Assembly: GCA_905221205.1 (NCBI GenBank) | Contig: CAJNCG010000002.1 | Span: 124,001-188,000 of the forward strand | DNA from: a bacterium | GTDB taxonomy: Bacteria > Bacillota > Bacilli > Lactobacillales > Streptococcaceae | Direction of reading: 5' to 3' | Length of the DNA stretch: 64,000 nt | In this document: piece by piece, positions 1-64,000 of the stretch | How the letters are laid out: each line of letters opens with the position of its first letter | How positions within the stretch are numbered: the stretch's first letter is position 1 | Translations under genes and position numbers: made by a program | The notes under the pieces: model-generated | Told to the model about the DNA's origin: nothing | What the model saw: the letters and a program-made list of their open reading frames with translations, nothing else | The model's database searches: none

Positions 1-17
1 CTTGTCAATTTACGCAT
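1..17 (-). CDS. partial 5' end of a gene following the DUF1700 gene
   Basis: On the minus strand an ATG at 17-15 follows a good ribosome binding site (GAGAGGTG) and reads M-R-K-L-T before the window ends. The start overlaps the stop of the upstream DUF1700 gene by 8 bases, which is typical of translationally coupled genes. In related streptococci a DUF4097-type protein often follows PadR and DUF1700 genes, but too little is present here to identify the product. Confidence 0.5.
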
Positions 18-603
18 GCTGGTCACCTCTCTTTCCTTTTTTAAGAACAAATTGCACCAGGCGAACAATGAGTAGGCCGAAGAAGCGGGCTACATAGGAA
101 ATACCTAGTAAGACTAGTGAAGAAGCACCGATAGCCAGTAAACCAGAACCAAAAATCAAGATAAAGGCTGATTTAGCTTGGGCTAAGACAGTGAAACTTT
201 CAACTAAGAATAGGAATCCGCCGATGATACCAAGTATGGAAACCGCAAAGAAAGCCAGAATGACAGTCAAAGCTGCCACAAGGATTCCGAACAGGGCCAC
301 GAGGATGGCGATCCCCAGAGGAATACCGATGGGTGCTGCAAGGAGGGCTAACAAGGCGATATGTAAAATTTGTCGGTTATTTTTTTGAGCGGGCGCTTCA
401 TTGATTTTTTTATCGAGAAGATTGGAGAGAACTTCGTGGGCTGCTTCTTTGGGAGTTCCCAAGCTAGCAATGAGTTCTTCTTCTCCTTCGACTCCAGCAT
501 CGTCAAAGAGTTCCCTGAAATAGTCCATGGCTTCAATTTGGTCAGCTTCAGGCAGTTTCTTGAGATAGAGTTCTAGCTGAGTCAGGTATTCAGTTCTTGT
601 CAT
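10..603 (-). CDS. HAAS-domain DUF1700 membrane protein
   Basis: 197 residues. Residues 1 to about 62 form a charged helical domain resembling the HAAS signalling domain of the DUF1700 family (pattern L-x-x-L-P near residue 17, acidic YFRELFDD, then LGTPKEAA). The rest is strongly hydrophobic with about three to four membrane segments and a basic tail. It overlaps the PadR gene by 14 bases and the next gene by 8, so the three are one operon. HAAS proteins next to PadR regulators usually take part in envelope-stress or membrane-state responses controlled by PadR. The exact role is unknown. Confidence 0.8.
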   Translation of the reverse strand: MTRTEYLTQLELYLKKLPEADQIEAMDYFRELFDDAGVEGEEELIASLGTPKEAAHEVLSNLLDKKINEAPAQKNNRQILHIALLALLAAPIGIPLGIAILVALFGILVAALTVILAFFAVSILGIIGGFLFLVESFTVLAQAKSAFILIFGSGLLAIGASSLVLLGISYVARFFGLLIVRLVQFVLKKGKRGDQHA

Positions 604-916
604 GGCGGATACTCCCTTCTATGATGCCATTGATAGTGTCTGTATAGAGTGTCCATTCATCTTTTAGGGTCACGAGCTGCTCTACACCACGGTCTGTTAA
701 GGAGTAGTATTTGCGCATGCGACCTTGGAACTCTCTAGAATAGGTGGTCAGAAAGCTATTGCCTTCCAATTTTTTGAGAATGGGATAGAGCGTAGATTCT
801 TTGATGTTAGCGATGAGCTTAATGGTTTGGCTAATCTCATAACCATAAGAATCATCCTGCTCCAGTACGGCCAAGATGAGAAATTCAATCAAGGCAGAGG
901 ATGTTGGAAAGTACAT
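590..916 (-). CDS. PadR-family transcriptional regulator
   Basis: 108 residues, the usual length of a short (subfamily-2) PadR repressor. A winged helix is visible: ILAVLEQDDSYGYEIS near residue 15, STLYPILKKLE near residue 41, and a wing with YYSLTDRG near residue 70. The C-terminal helix would dimerise. It is first in the PadR-DUF1700 operon and is preceded on the minus strand by a strong binding site (AGGAGG). Two similar AT-rich palindromic sites upstream (934-957, 1006-1029) resemble PadR operators with ATGT/ACAT ends, so autorepression is likely. The inducing signal cannot be told from sequence. Confidence 0.88.
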   Translation of the reverse strand: MYFPTSSALIEFLILAVLEQDDSYGYEISQTIKLIANIKESTLYPILKKLEGNSFLTTYSREFQGRMRKYYSLTDRGVEQLVTLKDEWTLYTDTINGIIEGSIRHDKN

Positions 917-933
917 GGGAAACCTCCTTTTCT

Positions 934-957
934 AATGTGTAATATTTTTATATATAA
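934..957. promoter_or_regulatory. candidate PadR operator, copy 1
   Basis: The sequence AATGTGTAATATTTTTATAT and the following bases closely match a second copy at 1006-1029. It lies just upstream of the PadR start, where an autoregulatory operator would be. It belongs to a larger ATGTGTA / TACACAT inverted pair at 935-941 and 964-970. Confidence 0.45.
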
Positions 958-1005
958 TTTTTCTACACATACATTGTACATCTAAAAGAAAGTCATGTCA
1001 AGAAA

Positions 1006-1029
1006 AATGTGTAAAATTTTTACATATAA
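1006..1029. promoter_or_regulatory. candidate PadR operator, copy 2
   Basis: Contains the perfect 15-base palindrome TGTAAAATTTTTACA at 1010-1024 inside an ATGTG...CATAT frame. PadR sites are typically ATGT-N8-10-ACAT. It is a direct repeat of the 934-957 site with a 72-base period. Confidence 0.45.
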
Positions 1030-1055
1030 AAAACTTCTAGCCAAACTAGAAGTTT
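1026..1055 (-). terminator. intrinsic terminator of the MFS gene
   Basis: Perfect 10-bp stem (AAACTTCTAG at 1031-1040 with CTAGAAGTTT at 1046-1055) followed, read on the minus strand, by a run of T. It overlaps the stop codon of the MFS gene. Confidence 0.75.
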
Positions 1056-2220
1056 AAAGGATTTTATAAGCCCTATCCACTGTAAAGAGGGCCACAGTCA
1101 TGATGATATCGACGAGCAAGAGGGCAGCTACAGCTGGTACCCAAGAGTGGAAAAGGTCAAAACTGTAACCAAATAGGGTTGGCCCAAAGGCTGCTAGGAT
1201 ATAGCCTCCTGTTTGAGATAGGCCGGACAATTGAGCTGTCTTTTCAGGGGCGCTTGTCTTGAGTGAAAAATTGACCATGAGATAAGGGAAGAGGGCACTG
1301 GTTGCGGTTCCGATGAGGAGATGGATGGCAAGCCAGTAAATGAAACTATTGATCGCGAAGAAGAGCATGGAAATGCCGACCACACCAGCTAGTGAGACCA
1401 GAGTGAGCATGAGCTGACGGTTGCGAGTAGATAAACTGGTTGTCAGGCTTGGGATGGTCATTGAGAAAGGAATGCTAATCAGAGAGAAGATAGATGTCAG
1501 CAAGCCAGCTTCGTGACTGGATAGGCCTGCATGGATAGCCATGGTCGGTAACCAAGTCATAGCAGTGTAAAAGAGCAGGGATTGAAAACCTGCAAAGACA
1601 ATCACTGCCCAGACCTGTTTATTATGCATGACCTTTGTTTTGCTTTTCTGTTTGGTTTGAGGAGCCAGTCTATGATTATAGCGGTGATTTGGTAACCAGA
1701 CCAAAAAAGTTGCTAGACAGAGCAGGGTGAGGAGGATGATCAATCCTTTCCAAGAACTTGCTTGTGTAATAGGCACAGCTAGATAGGAAGCCAGAGCTGT
1801 CGCAATCCCCATAGACGTCACATATAAGGTGGTCAGAAAACCAATTTTCTTCGGTTGATTGGCTTGGATAAGACTAGGAAGCAGAACATTGATGACTGCG
1901 ATACTTGCCCCAACCATCAAGGTTCCTAGATAGAGGAGAGGGAGATTGATTAGTCGAATGAGAGAGCCAATGGTTAAGAAGAAAAGGCTATAGGTGAAGA
2001 GATGTTCCAAGCCGATTTTCTGAGCCAGTCGGGTAGAAAATAGCGAGAAGAGAGTAAACATGAGGAGGGGAAGGCTGGTCAAAACACCAAGTGAACTAAC
2101 TTCTACTCCCAGACCTTGCGAAATATCCCCCAAAATAATGGGTAAAACAGTAAAAGGAGTCCGCAAGGAAACACCAATCAGGATAATACCTGGAACAAAA
2201 AAGAGTGATTGCTTTTTCAT
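1054..2220 (-). CDS. MFS transporter, CynX/NimT-like
   Basis: 388 residues with about 12 hydrophobic segments and a basic central loop near residues 185-200 (KQKSKTK), the usual break between the two six-helix halves of a major facilitator. The N-terminal pattern GIILIGVSLRTPFTVLPIIL resembles the CynX/NimT (cyanate / nitroimidazole) branch. It would be a proton-coupled permease in the cytoplasmic membrane; the substrate is unknown and 'cyanate' should not be assumed. It stands alone, with a binding site (AGAGGT) before the ATG and its own terminator. The divergent gene downstream in map order is a glycosyltransferase with no obvious link. Confidence 0.85.
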   Translation of the reverse strand: MKKQSLFFVPGIILIGVSLRTPFTVLPIILGDISQGLGVEVSSLGVLTSLPLLMFTLFSLFSTRLAQKIGLEHLFTYSLFFLTIGSLIRLINLPLLYLGTLMVGASIAVINVLLPSLIQANQPKKIGFLTTLYVTSMGIATALASYLAVPITQASSWKGLIILLTLLCLATFLVWLPNHRYNHRLAPQTKQKSKTKVMHNKQVWAVIVFAGFQSLLFYTAMTWLPTMAIHAGLSSHEAGLLTSIFSLISIPFSMTIPSLTTSLSTRNRQLMLTLVSLAGVVGISMLFFAINSFIYWLAIHLLIGTATSALFPYLMVNFSLKTSAPEKTAQLSGLSQTGGYILAAFGPTLFGYSFDLFHSWVPAVAALLLVDIIMTVALFTVDRAYKIL

Positions 2221-2332
2221 ATAATACCTCTTCTAACTGATTTTAATAACAGCTTATTTTAAGGCTTTTTCACTATAATGTCAAGTAAGGTTTCTGGCTT
2301 TCAAGATAAAAATGGGAAAGTCTTGAAAATTA

Positions 2333-2341
2333 TGATAAAAT
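2333..2341 (+). promoter_or_regulatory. extended -10 promoter for the glycosyltransferase
   Basis: TG-A-TAAAAT, an extended -10 with no clear -35. It lies 34 bases upstream of the GTG start. Confidence 0.5.
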
Positions 2342-2374
2342 AGTGGAAGGAAATCTATACATTGGAGAAAAACT

Positions 2375-3205
2375 GTGTCTGAAAAGCAAAAAATCAGCGT
2401 ATTGATGTCGGTCTATATCAAGGAAAATCCGACATTTTTAAAGGATGCTATTGAGAGTGTTCAAAATCAGACCCTGAAACCGAGCGAATTGGTTCTGGTT
2501 GAGGATGGGCCTTTGACACCTGAGCTCTATCAGGTATTAGACCAGTTAGAAGCTGAGTCTGAAATTCCAGTGAAACGTTGTCCCTTAGAAGAAAATCAAG
2601 GTTTAGGTTTGGCTCTTCGACAGGGTGTTTTGCAGTGTCAGTACGATATCATCGCTCGTATGGATACAGATGATATAGCTGTTCCAGACCGTTTTGAGAA
2701 ACAGGTTCAGTTAATGGAGAAGGAAAACCTCGACCTATTAGGTGGCCATATTGCAGAGTTTATTGACAATCCTGATGAGATTGTTTCTTATCGTCGTGTT
2801 CCAACCCAGCACGCAGATATTGTGGCTTATCAAAGAATGAGAAGCGCCTTTAACCACATGACTGTTATGTTCAAGAAGGATATGGTTCTCAAGGCAGGCA
2901 ACTATGAGGATGGCCTTTATATGGAGGATGACCTCCTCTGGCTCAATATGATTGCTGCAGGAGCTAAGACTGGAAATCTGGATCAAATCTTGTGCAGGGT
3001 TCGTGTCGGAGCAGGGATGTTTGAGCGTCGTGGGGGACTGCGTTACCTCAAACTCTATCGTCAGGCTCGTCAACGAATGCTGAAGAGAGGGCAAATTTCT
3101 TACATGGAGTATGCTAAGAGTGTTGCGATTCAGATGGTTGTTGCTCTTTGTCCAGGATTTGTCAGACAGTTTATTTTTATGAAACTGTTACGAAAAAGCA
3201 ATTAA
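2375..3205 (+). CDS. family 2 glycosyltransferase
   Basis: 276 residues starting at GTG (2375) after a GGAG site. The N-terminus shows the GT-A fold opening ISVLMSVYIKENP and a DTDD metal/nucleotide-sugar motif at about residues 97-100. A second acidic cluster, MEDDLLW, lies near residue 189. The C-terminal ~40 residues are more hydrophobic and may sit on the membrane. Enzymes of this type transfer a sugar from a nucleotide donor to a surface glycan or lipid acceptor. The next gene makes or modifies a nucleotide sugar, so the two probably act in surface polysaccharide or glycoconjugate synthesis. Donor and acceptor are not known. Confidence 0.85.
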   Translation: MSEKQKISVLMSVYIKENPTFLKDAIESVQNQTLKPSELVLVEDGPLTPELYQVLDQLEAESEIPVKRCPLEENQGLGLALRQGVLQCQYDIIARMDTDDIAVPDRFEKQVQLMEKENLDLLGGHIAEFIDNPDEIVSYRRVPTQHADIVAYQRMRSAFNHMTVMFKKDMVLKAGNYEDGLYMEDDLLWLNMIAAGAKTGNLDQILCRVRVGAGMFERRGGLRYLKLYRQARQRMLKRGQISYMEYAKSVAIQMVVALCPGFVRQFIFMKLLRKSN

Positions 3206-3238
3206 AAGATTGTAACAAATCGTAAACTAGAGAAAAAG

Positions 3239-3247
3239 TGTTATAAT
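3239..3247 (+). promoter_or_regulatory. extended -10 promoter TGtTATAAT
   Basis: A perfect TG-T-TATAAT lies 34 bases after the glycosyltransferase stop. Transcription would start near 3254, just ahead of the RUP repeat, so the RUP would form most of the 5' leader of the dehydratase gene. Confidence 0.6.
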
Positions 3248-3256
3248 AACAATATA

Positions 3257-3408
3257 ATGCTCTTCGAAAATCTCTTCAAACCGCTTCAACGTCGCATTGC
3301 CGTAGATATATGTTCCTGACTTTGTCAGTCTTATCCACAACCTCAAAACAGTGTTTTGAGCAGCCTGCGGCTAGTTTCCTAGTTTGCTCTTTGATTTTCA
3401 TTGAGTAT
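3257..3408. repeat. RUP-type repeat, long variant
   Basis: Begins with GCTCTTCGAAAATCTCTTC and ends with TTTGATTTTCATTGAGTAT, the two imperfect inverted ends of the pneumococcal RUP family. At about 152 bases it is longer than the two other copies (about 111-114), owing to an internal segment around 3290-3335. RUPs are non-autonomous elements thought to be mobilised by an IS630-type transposase into TA targets. The family name rests on recall of RUP ends, not on a search. Confidence 0.75.
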
Positions 3409-3443
3409 AATCATCCAGCTCTTTTAAGGAGGAGTAAATTTCT

Positions 3444-5294
3444 ATGAATAAAAAACTCACAGATTATGTGATTGATCTGGTGGAAATTTTAAATAAACAA
3501 CAAAAACAGGTCTTCTGGGGCATATTTGATATTTTCAGTATGGTGGTTTCCATCATTGTATCTTATATTTTATTCTATGGATTGATTAATCCAGCGCCTG
3601 TTGACTACATTATCTATACGAGTTTGGCCTTCCTGTTCTATCAATTGATGATTGGATTTTGGGGGTTGAACGCTAGTATCAGCCGTTACAGCAAGATTAC
3701 GGACTTTATGAAAATCTTTTTTGGTGTGACTGTGAGCAGCGTCTTGTCATATAGTATCTGCTATGCCTTCTTGCCACTCTTTTCCATCCGTTTTATCGTA
3801 CTCTTTATCTTGTTGAGTACCTTCTTGATTTTATTGCCACGAATTACTTGGCAGTTAATCTACTCTAAACGCAAAAAAGGCAGTGGTGATGGGGAACATC
3901 GTCGTACCTTCTTAATTGGTGCTGGCGATGGTGGCGCTCTCTTTATGAACAGCTACCAACACCCAACCAGTGATTTGGAACTTGTCGGTATTTTGGATAA
4001 TGATGAAAAGAAAAAGGGTCAAAAACTCGGTGGTATCCCTGTTTTGGGCTCTTATGATAATCTGCCAGAATTAGCCAAACGCCATCAAATCGAGCGTGTT
4101 ATCGTTGCGATTCCGTCGCTTGATCCGTCAGAATATGAACGTATCTTGCAGATGTGTAATAAGCTGGGTGTCAAATGTTACAAGATGCCTAAGGTTGAAA
4201 CGGTTGTTCAGGGACTTCACCAAGCGGGTGGAGGCTTCCAGAAGATTGATATCACAGACCTTTTGGGCCGTCAGGAAATTCGTCTTGACGAATCGCGTCT
4301 GGGCGCAGAACTGACAGGTAAGACAATTTTAGTCACAGGTGCTGGTGGTTCAATCGGTTCTGAAATCTGTCGCCAAGTTAGCCGCTTTAATCCTGAACGT
4401 ATTGTCTTGCTCGGTCATGGGGAAAACTCAATCTACCTTGTTTATCATGAATTGATTCGCAAGTTCCAAGGGATTGATTATGTACCAGTTATTGCCGATA
4501 TTCAAGACTATGACCGCTTGTTGCAAGTCTTTGAACAGTACAAGCCAGCTATTGTTTATCATGCGGCAGCCCACAAGCACGTTCCTATGATGGAGCGCAA
4601 TCCAAAAGAAGCCTTCAAAAACAATATTCGTGGAACTTACAATGTTGCTAAGGCTGTTGATGAAGCTAAAGTACCTAAGATGGTTATGATTTCGACAGAT
4701 AAGGCGGTTAATCCACCAAATGTTATGGGAGCAACCAAGCGCGTGGCGGAGTTGATTGTCACGGGCTTTAACCAACGTAGCCAATCGACCTACTGTGCAG
4801 TTCGTTTTGGGAATGTTCTTGGTAGCCGTGGTAGTGTCATTCCAGTCTTTGAACGTCAGATTGCTGAAGGTGGGCCTGTAACGGTAACAGACTTCCGCAT
4901 GACTCGTTACTTTATGACCATTCCAGAAGCTAGCCGTCTGGTTATCCATGCTGGTGCTTATGCTAAAGATGGAGAAGTCTTTATCCTTGATATGGGCAAA
5001 CCAGTCAAGATTTATGATTTGGCCAAGAAAATGGTTCTTCTAAGTGGCCACACCGAAAGCGAAATTCCAATCGTTGAAGTTGGAATACGTCCAGGTGAAA
5101 AACTCTATGAGGAACTCTTGGTGTCAACTGAATTGGTTGATAATCAGGTTATGGATAAGATTTTCGTTGGTAAGGTTAATGTCATGCCTCTAGAAGCCAT
5201 CGATAAAAAGATTGAAGAGTTCCGCACTCTCAGTGGAGATGAGTTGAAACAAGCTATTATCGCCTTTGCTAATCAAACAACCCACGTTGAATAA
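3444..5294 (+). CDS. membrane NDP-sugar 4,6-dehydratase, CapD/FlaA1 family
   Basis: 616 residues. About four membrane segments fill residues 25-140. A Rossmann-like nucleotide-binding segment follows (LIGAGDGGALF near 157). The catalytic extended SDR domain starts near 295 with VTGAGGSIGSE. The family's unusual MxxxK pair (MGATK, about residues 427-431) replaces the common YxxxK, and STDKAVNPP precedes it. Homologues such as PglF and CapD convert UDP-GlcNAc to the 4-keto-6-deoxy sugar, feeding rare-sugar or polysaccharide synthesis. The adjoining glycosyltransferase fits this. The start has a strong AAGGAGGAG site and the length is normal for the family. Confidence 0.9.
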   Translation: MNKKLTDYVIDLVEILNKQQKQVFWGIFDIFSMVVSIIVSYILFYGLINPAPVDYIIYTSLAFLFYQLMIGFWGLNASISRYSKITDFMKIFFGVTVSSVLSYSICYAFLPLFSIRFIVLFILLSTFLILLPRITWQLIYSKRKKGSGDGEHRRTFLIGAGDGGALFMNSYQHPTSDLELVGILDNDEKKKGQKLGGIPVLGSYDNLPELAKRHQIERVIVAIPSLDPSEYERILQMCNKLGVKCYKMPKVETVVQGLHQAGGGFQKIDITDLLGRQEIRLDESRLGAELTGKTILVTGAGGSIGSEICRQVSRFNPERIVLLGHGENSIYLVYHELIRKFQGIDYVPVIADIQDYDRLLQVFEQYKPAIVYHAAAHKHVPMMERNPKEAFKNNIRGTYNVAKAVDEAKVPKMVMISTDKAVNPPNVMGATKRVAELIVTGFNQRSQSTYCAVRFGNVLGSRGSVIPVFERQIAEGGPVTVTDFRMTRYFMTIPEASRLVIHAGAYAKDGEVFILDMGKPVKIYDLAKKMVLLSGHTESEIPIVEVGIRPGEKLYEELLVSTELVDNQVMDKIFVGKVNVMPLEAIDKKIEEFRTLSGDELKQAIIAFANQTTHVE

Positions 5295-5315
5295 AAAATC
5301 TTTAAAATCAGAAAA

Positions 5316-5362
5316 ACGCATATTATCAAGTCTTGAAAAAACTTGGTAGTATGCGTTTCGTT
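5316..5362 (+). terminator. terminator-like hairpin after the dehydratase gene
   Basis: A 16-bp stem with two G-U pairs (5316-5331 with 5341-5356) and a 9-base loop, 21 bases after the stop. The T-tract is weak (TTTCGTT). Confidence 0.5.
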
Positions 5363-5392
5363 ATGTGTAAACTTGTTTCATTTTCTTCTGAG

Positions 5393-5503
5393 ACTCAATG
5401 AAAATCAAAGAGCAAACCAGGAAGCTAGTCGCAGGTTGCTCAAAGCACAGCGTTGAGGTTGCAGATAAAGCTGACGTGGTTTGAAGAGATTTTCGAAGAG
5501 TAT
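5393..5503. repeat. RUP-type repeat, reverse orientation
   Basis: Starts ACTCAATGAAAATCAAAGAG and ends GATTTTCGAAGAGTAT: the reverse complement of the 3257-3408 element, at about the standard length. It lies between convergent genes, the usual harmless location. Confidence 0.8.
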
Positions 5504-5530
5504 GAAAAGTGAGTTGTTGCCCAGTCTATG

Positions 5531-6163
5531 TTATTGAAAATAGGCCAAAACCTCTAATGGTTTGTGGGCGATATAATCAGGCTGATAGTTGAGCAAATCT
5601 GCTTGCTCTCCAAATCCCCAAGTGACAGCTAATTTCTGAATGCCTGTTTCTTGAGCTCCCAGCATATCAAACTTGGTATCTCCAATAATGATGGCTTGTT
5701 CAGGTGCTAGTTGATATGTCTGCAAAGCCTGACGAATGACATCGGCCTTATGGGGTGCTTCAGGGCTGGAACCATAAATGCCCTCAAAGAAATGATGGAT
5801 TCCCAAGTTTTTTGTCATGTCTTGAGCGGTTGGAGTATTCTTTGTAGTGGTGATGTAGAGAGGATATTTGCTAGATAACTCCTCGAGCAGTTCTACAATC
5901 TGAGGGAAGAGCTGAGCTTCATGGATACCTTTTTCCTTGTAGTAGGAACGGTATATCTGCACAGCCTCAGAAATTTGTTCTTTGGGAAGGCAGGTCGCAA
6001 AACTACTTTCAAGGGGCGGTCCCATAAAACCACGAATCGTTTTGGCATCAGGGCTAGACACTCCTAGCTCTTTAAAGGTATGGGTAAAGGCGTTGTGAAT
6101 CCCGATAGAACTGTCAACGAGGGTTCCGTCCAGATCGAAAAAGATAGCTGAGATAGAGGTCAT
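5531..6163 (-). CDS. HAD-superfamily phosphatase (phosphoglycolate phosphatase-like)
   Basis: 210 residues. Motif I is FFDLDGTLVDSS at residues 8-19 (nucleophile Asp near 10), motif II is TTTKN near 105, and the motif III/IV region is IIGDTKFDMLGA near 160. A helical cap lies between motifs I and II, as in subclass I HADs acting on phosphoglycolate or small sugar phosphates. It follows sdaAA by only 21 bases on the same strand, so it is probably co-transcribed with the serine dehydratase genes. That hints at an amino-acid or three-carbon metabolite role, but the substrate cannot be read from the sequence. Confidence 0.85.
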   Translation of the reverse strand: MTSISAIFFDLDGTLVDSSIGIHNAFTHTFKELGVSSPDAKTIRGFMGPPLESSFATCLPKEQISEAVQIYRSYYKEKGIHEAQLFPQIVELLEELSSKYPLYITTTKNTPTAQDMTKNLGIHHFFEGIYGSSPEAPHKADVIRQALQTYQLAPEQAIIIGDTKFDMLGAQETGIQKLAVTWGFGEQADLLNYQPDYIAHKPLEVLAYFQ

Positions 6164-6184
6164 AGTTTCTCCTATTTGATAAGC

Positions 6185-7057
6185 TTATTCTCCGAAAATT
6201 TCTTTTTGGAGGCGACGACCAGTAGGGGTGGCAGCGAGTCCACCTTCAGCTGTTTCACGAAAGGCAGTTGGCATACTTGCCCCTACTTGATACATGGCAT
6301 CGATAACTTCATCCACAGGGATTTTAGATTCGATACCTGCCAGGGCCATGTCTGCTGCGATAAAGGCAAAGCTAGCTCCCATGGCATTGCGTTTGACACA
6401 GGGAACTTCGACCAAGCCAGCCACAGGGTCACAGATGAGACCTAGCATATTTTTAATGACAAAGGCAATGGCCTGACTGGCCTGATAAGGTGTCCCACCA
6501 GCAACCATAGTCAAGGCGGCAGCACTCATAGCAGAGGCCGAACCAACCTCGGCTTGACAGCCACCCTCAGCACCTGAGATAGAGGCATTGTTTGCGATGA
6601 CTAGTCCAAAGGCACCAGCAGCAAAGAGGAAATCCAGCTGTTGCTCGTGGCTTAGATCTAATTTTTCAATAGCAGCAGTTAGGACTGAGGGCAAACAGCC
6701 AGCGCTTCCAGCAGTCGGAGTGGCACAGACTAAGCCCATTTTGGCATTGTGTTCATTGACTGCGATGGCATTTCGGGCAGCTGATAGTATCGTGTAATCT
6801 GACAAGGTTTTTCCATTTTTGATGTAGTGGTCCAGCTTGGCAGCATCTCCACCTGTCAGGCCACTACGAGATTTATTTTCATTGAGGCCAAGTTGGACAG
6901 AGGCTTTCATGACTTCTAGATTGCGTTCCATGAGAAGGAGGACTTCTTCACGTTCGCGACCGGTCAATTCAAACTCTGTTGTAATCATGAGTTCTGCGAC
7001 ATTTCCTTGAAAGTCCAGTTCTGCCTGCTCGACCAATTCTTTGATAGAATAAAACAT
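6185..7057 (-). CDS. sdaAA: L-serine dehydratase, iron-sulfur type, alpha subunit
   Basis: 290 residues, the usual length. With SdaAB it deaminates L-serine to pyruvate and ammonia in the cytoplasm using an oxygen-labile [4Fe-4S] cluster. Conserved cysteine motifs are visible: CATPTAGSAGC near residue 110, GAEGGCQAEVG near 160, and CDPVAGLVEVPC near 212, as expected for cluster and substrate binding. It begins 8 bases after the beta-subunit stop and is followed by a HAD phosphatase gene, giving an operon sdaAB-sdaAA-HAD. Confidence 0.95.
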   Translation of the reverse strand: MFYSIKELVEQAELDFQGNVAELMITTEFELTGREREEVLLLMERNLEVMKASVQLGLNENKSRSGLTGGDAAKLDHYIKNGKTLSDYTILSAARNAIAVNEHNAKMGLVCATPTAGSAGCLPSVLTAAIEKLDLSHEQQLDFLFAAGAFGLVIANNASISGAEGGCQAEVGSASAMSAAALTMVAGGTPYQASQAIAFVIKNMLGLICDPVAGLVEVPCVKRNAMGASFAFIAADMALAGIESKIPVDEVIDAMYQVGASMPTAFRETAEGGLAATPTGRRLQKEIFGE

Positions 7058-7065
7058 GCTTCCTC

Positions 7066-7737
7066 CTATTTAAAGAAATTGACATTGTGGAGATGAGGGA
7101 TTTTTCGAATTTCTTCGATGGCCTCATCACAGTTGCGACTGTCAACTTCGATAATCATAATAGCTTTTTCACCAGCTTTTTCACGAGTAACATTCATCTG
7201 GGCGATATTGATACCATAGCGTGAAAGGGCCTCTGTAACGAGGGCAATCATACCTGGAATATCTTGATGAACGATAATGATAGTCGGTGTATTCATATTG
7301 AGAGAGACGGCAAAACCATTGAGTTCGGTTACCTGAATATTTCCTCCACCGATAGAAATACCAGTCACGCTGATGGTCTTGTGGGCATTTTTGACAGTAA
7401 TTTTAGTGGTGTTTGGGTGAGGAGCATTGCTGTCTTTCTGAATAGTCCAGACAATCTTGATACCACGCTTGTGGGCAATCTCCAGACTGTTTGGAATTTC
7501 AGGATCATCTGTATCCATGCCCAAAATACCAGCAACAAGGGCTAGGTCTGTCCCGTGACCACGATAAGTCTTGGCAAATGAGTTAAATAGTTGGAATTCG
7601 ACTTCTGTCGGAGTATCATCAAAAATGGAAGAGACAATCTTCCCAATACGAACAGCACCAGCAGTATGGCTACTAGATGGGCCAATCATAACTGGTCCGA
7701 TGATATCAAAGACAGATTGAAAACGAAGTGATTTCAT
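7066..7737 (-). CDS. sdaAB: L-serine dehydratase, iron-sulfur type, beta subunit
   Basis: 223 residues. The N-terminus carries the family signature GPVMIGPSSSHTAGA near residues 14-28. Residues from about 147 to the end form an ACT domain (IIIVHQDIPGMIALVTEAL and following), which in this two-subunit class is a regulatory or serine-binding module. It is first in the operon, and an extended -10 promoter lies 31 bases upstream on the minus strand. Confidence 0.95.
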   Translation of the reverse strand: MKSLRFQSVFDIIGPVMIGPSSSHTAGAVRIGKIVSSIFDDTPTEVEFQLFNSFAKTYRGHGTDLALVAGILGMDTDDPEIPNSLEIAHKRGIKIVWTIQKDSNAPHPNTTKITVKNAHKTISVTGISIGGGNIQVTELNGFAVSLNMNTPTIIIVHQDIPGMIALVTEALSRYGINIAQMNVTREKAGEKAIMIIEVDSRNCDEAIEEIRKIPHLHNVNFFK

Positions 7738-7767
7738 CAGTTTCCCCTTATAAAAATTCTTATCTCT

Positions 7768-7776
7768 ATTATATCA
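7768..7776 (-). promoter_or_regulatory. extended -10 promoter of the sdaAB operon
   Basis: Read on the minus strand it is TG-A-TATAAT, with no convincing -35. The spacing to the sdaAB start fits a short leader. Confidence 0.6.
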
Positions 7777-7912
7777 AAGAATGAAGGTCTTGGCTTTAAT
7801 TGTGGATGAAAACCTTTTTACACTACAAATAGCATAAAAAAGCATCTTTTGTAACAAAAAATAGCTTGTTTAGGGAAATAAAAAATAATTTTGTAATATT
7901 TCTACATAAAAG

Positions 7913-7945
7913 TGTCAAGAAACAGTAATATTTAAAGGGTATGAT
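7913..7945 (+). promoter_or_regulatory. putative WalR box and promoter of the LysM gene
   Basis: TGTCAAGAAACAGTAAT (7913-7929) fits the streptococcal WalR (VicR) pattern TGTNAN-N5-NGTNAN. It overlaps the -35 position of a promoter whose -10 is TATGAT (7940-7945). The orthologous pneumococcal LysM gene is known to belong to the WalRK regulon, which supports the reading. Confidence 0.5.
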
Positions 7946-7976
7946 AGAACTATAGAAAGAAGGAGAATTTTCGAAT

Positions 7977-8627
7977 ATGAAATCAACAACTAAAAAGATT
8001 AAAACCACTCTTGCAGGAGTAGCTGCCTTGTTTGCAGTATTTGCTCCATCATTTGTATCTGCTCAAGAATCATCAACTTACACTGTTAAAGAAGGTGATA
8101 CACTTTCAGAAATCGCTGAAACTCACAACACAACTGTTGAGAAATTGGCAGAAAACAACCACATTGACAACATCCATATGATTTATGTTGGTCAAGAGTT
8201 GGTTATCGATGGTCCGGTAGCGCCTGCTGCAACACCAGCGCCAACTACTTATGCAGCACCAGCAGCTCAAGATGAAACTGTTTCAGCTCCAGCAGCAGAA
8301 ACTACAGAAGTAGCAGAAGAAGCAGCTCCAGTGGCAAGCGCACCTGCAGCAGAAGAAACTGTTACTACAGCAGAAACTTCAGCACCAGCTGCAACTGTAA
8401 GCGGATCTGAAGCAGAAGCTAAAGAATGGATTGCACAAAAAGAATCAGGTGGTAGCTACACAGCTACAAACGGCCAATATATCGGACGTTACCAATTGAC
8501 AGATTCATACTTGAACGGTGATTACTCAGCTGAAAACCAAGAACGTGTAGCAGATGCCTATGTTGCAGGACGTTACGGTTCATGGTCAGCTGCGAAAAAC
8601 TTCTGGCTTAACAATGGCTGGTATTAA
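7977..8627 (+). CDS. secreted LysM protein with a transglycosylase-like C-terminus
   Basis: 216 residues. A signal peptide ends near residue 29 (APSFVSAQE). A LysM peptidoglycan-binding domain follows at about residues 34-77 (YTVKEGDTLSEIAETHNTT...). Residues 80-140 are a low-complexity Ala/Pro/Glu/Thr linker suited to spanning the wall. The C-terminal ~70 residues (EWIAQKESGGSYTA, IGRYQL, ending NNGWY) resemble the small SLT-like domain of streptococcal and staphylococcal secreted wall proteins. It probably acts in peptidoglycan turnover. It is monocistronic, with a good AAGGAG site and its own terminator. Confidence 0.88.
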   Translation: MKSTTKKIKTTLAGVAALFAVFAPSFVSAQESSTYTVKEGDTLSEIAETHNTTVEKLAENNHIDNIHMIYVGQELVIDGPVAPAATPAPTTYAAPAAQDETVSAPAAETTEVAEEAAPVASAPAAEETVTTAETSAPAATVSGSEAEAKEWIAQKESGGSYTATNGQYIGRYQLTDSYLNGDYSAENQERVADAYVAGRYGSWSAAKNFWLNNGWY

Positions 8628-8653
8628 GAACTAACTAGCAGAGTAAGATGTAA

Positions 8654-8680
8654 AAGTCGAGGAAACCCCTCGACTTTTTT
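8654..8680. terminator. bidirectional terminator between the LysM and Rgg genes
   Basis: Stem AAGTCGAGG (8654-8662) with CCTCGACTT (8668-8676) followed by TTTTTTT. It serves the LysM gene and, with A-rich flanks, could also serve the convergent Rgg gene. Confidence 0.8.
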
Positions 8681-9543
8681 TATAATTTCTTTGGTTGGTA
8701 ATAGGTCTCTACTTCTTTTTTGAGATGAGATAGCATGGAAGTTTCATCGGTGATCTCCAGAAGGGAGAAACCTTTTTGGATCAGTTTAGCATCATCCCTA
8801 CAAATCCCAATACGGACATAGCAGATAGCAAGCCTATCGTAGCTTTTCTTGTTCTTGGCGTCCTCTAGTAAAGTATAGCAGATTTGCTTACACATGTTTT
8901 TGTCTTGATTGTATAAGTAAATAGTGGAAAGGTTGAGTAGGATTGCCACTCGCAAGTCATGTAGATGTTGATAGTTTTTATAGACTTCCAAACGTTGCAA
9001 TATTTTTTCAGTGATGAGATGGAGGTGTTCGATGGGAAAGCTGAAAAGGATGGTATTGAGGACTTTTAGGTCATTTTCATACCATGTATCTTGTTTTTCA
9101 ATTTTCTCCCAAAGTTTTTTGACAGTCTGTTTCACTTGGTTTGACAGTTGCTCTGTACCATGTTGACGGATATGAATGACAATTTCTAACATATCTCTGA
9201 TTTCTTCTATGGGCAGGTCGTGGTGGGTTTTGAGATAGTCTTGGCATTTTTGAAATAGTGTTTCGAGTTCACTAGTCCCTAGGGTTGAGCTCATATTGAG
9301 ATAGGTTTGCATGATTTCTGTTCGTTGGCTCGGTTGATAGAGGTGGCAGATATACTCAAACTCTTCAAAACTCATATTGATTTGCCGGAGAAGAAACTCC
9401 ATATTTTCATATTTGGGAGTTACCTTGCCGCTTTCAATCTTTGATAGGCTGGTTCTTGAGAGGACATTTCCACAGACCTCTTCTTGGGTTAAGCCTTTTG
9501 ACTCACGTATTTCTTTATAGACCTTTCCGAAATCATAACGCAT
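8680..9543 (-). CDS. Rgg/MutR-family transcriptional regulator
   Basis: 287 residues, the Rgg family length. An N-terminal XRE helix-turn-helix occupies about residues 8-60 (GLTQEEVCGNVLSRTSLSKI, then ESGKVTP). The remainder is all-helical with TPR-like repeats that in this family bind short peptides. The start has an AAAAGGAG site. It is divergent from the unknown membrane gene at 9812, and a 12-bp inverted repeat spans the shared intergenic region. No short hydrophobic peptide gene (SHP) of the usual type was found beside it, so it is either an orphan Rgg or senses a peptide encoded elsewhere. Confidence 0.87.
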   Translation of the reverse strand: MRYDFGKVYKEIRESKGLTQEEVCGNVLSRTSLSKIESGKVTPKYENMEFLLRQINMSFEEFEYICHLYQPSQRTEIMQTYLNMSSTLGTSELETLFQKCQDYLKTHHDLPIEEIRDMLEIVIHIRQHGTEQLSNQVKQTVKKLWEKIEKQDTWYENDLKVLNTILFSFPIEHLHLITEKILQRLEVYKNYQHLHDLRVAILLNLSTIYLYNQDKNMCKQICYTLLEDAKNKKSYDRLAICYVRIGICRDDAKLIQKGFSLLEITDETSMLSHLKKEVETYYQPKKL

Positions 9544-9594
9544 GATTTACTCCTTTTCGTGAAAAAAGTTAACAAATAATAAAATCCTATTAAA

Positions 9595-9723
9595 AATATT
9601 GTATCATAGTAATATAAAAAGTAGAAAAGAAAACTAAAATAAGCTTGGTATAATTTTAAAATGGGTTTAACGGGCACTATGATTTAGCTAAAAGAAGAAA
9701 GAATTCTAGTTTGATACAATATT
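9595..9723. promoter_or_regulatory. divergent regulatory region with a 12-bp inverted repeat
   Basis: AATATTGTATCA (9595-9606) is the exact reverse complement of TGATACAATATT (9712-9723). Each arm contains a GATACAAT element that could be the -10 of the rgg gene (leftward) or the 9812 gene (rightward). The symmetric placement suggests a shared operator. Confidence 0.4.
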
Positions 9724-9811
9724 ACCCGTCTTATTTAAAGTTGTTATGGAACTATTTTCAAAATAAAAAAGTCTCTGCTTTAGGCGGGGTAGTGAATCGG
9801 GAGGTTAAGTG

Positions 9812-10399
9812 ATGAACTACAATTTAAAATATCTCTTATCAGGAATATTTATTATAGTCTTTATAGGTTTCCTAGTCTGGATGCGTTATGTTAATCAGAA
9901 GAAGGAAGAAGAGCATTCGGATGTGTCTTTTGAAGCGAGGTTAGATAGTGAGGTCAAGGCCTTATATAAGCAACTAGGATTGGGTGAGGAGCCTCACTAT
10001 TTCTTATCTTATCGCTACCTACATCCTTGGTTTAATTTGGCGATTTTACCACCAACAGTTGAAATTTTCTTAACTAAAATAGCGTTGGTGATGGTAACAC
10101 CAAATGAACTACTGATAAGAAATCTTGGGAATGGGATGACTTTCACAAGTGAGCATCATCGTGATTTGCGGCAAGGACTTATCCGCATTCCAAAATCAGA
10201 GATGAAAGAATTTGAGATTCGTAACTGGAAAAAATTTTTTGTATTTGGCGATTTTTTGACAATTAAAACAAGCCAACATAGCTATTATTTGCAGGTTAGA
10301 GATGATGGACTTCAAAAAGGAAGTCTTTCTACCAAACATTTCTCCGACTTGAAACGACAAGATTTTCTCGGATTATTGACAGATAAAAGGACATTCTGA
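9812..10399 (+). CDS. hypothetical single-pass membrane protein
   Basis: 195 residues from ATG 9812. A GTG at 9809 is in frame, but the GGGAGGT site is six bases from the ATG, so I prefer the ATG. One membrane helix lies near residues 8-25 (LLSGIFIIVFIGFLVWMRY), followed by a charged linker and a mixed alpha/beta soluble part of about 140 residues, probably cytoplasmic. The latter contains hydrophobic patches (NLAILPPTVEIFL) and beta-rich stretches reminiscent of PH-like lipid-facing domains, but I do not recognise a family. It is divergent from the Rgg gene and may be its target. Function unknown. Confidence 0.7.
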   Translation: MNYNLKYLLSGIFIIVFIGFLVWMRYVNQKKEEEHSDVSFEARLDSEVKALYKQLGLGEEPHYFLSYRYLHPWFNLAILPPTVEIFLTKIALVMVTPNELLIRNLGNGMTFTSEHHRDLRQGLIRIPKSEMKEFEIRNWKKFFVFGDFLTIKTSQHSYYLQVRDDGLQKGSLSTKHFSDLKRQDFLGLLTDKRTF

Positions 10400-10435
10400 T
10401 TGACAATTGCTCAAAAAATTAACCTCTAAACATTC

Positions 10436-10498
10436 AAAAACCACACAGTGTTTCTTTCAGCTTGATTGTGTTCAAGACTGAAATTGCTGTGTGGTTTT
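10436..10498. terminator. bidirectional terminator
   Basis: A long hairpin with outer stem AAAAACCACACAG (10436-10448) against CTGTGTGGTTTT (10487-10498) and an inner CTTTCAG/CTGAAA plus CTTGA/TCAAG stem. It has T-runs on both strands and sits between convergent genes. Confidence 0.75.
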
Positions 10499-10529
10499 AT
10501 TTAGAAGTTAGTTTTTGATAGTCGCTTGC

Positions 10530-11402
10530 TTACTGTTGACCGAATGATGTAATTCCGCCACCTAAACTAGCGAGATCATCACTGTTTGTTGTGGGAACTT
10601 CAGCATTGTTACTATTGGTATTAGTCTCTGCTGGAGATTCTGAAGCATTAGCCGCTTGATTTTGTGTACTTGCCACATCATTTGCGCTGCTGCCAGCACT
10701 ATTAGATGAAGGTTGCTCGCTTGCAGCTGCCTGTGAACTGTATCTGTTCCTATTTGACTCAGTATAGGTTGGAGTGTAGCTACCTCCTGCTGAAGAATAG
10801 GTTTCTCTTTCCCCCTCGCTACTAGTCGTTCCCGTTTCTTTTTTATCAGTCTTTTGTCCTTCTTTTTTGGTCAAGACTTCAACTTGCTTTTGGAATTTAG
10901 AAATCAGTTCTTGAATTGGTTTTATTTTTTCATCAATGGCGGCTTGTTCGCTTGTGGAATTGACACTTTTAATGATTTCTATTATTTTTTGAAGGGAAGT
11001 GATGGCTGTTTCAAGTGTTTGTTTATCTTCGAACTGGCTATCGGATTCTTTTATATCCAATTTTAAAGCTTTTTCGCTATAATGATTAGTGATTTTATCG
11101 GCAGTAGTAGCAAGAAAGTCTGCTAATGTTTGCTTGCCTTCATCAGTGGTTGGTTTTAATTCTTGAATTTTTTTCCAATCCTCTATAATTGTTTCAGAAT
11201 CGATATTGAAATCTTTGATGGCTTTTTTTACTTGTTCGACATCTTGCTCATTTTTTTGCCGTTTGAAGAAAGCAATGGTTCCTCTTTCTGTTAAGATATT
11301 TTCTTGATGAATGACTAAAGCTATTAAAAGTCCAAGACTTGCGACAATGATAATAGTAAAAATGGTATTTTTTGATTTTAGGATATCTTTGTAGTTCTTC
11401 AA
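10530..11402 (-). CDS. hypothetical membrane-anchored surface protein at the pspA position
   Basis: 290 residues if begun at TTG 11402. One membrane helix lies near residues 13-31 after a short basic N-terminus. A charged, helix-rich domain spans about 40-185 (many E/K, coiled-coil-like). A Ser/Thr/Asn/Ala-rich low-complexity tail runs from about 190 to the end (SSAGGSYTPTYTESNRNRYS and following). There is no LPXTG or choline-binding repeat. The topology suggests an extracellular protein tethered by its N-terminus. I recognise no family. Next to mnmA, S. pneumoniae carries pspA, so this is a strain- or species-specific locus. The TTG lacks a ribosome binding site while a perfect one sits about 55 bases upstream (see next entry), so the true 5' end is uncertain and a frameshift is possible. 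Confidence 0.7.
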   Translation of the reverse strand: MKNYKDILKSKNTIFTIIIVASLGLLIALVIHQENILTERGTIAFFKRQKNEQDVEQVKKAIKDFNIDSETIIEDWKKIQELKPTTDEGKQTLADFLATTADKITNHYSEKALKLDIKESDSQFEDKQTLETAITSLQKIIEIIKSVNSTSEQAAIDEKIKPIQELISKFQKQVEVLTKKEGQKTDKKETGTTSSEGERETYSSAGGSYTPTYTESNRNRYSSQAAASEQPSSNSAGSSANDVASTQNQAANASESPAETNTNSNNAEVPTTNSDDLASLGGGITSFGQQ

Positions 11403-11433
11403 AATTGTTCTACGTACATGGATGGTAGTATCT

Positions 11434-11460
11434 TTAAGGAATCATGTACGCCTTCCTCCT
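11434..11460 (-). promoter_or_regulatory. strong ribosome binding site and 3-codon ORF out of frame with the downstream gene
   Basis: On the minus strand AGGAGGAAGG (11460-11451) precedes ATG ATT CCT TAA (11445-11434). The downstream gene's frame is open right up to this ATG, offset by +1 (its closing TGA overlaps the ATG as ATGA). Either a one-base change has separated the start from the gene, or the mini-ORF drives re-initiation. Confidence 0.45.
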
Positions 11461-11604
11461 CATTACAGTATATCATTTTTAGTTTATTTTATAAATAAGT
11501 TTATAAGCAGTAGGGGGGATTAGGTATAAATTATCCTCTTTTTAGCCGATTATAGAAGAGCTTGGTAGATTATCAGCCTCTTCCTTGTCTTCTCTAACCA
11601 AGCA

Positions 11605-11613
11605 TGTTATAAT
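11605..11613 (+). promoter_or_regulatory. extended -10 promoter of mnmA
   Basis: TG-T-TATAAT; transcription would begin near 11620. The leader then contains the 17-base direct repeat below. Confidence 0.6.
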
Positions 11614-11615
11614 GA

Positions 11616-12815
<1,200 letters not shown>

Positions 12816-12816
12816 A

Positions 12817-12844
12817 TTGACAAATTTTCTCAATTTGCTACAAT
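12817..12844 (+). promoter_or_regulatory. strong promoter for the Nudix-mnmG genes
   Basis: TTGACA (12817-12822), 16 bases, then TG-C-TACAAT with the -10 at 12839-12844. It starts directly after the mnmA stop. A GCAGG...CCTGC hairpin with an internal T-run (about 12886-12903) lies in the leader. Confidence 0.75.
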
Positions 12845-12955
12845 AATAAAAGCAATAGAAATGATGGTCAAAGCTCATGGATGTTGCAGGCTTTTTTGTC
12901 CTGCACTTCTTTGGAGTTTTGACTGTTTTTGTGTCGTTTAGAGGAAAGGATAAAA

Positions 12956-13411
12956 ATGACTCAACAAGACTTTCGGACAAAAGTGAGAAATACAGTTTTT
13001 GGTGTTCGGGCGACAGCCCTGATTCTCCAAAATGGCAAGCTCCTAGTCACCAAAGATAAGGGCAAGTATTACACTATCGGCGGTGCGATTCAAGTCAATG
13101 AAAGCACGGAAGACGCGGTAGTCCGTGAAGTGAGGGAAGAATTAGGTGTCCGAGCTCAAGCTGGGCAGCTAGCTTTCGTGGTTGAAAATCGTTTTGAACA
13201 GGACGGTATTTCCTATCACAACATCGAGTTTCATTATCTGGTGAACTTGTTTGAGGATGCTCCATTGACCATGCAGGAAGATGAGAAAATGCAGCCTTGT
13301 GAGTGGATTGACTTGAATCAGCTCCAGAATATCCAGCTAGTTCCAGTCTTTTTAAAAACAGCCCTACCAGATTGGGACGGCCAACTAAGACACATTCATC
13401 TTGAGAAATAG
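12956..13411 (+). CDS. Nudix hydrolase
   Basis: 151 residues from ATG 12956, preceded by GAGGAAAGGA; the longer in-frame start at 12929 has no site. A complete Nudix box G-x5-E-x7-REVREELGV lies at about residues 43-65 (GAIQVNEST through EELGV), giving the metal-binding glutamates. It hydrolyses a nucleoside diphosphate linked to some moiety X; the substrate is not predictable. It is 9 bases upstream of mnmG and co-transcribed with it. Confidence 0.88.
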   Translation: MTQQDFRTKVRNTVFGVRATALILQNGKLLVTKDKGKYYTIGGAIQVNESTEDAVVREVREELGVRAQAGQLAFVVENRFEQDGISYHNIEFHYLVNLFEDAPLTMQEDEKMQPCEWIDLNQLQNIQLVPVFLKTALPDWDGQLRHIHLEK

Positions 13412-13420
13412 GAGAGAAAC

Positions 13421-15334
13421 ATGACTTATAATTTTACTGAAGAATACGATATTATTGTAATCGGTGCGGGACATGCTGGGGTCGAGGCTTCCTTGGCTGC
13501 CAGCCGTATGGGTTGTAAGGTCTTGCTTGCGACTATCAACATTGAAATGCTAGCTTTCATGCCTTGTAATCCCTCTATCGGTGGTTCTGCCAAGGGAATT
13601 GTCGTGCGTGAAGTTGATGCCCTCGGTGGTGAAATGGCCAAAACCATTGACAAGACTTACATCCAGATGAAGATGCTCAACACAGGGAAGGGACCAGCGG
13701 TGCGTGCCCTTCGTGCGCAGGCTGACAAGGAGCTTTACTCTAAGGAGATGCGCAAGACAGTTGAAAATCAAGAGAATCTGACCCTTCGTCAAACCATGAT
13801 TGATGAGATTTTGGTGGAAGATGGCAAGGTTGTCGGTGTGCGTACAGCAACCCATCAAGAGTATGCTGCTAAGGCTGTTATCGTGACCACAGGGACTGCC
13901 CTCCGTGGGGAAATCATCATCGGAGACCTCAAGTACTCGTCAGGTCCTAACCACAGTCTAGCTTCGATTAACCTAGCTGACAATCTCAAGGAATTGGGAC
14001 TTGAAATTGGTCGTTTCAAGACGGGTACACCTCCACGTGTCAAGGCTTCTTCTATCAATTACGACGTGACAGAGATTCAGCCAGGGGACGAAGCACCTAA
14101 TCACTTCTCATATACCTCACGTGATGAGGATTATGTCAAGGATCAAGTGCCATGCTGGTTGACCTATACCAACGGTACCAGTCATGAGATTATCCAAAAC
14201 AACCTTCACCGTGCGCCTATGTTTACAGGTGTGGTCAAGGGTGTGGGGCCTCGTTATTGTCCGTCGATTGAGGACAAGATTGTGCGCTTTGCAGACAAGG
14301 AACGCCACCAACTCTTCCTAGAGCCAGAAGGACGCAACACAGAGGAAGTCTATGTCCAAGGCCTTTCAACCAGTCTGCCTGAGGATGTCCAGCGTGAGCT
14401 AGTTCATTCCATCAAAGGCTTGGAAAATGCTGAAATGATGCGAACAGGTTATGCTATCGAGTACGACATGGTCTTGCCTCATCAATTGCGTGCAACGCTT
14501 GAAACCAAGAAAATCTCAGGCCTCTTCACTGCTGGTCAGACAAATGGTACATCAGGATATGAAGAAGCTGCTGGCCAAGGGATTATCGCGGGTATCAATG
14601 CGGCTCTGAAAATCCAAGGCAAGCCTGAGTTGATTTTGAAGCGTAGTGACGGTTATATTGGGGTCATGATTGACGACTTGGTGACCAAGGGAACCATTGA
14701 ACCCTACCGTCTATTGACTAGTCGTGCTGAATACCGTCTCATTCTCCGTCATGACAATGCGGATATGCGTTTGACAGAAATGGGACGCGAGATTGGACTT
14801 GTGGATGATGAACGTTGGGCTCGATTTGAGATTAAGAAAAATCAATTTGACAATGAGATGAAGCGCCTAGATAGCATCAAACTCAAGCCAGTCAAGGAAA
14901 CCAATGCCAAGGTTGAGGAGATGGGCTTCAAGCCGTTGACAGATGCAGTGACAGCCAAGGAATTCCTTCGCCGTCCAGAAGTTTCTTATCAAGATGTGGT
15001 GGCCTTCATCGGACCTGCAGCAGAGGACTTGGATGACAAGATTATCGAATTGATTGAAACAGAAATCAAGTACGAAGGTTATATTTCAAAAGCCATGGAT
15101 CAGGTTGCCAAGATGAAACGCATGGAAGAAAAACGTATTCCAGCAAATATTGACTGGGATGATATTGATTCTATCGCGACAGAAGCCCGTCAGAAGTTCA
15201 AACTGATCAATCCAGAAACCATCGGACAAGCCAGCCGTATTTCTGGAGTAAACCCAGCAGATATTTCTATTTTGATGGTGTATCTGGAAGGTAAAAATCG
15301 TAGTATTTCTAAAAATCAAGAAAAGAAAGCATAG
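13421..15334 (+). CDS. mnmG: tRNA uridine-5-carboxymethylaminomethyl modification enzyme MnmG
   Basis: 637 residues, full length. An FAD-binding Rossmann motif [11 protein letters not shown] is at about residues 12-22, with conserved PCNPSIGG near 49 and the C-terminal GidA helical domain ending with [15 protein letters not shown]. It acts with MnmE to add cmnm5 to wobble U34. The start is preceded by GGAGAG. It probably shares the promoter at 12817 with the Nudix gene. Confidence 0.97.
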
Positions 15335-15336
15335 AG

Positions 15337-15368
15337 AAAAACAGCTCCGAAGACGGGGCTGTTTTGTT
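15337..15368 (+). terminator. mnmG terminator
   Basis: Stem AAAACAGCTCC against GGGGCTGTTTT (one G-U pair) with loop GAAGAC, directly after the mnmG stop. Confidence 0.75.
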
Positions 15369-15385
15369 GATTTTCATTGAGTATT
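15369..15385. repeat. RUP end remnant at the rnjA stop codon
   Basis: TGATTTTCATTGAGTAT matches the terminal 17 bases of the RUP copies at 3408 and 20223, with no other half nearby. It overlaps the rnjA TAA (15384-15386). Confidence 0.55.
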
Positions 15386-17063
15386 ATTCTTCATCTGGTG
15401 TGAGGATCATCGGGATGATGATCGGTTCACGTTCTGTATTTTCATAGAGGAATGGTCGAATGGCGTTGACAATGGCACCATTGACAGATTGCACGCTGGC
15501 GTCCTTATTTTTCAGTGCAATACGAATGGCATTGAAAAGGATGCGCTGACTTTGACGAATCAAGTCTCCAGACTCTCTCATGTAGACAAAGCCTCGGCTG
15601 AGGATATCGGGACCAGATAGAATCATCTGCGATTTGAAGTCAACAGTTGCGACTGCCAGAACGACACCGTCTTCAGATAGATCACGACGATCTTTAAGAA
15701 CAGCAGCACCGATTTCACCGATACGATTTCCATCGACATAGATATCTTGGGCGTTGAAATGACCTGCGATACGAGCTGAATCAGCAGTAAGGGCAAGCAC
15801 ATCACCATTGCTCATGATAAAGATATTGTCCTTCTCAACACCAGTATCCACTGCTAGTCCAGCGTGGACCTTTTGCATGCGGTATTCACCGTGGACAGGC
15901 ATGAAGTATTTTGGCTTAATCAAGCGGAGCATGAGTTTTTGCTCTTGCTGGCCACCGTGTCCAGATGTATGGATATTGTTAACCTTACCGTGGATAACTT
16001 CGACACCAGCTTCAGAAATGATGTTAATCAGCTTGTTGACGCTAGTAGTGTTTCCAGGGATTGGACTTGAAGAGAAGATAACCGTATCACCGGGTTGGAG
16101 TTGTACCTGACGGTGGGTTCCGTTGGCGATACGAGAGAGGGCTGCCATCGGTTCCCCCTGACTACCTGTACAGAGGATAAGAATCTCGCCTGCAGGGTAA
16201 TCTTTGATTTCATTTGGCTCGATAAAGGTTCCCTTAGGAGCTTTGATGTAGCCAAGATCGATTCCGTTGACAATGGCCTTTTCCATAGAACGACCAAAGA
16301 CCGCAATCTTACGTCCAGTCTTAACAGCAGCTTCTGTTGCTTGTTGGAGACGGAAGATATTTGAGGCAAAGGATGCAAAGATGATACGTCCTTCGATGCC
16401 TTGGATAATCTTCATGATGGACTGGCCAACGACTTTTTCAGAGTTGGTAAAGGTTGGCACTTCTGCATTTGTCGAGTCAGACAGGAGACAGAGCACGCCT
16501 TCTTCACCAAGAGCAGCCATACGGTGCAAGTCCGCAGGTTCTCCAACTGGAGTAAAGTCGAACTTGAAGTCACCCGTACAAACGATTTTCCCTTGAGGAG
16601 TATGAATGACAATCCCCAAAGGCTCTGGAATAGAGTGAGTCGTTCTAAAGAAAGTTGCCTTGAGATTTTTAAAGGTCAACTCAGTGTTGTGGTTGATTTC
16701 GTAAAGTTTGGCGTTGCGCAAGAGGCCGTGTTCTTCGAGTTTTCCACGGATCAAAGCCAAGGCAAGCGGTCCAGCATAGATAGGGACATTTGCTTGCTTG
16801 AGCAGGAAAGGAATTCCACCGATGTGGTCCTCGTGTCCGTGTGTAATCAGAACAGCCTTAACGCGGTCGATATTGTCCACGATATAAGAGTAGTCAGGAA
16901 TGACATAGTCGATACCCAGCAAGTCATCCTCTGGGAATTTAATACCAGCATCGACGATGATAATCTCATCTTGGTATTCAATTCCGTAAGTGTTTTTCCC
17001 GATTTCTCCCAGACCACCGATGGCAAAAACGCCGACTTCTTCAGGTTTAAGAGTATAGGCCAT
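15384..17063 (-). CDS. rnjA: ribonuclease J1
   Basis: 559 residues, the normal length. A metallo-beta-lactamase core with HGHEDHIGG (His75, His77, Asp79, His80) binds zinc. A beta-CASP insert follows ([31 protein letters not shown]) with VHGEYRM near 370. It is a 5'-to-3' exo- and endoribonuclease in mRNA decay and rRNA maturation. It lies one base after rpoY, a conserved Firmicutes pairing that links RNA polymerase and decay machinery expression. The stop codon abuts a RUP remnant. Confidence 0.96.
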
Positions 17064-17064
17064 A

Positions 17065-17298
17065 TTAGAACTCCGTGATTTCGAAGGCGCCAGTTTCTTT
17101 TTCGTAATCTAGCAATTTGTCAGACAAGAGTTCGATATACTCGATATTGTACTCTGGGCGATTTTCTTCGACAAGTTGGCGAGCAGCGATACGGCCCTCA
17201 AGTTCTGAGCTGGCATCGATGTCTAGGTAAAGTGCGCGTGTAGTTTCACGGCGTGGGCTACGTTCTTTTGTTTCTTGATAAAAAACTTTGTAAATCAT
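17065..17298 (-). CDS. rpoY: RNA polymerase epsilon subunit
   Basis: 77 residues, typical of RpoY (formerly YkzG, DUF1447): MIYKVFYQ opening, [14 protein letters not shown], then a small alpha/beta fold ending GAFEITEF. It is a Firmicutes accessory subunit that binds the polymerase near the downstream DNA. It is first in the rpoY-rnjA operon, with an AAAGGA site and an extended -10 promoter upstream. Confidence 0.94.
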
Positions 17299-17408
17299 AT
17301 AGTTCCTTTCTATTTACAGGTCAGCTTATTCCAAACTTTTAGCAGAGAATTGCTTTATTTCATTCCATTTTTTGTCTAGATTGACCTTGATTCGTTACAA
17401 TTATTTCA

Positions 17409-17417
17409 ATTATACCA
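17409..17417 (-). promoter_or_regulatory. extended -10 promoter of rpoY-rnjA
   Basis: Minus-strand TG-G-TATAAT with a weak TTTACT at the -35 spacing. Confidence 0.6.
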
Positions 17418-17469
17418 CAAAATGAAAAATTAGTAAAAGACGGAAACGAGAAAGTCATAGGGTTACTCG

Positions 17470-17509
17470 TTGGTAAGCGTTTGCAAAAATAGAGGAAATA
17501 TGTTATCTT
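17470..17509 (+). promoter_or_regulatory. promoter with an overlapping cre-like site
   Basis: TTGCAA (17481-17486), 17 bases, TG-T-TATCTT (-10 at 17504-17509). Overlapping the -35 is TTGGTAAGCGTTTGCAA (17470-17486), near-palindromic and close to a CcpA cre consensus with one core mismatch. Confidence 0.45.
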
Positions 17510-17576
17510 GATAACGGAAGTGAAATTTATTGCTTGTCATAATTCCATATAGTTTTTAAGTCAAGGAGGTTGCCCT

Positions 17577-17792
17577 ATGTATAACTTATTTGCTTTTGCT
17601 ATCGGAGCTCGCTTAGTAGCTTTTATTGTTTTTGTTGCTTGCGTTTATGGAGGGAATCTTCTATTTGCCAAACTGGAACAACGACAAACCAAGTTCTTGT
17701 GGAAAATTACCTTTGTGACTCTCTACTCGCTTTTTCTCCTCCTCGTAACCTATGTAGTTTGGTTTATATTTTACTTTGGATTAAATGCTTAG
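17577..17792 (+). CDS. small two-helix membrane protein, unknown
   Basis: 71 residues with a very strong AAGGAGG site. Two hydrophobic helices (about residues 5-29 and 41-67) are joined by a short charged loop (AKLEQRQTK). It has no recognisable domain. It is conserved in position in mitis-group genomes between rpoY and tsaB as far as I recall. It has its own promoter, with a possible catabolite-control site, and its own terminator, so it is a separate transcription unit. It could be a small membrane regulator. Confidence 0.7.
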   Translation: MYNLFAFAIGARLVAFIVFVACVYGGNLLFAKLEQRQTKFLWKITFVTLYSLFLLLVTYVVWFIFYFGLNA

Positions 17793-17819
17793 ATGCCCTG
17801 CTCTGCTGGGGCATTTTTG
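17793..17819 (+). terminator. terminator of the small membrane protein gene
   Basis: ATGCCC (17793-17798) pairs with GGGCAT (17808-17813), followed by TTTTT. Confidence 0.7.
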
Positions 17820-17836
17820 TTTGGGGGAAAAGAAAA

Positions 17837-17865
17837 TTCCCATGTGCCAGCTTTTGTAGTATAAT
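17837..17865 (+). promoter_or_regulatory. promoter of tsaB-rimI-tsaD
   Basis: TTCCCA (17837-17842), 17-base spacer, TATAAT (17860-17865). Confidence 0.5.
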
Positions 17866-17895
17866 AGTAAACAGACAAAAAGATAGGAATGTGTT

Positions 17896-18579
17896 ATGAA
17901 AGTATTAGCTTTTGATACGTCCAGCAAGGCTCTTTCTCTCGCTATTTTAGAGGACAAGCAGGTTCTTGCCGAGACGACGATTAATATTAAGAAAAATCAT
18001 AGTATTACCCTCATGCCTACCATTGATTTTTTGATGGCAAGTTTGGATTGGACACCCAAGGACTTGGACCGAATCGTAGTGGCGGAAGGGCCAGGTAGCT
18101 ACACGGGTTTGCGAATCGCGGTAGCCACTGCCAAGACGCTTGCTCATACTCTGAACATTGAGTTAGTCGGTATGTCTAGCCTCTTGGCTCTGGTGCCATA
18201 CCAACAAGAAGGCTTGTTCGTTCCTTTGATGGATGCGCGTCGCAACAATGTTTATGCAGGATTTTATGAAAATGCCAAACCTGTTATGCCAGAAGCGCAC
18301 CTGCCTTTTGAGCGAGTCATCGAGCTAATCAAGGGTGCTAGTCAGGTAACCTTTGTCGGAGAAGTTGGCCCCTTTGTGGAGCAAATTCAAGAACACTTGC
18401 CAAGGACTAATTTCAAAGAAACCTTGCCTAATGTAGCCAATCTTGCTCTTTTGGCCTGGGATAAGGAAGCAGACTCCTTGCATAATTTTGTGCCTAACTA
18501 TCTCAAGCGTGTCGAAGCTGAGGAAAACTGGCTCAAGAACCATACTGAGTCTGGCGAGTCTTACATTAAACGCCTATGA
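17896..18579 (+). CDS. tsaB: tRNA t6A biosynthesis protein TsaB
   Basis: 227 residues, an ASKHA-fold protein opening VLAFDTSSKALSLAIL with the conserved GPGSYTGLRIAVATAK near residue 64. TsaB forms the TsaBDE complex that transfers threonylcarbamoyl to A37 of ANN-decoding tRNAs; it scaffolds TsaD and is itself degenerate as an enzyme. It overlaps rimI by 4 bases (ATGA), starting a tsaB-rimI-tsaD operon. Confidence 0.95.
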   Translation: MKVLAFDTSSKALSLAILEDKQVLAETTINIKKNHSITLMPTIDFLMASLDWTPKDLDRIVVAEGPGSYTGLRIAVATAKTLAHTLNIELVGMSSLLALVPYQQEGLFVPLMDARRNNVYAGFYENAKPVMPEAHLPFERVIELIKGASQVTFVGEVGPFVEQIQEHLPRTNFKETLPNVANLALLAWDKEADSLHNFVPNYLKRVEAEENWLKNHTESGESYIKRL

Positions 18580-19010
18580 TAGAAATCAAACGAATCCAAC
18601 AGCAACCTGACTTGGCTCAAGCCATCTACGCTGTCATGGCAGCTGTTTACCCAGTCAGTCCTTGGAGGCTGGAACAAATCCAAGCAGACCTGTCCCAAGA
18701 CCAGACTTGGTATGCTCTGGCTTATGATGGGGCGGAAGTGATTGGCTTTCTAGCTGTGCAGGAGAATCTATTTGAAGCAGAGGTCCTGCAAATCGCTGTC
18801 AAACAAATCTATCAGGGGCAGGGAATTGCCTCGGCCTTGTTTGCTCAATTGCCGGCAGACAAGGAGATTTTCCTCGAAGTCAGAAAGTCAAACCAACGAG
18901 CGCAAGCATTTTACAAGAAAGAAAAGATGGCGGTTATCGCTGAGCGAAAGGCCTACTACCATGATCCAGTCGAGGACGCCATCATCATGAAGAGAGAAAT
19001 AGATGAATGA
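18576..19010 (+). CDS. rimI: GNAT acetyltransferase RimI
   Basis: 144 residues. A GNAT fold with acetyl-CoA pyrophosphate loop [13 protein letters not shown] near residue 80 and [16 protein letters not shown] near 105, including the AFY tail motif. RimI acetylates the N-terminus of ribosomal protein S18 in enterobacteria. Its conserved placement between tsaB and tsaD supports the name, though the substrate in streptococci is not certain. It overlaps both neighbours. Confidence 0.9.
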
Positions 19011-20013
19011 TAGATATATTTTAGCATTTGAGACATCCTGTGATGAGACCAGTGTCGCCGTCTTGAAAAACGACGATGAGCTCTTGTCCAATGTCATTGC
19101 TAGTCAAATTGAGAGTCACAAACGTTTTGGGGGCGTAGTGCCAGAAGTAGCTAGTCGCCACCATGTCGAGGTCATTACAGCCTGTATCGAGGAGGCGTTG
19201 GTAGAAGCAGGGATTACCGAAGAGGACGTAACGGCTGTCGCGGTTACCTATGGACCTGGCTTGGTTGGAGCCTTACTAGTTGGTTTGTCAGCTGCTAAGG
19301 CCTTTGCTTGGGCACATGGACTTCCGCTGATTCCTGTTAACCACATGGCTGGCCACCTCATGGCAGCTCAGAGCGTGGAGCCTTTGGAGTTCCCCTTGTT
19401 AGCACTTTTAGTAAGTGGTGGGCACACAGAGTTGGTCTATGTTTCCCAGTCTGGGGATTACAAGATTGTTGGGGAAACGCGGGACGATGCGGTTGGTGAG
19501 GCCTATGATAAGGTCGGCCGTGTCATGGGCTTGACCTATCCTGCCGGTCGTGAGATTGACGAGCTAGCTCATCAGGGGCAGGATATTTATGATTTCCCAC
19601 GTGCCATGATTAAGGAGGACAATCTAGAGTTTTCATTCTCAGGGTTGAAGTCTGCATTTATCAACCTTCACCACAATGCCGAGCAAAAGGGAGAGAGTTT
19701 GTCAACAGAGGACTTGTGTGCGTCCTTCCAAGCAGCAGTTATAGACATTCTTATGGCTAAAACCAAGAAGGCTTTGGAGAAATATCCTGTTAAAACCCTA
19801 GTCGTGGCTGGTGGCGTGGCTGCCAATAAAGGCCTCAGAGAACGCCTAGCAGCCGAAATCACAGATGTCAAGGTTATTATCCCACCCCTACGCCTCTGCG
19901 GAGACAATGCAGGAATGATTGCCTATGCTAGCGTCAGCGAGTGGAACAAAGAAAACTTCGCAGGCTTGGATCTCAACGCCAAACCAAGTCTCGCTTTTAA
20001 TACCATGGAATAA
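19003..20013 (+). CDS. tsaD: tRNA N6-adenosine threonylcarbamoyltransferase TsaD
   Basis: 336 residues, the family length. Opening [16 protein letters not shown]; the iron-binding pair is in NHMAGHL (His about 113 and 117). The ASKHA nucleotide loops SGGHTELVY and [13 protein letters not shown] and the terminal [11 protein letters not shown] are all present. It is the catalytic subunit for t6A37. It overlaps rimI by 8 bases and is followed by a good terminator. Confidence 0.97.
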
Positions 20014-20018
20014 AATGG

Positions 20019-20051
20019 AGTCTGTCTGATTACAATCAGCAGACTTTTTTC
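20019..20051 (+). terminator. tsaD terminator
   Basis: Stem AGTCTGtCTGATT against AATCAGcAGACT, then TTTTTT. Confidence 0.85.
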
Positions 20052-20064
20052 TCTTTCCTGAATG

Positions 20065-20073
20065 TGTTATAAT
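20065..20073 (+). promoter_or_regulatory. extended -10 promoter ahead of a RUP and azlCD
   Basis: TG-T-TATAAT. Transcription would start near 20080 and pass through the RUP before azlC. Confidence 0.55.
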
Positions 20074-20109
20074 AGTCCATGCTGTGGCTGGAACCGATTC
20101 AGCCTACTT

Positions 20110-20223
20110 ATACTCTTCGAAAATCTCTTCAAACTGCGTCAGCTTCTATCTGCAACCTCAAAACAATGTTTTGAGCAGCCTGTAGCTAGCTTCCTAGTTT
20201 GTTCTTTGATTTTCATTGAGTAT
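20110..20223. repeat. RUP-type repeat
   Basis: Begins ATACTCTTCGAAAATCTCTT and ends TTTGATTTTCATTGAGTAT, in the same orientation as the 3257 copy and about 114 bases long. It carries a TA at each boundary, as expected for insertion into TA. It sits in the presumed leader of azlC. Confidence 0.82.
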
Positions 20224-20247
20224 TATTAAGACAATATGAGGAGAAAG

Positions 20248-20943
20248 ATGAAAGAAAAAGGATTTTGGGAGGGGGCGCAGGCAGCCATGCCAACGGCTCT
20301 TGGTTATATCAGTATCGGACTGGCCTGTGGGATTATTGGTGCGCCCTATGTGACACCTGTTGAGATGGGCTTGATGAGCCTCTTTGTATACGCTGGGAGC
20401 GCCCAGTTTGCCATGTTGGCCTTGATTGCGGTTCAGGCGCCCGTGGCAGCTATTGCCATGACGGTCTTTTTGATCAATTTGCGTCTCTTTTTGCTGAGCT
20501 TACATGCGTCGATCTATTTCCGTCATACCAGTCTCTGGCAAAATATTGGTATGTCTAGTCTCTTGACAGATGAGACTTACGGCGTTTTGATGGGCGAATT
20601 GGCCCATACAGACAAGGTCAATCCGATGTGGATGCATGGCAACAATCTCAACAGCTATGTGGCTTGGTTTGTGGGAACAGTGGTTGGAACGGCTCTAGGT
20701 GGCCTGCTACCAAATCCAGAAATCTTTGGGCTGGACTTTGCTTTGGTTGGGATGTTCATCGGAATTTTTGCTTCACAATTCCAGATTATGCAAAGACGGA
20801 TTCCTGTCCGAAATCTGCTCATTATCCTAGCGGTTGTTGCGGTGTCCTTCTTTTTACTCTTGACAGTGGTGTCTCAGTCTCTAGCTGTTCTGTTTGCGAC
20901 GCTACTTGGTTGTAGCATGGGGGTGATTTTAGATGGTCAGTAA
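20248..20943 (+). CDS. azlC: branched-chain amino acid exporter large subunit AzlC
   Basis: 231 residues from ATG 20248 behind GAGGAG; the in-frame ATG at 20236 lacks a site. The family signature is clear: AMPTALGYISIGLACGIIG, then FVYAGSAQFAMLALI and NLRLFLLSLH, with about seven membrane segments. With AzlD it exports branched-chain amino acids or their analogues. The stop overlaps the azlD start, so the two are translationally coupled. Confidence 0.92.
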   Translation: MKEKGFWEGAQAAMPTALGYISIGLACGIIGAPYVTPVEMGLMSLFVYAGSAQFAMLALIAVQAPVAAIAMTVFLINLRLFLLSLHASIYFRHTSLWQNIGMSSLLTDETYGVLMGELAHTDKVNPMWMHGNNLNSYVAWFVGTVVGTALGGLLPNPEIFGLDFALVGMFIGIFASQFQIMQRRIPVRNLLIILAVVAVSFFLLLTVVSQSLAVLFATLLGCSMGVILDGQ

Positions 20944-21256
20944 GTATCTTTTATTAGCAGTTATTTTCTCTGGCTTGGTGACGTGGATTCCCCGTATGAT
21001 TCCCTTCATCTTGGTCAAGTATAAGGGCTTGCCTGCAATCGTTGAGCGCTTTTTGAAGTTCTTGCCCGTTTCCATTATCTTTGCCTTGATTCTTTCAAGT
21101 GTAGTGACAGGCAAGGTTGGCAGCCTTCCTCAAATCAAATGGCTGGATTTCTTAGCAGTTTTTCCAACAGCTTGGGTGGCCTTTCGTTATCGCAATCTAG
21201 TCGGAACAGTTCTCTTTGGAGTGGTCTTGATTGCCGTCTTGCGTTTGGTCTTTTAA
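20933..21256 (+). CDS. azlD: branched-chain amino acid exporter small subunit AzlD
   Basis: 107 residues, four hydrophobic helices, with the AzlD pattern GLVTWIPRMIPFILV near residue 13. It overlaps azlC by 11 bases and encodes the obligate partner. The 103-base gap to aatB holds no clear terminator, so read-through is possible. Confidence 0.9.
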   Translation: MVSKYLLLAVIFSGLVTWIPRMIPFILVKYKGLPAIVERFLKFLPVSIIFALILSSVVTGKVGSLPQIKWLDFLAVFPTAWVAFRYRNLVGTVLFGVVLIAVLRLVF

Positions 21257-21326
21257 ATTAGCCATAAAGAAAACCTATCACAGAGATAGATATCATATAA
21301 TGGCGCAAATGGTCTTTTTCTGTTAA

Positions 21327-22190
<864 letters not shown>

Positions 22191-22196
22191 TTTTTT

Positions 22197-22238
22197 GAAA
22201 TCATCCATTCTGATCAGGTGGATGATTTCTCAGTTTTT
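22197..22238 (+). terminator. aatB terminator
   Basis: GAAATCATCCA pairs with the GGATGATTTC segment near 22220-22229; a short TTTTT follows. Confidence 0.65.
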
Positions 22239-22243
22239 AGGGA

Positions 22244-22260
22244 TATAGTTTTAAACTATA
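22244..22260. promoter_or_regulatory. MET-box operator of the methionine transporter operon
   Basis: TATAGTTTTAAACTATA is a perfect 17-base palindrome identical to the streptococcal MET-box consensus (TATAGTTTnAAACTATA), predicted to bind the LysR-type regulator MtaR/MetR. It lies about 45 bases upstream of the metQ promoter -10. Confidence 0.8.
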
Positions 22261-22282
22261 TATCTGGCTATCTAATAACAAT

Positions 22283-22311
22283 TTGTGAAATCAAACAAAT
22301 TGTGAGATACT
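22283..22311 (+). promoter_or_regulatory. metQ promoter
   Basis: TTGTGA (22283-22288), 17 bases, TG-A-GATACT with the -10 at 22306-22311. The region also holds an AATTTGT/ACAAATT inverted repeat. Confidence 0.5.
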
Positions 22312-22342
22312 AGTACGGTATTATTTTTAAGGAGAAAGAATC

Positions 22343-23197
22343 ATGAAAATCAAAAAATGGCTTGGTGTAGCAGCCCTTGCTACAGTCGCAGGTTTGGCTC
22401 TTGCAGCTTGCGGAAATTCAGAAAAGAAAGCAGACAATGCAACAACTATCAAAATCGCAACTGTTAACCGTAGCGGTTCTGAAGAAAAACGTTGGGACAA
22501 AATTCAAGAATTGGTTAAAAAAGACGGTATTACTTTGGAATTTACAGAGTTCACAGACTACTCACAACCAAACAAGGCAACTGCTGATGGTGAAGTAGAC
22601 TTGAACGCTTTCCAACACTATAACTTCTTGAACAACTGGAACAAGGAAAACGGGAAAGACCTTGTAGCGATTGCAGATACATACATCTCTCCAATCCGCC
22701 TTTACTCAGGTTTGAATGGAAGTGACAACAAGTACACTAAAGTAGAAGATATCCCAGCGAACGGAGAAATCGCTGTACCGAACGACGCTACAAACGAAAG
22801 CCGTGCGCTTTACTTGCTTCAATCAGCTGGCTTGATTAAATTGGACGTTTCAGGAACTGCTCTTGCAACAGTTGCTAACATTAAAGAAAATCCAAAGAAC
22901 TTGAAAATCACTGAATTGGACGCTAGCCAAACAGCTCGTTCATTGTCATCAGTTGACGCTGCCGTTGTAAACAATACCTTCGTTACAGAAGCGAAATTGG
23001 ACTATAAGAAAGCACTTTTCAAAGAACAAGCTGATGAAAACTCAAAACAATGGTACAACATCATCGTTGCGAAAAAAGATTGGGAATCATCACCAAAAGC
23101 TGATGCTATCAAGAAAGTTGTTGCAGCTTACCATACAGATGAAGTGAAAAAAGTTATCGAAGAAACATCAGACGGTTTGGATCAACCAGTTTGGTAA
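22343..23197 (+). CDS. metQ: methionine-binding lipoprotein MetQ
   Basis: 284 residues. Lipobox LAAC gives a lipidated Cys near residue 23. The body is an NLPA/MetQ lipoprotein (QPNKATADGEVDLNAFQHYN, IPNDATNESRALYLL-type segment, VNNTFVTEAKLD). It captures methionine for MetNI. It is first in metQ-M20-metN-metI and is preceded by a MET-box. A hairpin just after the stop may tune the ratio of the abundant binding protein to downstream genes. Confidence 0.93.
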   Translation: MKIKKWLGVAALATVAGLALAACGNSEKKADNATTIKIATVNRSGSEEKRWDKIQELVKKDGITLEFTEFTDYSQPNKATADGEVDLNAFQHYNFLNNWNKENGKDLVAIADTYISPIRLYSGLNGSDNKYTKVEDIPANGEIAVPNDATNESRALYLLQSAGLIKLDVSGTALATVANIKENPKNLKITELDASQTARSLSSVDAAVVNNTFVTEAKLDYKKALFKEQADENSKQWYNIIVAKKDWESSPKADAIKKVVAAYHTDEVKKVIEETSDGLDQPVW

Positions 23198-23208
23198 TAA
23201 GAAACAGG

Positions 23209-23240
23209 GAGGTGGGAGAGAGAATTCCACCTCTTGCTTT
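23209..23240 (+). terminator. intra-operon attenuating hairpin after metQ
   Basis: GAGGTGG (23209-23215) with CCACCTC (23227-23233) followed by TTGCTTTTG. The T-run is imperfect, which suits partial termination between metQ and the rest of the operon. Confidence 0.6.
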
Positions 23241-23293
23241 TGTATAGAGCATGGATTGTCAGGAAGAGTAGTTCATAGAAAGGTAGAGAGAAT

Positions 23294-24667
23294 ATGGTTT
23301 TTCCTAGCGAACAAGAACAGATTGAAAAATTTGAAAAGGATCATGTAGCACAGCATTATTTTGAGGTTTTGCGTACCTTGATTTCTAAGAAATCAGTCTT
23401 TGCCCAGCAGGTCGGACTTAAGGAAGTCGCAAACTATCTGGGCGAGATTTTCAAGCGTGTTGGGGCTGAAGTGGAGATTGATGAGACTTATACGGCTCCC
23501 TTTGTCATGGCGCATTTCAAGAGTTCGCGTCAAGATGCCAAGACCCTGATTTTCTATAACCACTATGACACTGTTCCAGCGGATGGGGATCAGGTGTGGA
23601 CAGAGGATCCCTTTACGCTTTCGGTCCGCAATGGTTTTATGTATGGGCGTGGGGTTGACGATGACAAGGGCCATATCACAGCTCGTTTGAGTGCTTTGAG
23701 AAAATACATGCAGCACCATGATGACCTGCCTGTCAATATCAGTTTTATCATGGAGGGAGCGGAGGAATCGGCTTCAACAGACCTAGATAAGTATCTGGAA
23801 AAACATGCTGATAAACTCCGTGGTGCGGATTTGTTGGTCTGGGAACAAGGGACCAAGAATGCCTTGGAGCAGTTAGAAATTTCTGGTGGAAATAAGGGGA
23901 TTGTGACCTTCGATGCCAAGGTAAAAAGTGCTGATGTGGATATCCACTCTAGTTATGGTGGGGTTGTGGAATCAGCTCCGTGGTATCTTCTTCAAGCCTT
24001 ACAGTCTCTTCGCGCTGCAGATGGTCGTATCTTGGTTGAAGGCTTGTACGAAGAAGTACAAGAGCCAAACGAACGGGAATTGGATTTGGTGGATACTTAC
24101 GCCCAACGAAATCCAGGGGAAATCAGCCAGATTTATGGTTTGGAATTGCCTCTCTTACAAGAGGATCGTGCAGCCTTTTTAAAACGCTTCTTTTTCGAAC
24201 CAGCCCTTAATATCGAAGGAATTCAGTCAGGCTACCAAGGGCAAGGGGTTAAAACGATTTTGCCAGCAGAAGCCAGTGCCAAGTTAGAGGTTCGTTTGGT
24301 TCCTGGCCTAGAACCGCATGATGTTCTGGAAAAAATTCGGAAACAGCTAGACAAAAATGGCTTTGATAAGGTAGAATTATACTATACCTTGGGAGAGATG
24401 AGCTATCGAAGCGATATGAGCGCGCCAGCAATTCTCAACGTCATCGAGTTGGCTAAGAAATTCTATCCGCAAGGCGTTTCAGTCTTGCCAACAACAGCAG
24501 GGACAGGGCCTATGCATACGGTCTTTGATGCCCTAGAGGTACCTATGGTGGCCTTTGGTCTAGGAAATGCCAATAGCCGAGACCACGGTGGAGATGAAAA
24601 CGTGCGAATCGCCGATTATTACACCCATATTGAATTAGTAGAGGAGCTGATTAGAAGCTATGAGTAG
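23294..24667 (+). CDS. M20-family metallopeptidase
   Basis: 457 residues. M20 zinc motifs are visible: [11 protein letters not shown] near residue 89, [10 protein letters not shown] near 116, EGAEESAS near 155, and [13 protein letters not shown] near the C-terminus. A dimerisation domain is inserted at mid-protein. It hydrolyses a dipeptide or N-acyl amino acid in the cytoplasm. Its fixed place between metQ and metN suggests it releases methionine from imported peptides or derivatives, which is inference. It overlaps metN by 8 bases. Confidence 0.9.
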
Positions 24668-25721
24668 AGATATTATCAAGTTAGATCAGATTGATGTGAC
24701 TTTTCATCAGAAGAAGAGAACCATCACAGCGGTCAAGGATGTGACCATTCACATCCAAGAAGGGGATATCTACGGAATCGTTGGATATTCTGGAGCAGGG
24801 AAATCAACCCTTGTACGGGTGATTAACCTCTTGCAAAAACCATCTGCAGGCAAAATTACCATCGATGATGATGTGATTTTTGATGGTAAGGTGACCTTGA
24901 CGGCCGAGCAGTTGCGTCGTAAACGTCAGGATATCGGGATGATTTTCCAGCATTTTAATCTCATGAGTCAAAAGACAGCAGAGGAGAATGTAGCCTTTGC
25001 CCTTAAACACTCTGGACTCAGCAAGGAAGAAAAGAAGGCTAAAGTAGCTAAGTTGTTGGACTTGGTTGGCTTAGCAGACCGTGCTGAAAACTACCCTTCA
25101 CAACTATCTGGAGGGCAAAAACAGCGTGTGGCCATTGCGCGTGCCTTGGCCAATGATCCCAAAATCTTGATTTCAGACGAGTCAACTTCTGCCCTTGACC
25201 CTAAGACAACCAAGCAGATTTTGGCCTTATTGCAAGATTTGAACCAAAAATTAGGCTTGACTGTTGTCTTGATTACGCATGAAATGCAGATTGTCAAAGA
25301 CATTGCCAACCGTGTGGCAGTGATGCAGGATGGGCATTTGATTGAAGAGGGCAGTGTCCTTGAAATCTTCTCAGATCCTAAACAACCTTTGACCCAAGAC
25401 TTTATCTCAACAGCTACAGGCATTGATGAAGCCATGGTTAAGATTGAGAAGCAAGAAATCGTGGAACACTTGTCTGAAAACAGTCTCTTGGTGCAACTCA
25501 AGTATGCAGGAGCTTCAACAGACGAGCCACTGTTGAATGAATTGTACAAGCGTTACCAAGTAACGGCTAATATCCTTTATGGGAATATCGAAATACTCGA
25601 TGGCACTCCTGTTGGAGAATTGGTTGTGGTCTTGTCAGGTGAAAAAGCAGCGCTAGCAGGTGCCCAAGAAGCCATTCGTCAAGCAGGTGTGCAGCTAAAA
25701 GTATTGAAGGGAGGACAGTAA
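24660..25721 (+). CDS. metN: methionine ABC transporter ATP-binding protein MetN
   Basis: 353 residues. Walker [10 protein letters not shown] near 41, signature LSGGQKQR near 148, Walker [14 protein letters not shown] near 165, and H-loop ITHEM. The C-terminal ~95 residues form the NIL domain that in MetN binds methionine and inhibits transport when the pool is high. Start inside the end of the M20 gene. Confidence 0.95.
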
Positions 25722-25722
25722 G

Positions 25723-26415
25723 ATGGAATCATTGATTCAAACCTATTTACCAAATGTCTATAAAATGGGCTGGGCTGGTCAAGCAGGTTGGGGAACAGCC
25801 ATCTACCTAACCCTCTATATGACAGTTCTTTCCTTTATCATTGGAGGGTTCTTGGGGCTAGTAGCAGGTCTCTTCCTTGTCTTGACAGCGCCAGGTGGTG
25901 TCTTGGAAAATAAGGTCGTCTTCTGGATTTTAGACAAGATCACGTCAATCTTCCGTGCGGTGCCATTTATTATTCTCTTGGCAGTCTTGTCACCCTTCTC
26001 TCATCTAATCGTAGGAACAAGTATCGGACCAAATGCGGCTATCGTACCCCTATCTTTTGCAGTCTTTGCCTTCTTTGCCCGTCAGGTGCAGGTGGTCTTG
26101 GCTGAGTTAGATGGCGGTGTCATTGAGGCGGCTCAAGCGAGCGGAGCGACCTTCTGGGACATCGTGGGTGTTTACTTATCAGAAGGACTTCCAGATTTGA
26201 TTCGTGTGACGACTGTGACCTTGATTTCCCTTGTTGGAGAAACAGCCATGGCTGGTGCGGTTGGAGCTGGTGGTATTGGTAACGTAGCTATCGCTTATGG
26301 ATTTAACCGCTACAATCACGATGTGACTATCTTGGCAACCATCATTATCATCTTGATTATCTTTGCAATCCAATTCTTGGGAGACTTCTTGACTAAGAAA
26401 TTGAGCCATAAATAA
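25723..26415 (+). CDS. metI: methionine ABC transporter permease MetI
   Basis: 230 residues with about five membrane segments. The EAA coupling loop AAQASGATFWDIVGVYLSEG is near residue 135. It is one base after metN and closes the operon, with a strong shared terminator. Often named metP in streptococci. Confidence 0.94.
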   Translation: MESLIQTYLPNVYKMGWAGQAGWGTAIYLTLYMTVLSFIIGGFLGLVAGLFLVLTAPGGVLENKVVFWILDKITSIFRAVPFIILLAVLSPFSHLIVGTSIGPNAAIVPLSFAVFAFFARQVQVVLAELDGGVIEAAQASGATFWDIVGVYLSEGLPDLIRVTTVTLISLVGETAMAGAVGAGGIGNVAIAYGFNRYNHDVTILATIIIILIIFAIQFLGDFLTKKLSHK

Positions 26416-26439
26416 AAAAGAGCCGCCTGGCTCTTTTTT
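26414..26439. terminator. bidirectional terminator
   Basis: AAAAAAGAGCC (26414-26424) with GGCTCTTTTTT (26429-26439), loop GCCT region, between convergent genes. Confidence 0.9.
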
Positions 26440-26444
26440 AGTGA

Positions 26445-27014
26445 CTAGATTTTCTGCGCAAATTTTTTATTCAAGGCTTGTCCAATCAAGGCACCCACTA
26501 GGGCTCCGATGACTACACTTGCGATAAATAAAAGGATGGTTCCAGGATTTGGTGCGACCATGATACGGTCGATATATTCTTGGGATTTTCCTCTTGCCAG
26601 AAGGGTAGCCATATAGGCTTTGGGCGCAATCCACATAAGCAAGATTGGTCCTGTTGAGCTAAAGGCAAAGAGAATGAAAGAAAGGAAGTTCTTTGTTTGG
26701 TCCTTGTATTTTCCTAGGCTAGCTACTGTATCTGCTAGGAGACCACAGATAATTCCAGGAAGGAAGGCACCGGCACCGTGTTTAGTTCCCAAGAAAAAGA
26801 GGGCAATGACAAGTCCGATAGTGGTAATGGCTCCAAAACGCGGAAATTTTGCGATTAGAATCATATAGACGCTACCGCCGACAAGGGCAGTAAAGGCAGG
26901 CGCATAAAACATGTTTCCAGTTTGGTCAAAGAGATTGCCCAAAAGGACACCAATCCCCATGCAGAGGAAGTAAAGAACTGCAAAGAGCAGTGTAGTTAAG
27001 ATAGATTTCTTCAT
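26445..27014 (-). CDS. Trep_Strep/MptD-type membrane protein, probable ECF S component
   Basis: 189 residues with about six membrane segments: hydrophobic start LLFAVLYFLCMGIGVLLG, then GAGAFLPGIICGLLADTVA and a C-terminal GTILLFIASVVIGALVGALIG. This pattern matches the Trep_Strep (MptD) family, predicted substrate-specificity components of energy-coupling-factor importers. No ATPase or T subunit gene is adjacent, so it would use a shared ECF module. The ligand is unknown. It has its own start with a weak site. Confidence 0.75.
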   Translation of the reverse strand: MKKSILTTLLFAVLYFLCMGIGVLLGNLFDQTGNMFYAPAFTALVGGSVYMILIAKFPRFGAITTIGLVIALFFLGTKHGAGAFLPGIICGLLADTVASLGKYKDQTKNFLSFILFAFSSTGPILLMWIAPKAYMATLLARGKSQEYIDRIMVAPNPGTILLFIASVVIGALVGALIGQALNKKFAQKI

Positions 27015-27092
27015 GAATTGTCTCCTGATAATTTTTTCACAATTCTCATTGTACCACGGTTTGATAGGATTGTAAATGGATACTAGAAGTTT

Positions 27093-27119
27093 TTGAAAAC
27101 GCTTGAAATATGATATAAT
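27093..27119 (+). promoter_or_regulatory. promoter of the YesL-TCS07 operon with a cre-like site
   Basis: TG-A-TATAAT (-10 at 27114-27119). TTGAAAACGCTTGAA (27093-27107) matches the CcpA cre consensus WTGNAANCGNWNNCW except for one position, and covers the -35. Confidence 0.55.
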
Positions 27120-27148
27120 AGTTTCATAGTTATTTTTAGGAGGATATC

Positions 27149-27763
27149 ATGGGGAGATTTTTAGACTTTGTCTTTAATCGTTTCTTTTTAGGGATGATTG
27201 CGACAGCCTTCTTTTGGCTATTAACATTGGCAGGAGGGATTATCCTTGGTCTAGCGCCGGCTGGTGCCACCTTGATGAGCTTGTATGCAGAACATGGTTA
27301 TAGCTTTCGGGAATACAGTTTGAAGGAGGCTTGGTCTCTTTACAAGCAAAATTTTGTCTCAAGCAACCTGATTTTCTATAGCTTTTTAGGGGTGGATCTA
27401 GTTTTGGTCTATGGCCTGTATCTCTTGGTGCAATTGCCTCATCAAACCATCATTCATTTGATTGCGACCTTTTTGAATGTCCTAGTAGTCGCCCTGCTCT
27501 TTTTGGCCTATACAGTGTCTTTGAAATTACAAGTTTATTTTGACTTGTCCTATCGAAATAGCCTCAAACTATCCTTGATTGGCATCTTTATGAGCCTAGC
27601 AGCTGTGGCCAAGGTTCTCCTTGGGACAGTGTTACTTGTGGCAATTGGTTACTATATGCCTGCTCTGCTCTTCTTTGTAGGAATTGGGATGTGGCATTTC
27701 TTTATCAGTGATATGTTGGAACCTGTCTATGAAAGCATCCATGAAAAATTGGCGACAAAATAG
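27149..27763 (+). CDS. YesL-like (DUF624) membrane protein
   Basis: 204 residues, about five membrane segments, with the DUF624 opening FLGMIATAFFWLLTLAGGII and LGLAPAGATLM. YesL proteins are commonly encoded beside YesM/YesN two-component systems and glycan-uptake genes, as here. Possibly a membrane accessory to signalling or glycan transport. AGGAGG precedes the ATG. It is followed after one base by the histidine kinase gene. Confidence 0.85.
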   Translation: MGRFLDFVFNRFFLGMIATAFFWLLTLAGGIILGLAPAGATLMSLYAEHGYSFREYSLKEAWSLYKQNFVSSNLIFYSFLGVDLVLVYGLYLLVQLPHQTIIHLIATFLNVLVVALLFLAYTVSLKLQVYFDLSYRNSLKLSLIGIFMSLAAVAKVLLGTVLLVAIGYYMPALLFFVGIGMWHFFISDMLEPVYESIHEKLATK

Positions 27764-27764
27764 A

Positions 27765-29411
27765 ATGAAGCAGTTTTGGCTACATACGCTTCTAAGAACC
27801 TACAGTTCAGTTATGATGATTATTATTGCGAGTTTTGCAATTTTACTCTCTTACGCTGACTGGGATTCACGGGAAAAGGAAGCCCAGAGAGTGGCCCAGC
27901 GTGTAACCACTCGAACAGTCGAAGAGGTGGAATATTATTATCGCGAGTCAGCTCAACTAGCGCAAGATTTAGTAGCCAATCAAGACCGTATACAAGGGGT
28001 TTATAAGTACTTTAGCCTATCAACTTCTGAGTACTTTTATTGGCTGTTGGAGCATCAAGCAGCTTCGTCAACTTCTATTTCTCTGTATGAAAACATTGAT
28101 GATCTTTATGTCCAAAATGACTCTATAACGGGTGTTGCAATCGTCTTGCAGGATTTTAAAGAAGTTTATGTTTCAACAAGGGATAAAAGAAGTGGTCATA
28201 TCTTGCCTGCTGAGGCCTTTAAACCAGAGGCCAATAGTTTTGGAATTCCAGTTCTGGACCCAGCAACGGATCAATCTATAGGAGTGATTTACATCTCCTT
28301 GGATCCAGAAGTTTTATATCATGCCATTGACAATACCCGAGGTCATATTCCGATGGCTGTTACTGTGACATCACCATTTGATACGGAGATTTTTCATATT
28401 GGTGAGAGGGTCGATAGGGAACATGAGAACTGGTTTGTCGGTTTTACCTCTCATGGCTATCAGGTTCAGGTAGCAGTTCCTAAAAACTTTGTTTTACAAA
28501 GAACGGTGACCAGCTCTGCTTTGATTGTGGGCTTGAGCCTTCTCTTTATTGTCATTCTCTATCTGACTTTGAGGCAGACCTTTGCAAATTACCAAAAGCA
28601 GGTAGTGGATTTGGTGGATTCCATTCAAGCTATTGCCCAAGGAGAGGAAGGCCTTCGCATTGATACGCTTGAAAAGGATCAGGAATTGCTCTTAATCGCA
28701 GAGACCACCAATGATATGTTGGATCGCTTGGAAAAGAATATCCATGATATTTACCAGTTAGAACTCAGTCAAAAAGATGCCAATATGCGAGCCTTACAGG
28801 CGCAAATCAATCCTCATTTTATGTATAATACGCTGGAGTTTTTGCGTATGTACGCAGTCATGCAAAGTCAAGATGAGTTGGCAGATATCATTTATGAATT
28901 CAGTAGTCTCTTGCGTAACAATATTTCCGACGAAAGAGAGACCCTTCTCAAACAGGAATTAGAATTTTGCCGTAAATACAGCTATCTCTGCATGGTTCGC
29001 TATCCCAAGTCCATTGCCTATGGTTTCAAGATAGATCCAGAGTTAGAGAATATGAAAATTCCTAAGTTTACCTTGCAACCGCTGGTAGAAAATTATTTCG
29101 CGCATGGTGTTGACCACAGACGGACAGATAATGTGATTAGCATCAAGGCGCTTAAACAGGATGGTTTTGTAGAAATTTTGGTGGTCGATAATGGCCGTGG
29201 AATGTCGGTTGAAAAACTGACAAGTATTCGAGAAAAATTAAGTCAGAGACATTTTGAACACCAAGCCAGTTACAGTGATCAAAAGCAATCTATCGGGATT
29301 GTCAATGTCCATGAGCGTTTTGTGCTCTATTTTGGGGACCGCTATGCTATTACTATAGAGTCTGCAGAGCAAGCAGGTGTTCAGTATCGTATTACAATTC
29401 AAGATGAGTAG
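27765..29411 (+). CDS. hk07: sensor histidine kinase of TCS07 (YesM family)
   Basis: 548 residues from ATG 27765, one base after the YesL stop; an upstream in-frame ATG at 27684 lies inside YesL. A membrane helix near 15-30, an extracellular sensing region to about 250, a second helix near 250-270, then a HAMP-like linker. The phospho-acceptor segment QINPHFMYNTLEFLRM (His near 350) belongs to the His_kinase family of YesM/LytS type. The ATPase has VDNGRGMS. It pairs with the adjacent regulator. Pneumococcal TCS07 has been linked to host-glycan use; the signal here is inferred. Confidence 0.92.
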   Translation: MKQFWLHTLLRTYSSVMMIIIASFAILLSYADWDSREKEAQRVAQRVTTRTVEEVEYYYRESAQLAQDLVANQDRIQGVYKYFSLSTSEYFYWLLEHQAASSTSISLYENIDDLYVQNDSITGVAIVLQDFKEVYVSTRDKRSGHILPAEAFKPEANSFGIPVLDPATDQSIGVIYISLDPEVLYHAIDNTRGHIPMAVTVTSPFDTEIFHIGERVDREHENWFVGFTSHGYQVQVAVPKNFVLQRTVTSSALIVGLSLLFIVILYLTLRQTFANYQKQVVDLVDSIQAIAQGEEGLRIDTLEKDQELLLIAETTNDMLDRLEKNIHDIYQLELSQKDANMRALQAQINPHFMYNTLEFLRMYAVMQSQDELADIIYEFSSLLRNNISDERETLLKQELEFCRKYSYLCMVRYPKSIAYGFKIDPELENMKIPKFTLQPLVENYFAHGVDHRRTDNVISIKALKQDGFVEILVVDNGRGMSVEKLTSIREKLSQRHFEHQASYSDQKQSIGIVNVHERFVLYFGDRYAITIESAEQAGVQYRITIQDE

Positions 29412-29422
29412 AAAGGGAGAAA

Positions 29423-30709
29423 ATGTATAAAGTATTATTAGTAGATGATGAGTACATGGTGACAGAAGGTCTGAAGCGTTTGATTCCCTTTGATAAGTGG
29501 GATATGGAGGTCGTCGCAACAGCCAGTCATGCCGATGAAGCTATAGAATATGTCCAAGAAAATCCAGTAGATGTAGTCATTTCAGATGTCAACATGCCCG
29601 ATAAAACAGGGCTTGACATGATTCGGGAAATGAAAGAAATCTTACCAGATGCCGCCTATATCCTGCTCTCGGGTTATCAGGAGTTTGATTACGTAAAAAG
29701 AGCAATGAACCTTAGTGTGGTGGACTATTTGGTCAAGCCTGTTGATAAGGTAGAGTTGGGAAATCTGCTGGAGAAGATTGCAGGTCAGCTCGGCGAGAGA
29801 GGAAAGAAAAGTCAGACCCTCAGTCAAGATTTAGACGAGGCTGGATTTGTTAGTTATTTAGGGGATAAGGAGAATTGGTGGATAGGCCTATCCAAGGAAA
29901 AACAAGGTTCTTTTACCATTCCCTACTATGTCTTGGGGCAAGACTGGCAGATTTTCATTTCTGACCAACCCCTAGATGGTTTAGTCGTTACTCCCTTTGA
30001 AGCTCCTTATCAAGAACACTTTGAACGCTGGAAGCTGAATGCTGAGAAAGCCATCTTTTACGGCTCTGTAAATCTGCAGCAGTCTCAGAGTCTCTTTGCC
30101 TATTACGAACCGATTTATAGGGTTATCATTCAGGGAAATCTCAATCAAATCGTGGAAGAATTGAACCTTTTGGAGAAGGTGGTTCTTGAAAATACACCGC
30201 GTGTTCCCATTACCAAACAGCTTTTTATCCAGTTTGTCATGGATGTCTTTCATTTGTTTGAACATCTAAAGGCTGATGATTTGACGGATATTGTCAAAAC
30301 GATTCATGCTATTCAAACCTTCGATGAATTGGTTCCTTATATCAAGGAAACTCTGACTCGATTCTTTGGACAATATCGTATGAATGAAAATGTGGTCAGT
30401 GTTCTGGAAGTTATTGGGCGTGATTATCAGAAAGAACTTTCCCTTAAGGATATCAGTAAGGATCTCTTTATCAATCCTGTCTATCTGGGGCAGTTGATTA
30501 AGCGAGAAACCAATTCGACCTTTGCAGAACTTTTAAACAAACAACGCATCAAGGCTGCCCAGCAACTCTTACTTTCAACTAATGACAGTATCGAAGATAT
30601 TTGTTATGCTGTTGGTTACAGTAATGTTGGATATTTCTATAAAGTGTTCCGAAAATTGTGCGGGAAATCGCCGAAAGCCTACAGAAAACAGGTGGAAACG
30701 ACACTATAA
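29423..30709 (+). CDS. rr07: AraC-type response regulator of TCS07 (YesN family)
   Basis: 428 residues. Receiver domain residues 1-120 with VLLVDDEYMVTEGL and the phosphorylated Asp near 55 (VVISDVNMPDK). The C-terminal ~100 residues are an AraC helix-turn-helix pair (LSLKDISKDLFINPVYLGQL, then IEDICYAVGYSNVGYFYKVF). The middle ~200 residues have no clear domain. It follows the kinase by 11 bases with a GGGAGA site. Confidence 0.94.
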   Translation: MYKVLLVDDEYMVTEGLKRLIPFDKWDMEVVATASHADEAIEYVQENPVDVVISDVNMPDKTGLDMIREMKEILPDAAYILLSGYQEFDYVKRAMNLSVVDYLVKPVDKVELGNLLEKIAGQLGERGKKSQTLSQDLDEAGFVSYLGDKENWWIGLSKEKQGSFTIPYYVLGQDWQIFISDQPLDGLVVTPFEAPYQEHFERWKLNAEKAIFYGSVNLQQSQSLFAYYEPIYRVIIQGNLNQIVEELNLLEKVVLENTPRVPITKQLFIQFVMDVFHLFEHLKADDLTDIVKTIHAIQTFDELVPYIKETLTRFFGQYRMNENVVSVLEVIGRDYQKELSLKDISKDLFINPVYLGQLIKRETNSTFAELLNKQRIKAAQQLLLSTNDSIEDICYAVGYSNVGYFYKVFRKLCGKSPKAYRKQVETTL

Positions 30710-30712
30710 TAT

Positions 30713-30741
30713 TTGTATTCCCTTACAAAAGGTGCTATAAT
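30713..30741 (+). promoter_or_regulatory. promoter of the unknown four-helix membrane protein gene
   Basis: TTGTAT (30713-30718), 17 bases, TG-C-TATAAT with the -10 at 30736-30741. Confidence 0.65.
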
Positions 30742-30769
30742 ATCAATAATAATATCAGGAGGTTCTATC

Positions 30770-31303
30770 ATGAAAAAGAAACCGATTTACCTTTGGGTCT
30801 TGCTAATCTTGTCTGCTCTTATTTCAGCTATGTCTCTGTTTGGAATGTTGAGTCCCTTACCTAGCAAAGAATCCCTTCGTGCCGCTCAGAAACAGGTTGC
30901 AGGGGTCAGTGCTCAGCAATTAGAAGACCAGCTTAATTACACCTATAGAGTAGCAGAATCAACTCATTCTATTTTTAATATGGCCTTGATTGTGCTATCT
31001 GCTATTTTAGTGGTAGTAGCTATTGTCTTCCTTGTTCGTAAGAATTTGCAATATGCAAACTATACTTATGTCGGCTATGTTTTGCTAGCCATTATTGGTT
31101 CGATTTATAGCTATGTGACTTTACAAGATGCTGTGCAGTTAGTTCACGATGAGACCATGCGTTTAGGGATAAGTGTTATTTCACAAGCCGTTAGCATTCT
31201 CTATATCGTCATCAATGTTCTCTTCCTAGCCCTTGTCTTTTACAAGATGTGGCGTCAACAAAAAGCCTTGGCGGAAGAAGAGGAAACAGAAGAACTTGCC
31301 TAA
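30770..31303 (+). CDS. hypothetical membrane protein
   Basis: 177 residues from ATG 30770 behind a perfect AGGAGG; the longer start at 30713 overlaps the promoter and is rejected. A membrane helix lies near 7-26, a charged extracellular segment to about 60 (LPSKESLRAAQKQVAGVSAQ), then three further helices and an acidic tail (EEEETEEL). Four-helix topology with one soluble loop; no family recognised. It is monocistronic with promoter and terminator. Conserved in pneumococci at the same place by recall. Confidence 0.75.
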   Translation: MKKKPIYLWVLLILSALISAMSLFGMLSPLPSKESLRAAQKQVAGVSAQQLEDQLNYTYRVAESTHSIFNMALIVLSAILVVVAIVFLVRKNLQYANYTYVGYVLLAIIGSIYSYVTLQDAVQLVHDETMRLGISVISQAVSILYIVINVLFLALVFYKMWRQQKALAEEEETEELA

Positions 31304-31312
31304 GTATTGACA

Positions 31313-31353
31313 AAAAATAACTATCAAGTTACAATCTTGGTAGTTATTTTTCG
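31313..31353 (+). terminator. terminator
   Basis: AAAAATAACTATCAAG pairs with CTTGGTAGTTATTTTT (one G-U), 7-base loop. Confidence 0.85.
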
Positions 31354-31380
31354 ATTATAGATAAAATCATGGAGGTAAAT

Positions 31381-31845
31381 ATGAAGACAATTTCTTTAGT
31401 TTATATTAGTCTGAGTGGCAATACTGAAAGTTTTGTGACGCGCTTGAAAGACTATCTCTTGTCCCAGTACGAGGGGATTGAGGTTCAAAAGATTCATATC
31501 AAGGATTTGGTCAAGGAAGGTCATGATTTCTATGAAATGGACCATCCTTATGTCGCTTTTTTACCGACCTACCTTGAAGGTGGGAATGGTGTGGATAACG
31601 GAGATGTTGAAATCTTGACAACACCAGTGGGAGATTTTATCGCCTATGGTGACAATGCTAGTAAGTGTTTTGGCGTGGTTGGTTCAGGAAATCGCAACTT
31701 TAATAACCAATACTGCCTGACAGCCAAGCAATACAGTCAACGTTTTGGCTTCCCTGTCTTGGCTGACTTTGAGATGCGGGGCATGCTGGGAGATATCAAA
31801 CGTGTGGCAGCTATTATCGCAGATTTGTATGAGTTGGAAAGTTGA
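31381..31845 (+). CDS. nrdI: NrdI flavodoxin
   Basis: 154 residues from ATG 31381 after GGAGGT; the extra residues from 31369 overlap that site. The flavin phosphate loop [12 protein letters not shown] is at about residues 7-18, with [14 protein letters not shown] near 63 and [12 protein letters not shown] near 101. NrdI supplies the oxidant that assembles the dimanganese-tyrosyl cofactor of class Ib ribonucleotide reductase. It is alone here, without nrdE/nrdF, which is normal in this group. Confidence 0.92.
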
Positions 31846-31892
31846 GCTTAGGCTTGGCTTTTTTATTATTCCAAGCAGTTTTATCAAAGCTC

Positions 31893-32351
31893 TTACTTTC
31901 TATGCTCCAAGAGTTGATTGATGTGGTCTACTTTTTTAGACTCTCTTTTATAGAGAATAGCCCAAATGATGAGGTAGACAATCGCAAACTCGATAATGAG
32001 CTGGAGATAGAAGATCCAGTGGAAGGGGAACCAACCAGCCAGAGTTGCTAGTGGAACAAAGCCAGCCAGCATGAGGAAAAAATGAGTCAGAGTGGCACGG
32101 AGCATGCTCCAGTCACGGCTGAATAAGCGGTTGCCAAAGTTGAAGAGCATACCGATAGCTGCCCAGATAAGTGTGCAGTAGAGCAAGACCAGGGCACCGC
32201 GAACCTGATGCTGAGCCATCACTTGGCCGATGAGAGAGTAGGGATTTAGTGGGGCATAAGTACTCGGTGCATAAATGAGTGAAAAGATGATAGAGAGGAT
32301 GAGGCCGATAAGAACACCGGCGGCTGCATCGTGAAATACTTGTTTTTTCAT
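31893..32351 (-). CDS. DUF3021 membrane protein, partner of the LytTR regulator
   Basis: 152 residues with four membrane helices (GVLIGLILSIIFSLIYAP, LVLLYCTLIWAAIGMLF, FFLMLAGFVPLATLAG, LIIEFAIVYLIIWAIL) and a basic tail. The DUF3021 family is routinely coupled to a LytTR DNA-binding protein, forming a LytTR regulatory system in which the membrane protein inhibits its partner. It overlaps the LytTR gene by 4 bases, so the two are translationally coupled. The signal is unknown. Confidence 0.88.
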   Translation of the reverse strand: MKKQVFHDAAAGVLIGLILSIIFSLIYAPSTYAPLNPYSLIGQVMAQHQVRGALVLLYCTLIWAAIGMLFNFGNRLFSRDWSMLRATLTHFFLMLAGFVPLATLAGWFPFHWIFYLQLIIEFAIVYLIIWAILYKRESKKVDHINQLLEHRK

Positions 32352-32788
32352 AGTTCTAATTTCTCCTTGATGGTTTTTAGGTAACGGCGTGAAGAGTAGG
32401 TGAAGCTTTCGTTTTTTAGAAAGATTTCTACCAGACCATTGGGCGTGAGCTTGAGGTGAGAGATGGAATTGATATTGATGATTTCTGATTGCGAAATTTG
32501 GATAAAATTGGTTGGCAAGAGTTCAAGAACCTGATAGAGTCGTAAATCAATGGTGTAGGTCTGACCTGCCGTTTCTGCCAGAACCTTCCGATTCTCGATA
32601 TAGAAGCGTTGAATCTTGCCAATCTCAACTAGATAGACTTGATCATTGATTTTCCCTTTGATTTTTTCTTTGAGGTCCAGATTTTCTGCGAACTCGATGA
32701 CTTTTTGGATTTTCTCGGTTTCTTGAGGTGCTTGGACAATCAGTTTTTCCTCCTCGTAAGACTCACTAATCTGTAGTTCTACTTTCAT
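32348..32788 (-). CDS. LytTR-domain transcriptional regulator
   Basis: 146 residues from ATG 32788, preceded by AAGGAGAG; the longer start at 32851 lacks support. There is no receiver domain. An N-terminal alpha/beta segment is followed by a LytTR DNA-binding domain from about residue 55 (YLVEIGKIQRFYIENRKVLA, LELLPTNFIQISQSEIINI, SFTYSSRRYLKTIKEKL). With DUF3021 it forms a LytTR regulatory system of the HdrRM/BrsRM kind, which in S. mutans governs competence and bacteriocin genes. Direct repeats upstream suggest autoactivation. Confidence 0.9.
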   Translation of the reverse strand: MKVELQISESYEEEKLIVQAPQETEKIQKVIEFAENLDLKEKIKGKINDQVYLVEIGKIQRFYIENRKVLAETAGQTYTIDLRLYQVLELLPTNFIQISQSEIININSISHLKLTPNGLVEIFLKNESFTYSSRRYLKTIKEKLEL

Positions 32789-32852
32789 AAATTTCTCTCC
32801 TTGTTTTTCATACAAAATTGTGATCACTTCTTGTACACCTTTATTAAACACT

Positions 32853-32910
32853 ATTTTACGACACCTGGCAAGGGACTTTGTCTATGTGGGGGGATTTGGT
32901 TCCTATGTGG
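32853..32910 (-). promoter_or_regulatory. LytTR operon promoter with a 21-bp-spaced direct repeat
   Basis: On the minus strand CCACATAG occurs twice, exactly 21 bp apart (plus-strand 32882-32889 and 32903-32910), the two-turn spacing used by LytTR proteins. Downstream is a -10 TAAAAT (32858-32853) with a poor -35, the layout of an activator-dependent promoter. Confidence 0.5.
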
Positions 32911-32937
32911 TGGAGCTTTTCTGTCCTATCTGAAATA

Positions 32938-32946
32938 TGGTATAAT
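32938..32946 (+). promoter_or_regulatory. extended -10 promoter of mutL
   Basis: TG-G-TATAAT, 47 bases before the mutL start. Confidence 0.6.
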
Positions 32947-32993
32947 AGCACTAATCAATTTCTAGAAAAAAAGATACGGAAAGGGGCTGAAAA

Positions 32994-34943
32994 ATGTCTC
33001 ATATTATTGAATTGCCAGAGGTGTTGGCAAACCAGATCGCGGCAGGAGAGGTTATCGAACGTCCTGCCAGTGTGGTTAAAGAGTTGGTAGAAAATGCCAT
33101 TGACGCTGGTTCTAGCCAGATTATCATTGAGATTGAGGAAGCTGGCCTCAAGAAAATTCAAATCACAGATAATGGTCATGGAATTGCCCACGATGAAGTG
33201 GAATTGGCCCTGCGTCGTCATGCGACCAGTAAAATAAAAAATCAGGCAGACCTCTTTCGAATTCGGACGCTCGGTTTTCGTGGTGAAGCCTTGCCTTCTA
33301 TTGCGTCTGTCAGTATCTTGACTCTGTTGACGGCGGTGGATGGTGCGAGTCATGGGACCAAGCTCGTTGCGCGTGGGGGAGAAGTAGAAGAAATCATCCC
33401 AGCGACCAGTCCAGTGGGAACCAAGGTTTGTGTGGAGGACCTCTTTTTCAACACGCCTGCCCGTCTTAAGTATATGAAGAGTCAGCAAGCGGAGCTGTCT
33501 CATATCATTGATATTGTCAACCGTCTGGGCTTGGCCCATCCTGAGATTTCCTTCAGTTTGATTAGTGATGGCAAGGAAATGACGCGGACAGCAGGGACTG
33601 CTCAACTGCGCCAAGCTATCGCAGGAATTTATGGTTTGGCGAGTGCCAAGAAGATGATTGAGATTGAGAATTCTGACCTAGATTTCGAAATTTCAGGTTT
33701 TGTTTCCTTGCCTGAGTTGACTCGTGCCAATCGCAATTATATCAGCCTCTTTATCAATGGCCGTTATATCAAGAATTTCCTGCTTAATCGTGCTATTTTG
33801 GATGGTTACGGAAGCAAGCTTATGGTGGGCCGTTTTCCACTGGCTGTCATTCATATCCATATTGACCCTTATCTAGCGGATGTCAATGTGCATCCGACTA
33901 AGCAAGAGGTGCGGATTTCCAAGGAAAAAGAGCTGATGACCCTGGTTTCAGAAGCTATTGCAAATAGTCTCAAGGAACAAACCTTGATACCAGATGCCTT
34001 GGAAAATCTTGCCAAATCGACCGTGCGCAATCGTGAGAAGGTGGAGCAAACTATTCTCCCCCTCAAAGAAAATACGCTTTACTATGAAAAGACAGAGGCA
34101 ACTAGACCTAGCCAAGCTGAGGTGGCTGATTATCAGGTAGAATTGACCGATGAAGGACAGGATTTGACCCTGTTTGCCAAAGAAACCTTGGATCAATTGA
34201 CTAAGCCAGCAAAACTGCATTTTGCAGAGAGAAAGCCTGCTAACTATGACCAACTAGACCATCCAGAGTTAGATCTAGCTAGTCTTGATAAGGCTTATGA
34301 TAAGCTGGAGCGAGAAGAATCATCCAGCTTCCCAGAGTTGGAATTTTTCGGGCAAATGCACGGGACTTATCTCTTTGCCCAAGGGCGAGATGGGCTCTAT
34401 ATCATAGACCAGCATGCGGCTCAGGAACGGGTCAAGTATGAGGAATATCGTGAAAGCATTGGCGATGTTGATCAGAGCCAGCAGCAACTGCTAGTGCCCT
34501 ACATCTTTGAATTTCCTGCGGATGATGCCCTGCGTCTCAAGGAAAAAATGCCTCTTTTGGAGGAAGTGGGCGTTTTTTTAGCAGAGTACGGAGAAAATCA
34601 ATTTATTCTGCGTGAACATCCTATTTGGATGGCAGAGGAAGAAATCGAGTCTGGTATCTATGAAATGTGCGATATGCTCCTTTTGACCAAGGAAGTTTCT
34701 ATCAAGAAATACCGAGCAGAGCTGGCTATCATGATGTCCTGCAAGCGGTCTATTAAGGCCAATCATCGTATTGATGATCATTCAGCTAGACAACTCCTCT
34801 ATCAGCTTTCTCAATGTGACAATCCCTACAACTGTCCCCACGGACGTCCTGTTTTGGTGCATTTCACCAAGTCGGATATGGAAAAGATGTTCCGACGTAT
34901 TCAGGAAAATCACACCAGTCTCCGTGAGTTGGGGAAATATTAA
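32994..34943 (+). CDS. mutL: DNA mismatch repair protein MutL (HexB)
   Basis: 649 residues. GHKL ATPase motifs: ENAIDAGSS near 38, DNGHGIA near 60, [10 protein letters not shown] near 93. The C-terminal endonuclease/dimerisation part contains [14 protein letters not shown] (the DQHA-x2-E-x4-E metal motif) and CPHGRP near 622. It works with MutS (HexA), encoded elsewhere in mitis-group genomes, to correct mismatches in replication and transformation. It starts the mutL-ruvA-tag cluster. Confidence 0.96.
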
Positions 34944-34958
34944 ACTAAAAGGAAAACT

Positions 34959-35552
34959 ATGTACGAATATTTAAAAGGAATCATTACTAAAATCACTGCT
35001 AAATATATTGTTCTTGAAACCAATGGTATCGGCTATATCCTACATGTGGCCAATCCCTATGCCTACTCAGGACAGGTCAATCAAGAAGCTCAAATTTATG
35101 TGCACCAGGTCGTGCGTGAGGATGCCCATCTACTTTATGGATTTCGTTCAGAAGACGAGAAAAAGCTCTTTCTCAGTCTGATTTCGGTCTCTGGGATTGG
35201 TCCTGTATCAGCTCTTGCTATTATCGCTGCTGATGACAATGCTGGCTTGGTTCAAGCCATCGAAACAAAGAACATCACCTACTTGACCAAGTTCCCTAAA
35301 ATTGGCAAGAAAACAGCCCAGCAGATGGTGCTGGACTTGGAAGGCAAGGTAGTAGTTGCAGGAGATGACCTTCCTGCTAAGGTGGCAGTGCAAGCAAGCG
35401 CTGAAAACCAAGAACTGGAAGAAGCCATGGAAGCCATGTTGGCACTGGGCTACAAGGCAACTGAACTCAAGAAAATCAAGAAATTCTTTGAAGGAACGAC
35501 AGATACAGCAGAAAACTACATCAAGTCTGCCCTCAAAATGTTGGTCAAATAG
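34959..35552 (+). CDS. ruvA: Holliday junction DNA helicase subunit RuvA
   Basis: 197 residues. An OB-fold N-terminus ([20 protein letters not shown]), helix-hairpin-helix segments ([15 protein letters not shown] and [16 protein letters not shown]), and a C-terminal RuvB-contacting domain ([14 protein letters not shown]). It binds junctions and recruits RuvB for branch migration. It follows mutL by 15 bases. Confidence 0.96.
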
Positions 35553-35561
35553 GAGCAGAGC

Positions 35562-36125
35562 ATGACAAAACGTTGTTCGTGGGTCAAGATGACCAATCTG
35601 CTCTACATTGCCTATCATGATGAGGAGTGGGGGCAGCCTCTCCATGATGATCAAGCATTGTTTGAGTTATTGTGTATGGAAACCTATCAGGCAGGCTTGT
35701 CTTGGGAAACGGTACTCAACAAACGCCAAGCTTTCCGAGAAGCCTTTCATGGCTATCAAATTCAAGCGGTGGCAGACATGACCGACACCGAGTTGGAAGC
35801 CTTGCTGGAGAATCCAGCCATCATTCGGAATAGAGCCAAGATTTTTGCTACACGCGCTAACGCCCAAGCATTTTTACGACTACAGGAAGAATATGGCTCT
35901 TTTGATGCCTATCTTTGGTCTTTTGTTGAGGGGAAAACGATCGTTAACGATGTTCCCGATTACCGCCAAGCCCCAGCTAAAACACCCTTGTCTGAAAGAT
36001 TGGCCAAAGATCTCAAAAAACGAGGCTTCAAGTTCACAGGCCCGGTCGCCATCTTGTCTTTTCTACAAGCAGCAGGTCTAGTTGATGACCATGAGAATGA
36101 TTGTGAGTGGAAAAGCGGTCACTAG
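35562..36125 (+). CDS. tag: DNA-3-methyladenine glycosylase I
   Basis: 187 residues, normal length. Zinc-snap residues at both ends are visible: Cys near residue 4 (KRCSW) and His near 17 (YHDEEWG), paired with the C-terminal HENDCEW. The catalytic/binding region has ETYQAGLSWETVL. It excises 3-methyladenine from alkylated DNA. It is 9 bases after ruvA and closes the repair cluster. Confidence 0.95.
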   Translation: MTKRCSWVKMTNLLYIAYHDEEWGQPLHDDQALFELLCMETYQAGLSWETVLNKRQAFREAFHGYQIQAVADMTDTELEALLENPAIIRNRAKIFATRANAQAFLRLQEEYGSFDAYLWSFVEGKTIVNDVPDYRQAPAKTPLSERLAKDLKKRGFKFTGPVAILSFLQAAGLVDDHENDCEWKSGH

Positions 36126-36154
36126 TGTGTACAGGTAACTAGCATATCTGAGAA

Positions 36155-36194
36155 TATATAAAAAGCTGAGAAATTTTTCCCAGCTTTTTATATA
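36155..36194. terminator. bidirectional terminator between tag and SemiSWEET genes
   Basis: TATATAAAAAGCTG (36155-36168) pairs with CAGCTTTTTATATA (36181-36194); A- and T-rich on both sides. Confidence 0.85.
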
Positions 36195-36208
36195 TACTAT
36201 TAGATTGG

Positions 36209-36472
36209 TTAGAGTGAAGTCAGAAAAGTGATTCCACCTAAAATAACACCAGCTGAATTTGGAATGATTAGTATCCAATCCTTCTTAGGTTCCTTTGTCC
36301 ATCCATAAATAACCCAGATTAAGCAAGATATTGCAGCTGATAAAGGTTGAAATGGTTGAGCTTTATTTCCCTCTAAATTAGCGATAATTTGAGGTATGTA
36401 GGCAATAAATACTATAATTCCAATAAAGGCACCAATAGAACCTACGATTCGATTAATTTTTTGTTTTGTCAT
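36209..36472 (-). CDS. SemiSWEET / PQ-loop sugar transporter
   Basis: 87 residues from ATG 36472, which follows AAGGAGGT; the longer start at 36532 reads through that site. Three membrane helices (IVGSIGAFIGIIVFIAYIPQ, then AAISCLIWVIYGW and LIIPNSAGVILGGITFL) form one MtN3/PQ-loop bundle, with the PQ pair near residue 28. SemiSWEETs dimerise to facilitate sugar diffusion. Short intergenic leader, no partner genes. Confidence 0.88.
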   Translation of the reverse strand: MTKQKINRIVGSIGAFIGIIVFIAYIPQIIANLEGNKAQPFQPLSAAISCLIWVIYGWTKEPKKDWILIIPNSAGVILGGITFLTSL

Positions 36473-36577
36473 ATACACCTCCTTCAAAAGGATATCATAG
36501 AAATTAGCGAAATGCAATAAATTCAGATACAAATTGTAACGAAAACCAATACAAAAGCATAAAAATAGAGAAACTAT

Positions 36578-37612
36578 TTATTTTTTGTTATAGTCAAAGC
36601 GAATGATTTGTTCCTGTGCATCTACATAGGCGTGAACGCCAAAGGGAACAATGGCTCTTGGAGTTGCGTGGCCAACATTCAGATTATAGACAATCGGGAT
36701 ATTGCTGTCAATGATATCCAATAGTGCCTCTTTATAGTCGTCATAGAAAGTTTCATCCATAGGTTTTCCGACCAAGAGTCCATTGATGACCGCGAATATC
36801 CCAGTTTCCTTTAAAGTCTGCAACATCTTTTTGAAGTCTTCTGGCTCAGGCTTTTCTTCGCTTGTTTCTAGCAAGAGGATTTTTCCTTCCCAGTCTGACA
36901 AGTCAGGGAAAAGTTTGTACTTTTGGCAGAGTTCCGTGCTGTCTGCGTATCGAGAATTGTCAAAGATATCGTAGAGAGATTCGAGGCAACCACCGAGGAT
37001 TTCTCCCTCGAACTGGGCATTTCCTTGTAACAAGTCAAAACCAGTATTTGCATGACTCATACGAGGTGTTCCTAGTGCCTTGGGACTAAAATCAGTTCGT
37101 TCCTCATACCAAACATTGCTAGGGCGAATTTCTGAGATTCTTCCTGTCTCAATCAATTCTTTAAAGTAGTGAAGGCTATAGGTCAGCATTTCTTTATCTA
37201 GTTCACAAATGTCTGCTAAAAAGGATTGACCATAAAAAGTCTTGACACCTAGTTTATGCAACATGAGATGGTTCATGGTTGTATCCGAGAAACCAAGAAA
37301 TATTTTTTGGTTGATAACCTTTTGTAGTTGGTCATTTTCAAAAAGATAAGGTAGTAAGCGATAGGTATCGTCTCCACCGATGGCGCATAGGATTATGTCG
37401 ATGCTATCATCAGAAAAGGCATGAATCAAATCCTCTGCACGCGCTTCAGGATGGTCCTTGATAAAGTCTAATCCTTTTTGCGAATGGGGCAAAAAGATAG
37501 GATTGAGTCCCAAATCCTTGAGACGTTGGACACCTAAGTCCACTTCGTGTTTGACAAAGTCCTCTCCGATAATGCCACTAGATAAACTAACAATACCAAT
37601 AGTAGAAATCAT
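36578..37612 (-). CDS. S66-family peptidase (MccF/LD-carboxypeptidase type)
   Basis: 344 residues, the family length. The nucleophile elbow is at AIGGDDTYRLLPYLF near residue 117, the Glu/His side at GGCLESLYDIFD near 208 and NVGHATPRAIVPFG near 318. The position of the usual catalytic Ser (GGxxS) is Thr here. Characterised members cleave microcin C-like compounds or LD-bonds of muropeptides. It may be a self-immunity or recycling enzyme; activity with Thr is uncertain. Extended -10 TG-A-TAAAAT (minus strand, 37651-37643) upstream. Confidence 0.82.
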   Translation of the reverse strand: MISTIGIVSLSSGIIGEDFVKHEVDLGVQRLKDLGLNPIFLPHSQKGLDFIKDHPEARAEDLIHAFSDDSIDIILCAIGGDDTYRLLPYLFENDQLQKVINQKIFLGFSDTTMNHLMLHKLGVKTFYGQSFLADICELDKEMLTYSLHYFKELIETGRISEIRPSNVWYEERTDFSPKALGTPRMSHANTGFDLLQGNAQFEGEILGGCLESLYDIFDNSRYADSTELCQKYKLFPDLSDWEGKILLLETSEEKPEPEDFKKMLQTLKETGIFAVINGLLVGKPMDETFYDDYKEALLDIIDSNIPIVYNLNVGHATPRAIVPFGVHAYVDAQEQIIRFDYNKK

Positions 37613-37715
37613 ATCTTATCCTCCTAGAAATAGATTGAGCCTATTTTATCATAAAAGATTAGATAGAGCTATGTGGGATGTCAGAAGAATACTTTAAAAT
37701 CAAAAAAGTAAGTGA

Positions 37716-37743
37716 AAAAGCAACCGTGCTTGCAGTTGCTTTT
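37716..37743 (-). terminator. terminator of the corA-DUF1129 operon
   Basis: AAAAGCAAC (37716-37724) with GTTGCTTTT (37735-37743), then T-rich on the minus strand. Confidence 0.8.
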
Positions 37744-37753
37744 ATCATTCTTC

Positions 37754-38431
37754 TTAATAGCGTGTTGGTCCTGCACTTGCGCTACGGATATTCAAGCGTT
37801 TCTTGAGATAGAAGCGTAGGGCTAGGAGGGCTGCTCCGATAATAGCTAGTGGTACTGGAGCCAATACTGGGTTAAGGCTAGCTGGTAGGAAGCTTGTTGC
37901 AAAGAAGACAAGCAACCAAAGGAACATAGAAGCTAGGATAACCAGTACAGATTTCCAGAAAGGAGGACGTTGACTGCGGTCCATATCTGGTCCATAGTAT
38001 TGGTAAACAAAGTAGTACATTAAGTAGAAGGCAAATCCGCCAACCAGTCCAACTAATAGGAGAGTGACAAATCCATAACCGAAAGCTTGATCTGCCGCAA
38101 AGAAGGTTGTGAGGGCGCTGACGAGGGCAAAGAGGCTAGTGATGAAAAGGGCTGAGTCCATAATCATGAGTTTTGGATCATCATTTTCTTTTGGATGCTC
38201 TTTTTCATATTGCTCCTTGACAGTGAAACTATGAGCCCAATGAGTTGGCGCACCATAGAGGGAACGAGCAGTCGTACCCTTGGCTTGCTCTTCAAGGATT
38301 TGAGGAATGACTTCTTCAAAAATAGCCTTGATTTCAGCGTCTGTTTTTCCATCTTTGATGAATTGTTGGGTAGCGATGTGGACAAACTCTTGGTTTTTCT
38401 TTGTTAATTTTTGTAGATCAATCTGAGACAT
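37754..38431 (-). CDS. DUF1129-family membrane protein
   Basis: 225 residues from ATG 38431, behind AGGAG; an in-frame ATG at 38452 overlaps the corA end and has no site. An N-terminal soluble region of ~85 residues (LTKKNQEFVHIATQQFIKDG, LYGAPTHWAHSF) is followed by about four membrane segments and a basic C-terminus. The family is of unknown function and is common in lactic acid bacteria. It follows corA by 11 bases, so it may be linked to metal transport or simply share its promoter. Confidence 0.82.
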   Translation of the reverse strand: MSQIDLQKLTKKNQEFVHIATQQFIKDGKTDAEIKAIFEEVIPQILEEQAKGTTARSLYGAPTHWAHSFTVKEQYEKEHPKENDDPKLMIMDSALFITSLFALVSALTTFFAADQAFGYGFVTLLLVGLVGGFAFYLMYYFVYQYYGPDMDRSQRPPFWKSVLVILASMFLWLLVFFATSFLPASLNPVLAPVPLAIIGAALLALRFYLKKRLNIRSASAGPTRY

Positions 38432-38442
38432 AGGAACTCCTC

Positions 38443-39387
38443 TTAGAACCATTTTTTATGGATGAGATAGAGAGTGAGCGAGACACTCATAGCAAAGGCG
38501 ATAAAGACGATTAACCAGAAGGCATTTGGCTCACCGTTTAGGGGGATTTCATTATCCTTAAAGTTCATCCCATAGGCAGAAAAGACCATGGTTGGGATGG
38601 ACATAACGATGGTCACAAGGGCCAAGGTTTTCATGATGTTGTTCTGGTTGTTGGAAATGATAGAGGCGAAGGTCTCTGTCATAGAATGCAAGACGTTTCC
38701 ATAAATGTCTGCCATCTCGATGGCCTGTTGGGTTTCAATCAGGGTATCTTCAAGCAGGTCTTCGTCCTCAAGGTATTTCTTGATATTGCTGGTTGAACTG
38801 GTTAATTTCTTAATCACACGCTCATTTGTTTTGAGGGAAGCCTTGAAATAGACGATAGTTTTTTCCAATTCCATGAGCTCAATCAATTCTTCATTACGAG
38901 TTGATTGATGCAGTTGACTTTCGATTTGTTCACTCTTACGGTCAATCGAACGAAGGGCTGTTAGGTAAAGCTCTGCATTGCGATAAAGGATCTGGAAGAT
39001 AAAACGCGAGCGCATGAAGGTATAGAAATTACGCAAACGACGGTTGATAAAGACATCGAGGACTGGTAATGGTTCCAAACACGTAGTGATAATGGTTTCC
39101 TCAGTGATGATAATACCAAGCGGGATGGTTACGTAGTAGGTGCGATTATTTCTTTCTTCTGTGACCGGCACGTCAACGATAATAAGGGTATACTCGTCTT
39201 CAATGGTAATACGAGACATTTCTTCCGCATCGAGCGGTGCTCGAAGGTCGGCAATATCGATATCGAAGGCGTTAGCGATTTCGAGTGATTCATTTTGAGT
39301 CGGATTGACGAGATTGATCCAAGTACCCGGTTCAAGTGTATCGATCTCTTTAAATTCAGTTGTTGTAGAGAGAAAAACTTGTTTCAT
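38443..39387 (-). CDS. corA: CorA-family magnesium/divalent cation transporter
   Basis: 314 residues. A large cytoplasmic N-domain, a long stalk helix, and two C-terminal membrane helices with the selectivity signature YGMNF near residue 274 (MVFSAYGMNFKDNEIP). It forms a pentameric channel for Mg2+ and possibly Co2+. It is first in a two-gene operon. A second Mg2+ importer, mgtA, is about 4 kb away under leader control, so corA is likely the housekeeping route. Confidence 0.93.
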   Translation of the reverse strand: MKQVFLSTTTEFKEIDTLEPGTWINLVNPTQNESLEIANAFDIDIADLRAPLDAEEMSRITIEDEYTLIIVDVPVTEERNNRTYYVTIPLGIIITEETIITTCLEPLPVLDVFINRRLRNFYTFMRSRFIFQILYRNAELYLTALRSIDRKSEQIESQLHQSTRNEELIELMELEKTIVYFKASLKTNERVIKKLTSSTSNIKKYLEDEDLLEDTLIETQQAIEMADIYGNVLHSMTETFASIISNNQNNIMKTLALVTIVMSIPTMVFSAYGMNFKDNEIPLNGEPNAFWLIVFIAFAMSVSLTLYLIHKKWF

Positions 39388-39478
39388 ATCCCTTATCCTT
39401 TCTCATTTTTCAGATTTTTTCACACCGTACTATTATACTACAAAATCGGCCTTTTGGGTAATAGAATCTCACTTTTTT

Positions 39479-39487
39479 TGGTATAAT
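39479..39487 (+). promoter_or_regulatory. extended -10 promoter of uvrA
   Basis: TG-G-TATAAT; start expected near 39494, 25 bases before the uvrA ATG. Confidence 0.65.
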
Positions 39488-39518
39488 GGTAAGCAATAAT
39501 GGACTAGAAAGAACAAAG

Positions 39519-42350
39519 ATGCAAGATAAAATTGCCATTCATGGGGCGCGTGCCCATAATTTAAAAAATATTGATGTGGAGATTCCACGAGACAAGTTGG
39601 TTGTCGTGACAGGCTTGTCAGGTTCAGGGAAATCCAGTCTGGCCTTCGATACCCTCTATGCGGAGGGTCAACGTCGCTATGTAGAGAGTTTGTCAGCCTA
39701 CGCTCGTCAATTCTTGGGAAATATGGAGAAGCCTGATGTAGATGCTATTGATGGCCTCAGCCCAGCTATTTCTATTGACCAGAAAACGACTAGTAAAAAC
39801 CCTCGCTCGACAGTGGGAACAACGACTGAAATCAATGACTATCTGCGTCTCCTCTACGCACGTGTGGGGACGCCTTACTGTATCAACGGGCATGGGGCTA
39901 TCAAGGCTTCTTCTGTGGAGCAAATCGTTGATAAGGTTTTGGAGTTGCCAGAACGCCAACGCTTGCAGATTTTGGCCCCTGTCATCCGCAAGAAAAAAGG
40001 CCAACATAAGAGTGTTATCGAGAAGGTTCAGAAAGACGGTTATGTTCGGGTCCGTGTGGATGGGGAAGTCTATGATGTGACCGAAGTACCAGAGCTGTCT
40101 AAGAGCAAGCAACACAATATTGATGTCGTGGTTGACCGTATTGTTATCAAGGAGGGTATCCGTAGTCGTCTCTTTGATTCCATTGAGGCAGCCCTTCGTA
40201 TCGCAGAAGGCTATGTCATTATCGACACCATGGACGATTCTGAGTTGTTGTTCTCTGAGCATTATGCTTGTCCAGTTTGTGGATTTACTGTCCCTGAGTT
40301 AGAGCCTCGTCTCTTCTCTTTCAATGCTCCTTTTGGTTCTTGTAGTGAGTGTGATGGCTTGGGTATCAAGCTGGAGGTGGATACTGATTTGGTAGTGCCA
40401 GATGCCAGCAAAACCTTACGCGAGGGAGCTCTGGCACCTTGGAATCCTATCTCATCCAACTACTATCCAAACATGTTAGAGCAGGCTATGATAGCTTTTG
40501 GAGTGGACATGGATAAGCCTTTTGAGGACTTGTCAGAAGAAGATAAGAACTTGATTTTTTACGGCTCAGATGGCAAGGAATTCCATTTCCACTATGAGAA
40601 TGAATTTGGTGGTGTGCGCGATATCGATATTCCTTTTGAGGGAGTTGTCAATAATATCAAACGTCGCTACCATGAAACTAATAGTGACTACACTCGCACC
40701 CAGATGCGTCTTTACATGAATGAGCTGACCTGCGGAACCTGTCAAGGTTACCGTCTCAATGACCAGGCCTTGTCTGTCCGTGTGGGTGGCGAGCAAGGAC
40801 CACATATCGGAGAAATTTCAGACCTGTCTATCGCAGACCACTTGGAGTTGGTGAGCCAGTTAACCTTGTCTGAAAATGAAGCCATCATTGCTCGGCCTAT
40901 TCTCAAGGAAATCAAGGACCGTTTGACTTTCCTTAATAACGTGGGGCTCAACTATCTGACCTTATCTCGTTCGGCAGGTACCCTTTCAGGTGGGGAAAGT
41001 CAGCGTATTCGTTTGGCAACCCAGATTGGTTCCAACTTATCTGGCGTTCTCTATATTCTGGATGAGCCGTCAATCGGGCTCCATCAGAGAGACAATGACC
41101 GTCTGATTGCCAGTCTGAAAAAGATGCGCGACTTAGGAAATACCCTCATCGTAGTAGAGCACGACGAAGATACCATGCGTGAGGCTGATTATCTGATTGA
41201 CGTTGGTCCCGGTGCTGGTGTTTTTGGTGGGGAGATTGTTGCGGCAGGTACGCCTAAACAGGTAGCTCGCAACAGTAAGTCTATCACAGGTCAGTACTTG
41301 TCAGGCAAACGTGCCATTCCAGTACCAGAAGAACGCCGTGTTGGTAATGGTCGTTTTATCGAGGTGACGGGAGCGCGTGAGAACAACCTGCAAAATGTCA
41401 CGGCTCGCTTCCCATTAGGAAAATTCATCGCAGTGACAGGGGTATCGGGTTCAGGGAAATCGACCTTAATCAACAGCATCCTCAAAAAAGCCATTGCCCA
41501 GAAGCTCAACCGTAATTCAGACAAGCCTGGTAAATTCAAGACCATAACAGGGATTGAGCATGTAGACCGCTTGATTGATATTGACCAGAGCCCTATCGGA
41601 CGAACGCCAAGGTCTAACCCTGCTACCTATACGGGAGTTTTTGACGATATACGTGACCTTTTTGCTCAGACTAATGAAGCCAAGATTCGTGGTTACAAGA
41701 AGGGACGTTTCAGTTTCAACGTTAAGGGAGGTCGCTGTGAAGCCTGCTCAGGTGACGGGATTATCAAGATTGAGATGCACTTCTTGCCAGATGTTTATGT
41801 GGCTTGTGAAGTCTGTCATGGAACCCGCTACAATAGTGAAACCCTAGAAGTTCACTACAAGGAGAAGAATATTTCGCAGGTCTTGGATATGACCGTCAAC
41901 GATGCGGTGGAGTTCTTCCAACACATTCCAAAAATTCAACGTAAACTTCAGACCATCAAGGATGTGGGACTGGGATATGTGACGCTAGGACAACCAGCTA
42001 CCACCCTTTCTGGGGGAGAAGCCCAGCGTATGAAGCTGGCTAGTGAACTCCACAAACGATCGACAGGAAAATCTTTCTACATTCTGGATGAGCCGACGAC
42101 AGGTCTTCATACCGAGGACATCGCTCGCTTGCTTAAAGTCTTGGCTCGCTTTGTAGACGATGGCAATACAGTCCTCGTCATTGAGCACAATCTGGATGTC
42201 ATTAAGACAGCAGACCATATCATTGACCTAGGTCCAGAAGGTGGTGTCGGTGGTGGAACCATCATCGCAACAGGAACTCCAGAAGAAGTAGCGACCAACG
42301 AAGCCAGCTACACAGGACATTATTTGAAAGGAAAGTTACATCATGAATAA
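39519..42350 (+). CDS. uvrA: UvrABC system protein A
   Basis: 943 residues from ATG 39519 ([16 protein letters not shown]); the in-frame ATG at 39486 falls in the promoter. Two ABC modules are present: Walker [10 protein letters not shown] near 32 and GVSGSGKST near 640, with signatures [12 protein letters not shown] and [12 protein letters not shown]. Zinc fingers are [14 protein letters not shown]...CSECDG and CEACSGDG...CEVCHG. It recognises bulky DNA damage with UvrB. It overlaps the M24 peptidase gene by 8 bases. Confidence 0.97.
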
Positions 42351-43404
42351 ACGTGTACAAGCATTTCTAGCTAAAATGCAAGAAAAAGAACTAGATGGTA
42401 TCATCATCAATAACCTTAAAAACGTCTATTACCTGACTGGTTTTTGGGGCTCAAACGGAACAGTCTTCATCAGCCGTGACCGACAGGTCTTGGTGACAGA
42501 CTCTCGCTATATCATTGCAGCTAAGCAAGAAACCAGTGGTTTTGAGATTGTGGCTGACCGTGATGAATTGGCTGTCATTGCAGGAATTGTCAAGGACATG
42601 GGCTTGTCTCGTATCGGTTTTGAAGATGAGATTTCAGTGTCTTATTATCACCGTATGCAGGCAACCTTTGAAGGAATTGACTTGCTTCCACAAACTCAGT
42701 TTGTCGAAGGTCTTCGAATGATTAAGGATGAATCGGAGATTGCAGCTATTCGCAAGGCTTGTTCTATCTCAGACCAAGCTTTCCGCGACGCGCTTGACTT
42801 TATCAAACCAGGAAAAACTGAAATTGAGATTGCCAACTTCCTTGACTTCCGCATGCGTGAGTTGGGAGCATCTGGCTTGTCTTTTGACACTATCCTAGCC
42901 AGTGGTATCAACTCTTCTAAACCACATGCCCATCCTATGCACAAACCAGTAGAGCTGGGAGAAGCTATTACCATGGACTTCGGTTGCCTTTATGACCACT
43001 ATGTCAGTGATATGACACGGACTATCTATCTAGGGCATGTCAGCGACGAGCAAGCAGAGATTTACAATACGGTTTTGAAAGCCAACCAAGCCTTGATTGA
43101 CCAGGCTAAGGCAGGATTAGGTTTCCGTGACTTTGACAAAATCCCTCGTGATATTATCATCGAGGCAGGCTATGGCGACTACTTTACCCACGGTATTGGA
43201 CACGGTATTGGACTGGATATCCATGAGGAACCATACTTTAGCCAGACTTCTACAGAAACTATTAAGGCAGGTATGGCTTTGACTGATGAACCAGGTATCT
43301 ATATCGAAGGCAAATACGGTGTTCGTATCGAGGATGATATTCTGATTACAGAGACAGGTTGTGAATTATTGACACTTGCTCCAAAAGAGTTGATAGTCAT
43401 TTAA
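42343..43404 (+). CDS. pepP: M24 Xaa-Pro peptidase
   Basis: 353 residues. An N-terminal creatinase-like domain precedes a pita-bread catalytic domain with the five metal ligands in [17 protein letters not shown] (two Asp), [15 protein letters not shown] (His) and [13 protein letters not shown] (Glu). It cleaves N-terminal residues or dipeptides at proline. Whether it is aminopeptidase P or prolidase cannot be settled by length alone. It is coupled to uvrA. Confidence 0.88.
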
Positions 43405-43424
43405 GAGTCAAACAATTCAAATGA

Positions 43425-43453
43425 TTGACTTTTAAAATTTAAAGTTTTATACT
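43425..43453 (+). promoter_or_regulatory. consensus-like promoter of the mgtA leader
   Basis: TTGACT (43425-43430), exactly 17 bases, TATACT (43448-43453). The start would be near 43460, placing the M-box at the very 5' end of the RNA. The hairpin AGTCAA...TTGACT just upstream may end pepP transcription. Confidence 0.8.
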
Positions 43454-43460
43454 GAAATAC

Positions 43461-43605
43461 GAAAACGGTAGGTGAGGCTACCATAGGGATACGGATGACT
43501 ACCGCAAAGCAGTGGAGACACTACTCGTTGGTCAACAGTCCTGGTCGCGAAGGCTAAGACTAAGCTCATTACATTGCCCTATGGAGTTAAAGCTTGAACG
43601 AAAAA
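43461..43605 (+). ncRNA. M-box (ykoK) magnesium riboswitch
   Basis: Conserved M-box blocks are present in order: GGTAGGTGAGGCTACC (43467-43482), CATAGGGATACGG, GGTCAACAG near 43530, then TTGCCCTATGGAGTTAAAGC (43574 on) and TGAACG. CCATAGGG (43481-43488) can pair with CCCTATGG (43577-43584), the long-range helix of this class. M-box RNAs bind several Mg2+ ions and promote termination when Mg2+ is ample. A terminator follows at 43624. A covariance search against the Rfam M-box model would confirm it. Confidence 0.85.
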
Positions 43606-43623
43606 ACAGATAGTTAGTTTTTT

Positions 43624-43655
43624 AATCCTGCCATTTTTTGATGGTAGGATTTTCT
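43624..43655 (+). terminator. riboswitch-associated intrinsic terminator
   Basis: ATCCTGCCAT pairs with ATGGTAGGAT (one G-U), followed by TTTTCT. It lies directly after the M-box and before the leader ORF, as an expression platform should. Confidence 0.8.
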
Positions 43656-43685
43656 ACTGTTTAAATCAAAGAAAGGAGATAGACG

Positions 43686-43757
43686 ATGCAAATTGACGAT
43701 CATCCGGAACCGCACATACACAGCCAATCGCTGATTTGTGTCGTTCTGCCCTTATAA
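43686..43757 (+). CDS. 23-codon leader peptide upstream of mgtA
   Basis: ATG 43686 to TAA 43757, with a near-perfect AAAGGAG site seven bases upstream. The N-terminus is M-Q-I-D-D-H-P-E-P-H-I-H: two aspartates and a P-E-P at residues 4-9; the end is L-I-C-V-V-L-P-L. Codons 10-16 form the 5' arm of an 18-bp hairpin whose 3' arm starts on the base after the stop. Acidic and proline-rich N-termini destabilise translating ribosomes at low Mg2+ in E. coli (the MgtL leader of mgtA works so). I infer the same sensing role. I know of no described Gram-positive homologue. Confidence 0.7.
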   Translation: MQIDDHPEPHIHSQSLICVVLPL

Positions 43758-43812
43758 AGTGATTGGTCTCTGTGTATGAAACACATCATTCATACAGATA
43801 GGAGAAACCAAT
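43715..43812 (+). promoter_or_regulatory. two mutually exclusive hairpins controlling the mgtA ribosome binding site
   Basis: Hairpin A: CATACACAG-CCAATCGCT (43715-43732, inside the leader ORF) with AGTGATTGG-TCT-CTGTGTATG (43758-43778), 18 pairs with one G-U and a 3-base bulge. Hairpin B: ATTGGT (43762-43767) with ACCAAT (43807-43812), CTCT with GGAG (the Shine-Dalgarno, 43801-43804), and TGTATGAA (43773-43780) with TTCATACA (43789-43796). B buries the mgtA site and start. Both need 43762-43778, so only one can form. Confidence 0.65.
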
Positions 43813-46471
43813 GAAAACTACAAAAGAAAGATTAGCAACAGCTATTCATACATCTTTAAACGAAACTCTATCTTTTTATAAGACAAGTCTAACAGGCTTG
43901 ATTGAGGAACAAGTCGAAAAAAATCGTAGTCTCTATGGCGAAAATATGATTACCAAAGGTCAAGAAGATTCGATTTTGAAAAAGATTTACGAATCGATTA
44001 TCAATCCTTTCACAATTATCTTGCTTGTCATTGCTACTATATCTTTAGTGACCAATGTTTGGTTGGCAAAACCAGGTCAAGAGGATCCAACGACTTCTAT
44101 TATCATCGTTGTCCTAGTCCTCATTTCTGGTGGAATTCGATTTGTTCAAGAGCTCCGTAGTGATAAGGCAGCCACCAATCTTTCAAAAATGATTGTCAAC
44201 ACAGCAACTGTCATTCGTCAAGGTGAAATTCAAGAAGTACCTATCGATGATTTGGTAGTAGGTGATGTGGTTAAATTAAGCGCTGGGGATATGATTCCAG
44301 CAGACCTTCTTTTATTTGAGTCGCGCGACTTCTTTGTACAACAATCTGGTTTGACAGGAGAAAGTGATGCAGTTGAAAAATTGGCCTTGACCAAGGCAAC
44401 AGACCAACAATCTGATAGCCTTCTTGAAGTTGAATCCTTGGCATTTATGGGAACCAATGTTTTGTCTGGTAGTGCTAAGGCCGTGGTTTTGGCGGTTGGT
44501 GATGCTACCATGATGGGAGCTATTGAGCAGACTCTAAACACCTATGATGAGCCCACTTCGTTTGAACGGGAGATGAATAGTATTTCTTGGCTCTTGATTC
44601 GCTTGATGTTGGTTATGGTTCCCATTGTTTTCTTGTCCAATGGTTTAACAGATGGTGATTGGTTAGAAGCAGGTGTATTTGCACTGAGTGTCGGTGTTGG
44701 ATTGACACCTGAGATGCTACCTATGATTATTACCGCTAGCCTAGCAAAGGGTTCTATTATCATGGCCAAGGAAAAAGTAGTTATCAAAAAACTCAATGCC
44801 ATACAGGACTTAGGGGCGATTGATATCTTGTGTACAGATAAAACAGGAACTCTAACCCAAGATGAGATCGTTCTAGAATATCCCTTGGACATCCACGGAC
44901 GCTTGGATTTGACCGTCTTGAGACGGGCCTATCTCAATTCCTATTTTCAAACTGGCTTGAAAAATTTGATGGACAGAGCCATCATCAAACGGACTGAAAA
45001 GGAAGCAAAAGAACACGCCTTCTTGCAAAATCTGGATAAAACCTTTCAAAAAATAGATGAGCTTCCCTTTGATTTTGAACGTAGACGGATGAGTGTTATC
45101 GTTAAGGATGAACACGAAACGGTTAGTTTGGTAACTAAGGGAGCCCTTGAGGAAATGTTGACGATTTCCAGTCATGCGGAATACCATGGAATGATTACTC
45201 CCTTGACAGATGCTATTAGAGAAGAAATCTTAGCAGAAGTCAGACAGCTAAATCAACAAGGTTTGCGTGTCTTGGGAGTAGCCTATAAGTCAGGTTTGAG
45301 GGAAGGTCATGCCTATACAGTTGATGACGAAGGAGATATGATTCTAACTGGTTATTTAGCTTTCCTAGATCCTCCTAAACCATCTGCAGCACCAGCAATT
45401 AAGGCACTGTTAGAACATGGGGTTCAAACAAAGATTTTGACGGGAGACAATGAAAAAGTTACCCAAGCAGTCTGTGAAAAGGTTGGTTTGGATATCAATC
45501 AGATGCTGTTAGGGTCTGAAATTGACCAGATGAGTGATCAAGAATTGGCTCAAGCCGTAGAGGAGGTAACAGTCTTTGCCAAACTTTCTCCTGACCAAAA
45601 AGCAAGAATTATTTTGCAATTTAAGGCTAACGGTCATGCTGTTGGCTATATGGGAGATGGAATCAATGATGCTCCTTCTATGAAAGTAGCAGATGTTGGG
45701 ATTTCTGTTGATACAGCAGTAGATATTGCCAAAGAAACGGCTGATGTTATCTTACTTGATAAGGATCTTATGGTTCTTGAAAAAGGACTCGTTGAGGGTC
45801 GTAAGGTCTATGCTAATATGACCAAATATATCAAAATGACAGTGAGTTCTAATTTTGGGAATATCTTATCTCTTTTGGTTTCTGGGATCTTTTTACCCTT
45901 TCTACCGATGGCACCAGTCCATCTTATTATTCTAAATCTAGTCTATGATTTGTCTTGTATTGCCTTGCCTTTTGACAAGGTGGATAAAGATTTTTTGAGA
46001 AATCCGCATATATGGGAAGCTAAGTCCATCACACGTTTCATGGTTTGGATGGGGCCTATCTCTTCTGCCTTTGATATTTTGACCTTTATTTTGCTCTATT
46101 TTATCATTGTACCCATGACAACAGGTCAAGCTTATGTCCATGGAGCGGAGTCTGCCGTAGGATTTATTGTCTTGTTTCAGACAGGTTGGTTTATCGAGTC
46201 CATGTGGTCACAGACCATGGTTATCCATATGCTGCGTTCAGCCAAAATTCCCTTTTTACAAAGTCGTCCAGCTTGGCTAGTCCTTGTGACAACCTTATTG
46301 GCTGCAGCCTTTGTGACCTTCCTTCCCTACAGTCCACTAGCTAGCCTTCTCCATCTAACTCCTTTAAAACCGATTTATTTCATCTTTTTACTTTTCATCA
46401 TTATTTTGTATATGATTAGCGTGACAATTGTGAAAAAAATTTATATCAAGAAATATCAAGAATGGCTGTAA
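43811..46471 (+). CDS. mgtA: magnesium-importing P-type ATPase MgtA
   Basis: 886 residues, the P-type IIIB length. TGES actuator loop near 185, phosphorylation site CTDKTGTLTQDE (Asp near 343), nucleotide-domain KGALEEM near 440, hinge GDGINDAPSMKVADVGISV near 615, and about ten membrane helices. It imports Mg2+ into the cytoplasm at the cost of ATP. The 406-base upstream region combines an M-box, a terminator, a leader ORF and RBS-sequestering hairpins, which strongly supports Mg2+ as substrate. It is monocistronic. Some mitis-group genomes carry a different calcium/manganese P-type ATPase elsewhere, not this gene. Confidence 0.93.
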   Translation: MKTTKERLATAIHTSLNETLSFYKTSLTGLIEEQVEKNRSLYGENMITKGQEDSILKKIYESIINPFTIILLVIATISLVTNVWLAKPGQEDPTTSIIIVVLVLISGGIRFVQELRSDKAATNLSKMIVNTATVIRQGEIQEVPIDDLVVGDVVKLSAGDMIPADLLLFESRDFFVQQSGLTGESDAVEKLALTKATDQQSDSLLEVESLAFMGTNVLSGSAKAVVLAVGDATMMGAIEQTLNTYDEPTSFEREMNSISWLLIRLMLVMVPIVFLSNGLTDGDWLEAGVFALSVGVGLTPEMLPMIITASLAKGSIIMAKEKVVIKKLNAIQDLGAIDILCTDKTGTLTQDEIVLEYPLDIHGRLDLTVLRRAYLNSYFQTGLKNLMDRAIIKRTEKEAKEHAFLQNLDKTFQKIDELPFDFERRRMSVIVKDEHETVSLVTKGALEEMLTISSHAEYHGMITPLTDAIREEILAEVRQLNQQGLRVLGVAYKSGLREGHAYTVDDEGDMILTGYLAFLDPPKPSAAPAIKALLEHGVQTKILTGDNEKVTQAVCEKVGLDINQMLLGSEIDQMSDQELAQAVEEVTVFAKLSPDQKARIILQFKANGHAVGYMGDGINDAPSMKVADVGISVDTAVDIAKETADVILLDKDLMVLEKGLVEGRKVYANMTKYIKMTVSSNFGNILSLLVSGIFLPFLPMAPVHLIILNLVYDLSCIALPFDKVDKDFLRNPHIWEAKSITRFMVWMGPISSAFDILTFILLYFIIVPMTTGQAYVHGAESAVGFIVLFQTGWFIESMWSQTMVIHMLRSAKIPFLQSRPAWLVLVTTLLAAAFVTFLPYSPLASLLHLTPLKPIYFIFLLFIIILYMISVTIVKKIYIKKYQEWL

Positions 46472-46556
46472 ATTTCATTTTGTCAAGAAAAAAGTACGAA
46501 AATGACGAAAAAAGTCAAAAAAATTTAAAAATAGGTCGCAAGTCGGATGTTTTTTA

Positions 46557-46565
46557 TGGTATAAT
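46557..46565 (+). promoter_or_regulatory. extended -10 promoter of the spx gene
   Basis: TG-G-TATAAT, start near 46572. The rest of the 135-base gap after mgtA is A-rich, with only a weak TGAC/GTCA hairpin and no convincing mgtA terminator. Confidence 0.6.
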
Positions 46566-46606
46566 AGACTAAACTGATAGTAACATGTAGCGAAAGGGGT
46601 AGGTAC

Positions 46607-47005
46607 ATGATTAAAATTTATACAGTCTCAAGTTGTACTAGCTGTAAAAAAGCAAAAACCTGGCTCAATGCCCACCAGTTAAGTTATAAAGAACAAAACC
46701 TTGGTAAAGAAGGAATTACGAGAGAAGAATTACTGGATATTCTGACTAAAACAGACAATGGAATAGCCAGCATCGTTTCATCTAAAAATCGCTATGCTAA
46801 AGCCCTTGGAGTGGATATTGAAGATTTGAGTGTCAATGAAGTCCTCAATCTGATTATGGAAACACCGAGAATTTTAAAGAGCCCAATCCTTGTAGATGAA
46901 AAACGTCTGCAAGTTGGCTACAAGGAAGACGATATTCGTGCCTTCCTACCACGCTCTGTCCGTAATGTAGAAAATGCAGAAGCACGTTTGCGTGCAGCTC
47001 TATAA
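46607..47005 (+). CDS. spxA: Spx-family transcriptional regulator
   Basis: 132 residues, ArsC/Spx fold. Redox switch CTSC at Cys10 and Cys13, and the conserved RSVRNVENAEARLRAAL end. Spx binds the RNA polymerase alpha C-terminal domain and redirects transcription under thiol and oxidative stress. Streptococci have two paralogues (SpxA1, SpxA2); from position this is probably the one after the uvrA-pepP region (SpxA2), but the number is not certain. AAAGGGG site upstream. Confidence 0.9.
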   Translation: MIKIYTVSSCTSCKKAKTWLNAHQLSYKEQNLGKEGITREELLDILTKTDNGIASIVSSKNRYAKALGVDIEDLSVNEVLNLIMETPRILKSPILVDEKRLQVGYKEDDIRAFLPRSVRNVENAEARLRAAL

Positions 47006-47011
47006 ACATCA

Positions 47012-47036
47012 AGGCTGGGAGCAACTCCCAGTCTTA
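47012..47036 (+). terminator. spx terminator
   Basis: AGGCTGGGAG pairs with CTCCCAGTCT around a CAA loop, followed by TATT; the T-run is short. Confidence 0.65.
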
Positions 47037-47077
47037 TTCTATTTTAATTTCAAAAAGAAAGAAGAAGGAAGAAAGAA

Positions 47078-47647
47078 ATGAAAAAAATAGTTCTTGTTAG
47101 TCTAGCTTTCCTTTTTGTCCTGGTTGGTTGTGGACAGAAAAAAGAAACTGGAACAGCTACCAAAACAGAAAAGGATACGCTTCAGTCAGCATTGCCAGTT
47201 ATTGAAAATGCCGAGAAGAATACCGTTGTGACCAAGACTTTAGTTTTGCCAAAGTCAGATGATGGCAGCCAGCAAACCCAAACCATTACTTACAAAGATA
47301 AGACTTTTTTGAGCTTAACGATTCAACAAAAGCGTCCAGTCTCTGATGAATTGAAGACCTATATTGACCAACATGGAGTGGAAGAAACTCAAAAAGCTCT
47401 TCTCGAGGCGGAGGAGAAGGATGAGGCTATCATAGAAGCTCGTAAATTAGCAGGATTTAAGCTTGAAACCAAACTATTGAGCGCAACAGAACTTCAAACA
47501 ACGACTAGTTTTGATTTTCAAGTTTTGGATGTCAAGAAGGCTTCTCAGTTGGAATATTTGAAGAATATTGGCTTGGAAAATCTTTTGAAAAATGAACCAA
47601 GCAAATATATTTCAGACAGATTGGCAAATGGTGCGACAGAACAGTAG
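47078..47647 (+). CDS. DUF1307-type lipoprotein
   Basis: 189 residues. Lipobox LVGC puts the lipidated Cys near residue 18. The mature part is Lys/Glu-rich alpha/beta with VVTKTLVLPKSDDGSQQ, ITYKDKTFLSLTIQQ and a helical VEETQKALLEAEEKDEAI, matching pneumococcal SP0191-like lipoproteins (DUF1307, YehR-like). It is surface-exposed and membrane-anchored; function unknown. AAGAAGGAAG precedes the ATG; no separate promoter is evident. Confidence 0.82.
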   Translation: MKKIVLVSLAFLFVLVGCGQKKETGTATKTEKDTLQSALPVIENAEKNTVVTKTLVLPKSDDGSQQTQTITYKDKTFLSLTIQQKRPVSDELKTYIDQHGVEETQKALLEAEEKDEAIIEARKLAGFKLETKLLSATELQTTTSFDFQVLDVKKASQLEYLKNIGLENLLKNEPSKYISDRLANGATEQ

Positions 47648-47674
47648 AAAATCCAAATAAATAGACTGCCTGAA

Positions 47675-47703
47675 TTGTAGAAGGTAAGGAATTATGCTAT
47701 AAT
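47675..47703 (+). promoter_or_regulatory. promoter of ireB-ruvX-DUF1292
   Basis: TTGTAG (47675-47680), 17 bases, TG-C-TATAAT (-10 at 47698-47703). Confidence 0.75.
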
Positions 47704-47733
47704 GGTACTATTCTAAAGAAAGAGGGTGTTAGA

Positions 47734-48000
47734 ATGGGATTTACTGAAGAAACAGTACGTTTTAAATTGGACGATTCCAATAAAAAAGAAATTAGCGAAA
47801 CTTTGACTGATGTCTATGCTTCGTTGAACGATAAGGGCTACAACCCAATTAACCAAATCGTAGGTTACGTATTGAGTGGAGACCCTGCCTACGTTCCTCG
47901 TTATAATAATGCACGAAATCAAATCCGTAAGTATGAGCGTGATGAAATCGTTGAGGAATTGGTCCGCTACTACCTTAAAGGACAAGGAGTCGATCTATAA
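47734..48000 (+). CDS. ireB: IreB family regulatory phosphoprotein
   Basis: 88 residues, full length (formerly DUF965/YrzL): [38 protein letters not shown] and [20 protein letters not shown]. In enterococci IreB is phosphorylated by the PASTA kinase IreK and affects cephalosporin resistance; StkP is the streptococcal kinase. The conserved Thr cluster near the N-terminus (FTEET) fits a phospho-site. It is followed after 3 bases by ruvX. Confidence 0.92.
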
Positions 48001-48003
48001 CCT

Positions 48004-48423
48004 ATGAGAATTATGGGATTGGACGTCGGTTCAAAAACGGTAGGGGTGGCCATTAGCGATCCGCTCGGTTTTACAGCTCAAGGGCTTGAAATCATCCAAA
48101 TCAATGAGGAGCAAGGCCAATTTGGTTTTGACCGCGTTAAAGAGTTGGTTGATACTTACAAGGTGGAACGATTTGTAGTGGGCTTGCCTAAAAACATGAA
48201 CAATACAAGTGGACCGCGCGTGGAAGCTAGTCAAGCATACGGAGCCAAGCTAGAAGAGCTTTTTGGTTTACCAGTAGACTATCAAGATGAACGCTTGACA
48301 ACAGTTGCGGCTGAACGCATGTTGATTGAACAAGCAGATATCAGCCGTAATAAGCGCAAGAAAGTCATTGATAAGTTAGCAGCTCAGCTGATTTTACAAA
48401 ATTATTTAGATAGAAAATTTTAA
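48004..48423 (+). CDS. ruvX: Holliday junction resolvase-like RuvX (YqgF)
   Basis: 139 residues. RNase H-like fold with [16 protein letters not shown] near residue 4, [11 protein letters not shown] near 58, and [10 protein letters not shown] near 98 with further acidic residues for metal binding. It is implicated in 16S rRNA 5'-end maturation and recombination. It is the middle gene of ireB-ruvX-DUF1292. Confidence 0.92.
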
Positions 48424-48438
48424 TACAAAGGAGAGGCT

Positions 48439-48744
48439 ATGTCACACGATCATAACCACGACCACGAAGAACGTGAACTAATCACACTAGTAGATGAACA
48501 AGGAAACGAAACCTTGTTTGAAATCCTTTTGACGATTGACGGGAAAGAAGAATTTGGTAAAAACTATGTTCTCCTAGTACCAGTTAACGCAGAAGAAGAC
48601 GAAGACGGACAAGTTGAAATCCAAGCTTACTCATTCATCGAAAACGAAGATGGAACAGAAGGCGAATTGCAACCAATCCCAGAAGACTCAGAAGACGAGT
48701 GGAACATGATTGAAGAAGTCTTCAATAGTTTTATGGAGGAGTAA
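48439..48744 (+). CDS. DUF1292 family protein with a His-rich N-terminus
   Basis: 101 residues, strongly acidic. Opens [13 protein letters not shown], a histidine/aspartate cluster that could bind metal, then the DUF1292 core [16 protein letters not shown] and [16 protein letters not shown]. The function is unknown; the family always travels with ireB and ruvX. AAAGGAGAGG site. The stop codon runs directly into the tandem hairpin array. Confidence 0.9.
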
Positions 48745-48921
48745 ACACGTCCAGTGGACGTGTTTAGCCCTGCGCTAGAAATTAGAAACGCAGGCAGTCC
48801 AGTGGACGTTTTTACCCCAACTCCTGAAAATTAGAAGAGTTGGAACATCCAGTGGATGTTTTTAGCCCAGTTCCTTTAAATAAGAGAGAAGTGGTAAGTC
48901 TGGGGGACGTTTTACCCCAGA
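48745..48921 (+). repeat. tandem array of four ~50-base double-hairpin units
   Basis: Cores GTCCAGTGGAC (48749), GTCCAGTGGAC (48797), ATCCAGTGGAT (48847) and the degenerate GTCTGGGGGAC (48898) recur every 48-51 bases. The first three have the loop AGT. Each core is followed by TTTA and CCC, then a second hairpin whose stem differs between units yet still pairs: CCTGCG/CGCAGG, CCAACTC/GAGTTGG, CCAGTTC/GAAGTGG (one mismatch). This is compensatory change. Non-coding; immediately 3' of the ireB operon. Confidence 0.75.
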
Positions 48922-48960
48922 TTAACATTCATAGGAGCTAGTGATTAGCTAACCAGGTAA

Positions 48961-48996
48961 GAGGTTGGGACGAAAATCCTGGCCTCGTTTTTTGTT
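48961..48996 (+). terminator. terminator of the ireB-ruvX-DUF1292 transcript
   Basis: GAGGTTGGGA pairs with TCCTGGCCTC (three wobble pairs), then GTTTTTTG. It lies after the hairpin array, so the array is in the mRNA. Confidence 0.75.
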
Positions 48997-49048
48997 ATCT
49001 GCGGAATTTTGCTAGGTAATTGATTAGACTTTTGTCAAGGAGATGTGT

Positions 49049-50299
49049 ATGTTTGAAGTAGAAGAATGGCTTCATAGTCGGATTGGTTTGAATTTTCGAT
49101 CAGGTTTGGGCCGAATGCAAGAAGCGGTGGATTTGTTAGGAAATCCCGAGAAGTCTTATCCTATTATCCATGTGACAGGGACTAATGGGAAAGGTTCTAC
49201 CATTGCTTTCATGAGGGAGCTATTTATGGGACATGGCAAAAAAGTTGCGACCTTTACCTCACCTCATATTGTCTCTATCAATGACCGAATCTGCATTAAT
49301 GGGCAACCAATAGCTAATGCAGACTTTATCCGTTTAGCTGAGCAGGTCAAGGAGATGGAAAAGACGCTTGTGCAAACCCATGACCAGTTGTCATTTTTTG
49401 AATTGCTGACCTTGATTGCTTTCCTCTATTTTATGGAGCAAGAGGTGGATTTGGTTTTACTAGAAGTGGGAATTGGTGGCTTACTTGACACGACCAATGT
49501 GGTAACTGGAGAGATTGCTGTCATCACCTCCATCGGGCTTGACCATCAGGAGACCTTGGGTGATAGTCTAGAAGCAATCGCAGAGCAGAAAGCTGGTATT
49601 TTCAAGGCTGGTAAGAAGGCAGTGATTGCCAAGCTTGCTCCAGAAGCTGGGTTTGTCTGTCAGAAAAAAGCCGAATCTTTAGCTGTTGATCTTTATCAGG
49701 CAGGCCAAGATTTTTCAATGCTGAATGGTGATTTTTCAAGCTCTTTGGCTAATCTTTCACAGTTGAAAATAGGCTTGGAAGGAGCTTATCAGCAGGAAAA
49801 TGCGGCCTTGGCGCTACAAACTTTTCTTCTCTTTATGAGGGAAGAAAAGGAAGTTGTTGATGAGCAGGCTGTAAGAAAGGCCTTGAAACAGACCCATTGG
49901 GCTGGTCGCTTGGAGCGTATTCGTCCGCAGCTATACTTGGATGGTGCCCATAACCTCCCTGCCTTGACTCGCTTGGTTGAATTTATTAAAGAAAAAGAGC
50001 AGGGAGGTTATCGACCTCAAATCCTTTTTGGAGCCTTGAAACGCAAAGATTATCAGGGGATGTTGGATTATCTGAATGAAAATTTGCCTCAGGTAGAACT
50101 CAAAGTGACCGGCTTTGATTATCAAGGTTCTTTGGATGAGACAGATGTAACAGGTTACCATGTGATTCCGTCTTACCGAGAATTTATTAGCAGTTTTGAA
50201 GAAAGAGCCGATACCCAGGATTTGTTGTTCGTTACAGGATCTCTCTATTTTATCTCAGAAGTACGGAGCCACATACTGACTCGTGAGCAGATAAATTGA
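49049..50299 (+). CDS. folC: folylpolyglutamate synthase / dihydrofolate synthase
   Basis: 416 residues from ATG 49049; AAGGAG sits six bases before it, while the ATG at 49043 would be flush with that site. P-loop VTGTNGKGST near residue 42, omega-loop region TFTSPHIVSINDRI, LLEVGIGGLLDTTN near 145, and C-terminal LDGAHNLPAL near 298. It adds glutamates to folates. Monocistronic. Confidence 0.93.
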   Translation: MFEVEEWLHSRIGLNFRSGLGRMQEAVDLLGNPEKSYPIIHVTGTNGKGSTIAFMRELFMGHGKKVATFTSPHIVSINDRICINGQPIANADFIRLAEQVKEMEKTLVQTHDQLSFFELLTLIAFLYFMEQEVDLVLLEVGIGGLLDTTNVVTGEIAVITSIGLDHQETLGDSLEAIAEQKAGIFKAGKKAVIAKLAPEAGFVCQKKAESLAVDLYQAGQDFSMLNGDFSSSLANLSQLKIGLEGAYQQENAALALQTFLLFMREEKEVVDEQAVRKALKQTHWAGRLERIRPQLYLDGAHNLPALTRLVEFIKEKEQGGYRPQILFGALKRKDYQGMLDYLNENLPQVELKVTGFDYQGSLDETDVTGYHVIPSYREFISSFEERADTQDLLFVTGSLYFISEVRSHILTREQIN

Positions 50300-50324
50300 C
50301 CTCCTTTTTTGAACTTGTTATACT
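50296..50324 (+). promoter_or_regulatory. promoter of the small lipoprotein gene
   Basis: TTGACC (50296-50301) overlapping the folC stop, 17 bases, TG-T-TATACT (-10 at 50319-50324). Confidence 0.75.
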
Positions 50325-50383
50325 AGGGGAACTACCATTTAGAAGAAAGATTCTCTAAATCGGTAGCAGAAAGGAAATTCATC

Positions 50384-50845
50384 ATGAAATTAAAAACATT
50401 CACACTTTCTCTTGCTTCTATAGCAAGTCTTAGTCTCTTAGTAGCTTGTTCACAAAGAGCTCAACAGGTTCAACAACCAGTAGCTCAACCGCAAACACAA
50501 CAAACTCAACAATCACAAGCTGCTTCATCTTCTACAGAAAATACAAATCAGGTAGCAACAACTTCTTCACAAAATGCGCCTGAGGCTCAACCAACTAACA
50601 TTGATGGAACTTATACCGGTCAGGACGAAGGAGACCGTATCACTTTAGTGGTAACTGGTACAACGGGTACTTGGACACAGGTAGAAACTGACGGAGATCA
50701 AGAAATCAAGCAGGTTAGCTTCGACGCAGCTAATCAACGCATGATTATTGGTGATGATGCCAAGATTTATGCAATCAACGGCAATCAGATGATTATCGAC
50801 GATATGGATAGAGAAGCGTCTGATCGCATCGTTTTATCAAAATAA
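50384..50845 (+). CDS. small lipoprotein with a Gln/Ser-rich linker
   Basis: 153 residues. Lipobox LVAC (Cys near 22), a linker at about residues 24-70 that is very rich in Gln, Ser, Thr and Ala, then a compact beta-rich domain (GTYTGQDEGDRITLVV, GTWTQVETDGDQEIKQ, AKIYAINGNQMIIDDM). The domain resembles the small beta-barrel of other streptococcal lipoproteins. Function unknown. It has its own promoter and terminator. Confidence 0.82.
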   Translation: MKLKTFTLSLASIASLSLLVACSQRAQQVQQPVAQPQTQQTQQSQAASSSTENTNQVATTSSQNAPEAQPTNIDGTYTGQDEGDRITLVVTGTTGTWTQVETDGDQEIKQVSFDAANQRMIIGDDAKIYAINGNQMIIDDMDREASDRIVLSK

Positions 50846-50849
50846 ACTA

Positions 50850-50881
50850 GAAAGAGACTGGAATTTTCGGTCTCTTTTATG
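50850..50881 (+). terminator. terminator
   Basis: AAAGAGACTG pairs with CGGTCTCTTT (one G-U) with loop GAATTTT, then TTAT. Confidence 0.75.
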
Positions 50882-50908
50882 ATTATTCAGAAAAATGATC
50901 ATAAATAC

Positions 50909-50938
50909 TTGCCTTCTAGCGAATACCTGCGTTATACT
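50909..50938 (+). promoter_or_regulatory. cls promoter
   Basis: TTGCCT (50909-50914), 18 bases, TATACT (50933-50938). Confidence 0.6.
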
Positions 50939-50984
50939 AGTATCAATTACCTGTTTTTAGCATTTAAAATATCAAGGAGGAGAT

Positions 50985-52517
50985 ATGAAATATAGGAAAT
51001 TTCAATTATTGATGTCCAAGTATGGCTTTAGTCTTTCGATTATGCTACTTGAACTGTGTCTTGTTTTTGGTCTCTTTCTTTATTTAGGGCGTATGGCCCC
51101 CATTCTATGGATTATCGTCTTAATCTTTATGAGTATGGCGACCATTGTCGCTATTGTCAATCGCTCCATAGCGCCTGAAAGCAAAGTGATGTGGTTAGTG
51201 GTAACTTTTGTACCTGTCATTGGCCCCTTGCTCTATCTGATGTTTGGTGAAAGGCGATTGTCAAAAAAAGAAATCAAGCAGTTGGACAAACTCGGTTCCA
51301 TGCATTTTCGGGAGGATAACAGTAAAGCTCTCCGCCAGAAATTGAAGGAAGATGATAAGGCGGCTTATGGAGTTATCAAATCTTTGTTAAGTATGGATAG
51401 CAATGCCGACGTCTATGATCGAACAGACTCACAATTCTTTTCTTCGGGGGAAAACATGTGGCAACATATGTTGGAAGACCTTAAGAAAGCTGAAAAGTTT
51501 ATCTTTCTAGAGTACTATATTGTCGAAGAAGGTTTGATGTGGAATAGCATATTAGATATACTAGAGAAAAAGGCAGCTCAGGGTGTAGAGGTCAAGATGC
51601 TCTATGATGATATCGGCTGTATGGCGACTTTGCCTGGAGATTATACTATTCAGCTTCGTAGTCGAGGAATTGAAGCCCATAAATTTAACAAGGTGATTCC
51701 TCGTTTGACGGTGGCTTACAACAATCGGGACCATCGTAAAATCCTTGTCATAGATGGTCAGGTAGCCTATACAGGAGGCATTAACTTAGCCGATGAATAC
51801 ATCAATCATGTAGAACGCTTTGGCTACTGGAAGGACAGTGGGATTCGCTTAGATGGTCCTGGTGTCAAGGCTCTAACCCGTCTCTTTTTGATGACTTGGT
51901 ACATCAATCGTGGGGAAATCAGCGATTTTGATCAGTATCACTTGGAAAACCAGCCTTGTTCTAGCCAAGGACTCTGCATTCCTTACGGTAGCGGACCCAA
52001 GCCCATCTTCCGTACCCAGGTAGGGAAAAAAGTCTATCAAAGTTTGATTAATCAGGCTACTGATTCAGTCTATATCACAACACCCTATTTGATTATTGAC
52101 TATGATTTGACGGAGAGTATTAAAAATGCGGCCATGAGGGGTGTTGATGTCCGCATCGTGACACCTTTCATTCCAGATAAGAAATTAATCCAACTCATCA
52201 CGAGAGGAGCTTATCCAGATTTGTTGTCAGCAGGAGTAAGGATTTTTGAGTATAGTCCAGGTTTTATCCATAGTAAACAAATTTTAGTGGATAAGGACTT
52301 TGCTGCAGTTGGGACCATTAACTTAGATTATAGAAGTTTGCTTCACCACTATGAAAATGCAGTCTTGCTATATAAAACAGAATCAATCACAGAGATTCAA
52401 AAAGATTTTCAGAAGATTTTTTCGGTATCGCAAGAAATTTTCCCTCATACGATAAAAAATAGCTGGTATCAGAAATTAATTAAGGAAATTGCCCAGTTAT
52501 TCGCCCCTATCTTATAA
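50985..52517 (+). CDS. cls: cardiolipin synthase
   Basis: 510 residues. Two N-terminal membrane helices (about 12-36 and 40-80), then two phospholipase D motifs: HRKILVIDGQ with GGINLADEY near 250, and HSKQILVDKD with GTINLDYRS near 428. It condenses two phosphatidylglycerols to cardiolipin. AAGGAGGAG site; own promoter and terminator. The ComX-driven ccs4 unit follows. Confidence 0.93.
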   Translation: MKYRKFQLLMSKYGFSLSIMLLELCLVFGLFLYLGRMAPILWIIVLIFMSMATIVAIVNRSIAPESKVMWLVVTFVPVIGPLLYLMFGERRLSKKEIKQLDKLGSMHFREDNSKALRQKLKEDDKAAYGVIKSLLSMDSNADVYDRTDSQFFSSGENMWQHMLEDLKKAEKFIFLEYYIVEEGLMWNSILDILEKKAAQGVEVKMLYDDIGCMATLPGDYTIQLRSRGIEAHKFNKVIPRLTVAYNNRDHRKILVIDGQVAYTGGINLADEYINHVERFGYWKDSGIRLDGPGVKALTRLFLMTWYINRGEISDFDQYHLENQPCSSQGLCIPYGSGPKPIFRTQVGKKVYQSLINQATDSVYITTPYLIIDYDLTESIKNAAMRGVDVRIVTPFIPDKKLIQLITRGAYPDLLSAGVRIFEYSPGFIHSKQILVDKDFAAVGTINLDYRSLLHHYENAVLLYKTESITEIQKDFQKIFSVSQEIFPHTIKNSWYQKLIKEIAQLFAPIL

Positions 52518-52524
52518 GAAATCT

Positions 52525-52557
52525 AGGACTGAGGATACAAACCAGTCCTCTTTTTCT
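52525..52557 (+). terminator. cls terminator
   Basis: AGGACTG (52525-52531) with CAGTCCT (52543-52549), then CTTTTTCTT. Confidence 0.75.
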
Positions 52558-52564
52558 TGTCTTT

Positions 52565-52572
52565 TACGAATA
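52565..52572 (+). promoter_or_regulatory. ComX (SigX) cin-box promoter
   Basis: TACGAATA, an exact match to the late-competence cin-box (combox) -10 element, preceded by T-rich sequence. Transcription would start near 52578, only a few bases ahead of the ribosome binding site of the 47-codon ORF. Confidence 0.85.
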
Positions 52573-52591
52573 AGAAGATGTAGGAGGGAAG

Positions 52592-52735
52592 ATGCTAACT
52601 CAGAACGAATTGGATTATATCATGTCATTTAAACAGACGCATTTACACCGATTTCGAGAAATTGAAACCTTTGTGAAACTATGCAAAAAATCACTCAAAC
52701 AGCCATCGCAAGCTGACAATTCTAGGTCTTTTTGA
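52592..52735 (+). CDS. small ORF, first cistron of the ccs4 competence operon
   Basis: 47 codons, ATG 52592 to TGA 52735, with a strong AGGAGGGA site. The product is soluble and basic: MLTQNELDYIMSF, then HLHRFREIETFVKLCKKS and a polar tail PSQADNSRSF. It has no membrane helix and one Cys. It lies between the cin-box and ccs4 with 36 bases before the ccs4 start, so it should be made only during competence. No family recognised; it could also be a decayed gene fragment. Confidence 0.6.
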   Translation: MLTQNELDYIMSFKQTHLHRFREIETFVKLCKKSLKQPSQADNSRSF

Positions 52736-52771
52736 TATACTAAGACAGATAAATTGAATAGGAGAAACGAC

Positions 52772-54325
52772 ATGGCTGTATATGGCAGAATCGAAGAAGT
52801 ATCCGAAACGATACAGAGTAATGAAATTGAAAATAGATTGGATAGGAACCTTGGATCTCATGTAGAAAAAGAAGAGAAGGTAGCTTTCCCGTTTTTCAGA
52901 CTTATCATTGGAAGTACGATTGCGACAATTTTTTCTGTGGTGATACCTTTACTTTTAGATATGGTAAGTCCTTCTCAGGCTCAGGATTTGTATATTGGGT
53001 GGGCTTTGCATCAGGGAGGACAGCTCTACAGTAGCTATTATGCTGGTCAAGGTCTTCTTTATTATTTACTACTTTACATCACCCAGGGAGGTATCCTTTT
53101 TGCCTTGGTGGAATGGCTAGCCCTCTTAGGAGGAGGTTATTTCCTCTTTTCTTCAACCGACTATCTGACGGGACAAAGGGAGCAAGCCAAACAACTCCTA
53201 ACCATATTTTATATTTTGGTATCCGGTCTTGGTTTTGGAGGAGGCTATGCTACTATCTTAGCTCTGCCATTCCTGTTTGCAGGATTTTCATTCATAGCAG
53301 CTTATCTATCACATCCTAATCATGACAAGGGATTTCTACGTCTGGGGATTTTCTTGGCCCTATCATTTTTCATAGAGCCTCTTACAAGTCTTCTTTTTAC
53401 TGCAGTAGTAACAATTGGTTTATTTGTCTTTAATGTTGGACATGGGCGCTTTGCTCATGGGGTTTATCAGTTTTTTGCAGCAGCACTTGGTTTTTCTCTC
53501 ATCTTTTACCCAGTAGGATACTATGTTCTTGCTTCAGGTGGTTTTGGAGAAGCTCTAGGAAGTCTTTTATATCCCATTGATTCTCTTCAGATTTTTAATA
53601 ATCCTCAACTGATAGATCATCTTTTATTCTATGGTTTGTTGACCTTTGGCTTAGGTGCTCTCGTTCTTATTTTTCTGGGCTTGTTCCAATCAAAGGCGTC
53701 GAGATTATATGTTATTTCAGTACCAGCTAGCTTTGTTTTCTTATTTGGACTGGTCTTGCTGCTTTTTTCTCAAGAACCTCTTCACGGTTCGCGTTTGATT
53801 CTAATTCTTCCATTTTTACTCCTTCTTTTGATGACCAGTATTCGTGGGAAACATTCAGCTAGAGGAGCTCGTCGTCGGAGAAGAGAAGAAGTTCCTACTT
53901 TATGGCAAAAATTTATGAAGGGGAATCTCTACTTACCAATCCTCGTTGTGGTTTACTTGATTGTAATTCCTTTTGTATCTCGTTTTGTCTTGCATCCGGC
54001 TTCTTATGGAGAACAACATCAAGTAGTAGATAGAATCAAACAAGAGACAAGTGAGGGAGACCAAATCTATATTTGGGATTCTCATGTTCAGATGTATAAG
54101 GAAAGCCAGCGTTTGGCTGGATCCATGTTCCCATCCCCTCTTCTTTACACGAATACAGAAGAAAATAAAGCCGGCTTGATTCATGACTTGAAAGAAAATC
54201 AACCTAAGTTGATTGTGGTGAATGATAAGGTGGCTCTCTGGTCTGAAGTGGAAACACTTTTGAAAGAAAATTACCAACAAGTAAAGACTGATTACTCAGA
54301 ATTCAAAGTCTATAAAATTAAATAA
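52772..54325 (+). CDS. ccs4: competence-induced membrane protein Ccs4
   Basis: 517 residues from ATG 52772 behind TAGGAGA; an in-frame TTG at 52754 is rejected. A soluble N-terminus of ~45 residues is followed by about nine to eleven membrane helices, a basic patch near 365 (SARGARRRRREE), another helix, and a C-terminal soluble region (QIYIWDSHVQMYKESQRLAG). Layout resembles membrane glycosyltransferase-like (GT-C) proteins. Position and the cin-box match pneumococcal Ccs4, a late competence protein not required for transformation as far as I know. Function unknown. Confidence 0.82.
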   Translation: MAVYGRIEEVSETIQSNEIENRLDRNLGSHVEKEEKVAFPFFRLIIGSTIATIFSVVIPLLLDMVSPSQAQDLYIGWALHQGGQLYSSYYAGQGLLYYLLLYITQGGILFALVEWLALLGGGYFLFSSTDYLTGQREQAKQLLTIFYILVSGLGFGGGYATILALPFLFAGFSFIAAYLSHPNHDKGFLRLGIFLALSFFIEPLTSLLFTAVVTIGLFVFNVGHGRFAHGVYQFFAAALGFSLIFYPVGYYVLASGGFGEALGSLLYPIDSLQIFNNPQLIDHLLFYGLLTFGLGALVLIFLGLFQSKASRLYVISVPASFVFLFGLVLLLFSQEPLHGSRLILILPFLLLLLMTSIRGKHSARGARRRRREEVPTLWQKFMKGNLYLPILVVVYLIVIPFVSRFVLHPASYGEQHQVVDRIKQETSEGDQIYIWDSHVQMYKESQRLAGSMFPSPLLYTNTEENKAGLIHDLKENQPKLIVVNDKVALWSEVETLLKENYQQVKTDYSEFKVYKIK

Positions 54326-54327
54326 CT

Positions 54328-54398
54328 AAATCAATATCTTGTGGATTTTTAAAAATTTTAGGATTTTTAACACAAGATATTGATTTTTATTTTTTTAG
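54328..54398. terminator. ccs4 terminator whose arms are NrdR-box-like
   Basis: AAATCAATATCTTGTG (54328-54343) pairs perfectly with CACAAGATATTGATTT (54371-54386), followed by TTATTTTTTT. Each arm (54329-54344, 54370-54385) matches the NrdR box ACACWATATMTWGTGT at 13 of 16 positions. Centres are 41 bp apart, about four helical turns, and the right arm covers the nrdD -35. Confidence 0.65.
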
Positions 54399-54407
54399 TG
54401 ATATAAT
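54399..54407 (+). promoter_or_regulatory. extended -10 promoter of nrdD
   Basis: TG-A-TATAAT, 31 bases before the nrdD ATG. Confidence 0.65.
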
Positions 54408-54438
54408 ACTTTTTAGATATCACATTTTAGAAAAGAGC

Positions 54439-56652
54439 ATGTATATGATTGCACTAGAAGAAAAAATTACAACTTTACCAACCCTTTTCGTTGAAAAACG
54501 AGATGGGAGACGTGTTGTATTTGATGTGGACAAGATTGACAAGGCTCTCCACAAGGCGGCAGACAAGGTTATGGATGTGACACCCTTGGTTGAAAAACGC
54601 CTAAATGCTCTGACCGAGCGAATTGTCACAGAAATTCATAGTCGCTTTCCGCAGGGAGTTAAGATTTATGAAATCCAAAATATCGTAGAACATGAACTTC
54701 TTGAAGCCAAAGAATATGCGCTGGCTGAGGAGTATATTACTTACCGGACACAGAGGGATTTTGAGCGCTCAAAAGCGACAGATATCAACTTTAGTATCCA
54801 TAAGCTTCTTAACAAAGATCAGGCAGTTGTTAACGAGAATGCCAATAAAGACAGCGATGTCTTCAATACCCAGCGTGATTTGACAGCAGGGATTGTTGGG
54901 AAGTCAATCGGGTTGCAAATGCTTCCTAAGCACGTAGCCAATGCCCACCAAAAGGGGGATATCCACTATCATGATTTGGACTACAGTCCCTATACCCCTA
55001 TGACCAACTGCTGTTTGATTGATTTTAAAGGTATGTTGGAAAATGGTTTTAAGATTGGAAATGCGGAGGTAGAGAGTCCTAAGTCTATCCAGACTGCGAC
55101 AGCTCAGATTTCCCAAATCATCGCCAACGTTGCTTCTAGCCAGTATGGAGGCTGTTCAGCTGACCGTATCGATGAGGTCTTGGCGCCTTATGCGGAGAAG
55201 AATTATCAAAAACACCTCAAGGATGCGGAAGAGTGGGTTTTACCTGATAAACGAGAAGATTATGCATGGAAGAAAACTCAGAAAGATATCTACGATGCCA
55301 TGCAATCTCTTGAGTATGAAATCAACACCCTCTTCACTTCAAATGGACAAACACCTTTTACTTCGCTAGGTTTTGGTCTAGGAACCAATCGTTTTGAGCG
55401 GGAAATTCAAAAAGCTATTTTAAACATTCGCATTAAGGGGCTTGGTTCGGAACATCGTACGGCTATCTTTCCTAAACTCATTTTTACTCTGAAACGAGGT
55501 CTCAACTTAGAGGAAGGAACTCCCAACTATGACATTAAGCAGTTGGCTCTAGAATGTGCAACTAAACGGATGTATCCAGACGTCTTGTCTTACGATAAGA
55601 TTATCGAATTGACTGGTTCTTTCAAGGTTCCTATGGGTTGCCGTTCGTTTCTTCAAGGGTGGAAGGATGAAAATGGTGTAGAAGTCAATTCAGGCCGTAT
55701 GAATCTGGGTGTTGTGACGGTTAACCTGCCTCGTATTGCTCTTGAGTCTGAGGGCGACATGAATAAGTTCTGGGAAATCTTCAACGAGCGGATGAATATC
55801 GCTGAAGATGCTCTTGTTTATCGTGTCGAACGCACTAAAGAGGCGACGCCAGCGAATGCTCCTATCCTCTATCAGTACGGTGCTTTTGGCCATCGTCTAG
55901 GTAAAGAAGAAAGTGTTGACCAGCTCTTTAAGAATCGTCGTGCGACAGTTTCACTAGGCTATATCGGTTTGTATGAAGTAGCGACTGTTTTCTTTGGTAA
56001 TAGCTGGGAAAGCAATCCAGATGCTAAGGAATTCACGCTAGACATTATTCGAGATATGAAACGCCGTGTAGAAGAGTGGTCAGATCAATATGGCTATCAT
56101 TTCTCTATCTACTCAACACCATCTGAAAGTTTGACAGACCGTTTCTGCCGACTGGATACAGAGAAGTTTGGTTCTATTCCTGATATTACAGATAAGGAAT
56201 ACTACACCAATTCTTTCCACTACGATGTGCGTAAGAATCCAACACCGTTTGAAAAACTGGATTTTGAAAAAATCTATCCAGAAGCAGGTGCGTCAGGTGG
56301 TTTCATCCATTACTGTGAGTATCCAGTCCTCCAGCAAAATCCTAAAGCCTTGGAAGCTGTCTGGGATTATGCTTATGACCGTGTGGGCTATCTTGGGACC
56401 AATACTCCAATAGACCGTTGCTACAAGTGTGATTTTGAAGGAGATTTTGAACCAACTGAGAGAGGATTTGCTTGTCCAAACTGTGGGAATAGCGACCCTA
56501 AAACAGTAGATGTGGTCAAACGAACTTGTGGCTATTTAGGCAATCCTCAAGCGAGACCTATGGTCAATGGGCGTCACAAGGAAATCGCAGCGCGTGTCAA
56601 ACATATGAATGGTTCAACGATTAAAATAGCTGGGCATCAAGTAACAAATTAG
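54439..56652 (+). CDS. nrdD: anaerobic ribonucleoside-triphosphate reductase
   Basis: 737 residues. N-terminal ATP-cone (VEKRDGRRVVFDVDKIDKAL) for allosteric control, a ten-stranded barrel core, a zinc site CYKCDF...CPNCG near 658-680, and the glycyl radical segment RTCGYLG near 694-700 (radical Gly next to YLG). It makes dNTPs without oxygen, activated by NrdG. It starts the nrdD-small protein-GNAT-nrdG cluster. The start could be the ATG at 54445 instead. Confidence 0.96.
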   Translation: MYMIALEEKITTLPTLFVEKRDGRRVVFDVDKIDKALHKAADKVMDVTPLVEKRLNALTERIVTEIHSRFPQGVKIYEIQNIVEHELLEAKEYALAEEYITYRTQRDFERSKATDINFSIHKLLNKDQAVVNENANKDSDVFNTQRDLTAGIVGKSIGLQMLPKHVANAHQKGDIHYHDLDYSPYTPMTNCCLIDFKGMLENGFKIGNAEVESPKSIQTATAQISQIIANVASSQYGGCSADRIDEVLAPYAEKNYQKHLKDAEEWVLPDKREDYAWKKTQKDIYDAMQSLEYEINTLFTSNGQTPFTSLGFGLGTNRFEREIQKAILNIRIKGLGSEHRTAIFPKLIFTLKRGLNLEEGTPNYDIKQLALECATKRMYPDVLSYDKIIELTGSFKVPMGCRSFLQGWKDENGVEVNSGRMNLGVVTVNLPRIALESEGDMNKFWEIFNERMNIAEDALVYRVERTKEATPANAPILYQYGAFGHRLGKEESVDQLFKNRRATVSLGYIGLYEVATVFFGNSWESNPDAKEFTLDIIRDMKRRVEEWSDQYGYHFSIYSTPSESLTDRFCRLDTEKFGSIPDITDKEYYTNSFHYDVRKNPTPFEKLDFEKIYPEAGASGGFIHYCEYPVLQQNPKALEAVWDYAYDRVGYLGTNTPIDRCYKCDFEGDFEPTERGFACPNCGNSDPKTVDVVKRTCGYLGNPQARPMVNGRHKEIAARVKHMNGSTIKIAGHQVTN

Positions 56653-56663
56653 AAAGAAATGAA

Positions 56664-56804
56664 ATGGGAAAATATCAATTAGACGATAAGGGCCGTGCAC
56701 AAGTGACCCGTTATCACGAGAAACACTCTAAAGGTGGAGCTGGTAAAAAAGAACGTTTGCTTAGCCTCAGAGAACAATTTTTAAACAAGAATAAGAAAAA
56801 ATAA
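56664..56804 (+). CDS. 46-residue basic protein between nrdD and nrdG
   Basis: ATG 56664 to TAA 56804 behind an AGAAAG site, 11 bases after nrdD. Lys/Arg-rich: MGKYQLDDKGRAQVTRYHEK, a Gly-rich turn HSKGGAGKK, then a helix ERLLSLREQFLNKN. A small annotated gene lies at this place in pneumococcus by recall. Probably binds nucleic acid or a partner protein of the NrdDG system; function unknown. A terminator overlaps its stop. Confidence 0.75.
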   Translation: MGKYQLDDKGRAQVTRYHEKHSKGGAGKKERLLSLREQFLNKNKKK

Positions 56805-56831
56805 AAGTGAGAGTCAGCTCTCGCTTTTCTC
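56804..56831 (+). terminator. terminator after the small protein
   Basis: AAAAGTGAGAG pairs with CTCTCGCTTTT (one G-U), TCAG loop. It may reduce transcription into the GNAT and nrdG genes. Confidence 0.75.
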
Positions 56832-56847
56832 TTAGTGGGAGGTAAGG

Positions 56848-57354
56848 ATGAAATTACGCAGACCAAGATTAGCAGATAAAGAAACAGTTTTAGAGATGAT
56901 GGCAGAGTTTGAAAAATATCAGTCGCCTCACGACGGTGGTTTCTGGGATGCAGAGAACTTTGTGTATGAAGAGTGGTTGGAAAGTAATCAGAATCAAGAA
57001 ATGGGGATTGACCTGCCTGAAGGATGGGTTCCTGCAATTCAGTTAGTAGCTTTTTCTGAGAAAGGTCAAGCAGTTGGATTTCTTAATCTCCGATTGCGCC
57101 TCAGTAACTTTCTACTAGAAGCAGGTGGTCATATCGGCTACTCCATCCGTCCTTCTGAAAGAGGCAAAGGTTATGCGAAAGAAACTCTCCGTCAGGGCTT
57201 GCAAGTTGCTAAGGAAAAGAACATCAAGAAAGCTCTGGTAACCTGTAGCGTGAATAATCCTGCTAGCAGAGCAGTCATTCTAGCAAATGGTGGGCTCCTT
57301 GAGGATGTTCGTAATGGAGTCGAGCGTTATTGGATAGAGGTAGTGAATGAATAA
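56848..57354 (+). CDS. GNAT-family N-acetyltransferase
   Basis: 168 residues. GNAT fold with the acetyl-CoA loop YSIRPSERGKGYAKE near residue 98 and VNNPASRAVILANGG near 133. The N-terminus KLRRPRLADKETVLEMMAEF is typical of YpeA/RimL-like members. Substrate unknown. It is within the anaerobic reductase cluster and overlaps nrdG by 8 bases, a conserved order in mitis-group genomes by recall. Confidence 0.88.
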   Translation: MKLRRPRLADKETVLEMMAEFEKYQSPHDGGFWDAENFVYEEWLESNQNQEMGIDLPEGWVPAIQLVAFSEKGQAVGFLNLRLRLSNFLLEAGGHIGYSIRPSERGKGYAKETLRQGLQVAKEKNIKKALVTCSVNNPASRAVILANGGLLEDVRNGVERYWIEVVNE

Positions 57355-57937
57355 TCCAAAACCACAAGAATGGAAAAGCGAGGAACTCAGTCAAGGTCGG
57401 ATTATTGATTACAAGGCCTTTAACTTTGTGGATGGGGAAGGTGTGCGCAACTCTCTCTATGTATCAGGCTGCATGTTTCACTGCGAGGGTTGTTATAATG
57501 TAGCGACCTGGTCTTTCAATGCTGGCATTCCCTATACGGCAGAGTTAGAAGAGCAGATTATGGCAGACCTTGCCCAGCCCTATGTTCAAGGCTTGACCCT
57601 GCTGGGAGGGGAGCCCTTTCTTAATACGGGCATTCTCTTACCACTCGTTAAGCGGATTCGGAAGGAATTGCCAGACAAGGATATCTGGTCTTGGACAGGC
57701 TATACATGGGAAGAAATGATGTTGGAAACTCCAGATAAACTAGAACTCTTATCACTGATTGATATTCTTGTTGATGGAAGATACGATCGAACTAAAAGAA
57801 ATCTCATGCTTCAGTTCCGAGGTTCGTCCAATCAACGAATTATCGATGTGCAAAAATCCCTCCAAAGTGGGCAAGTAGTGATTTGGGACAAACTCAATGA
57901 CGGAAAAGAAAGCTATGAACAGGTGAAGAGAGGATGA
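57347..57937 (+). CDS. nrdG: anaerobic ribonucleotide reductase-activating protein NrdG
   Basis: 196 residues. Radical SAM cluster motif C-x3-C-x2-C as SGCMFHCEGCYN near residues 41-52, and GGEP at LTLLGGEPF near 84 for SAM. It creates the glycyl radical in NrdD using SAM. Its stop overlaps the kinase-like gene by 4 bases. Confidence 0.95.
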   Translation: MNNPKPQEWKSEELSQGRIIDYKAFNFVDGEGVRNSLYVSGCMFHCEGCYNVATWSFNAGIPYTAELEEQIMADLAQPYVQGLTLLGGEPFLNTGILLPLVKRIRKELPDKDIWSWTGYTWEEMMLETPDKLELLSLIDILVDGRYDRTKRNLMLQFRGSSNQRIIDVQKSLQSGQVVIWDKLNDGKESYEQVKRG

Positions 57938-58575
57938 AGAAAAACGACTTAATAGACCAACTAGTCTCAGAGATCGAAACGGGGAAAGTCAGGACACTGG
58001 GAATATACGGCCATGGAGCTTCAGGTAAATCAACCTTTGCACAGGAATTGTACCAAGCCTTAGATTCTACTACAGTAAATTTGCTAGAGACAGATCCTTA
58101 TATCACCTCAGGCCGTAATATGGTAGTACCAAAGGACGCGCCAAATCAAAAGTTGACAGCCTGTTTGCCAGTGGCGCATGAACTGGCGAGTTTGCAGAGA
58201 GATATCCTCGCCTTACAGGCGGGTATGGATCTCTTAACAATTGAAGAACCTTGGAAGGCTAGCGAGGTCTTGTATGGAGCAAAACCAATTCTGATAGTCG
58301 AAGGGATGTCTGTGGGCTTTCTACCCAAGGGACTCTTTGATAAAACCATTTGTTTCTACACAGATGAGGAGACTGAATTAAAGAGGCGTCTAGCTCGAGA
58401 TACGACTGTAAGAAATAGCGATGCATCCTTTATATTAGCTAGTCATCAGATGAGACGAGAGCAGTATTTGAGATACTATAAAGAAACTGAGTCTAAAGCG
58501 GATATATTAGTGGACCAATCAGAAGATAAATTTGATGTCAAGAGAACTCAACTTATTATAGAAGAAAATCCTTAA
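57934..58575 (+). CDS. P-loop uridine kinase-like protein
   Basis: 213 residues. Walker A GHGASGKST near residue 27 and IVEGMSVGF near 124 as in the uridine kinase / phosphoribulokinase group. An Arg-rich lid (LKRRLARDTTVRNS) lies near 150. It may phosphorylate a nucleoside or small metabolite. Placement with nrdDG suggests nucleotide supply, but the substrate is unproven. It ends the cluster; no strong terminator is seen before the S10 promoter. Confidence 0.8.
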   Translation: MKKNDLIDQLVSEIETGKVRTLGIYGHGASGKSTFAQELYQALDSTTVNLLETDPYITSGRNMVVPKDAPNQKLTACLPVAHELASLQRDILALQAGMDLLTIEEPWKASEVLYGAKPILIVEGMSVGFLPKGLFDKTICFYTDEETELKRRLARDTTVRNSDASFILASHQMRREQYLRYYKETESKADILVDQSEDKFDVKRTQLIIEENP

Positions 58576-58640
58576 TTTTAGAAAGAAAAAATAGGAAAAC
58601 AGTTTCATCGTAAAAAAACGAAAAAACAGCAACAAATCCC

Positions 58641-58669
58641 TTGCAATCGCAGGGGCTTTGTGTTATTCT
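58641..58669 (+). promoter_or_regulatory. S10 operon promoter
   Basis: TTGCAA (58641-58646), 17 bases, TG-T-TATTCT (-10 at 58664-58669). Confidence 0.7.
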
Positions 58670-58675
58670 ATTATG

Positions 58676-58805
58676 GTGCTGTAAATTACAGCCTTAGCTT
58701 TGATGCAAGAGGTTGCGACACGCTCGGTTGCATTGCCACGCAACACCGCGTCGGTTTTCTTGTGGAGCTAGCCTATTATCTTAAATAGACGAAAAGGAGA
58801 AAAAG
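58676..58805 (+). promoter_or_regulatory. structured S10 operon leader
   Basis: A 130-base leader before rpsJ with nested pairs: GCTGTAA/TTACAGC (58678-58694), GTTGC...GCAAC around 58730-58746, and CGAC(A)CGC with GCGTCG. Placement and folding fit the autoregulatory leaders of Firmicutes S10 operons (L4-type); which protein binds is not shown. Confidence 0.55.
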
Positions 58806-59114
58806 ATGGCAAACAAAAAAATCCGTATCCGTTTGAAAGCTTACGAACACCGTACGCTTGACACAGCGGCTGCAAAAATCGTAGAATCAGCTACTCGTAC
58901 AGGTGCACAAGTTGCGGGTCCAATCCCACTTCCAACTGAACGTAGCCTCTACACAATCATTCGTGCGACTCACAAATACAAAGACTCTCGCGAACAATTT
59001 GAAATGCGTACACACAAACGTTTGATCGATATCGTTAACCCAACTCAAAAAACAGTTGATGCTTTGATGAAATTGGATCTTCCAAGTGGTGTAAACGTAG
59101 AAATCAAACTTTAA
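58806..59114 (+). CDS. rpsJ: 30S ribosomal protein S10
   Basis: 102 residues, exact family length, with [18 protein letters not shown] and [15 protein letters not shown] component of the 30S head and, as NusE, of transcription antitermination complexes. It is first in the operon with an AAAAGGAGA site. The 82-base gap to rplC is the largest in the rpsJ-rplB block. Confidence 0.98.
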
Positions 59115-59196
59115 TCTAAAGCTTGATACCTTGAGCATAAAAAACGCTCGTTAAAAACTTTTTGAATAAAAAATATAGAAAAGGAACTATTTTCTC

Positions 59197-59823
59197 ATGA
59201 CAAAAGGAATCTTAGGGAAAAAAGTGGGAATGACTCAAATCTTCACTGAAGCTGGCGAATTGATCCCTGTAACAGTTATTGAAGCAACTCCAAACGTTGT
59301 TCTTCAAGTTAAAACTGTTGAAACAGACGGATACAACGCTATCCAAGTTGGTTTTGATGACAAACGCGAAGTATTGAGCAACAAACCTGCTAAAGGACAT
59401 GTAGCGAAAGCTAACACGGCTCCTAAGCGCTTCATTCGTGAATTCAAAAACGTTGAAGGCTTGGAAGTTGGTGCTGAAATCACAGTTGAAACATTCGCAG
59501 CTGGAGACGTTGTTGACGTAACTGGTACTTCTAAAGGTAAAGGTTTCCAAGGTGTTATCAAACGCCACGGACAATCACGTGGACCAATGGCTCACGGTTC
59601 TCGTTACCACCGTCGTCCAGGTTCTATGGGACCTGTTGCACCTAACCGCGTATTCAAAGGTAAAAACCTTGCAGGACGTATGGGTGGCGACCGCGTAACA
59701 ATTCAAAACCTTGAAGTTGTACAAGTTGTTCCAGAAAAGAACGTTATCCTTATCAAAGGTAACGTACCAGGTGCTAAGAAATCTCTTATCACTATCAAAT
59801 CAGCAGTTAAAGCTGGTAAATAA
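59197..59823 (+). CDS. rplC: 50S ribosomal protein L3
   Basis: 208 residues. [15 protein letters not shown] at the start and the long loop [19 protein letters not shown] that reaches toward the peptidyl transferase centre. Second gene of the S10 operon; start follows AAAAGGAAC. Confidence 0.98.
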
Positions 59824-59847
59824 TAAAGAAAGGGGAAATCAGTCACA

Positions 59848-60471
59848 ATGGCAAACGTAACATTATTTGACCAAACTGGTAAAGAAGCTGGCCAAGTTGT
59901 TCTTAACGATGCAGTGTTTGGTATCGAACCAAATGAATCAGTTGTGTTTGATGTGATCATCAGCCAACGCGCAAGCCTTCGTCAAGGAACACACGCTGTT
60001 AAAAACCGCTCTGCAGTATCAGGTGGTGGACGCAAACCATGGCGTCAAAAAGGAACTGGACGTGCTCGTCAAGGTTCTATCCGCTCACCACAATGGCGTG
60101 GTGGTGGTGTTGTCTTCGGACCAACTCCACGTTCATACGGCTACAAACTTCCACAAAAAGTTCGTCGCCTAGCTCTTAAATCAGTTTACTCTGAAAAAGT
60201 TGCTGAAAACAAATTCGTAGCTGTAGACGCTCTTTCATTTACAGCTCCAAAAACTGCTGAATTTGCAAAAGTTCTTGCAGCATTGAGCATCGATTCTAAA
60301 GTTCTTGTTATCCTTGAAGAAGGAAATGAATTCGCAGCTCTTTCAGCTCGTAACCTTCCAAACGTGAAAGTTGCAACTGCTACAACTGCAAGTGTTCTTG
60401 ACATCGCAAATAGCGACAAACTTCTTGTCACACAAGCAGCTATCTCTAAAATCGAGGAGGTTCTTGCATAA
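59848..60471 (+). CDS. rplD: 50S ribosomal protein L4
   Basis: 207 residues, with the extended loop [20 protein letters not shown] that lines the exit tunnel and is a known macrolide-resistance site; no insertion or change is evident by eye. L4 commonly autoregulates S10 operons. AAAGGGGAAA site. Ends one base into rplW. Confidence 0.98.
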
Positions 60472-60767
60472 TGAATTTGTATGATGTTATCAAAAAACCT
60501 GTCATCACTGAAAGCTCAATGGCTCAACTTGAAGCAGGGAAATATGTATTTGAAGTTGACACTCGTGCACACAAACTTTTGATCAAGCAAGCTGTTGAAG
60601 CTGCTTTCGAAGGTGTTAAAGTTGCCAACGTTAACACAATCAACGTAAAACCTAAAGCTAAACGTGTTGGACGTTACACTGGTTTTACTAACAAAACTAA
60701 AAAAGCTATCATCACACTTACAGCTGATTCAAAAGCAATCGAGTTGTTTGCTGCTGAAGCTGAATAA
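60471..60767 (+). CDS. rplW: 50S ribosomal protein L23
   Basis: 98 residues. [15 protein letters not shown] start and [19 protein letters not shown] loop. It sits at the tunnel exit, docking trigger factor and SRP. Its ATG overlaps the rplD stop (TAATG). Confidence 0.98.
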
Positions 60768-60784
60768 TCTAAGGAGGAAATATC

Positions 60785-61618
60785 GTGGGAATTCGTGTTT
60801 ATAAACCAACAACAAACGGTCGCCGTAATATGACTTCTTTGGATTTCGCTGAAATCACAACAAGCACTCCTGAAAAATCATTGCTTGTTGCATTGAAGAG
60901 CAAGGCTGGTCGTAACAACAACGGTCGTATCACTGTTCGTCACCAAGGTGGTGGACACAAACGTTTCTACCGTTTGGTTGACTTCAAACGTAACAAAGAC
61001 AACGTTGAAGCAGTTGTTAAAACAATCGAGTACGATCCAAACCGTTCTGCAAACATCGCTCTTGTACACTACACTGACGGTGTGAAAGCATACATCATCG
61101 CTCCAAAAGGTCTTGAAGTAGGTCAACGTATCGTTTCAGGTCCAGAAGCAGATATCAAAGTCGGAAACGCTCTTCCACTTGCTAACATCCCAGTTGGTAC
61201 TTTGATCCACAACATCGAGTTGAAACCAGGTCGTGGTGGTGAATTGGTACGTGCTGCTGGAGCATCTGCTCAAGTATTGGGTTCTGAAGGTAAATACGTT
61301 CTTGTTCGTCTTCAATCAGGTGAAGTTCGTATGATTCTTGGAACTTGCCGTGCTACAGTTGGTGTTGTCGGAAACGAACAACATGGACTTGTAAACCTTG
61401 GTAAAGCAGGACGTAGCCGTTGGAAAGGTATCCGCCCAACAGTTCGTGGTTCTGTAATGAACCCTAACGATCACCCACACGGTGGTGGTGAAGGTAAAGC
61501 ACCAGTTGGTCGTAAAGCACCATCTACTCCATGGGGCAAACCTGCTCTTGGTCTTAAAACTCGTAACAAGAAAGCGAAATCTGACAAACTTATCGTTCGT
61601 CGTCGCAACGAGAAATAA
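60785..61618 (+). CDS. rplB: 50S ribosomal protein L2
   Basis: 277 residues starting at GTG 60785 after [22 protein letters not shown] start, and the conserved C-terminal [19 protein letters not shown] with the functional His. It is needed for subunit association and peptidyl transferase. It is followed by an unusually long structured gap before rpsS. Confidence 0.98.
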
Positions 61619-61721
61619 TATTAAACTAGTCGCTTAAGCAACTAGTAAATCCGCCAGCTCGGTAGCGCTCCATGTGAGCGCAAGCCGCTGTGGTACAACA
61701 TTTAAAGGAGAAAATATAAAA
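61619..61721 (+). other. structured intercistronic region between rplB and rpsS
   Basis: 103 bases with two strong hairpins: near-palindromic ACTAGT-c-GCTTAAGC-a-ACTAGT (61625-61646) and GCGCTC/GAGCGC (61665-61670 with 61676-61681). No T-run, so probably not a terminator; a candidate processing or internal regulatory site. Confidence 0.55.
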
Positions 61722-62003
61722 ATGGGACGCAGTCTTAAAAAAGGACCTTTCGTCGATGAGCATTTGATGAAAAAAGTTGAAGCTCAAGCTAACGACGAAA
61801 AGAAAAAAGTTATTAAAACTTGGTCACGTCGTTCAACGATCTTCCCAAGTTTCATTGGTTACACTATTGCAGTTTATGACGGACGTAAACACGTACCTGT
61901 TTACATCCAAGAAGACATGGTAGGTCACAAACTTGGTGAATTTGCACCAACTCGTACTTACAAAGGTCACGCTGCAGACGACAAGAAAACACGTAGAAAA
62001 TAA
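61722..62003 (+). CDS. rpsS: 30S ribosomal protein S19
   Basis: 93 residues from ATG 61722 behind AAAGGAG; an apparent upstream extension from 61674 lies in the hairpin region. [31 protein letters not shown] and [11 protein letters not shown]. It contacts A-site tRNA in the 30S head. Confidence 0.98.
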
Positions 62004-62014
62004 GGAGAACATAA

Positions 62015-62359
62015 ATGGCAGAAATTACTTCAGCTAAAGCAATGGCTCGTACAGTACGTGTTTCACCTCGTAAATCACGTCTTGTTCTTGATAACATCCG
62101 TGGTAAAAGCGTAGCCGATGCAATCGCAATCTTGACATTCACTCCAAACAAAGCTGCTGAAATCATCTTGAAAGTTTTGAACTCAGCTGTAGCTAACGCT
62201 GAAAACAACTTTGGTTTGGATAAAGCTAACTTGGTGGTATCTGAAGCATTCGCAAACGAAGGACCAACTATGAAACGTTTCCGTCCACGTGCGAAAGGTT
62301 CAGCTTCACCAATCAACAAACGTACAGCTCACATCACTGTAGCTGTTGCAGAAAAATAA
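62015..62359 (+). CDS. rplV: 50S ribosomal protein L22
   Basis: 114 residues. [20 protein letters not shown] and the tunnel-lining hairpin [20 protein letters not shown], another macrolide-resistance site, here of ordinary form. AAGGAG site, 11 bases after rpsS. Confidence 0.98.
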
Positions 62360-62371
62360 GGAGGTAAAATC

Positions 62372-63025
62372 GTGGGTCAAAAAGTACATCCAATTGGTAT
62401 GCGTGTCGGCATCATCCGTGATTGGGATGCCAAATGGTATGCTGAAAAAGAATACGCGGATTACCTTCATGAAGATCTTGCAATCCGTAAATTCGTTCAA
62501 AAAGAACTTGCTGACGCTGCAGTTTCAACTATTGAAATCGAACGCGCAGTAAACAAAGTTAACGTTTCACTTCACACTGCTAAACCAGGTATGGTTATCG
62601 GTAAAGGTGGTGCTAACGTTGATGCACTCCGTGCAAAACTTAACAAATTGACTGGAAAACAAGTACACATCAACATCATCGAAATCAAACAACCTGATTT
62701 GGATGCTCACCTTGTAGGTGAAGGAATTGCTCGTCAATTGGAGCAACGTGTTGCTTTCCGTCGTGCACAAAAACAAGCAATCCAACGTGCAATGCGTGCT
62801 GGAGCTAAAGGAATCAAAACTCAAGTATCAGGTCGTTTGAACGGTGCAGATATCGCCCGTGCTGAAGGATACTCTGAAGGAACTGTTCCACTTCACACAC
62901 TTCGTGCAGATATCGATTACGCTTGGGAAGAAGCAGATACTACATACGGTAAACTTGGTGTTAAAGTATGGATCTACCGTGGTGAAGTTCTTCCAGCTCG
63001 CAAAAACACTAAAGGAGGTAAATAA
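62372..63025 (+). CDS. rpsC: 30S ribosomal protein S3
   Basis: 217 residues from GTG 62372 after [29 protein letters not shown]-domain [12 protein letters not shown] near 70, and C-terminal [17 protein letters not shown]. It forms the mRNA entry helicase with S4 and S5. Confidence 0.98.
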
Positions 63026-63028
63026 CCA

Positions 63029-63442
63029 ATGTTAGTACCTAAACGTGTTAAACACCGTCGTGAATTCCGTGGAAAAATGCGCGGTGAAGCAAAAGGTGGA
63101 AAAGAAGTAGCATTCGGTGAATACGGTCTTCAAGCTACAACTAGCCACTGGATCACTAACCGCCAAATCGAAGCTGCTCGTATCGCCATGACTCGTTACA
63201 TGAAACGTGGTGGTAAAGTTTGGATTAAAATCTTCCCACACAAATCATACACTGCTAAAGCTATCGGTGTGCGTATGGGATCTGGTAAAGGGGCACCTGA
63301 AGGTTGGGTAGCACCAGTTAAACGTGGTAAAGTGATGTTCGAAATCGCTGGTGTATCTGAAGAGATTGCACGCGAAGCGCTTCGTCTTGCTAGCCACAAA
63401 TTGCCAGTTAAATGTAAATTCGTAAAACGTGAAGCAGAATAA
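63029..63442 (+). CDS. rplP: 50S ribosomal protein L16
   Basis: 137 residues. [35 protein letters not shown] and [17 protein letters not shown]. It organises the A-site region of the 50S and is the avilamycin/evernimicin contact. Starts 3 bases after rpsC. Confidence 0.98.
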
Positions 63443-63451
63443 GGAGAAGGC

Positions 63452-63658
63452 ATGAAACTTAATGAAGTAAAAGAATTTGTTAAAGAACTTCGTGGTCTTT
63501 CTCAAGAAGAACTCGCGAAGCGCGAAAACGAATTGAAAAAAGAATTGTTTGAACTTCGTTTCCAAGCTGCTACTGGTCAATTGGAACAAACAGCTCGCTT
63601 GAAAGAAGTTAAAAAACAAATCGCTCGTATCAAAACAGTTCAATCTGAAGCGAAATAA
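63452..63658 (+). CDS. rpmC: 50S ribosomal protein L29
   Basis: 68 residues, two long helices: [18 protein letters not shown] and [14 protein letters not shown]. Located near the tunnel exit beside L23. AAGGAG site. Confidence 0.97.
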
Positions 63659-63682
63659 TAGACTAGGGAAGGAGAAATTTCA

Positions 63683-63943
63683 ATGGAACGCAATAATCGT
63701 AAAGTTCTTGTTGGACGTGTTGTATCTGACAAAATGGACAAGACAATCACAGTTGTAGTTGAAACAAAACGTAACCACCCAGTCTATGGTAAACGTATTA
63801 ACTACTCTAAAAAATACAAAGCTCATGATGAAAACAATGTTGCCAAAGAAGGCGATATCGTACGTATCATGGAAACTCGTCCGCTTTCAGCTACAAAACG
63901 TTTCCGTCTTGTAGAAGTTGTTGAAGAAGCGGTCATCATCTAA
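63683..63943 (+). CDS. rpsQ: 30S ribosomal protein S17
   Basis: 86 residues, OB fold: [32 protein letters not shown] and [18 protein letters not shown] primary 16S binder for 30S assembly. GGAAGGAGA site. Confidence 0.97.
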
Positions 63944-63968
63944 TCAAACCTGAAAGGAGAAAACTGAA

Positions 63969-64000
63969 ATGATTCAAACAGAAACTCGTTTGAAAGTCGC
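63969..64000 (+). CDS. rplN: 50S ribosomal protein L14, 5' end only
   Basis: ATG 63969 behind AAAGGAGA; reads M-I-Q-T-E-T-R-L-K-V before the window ends. This is the L14 N-terminus and the expected next gene after rpsQ in the S10/spc order. Confidence 0.9.
   Translation, partial: MIQTETRLKV

Follow-up and report, generated by a model that had tools for sequence, protein, structure and literature searches.

The window, that is the whole stretch of 64,000 nucleotides analysed here, carries the gene of the P-type Mg2+ ATPase MgtA, which is preceded by an M-box riboswitch and a short open reading frame (ORF) with its own Shine-Dalgarno sequence (SD). The features of this region, with their positions in the window, are the following.

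43462-43613, + strand: M-box (Mg2+) riboswitch aptamer RF00380 (cmscan, 88.2 bits, gathering score 44)
about 43624-43655, + strand: intrinsic terminator of the M-box, a 12-bp hairpin and a T-run (pairing in the predicted fold and reading of the sequence)
43672-43679, + strand: SD of the leader ORF, AAAGGAGA (read from the sequence; last base 6 nt 5' of the ATG)
43686-43757, + strand: leader ORF, with ATG, 23 codons and TAA, translated as MQIDDHPEPHIHSQSLICVVLPL
43695-43712, + strand: acidic-proline codons 4-9, D-D-H-P-E-P, where ribosomes may pause or abort (changes in IDDHPEPH concentrated at third positions, p=7e-18)
43705-43748, + strand: stem hp0, 43705-43715 with 43738-43748, inside the ORF and enclosing most of the hp1 5' arm (minimum free energy (MFE) fold, covariation)
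43715-43778, + strand: stem hp1, putative anti-sequestrator, core 43724-43732 with 43758-43766 (paired cells, compensatory changes)
43715-43723 with 43770-43778, + strand: extension of hp1 (by eye, outside the pairing count)
43762-43812, + strand: stem hp2, putative sequestrator masking the mgtA SD and start, 43762-43770 with 43802-43812 and an inner stem of 43770-43779 with 43790-43797 (MFE fold)
43799-43805, + strand: mgtA SD region, TAGGAGA (best anti-SD hybrid)
43811-46471, + strand: mgtA, P-type Mg2+ ATPase of 886 aa (TIGR01524, 1074 bits for a cut-off of 611; NF011702, 1092 bits)

The aptamer was assigned to the M-box family by a covariance-model match over the gathering score, and the expression platform, a terminator hairpin with its T-run, is present. 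This terminator was absent from the output of a simple consensus promoter/terminator scan of the window, and its hairpin was taken from the fold instead. The original prediction had placed a 23-codon ORF with a strong SD between the M-box terminator and mgtA; its coordinates are right, and translation of 43686-43757 does give D-D-H-P-E-P for residues 4-9. No match to the leader peptide MQIDDHPEPHIHSQSLICVVLPL was found in NCBIfam. Elsewhere in the window, positions 12853-12919 match the Streptococcus sRNA Spd-sr37 (RF02419, 87.9 bits).

A protein search of 197 Streptococcus genomes found at least 103 with an MgtA beyond the paralogs of about 30% identity, of which 99 are full-length, 3 partial or broken and 1 only 43% identical (G016). 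The upstream DNA of these 103 was joined to that of the 80 loci of a named collection (78 streptococcal loci, Granulicatella elegans and Abiotrophia defectiva), with some overlap of species between the two sets. The mgtA start could be located by BLAST in 181 of the 183 loci, which gave, together with the window, 113 distinct leaders. In all 113 of these mgtA-ortholog leaders from Streptococcus, Granulicatella and Abiotrophia, either the acidic-proline ORF is present or its core is found in a displaced position. A screen that itself selected SD-preceded ORFs for acidic-proline residues within their first 14 found one in 110 of the 113. The remaining three retain the DDHPEP core, which an insertion has shifted in L012 and L131 and which follows an N run in L048. 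We also used an objective caller, which takes the ORF with the best anti-SD energy, gives a bonus to ATG and seeks the motif within residues 2-15. It found the motif in 101 of 111 leaders of the streptococcal set (0.17 in shuffles) and in 8 of 12 peptide clusters; all ten misses contain the ORF, eight having a competing upstream start and two an insertion. Among the tabulated peptides, the SD of the leader ORF is mostly AAGGAG or AAGGAGG, with a few cases of AAAGGG or GGAG.

The degenerate pattern GAYGAYCAYCCNGARCCNSAY occurs in 88 of the 197 Streptococcus genomes, once per genome, and the same pattern read backward as a control gave 5 matches across the 197. Of 17 loci of the streptococcal and named sets that were searched for an M-box, 16 have one. 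One leader missed by BLAST (L179) has an M-box and, by eye, the peptide MSSDDHPISQQEITIRK, which starts MSSDDHPISQ; the leader of the 43%-identical MgtA (L183) had no M-box in the covariance-model test and no acidic-proline ORF by eye. Peptides from deeper lineages differ and keep the acidic-proline character, as in MPNDDHPSQQ (S. intermedius) and MPEDGHPEK (S. massiliensis), and the leaders of the other genera encode MPEPDSKQ (Granulicatella) and MPNADSEP (Abiotrophia). Five leaders (L127, L131, L133, L180 and L012) carry a similar insertion of at least about 100 bases between the ORF start and the mgtA SD; it splits the hairpin region, and the DDHPEP core is retained in 5 of 5. The core is also retained in the leaders of three of the 103 genomes (G078, G146 and G162) where mgtA is partial, in pieces or interrupted by stops.

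Nucleotide changes were then counted by parsimony on a tree made, without alignment, from the first 1500 nt of mgtA. It comprised 76 of 81 sequences (the 80 named loci and the window), chosen by a pattern demanding most of the IDDHPEPH residues; the five omitted are deeper lineages or other genera (L104, L106, L107, L109 and L110). The IDDHPEPH codons underwent 37 changes, distributed as 5, 0 and 32 over codon positions 1, 2 and 3, with 6 amino-acid changes (expected nonsynonymous 0.82; p=7e-18); Pro7 shows a single Pro-to-Thr change and Pro9 none. The two codons that follow change freely (7, 7 and 2 by position, 11 amino-acid changes), and the next five (SQSLI) show 6, 8 and 12 changes by position with 9 amino-acid changes. 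Because 32 of the 37 changes in IDDHPEPH are at third positions and only 6 alter an amino acid, we conclude from this sequence comparison that the start of the ORF is under selection as a peptide. The comparison of leaders across streptococci suggested by the original prediction was thus carried out: the ORF, with its SD and its acidic and proline residues, is kept at the amino-acid level, and the residues after these vary.

Such a selection on amino acids could also be expected of a small trans-acting protein, one that targets MgtA for instance. MgtR-type peptides act on MgtA in this manner. However, conservation of the leader peptide is limited to its start, its length and C-terminus vary and it has no NCBIfam match, so that we find a trans-acting product extremely unlikely. 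Another explanation concerns the RNA itself: the conserved stretch would be a structural RNA element, and the ORF a by-product that at most keeps the RNA open. This would agree with the location of ORF codons 13-16, which hardly vary, in hp1, and with the covariation of the third base of Pro7 in hp0. Yet the strong bias of the IDDHPEPH changes toward third positions argues against it, as does the fact that unrelated peptides retain an acidic-proline start behind a strong SD (see below), and a role of the RNA only appears very unlikely to us. Selection on the peptide is the reading that we retain.

The unrelated peptides come from other Lactobacillales, where TIGR01524 matches over the cut-off were found in 233 of 395 genomes and 70 loci were sampled among the matches listed. 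The M-box is present in 36 of 40 tested leaders (19/20 and 17/20). Among 67 distinct mgtA leaders from these other Lactobacillales, the best-SD ORF bears the acidic-proline motif in 49 (0.12 in shuffles); by peptide cluster, the motif is found in 28 of 46, the figure for real protein N-termini being 41 of 340 (12%). Residues 2-11 of the 67 leaders contain on average 2.49 acidic residues and 0.73 prolines (0.72 and 0.28 in shuffles). Examples are MDHPSPQSIKR, MEHPSPSRQ, MEDPHQRRNK, MEDPGSEQRNK, MDHHQGEEVEDPDSYY, MPQFLEDDPAEPESS and MKSTTKASENSDPGSQ. ORFs of different lineages differ at the C-terminus and in length, which goes from 12 residues to over 30, and the motif ends anywhere from codon 4 to about codon 14 across the natural leaders. 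In 18 of the 67 leaders the motif is absent from the called ORF. Seven of these are acidic without the motif (L234, L259, L260, L261, L264, L214 and L220), and inspection by eye revealed, in another frame or place, an acidic-proline ORF in L237, L241 and L242 and an acidic-start ORF in L226 and L257; no such ORF was noticed by this non-exhaustive inspection in L223, L228, L235, L249, L252 and L254. Judged from these calls, the acidic-proline character is recurrent in unrelated leader peptides.

One would wonder whether proline alone could account for these observations: a shortage of charged tRNA-Pro or EF-P would stall ribosomes at Pro codons, as has been proposed for mgtP and mgtL, and the acidic residues would be incidental. 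Pro7 and Pro9 are indeed conserved, effects of EF-P and proline are known for mgtL and mgtP (PMC6460261, PMC3641672), and such a stall would use the fold switch described below equally well. However, the window peptide has few prolines and no adjacent PP, acidity is more constant than proline over the 67 leaders (the above means of 2.49 and 0.73), and leaders devoid of proline in residues 2-11 can be acidic (L259, L261, L264 and L220). We thus consider sensing of proline or EF-P unlikely and keep the acidic-proline codons as a whole for the putative pausing or abort site.

How the ribosome could affect mgtA is suggested by three stems that compete in the window: hp0 within the ORF, hp1 between ORF codons 13-16 and the stretch that follows the stop, and hp2 between that same stretch and the mgtA SD and start. 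They were assessed in 20 aligned streptococcal leaders, 19 of them distinct. The core of hp1 has 97.7% of its cells paired and two compensatory pairs, its covariation score being reached by 7 of 500 shuffles. For hp0, 88.9% of cells are paired and the covariation score is above all 500 shuffles, mainly through the third base of Pro7, whose pair is C-G in 6, G-U in 6, A-U in 5 and broken in 2 of the 19 leaders; the inner pairs of hp0 are broken in 4 to 7 of the 19. In the same 19 leaders hp2 has 84.8% of its cells paired, and its covariation does not go beyond shuffles.

The cost of freeing the mgtA SD was then computed by thermodynamic folding of only the RNA that lies beyond the leading edge of the ribosome, set 15 nt past the start of the P-site codon. 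The input was restricted to motif-bearing leaders, 55 after collapsing near-identical starts, which form 36 peptide clusters. Over these clusters the cost is 2.28 kcal/mol with the ribosome at the motif versus 5.13 kcal/mol 4-8 codons later, that is a mean rise of 2.85 kcal/mol (shuffles -0.22, sd 1.28). The rise is positive in 31 of 36 clusters and larger than 2 in 20 of 36, versus 3.1% of shuffles; in 20 of 36 clusters, none of 30 shuffles was as high as the observed rise. The effect is stable for leading edges of 12, 15 and 18 nt. Permuting the motif positions among leaders lowered the mean from 2.85 to 1.74, with 7 of 5000 permutations reaching the observed value. The position of the motif correlates with that of the steepest rise in the 30 clusters with an amplitude above 2 (rho 0.47, p=0.0095), the correlation over all 36 clusters not being significant (rho 0.28, p=0.10). 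L248 and L247 are among the leaders with a strong predicted switch; the rise is absent or negative in five clusters (L099, L107, L244, L246 and L250) and practically nil in L110. The ribosome-free RNA is mixed across clusters, with an SD cost of at least 3 in 23 of 36. Altogether, these calculations predict that, across lineages, the ease with which the mgtA SD becomes free depends on where the ribosome stops on the leader ORF. In the leaders L194-L207, which belong to one family and genus and carry the acidic ORF MDHHQGEEVEDPDSYY and its relatives, freeing the SD is expensive at every ribosome position for most of the members that were folded, at about 5 to 9 kcal/mol (2.6 to 8.4 in L206), and the readout there may differ.

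The window's own predicted switch is weak. Its SD cost is 4.6 kcal/mol in ribosome-free RNA, the SD being already sequestered by the predicted fold. With the P site at codon 3 the cost is 4.5, at codons 4-8 it is 3.2, 2.2, 3.6, 3.8 and 2.8, at codons 9, 10, 12, 16 and 20 it is again 4.6, and at codon 23 it is 3.0. The MFE fold with a ribosome at codon 5 still contains hp2, and the fixed-statistic rise of the window clade is 0.9, a value reached by 3 of 30 shuffles. Because the effect in the window is weak, the switch is evident from the comparison of lineages and not from the window alone.

These costs also bear on simple translational coupling, in which translation of the ORF would open hp2 or feed ribosomes to mgtA, more translation of the ORF giving more MgtA. 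Some ORFs do end near the gene start (at -16 in L238), and the SD cost drops again at the very end of several of them (L093, L104, L238 and L255). Nevertheless, a ribosome that has moved 4-8 codons past the motif makes the SD costlier than one standing at the motif in 31 of 36 clusters, and we judge this explanation highly improbable.

We propose instead, and consider likely, that the leader ORF acts as the sensing part of a translational attenuator placed in series with the M-box, where low Mg2+ would halt or abort ribosomes at the acidic-proline codons and thereby switch mgtA on. Low Mg2+ lets transcription through M-box terminators. This first step is established for M-boxes, and at the present locus, whose membership was computed here, transcription would likewise pass the terminator. 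The leader ORF would next be translated, its acidic-proline start being, as supported by the comparison, selected as a peptide. By analogy with MgtL and MgtQ, the ribosome would be destabilised at low Mg2+ by its short acidic-proline nascent chain and would pause or abort around codons 4-9. A ribosome held at the motif would leave the 5' arm of hp1 free, so that hp1 would form and hp2 would be prevented from masking the mgtA SD. With ample Mg2+, on the other hand, the ribosome would run on and cover this arm, and hp2 would form and mask the SD. The folds predict this last step clearly in many lineages and weakly in the window. Because the ribosome-free RNA of the window is predicted to be OFF, a held or paused ribosome would fit the window better than a clean drop-off.

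A parallel can be drawn with the MgtL leader of mgtA in E. coli and Salmonella, whose acidic/proline N-terminus is said to destabilise the ribosome at low Mg2+ and so to switch on mgtA. Like MgtL, the window ORF is a short leader ORF with its own SD upstream of mgtA, and in both of them acidic residues alternate with proline near the N-terminus (D-D-H-P-E-P in the window). In MgtL, drop-off of the ribosome has been reported at EPDP (PMC11282234). The original prediction had the two unrelated in sequence, and MQIDDHPEPHIHSQSLICVVLPL indeed gave no alignment with MgtL at E<=100, peptides this short giving little power. The outputs differ, that of MgtL being Rho-dependent termination and that predicted for the streptococcal leader SD sequestration. 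Rho was found over the cut-off in 0 of 40 Streptococcus genomes (best 42 bits for a cut-off of 509; controls over the cut-off 8/14), the best matches of 42 bits being, we presume, ATP synthase subunits. Streptococci therefore appear to be devoid of Rho by this profile search and, since none was found, an MgtL-type Rho output would be unavailable to them. The MgtL-like reading of the original prediction is thus retained for the sensor, as the acidic-proline ORF is selected and the predicted folds depend on the position of the ribosome, and revised for the readout, where SD sequestration is predicted as for MgtQ. By analogy, the streptococcal ORF is best called a member of the translation-aborting kind of Mg2+ leader peptides; it shows no descent from MgtL and is not classed as an MgtL itself.

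The closest system in logic is MgtQ, upstream of Salmonella mgtB. This short ORF is reported to carry Asp/Glu and a single Pro close to its start, its acidic codons are required, and alternative stem-loops free the RBS of the transporter (PMC8092293); similar mutually exclusive stems, one of them masking the transporter SD, are found in the predicted folds of our leaders, weakly in the window. MgtQ differs by its location between mgtC and mgtB and its 8 codons, no M-box is mentioned in the passages considered, and the likeness is one of description (PMC8092293). Several Gram-positive leader ORFs are far longer, with the motif as late as codon 13-14. MgtQ is from enterobacteria, and a similar ORF in Brucella is mentioned in the same paper (PMC8092293). 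Attenuators of the MgtP/TrpL type also share with our leaders the selection between exclusive stems by the position of the ribosome on a leader ORF. The trpL leader senses charged tRNA and acts on transcription. The same is stated for mgtP in PMC3641672, and trpL is named as an attenuator for comparison in PMC8092293. In mycobacteria, PMC12810186 describes Rv1805A, a conserved uORF that follows the M. tuberculosis Mbox and has a conserved proline near its N-terminus. The likeness is again one of description, and there are differences: the uORF itself is said to be under the control of the M-box, by way of a translational platform and Rho, and to be specific to mycobacteria; its role is given there as unclear (PMC12810186). 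That report indicates that uORFs behind M-boxes are being noticed (PMC12810186).

In the M-box riboswitch RF00380 the aptamer alone is the known sensor; the new element is the acidic ORF that follows the aptamer, as a putative second stage. To our knowledge, destabilisation of the ribosome by the nascent chain as a Mg2+ sensor is known from enterobacteria only. In CC-licensed PMC full text, a scope outside which most subscription papers lie, we found no report that a Gram-positive mgtA has an acidic leader peptide. The original prediction was likewise made without awareness of such a sensor being described in streptococci.

At the level of the class, M-boxes were found in 45 of 131 genomes and 30 loci were sampled, of which 3 are second mgtA copies within Lactobacillales (L275-L277). 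The gene that follows matches the window MgtA by BLAST in 6 of 30, the others being mgtE-like, permease-like or ambiguous by eye. With a first ORF caller, which allowed no overlap with the gene and went 230 nt back, the motif was found in 4 of 29 class-level leaders, that is at shuffle level (0.15). These M-boxes were dropped as negative controls, since strong-SD ORFs had escaped this caller, either through overlap with the gene or because they are located farther upstream. A changed caller, devised after seeing the class-level data, found the motif in 16 of 28 class-level leaders (0.16 in shuffles) and an acidic residue 2 in 20 of 28 (0.07 in shuffles). Without further modification, this caller was next applied to 30 M-box loci from other genomes, all outside the class Bacilli, where the motif was present in 10 of 27 (0.12 in shuffles) and residue 2 acidic in 12 of 27 (0.08 in shuffles); two loci were omitted because the gene was too close and a third because no ORF was called. 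Peptides from outside Bacilli include MDPDPGSSIKN, MDADPDDLKVK and MESDDDYLKK. The same caller gave the motif in 51 of 67 Lactobacillales mgtA leaders, with residue 2 acidic in 30 of 67, and in 101 of 111 leaders of the streptococcal set. An acidic second residue was rejected as a general mark, since it fails in Streptococcus (0/111). Strong-SD ORFs starting with M-D/E, such as MDSDGDSSKRKY and MDDGTGLHIQ, were also observed among the M-box loci L295-L324, outside Bacilli.

From these sequence counts, the phenomenon seems to extend beyond streptococci and to be linked to M-boxes in Bacillota. A broader hypothesis, for which we see about even chances, would be that the M-boxes of Bacillota often act as the first of two stages of Mg2+ sensing. 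The second stage would be the ribosome itself, with an acidic leader peptide (M-[DE]- or acidic-proline) of freely replaced sequence downstream of the aptamer. It would regulate mgtA as well as mgtE-like and other genes, through SD sequestration in Lactobacillales and, in some Bacillales, perhaps through a second terminator. If Gram-positive Mg2+ transporters are also governed by destabilisation of the ribosome, with unrelated peptides and a different RNA readout, that principle is convergent or ancient, and one of the best-known riboswitches has had an overlooked partner. The leader set also offers many natural acidic-proline sequences for testing what makes a ribosome unstable.

Terminator-like hairpins were found in the last 120 nt of 4 of 70 Lactobacillales mgtA leaders. 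Between the M-D/E ORF and the gene, they are present in 5 of the 23 class leaders with an SD-preceded M-D/E ORF and in 0 of 16 outside the class. At L278, L280 and L282, which precede mgtA and have the ORFs MEGSPSSQ, MEDGHSRR and MEGSPSNQ, respectively, a second terminator-like hairpin with a T-run lies in the interval between the ORF and the gene. The class-level M-box loci L272 and L289 likewise have a second terminator-like hairpin and T-run between the acidic ORF and the gene, an arrangement of the sequence that suggests a transcriptional readout at L278, L280 and L282 and also at L272 and L289.
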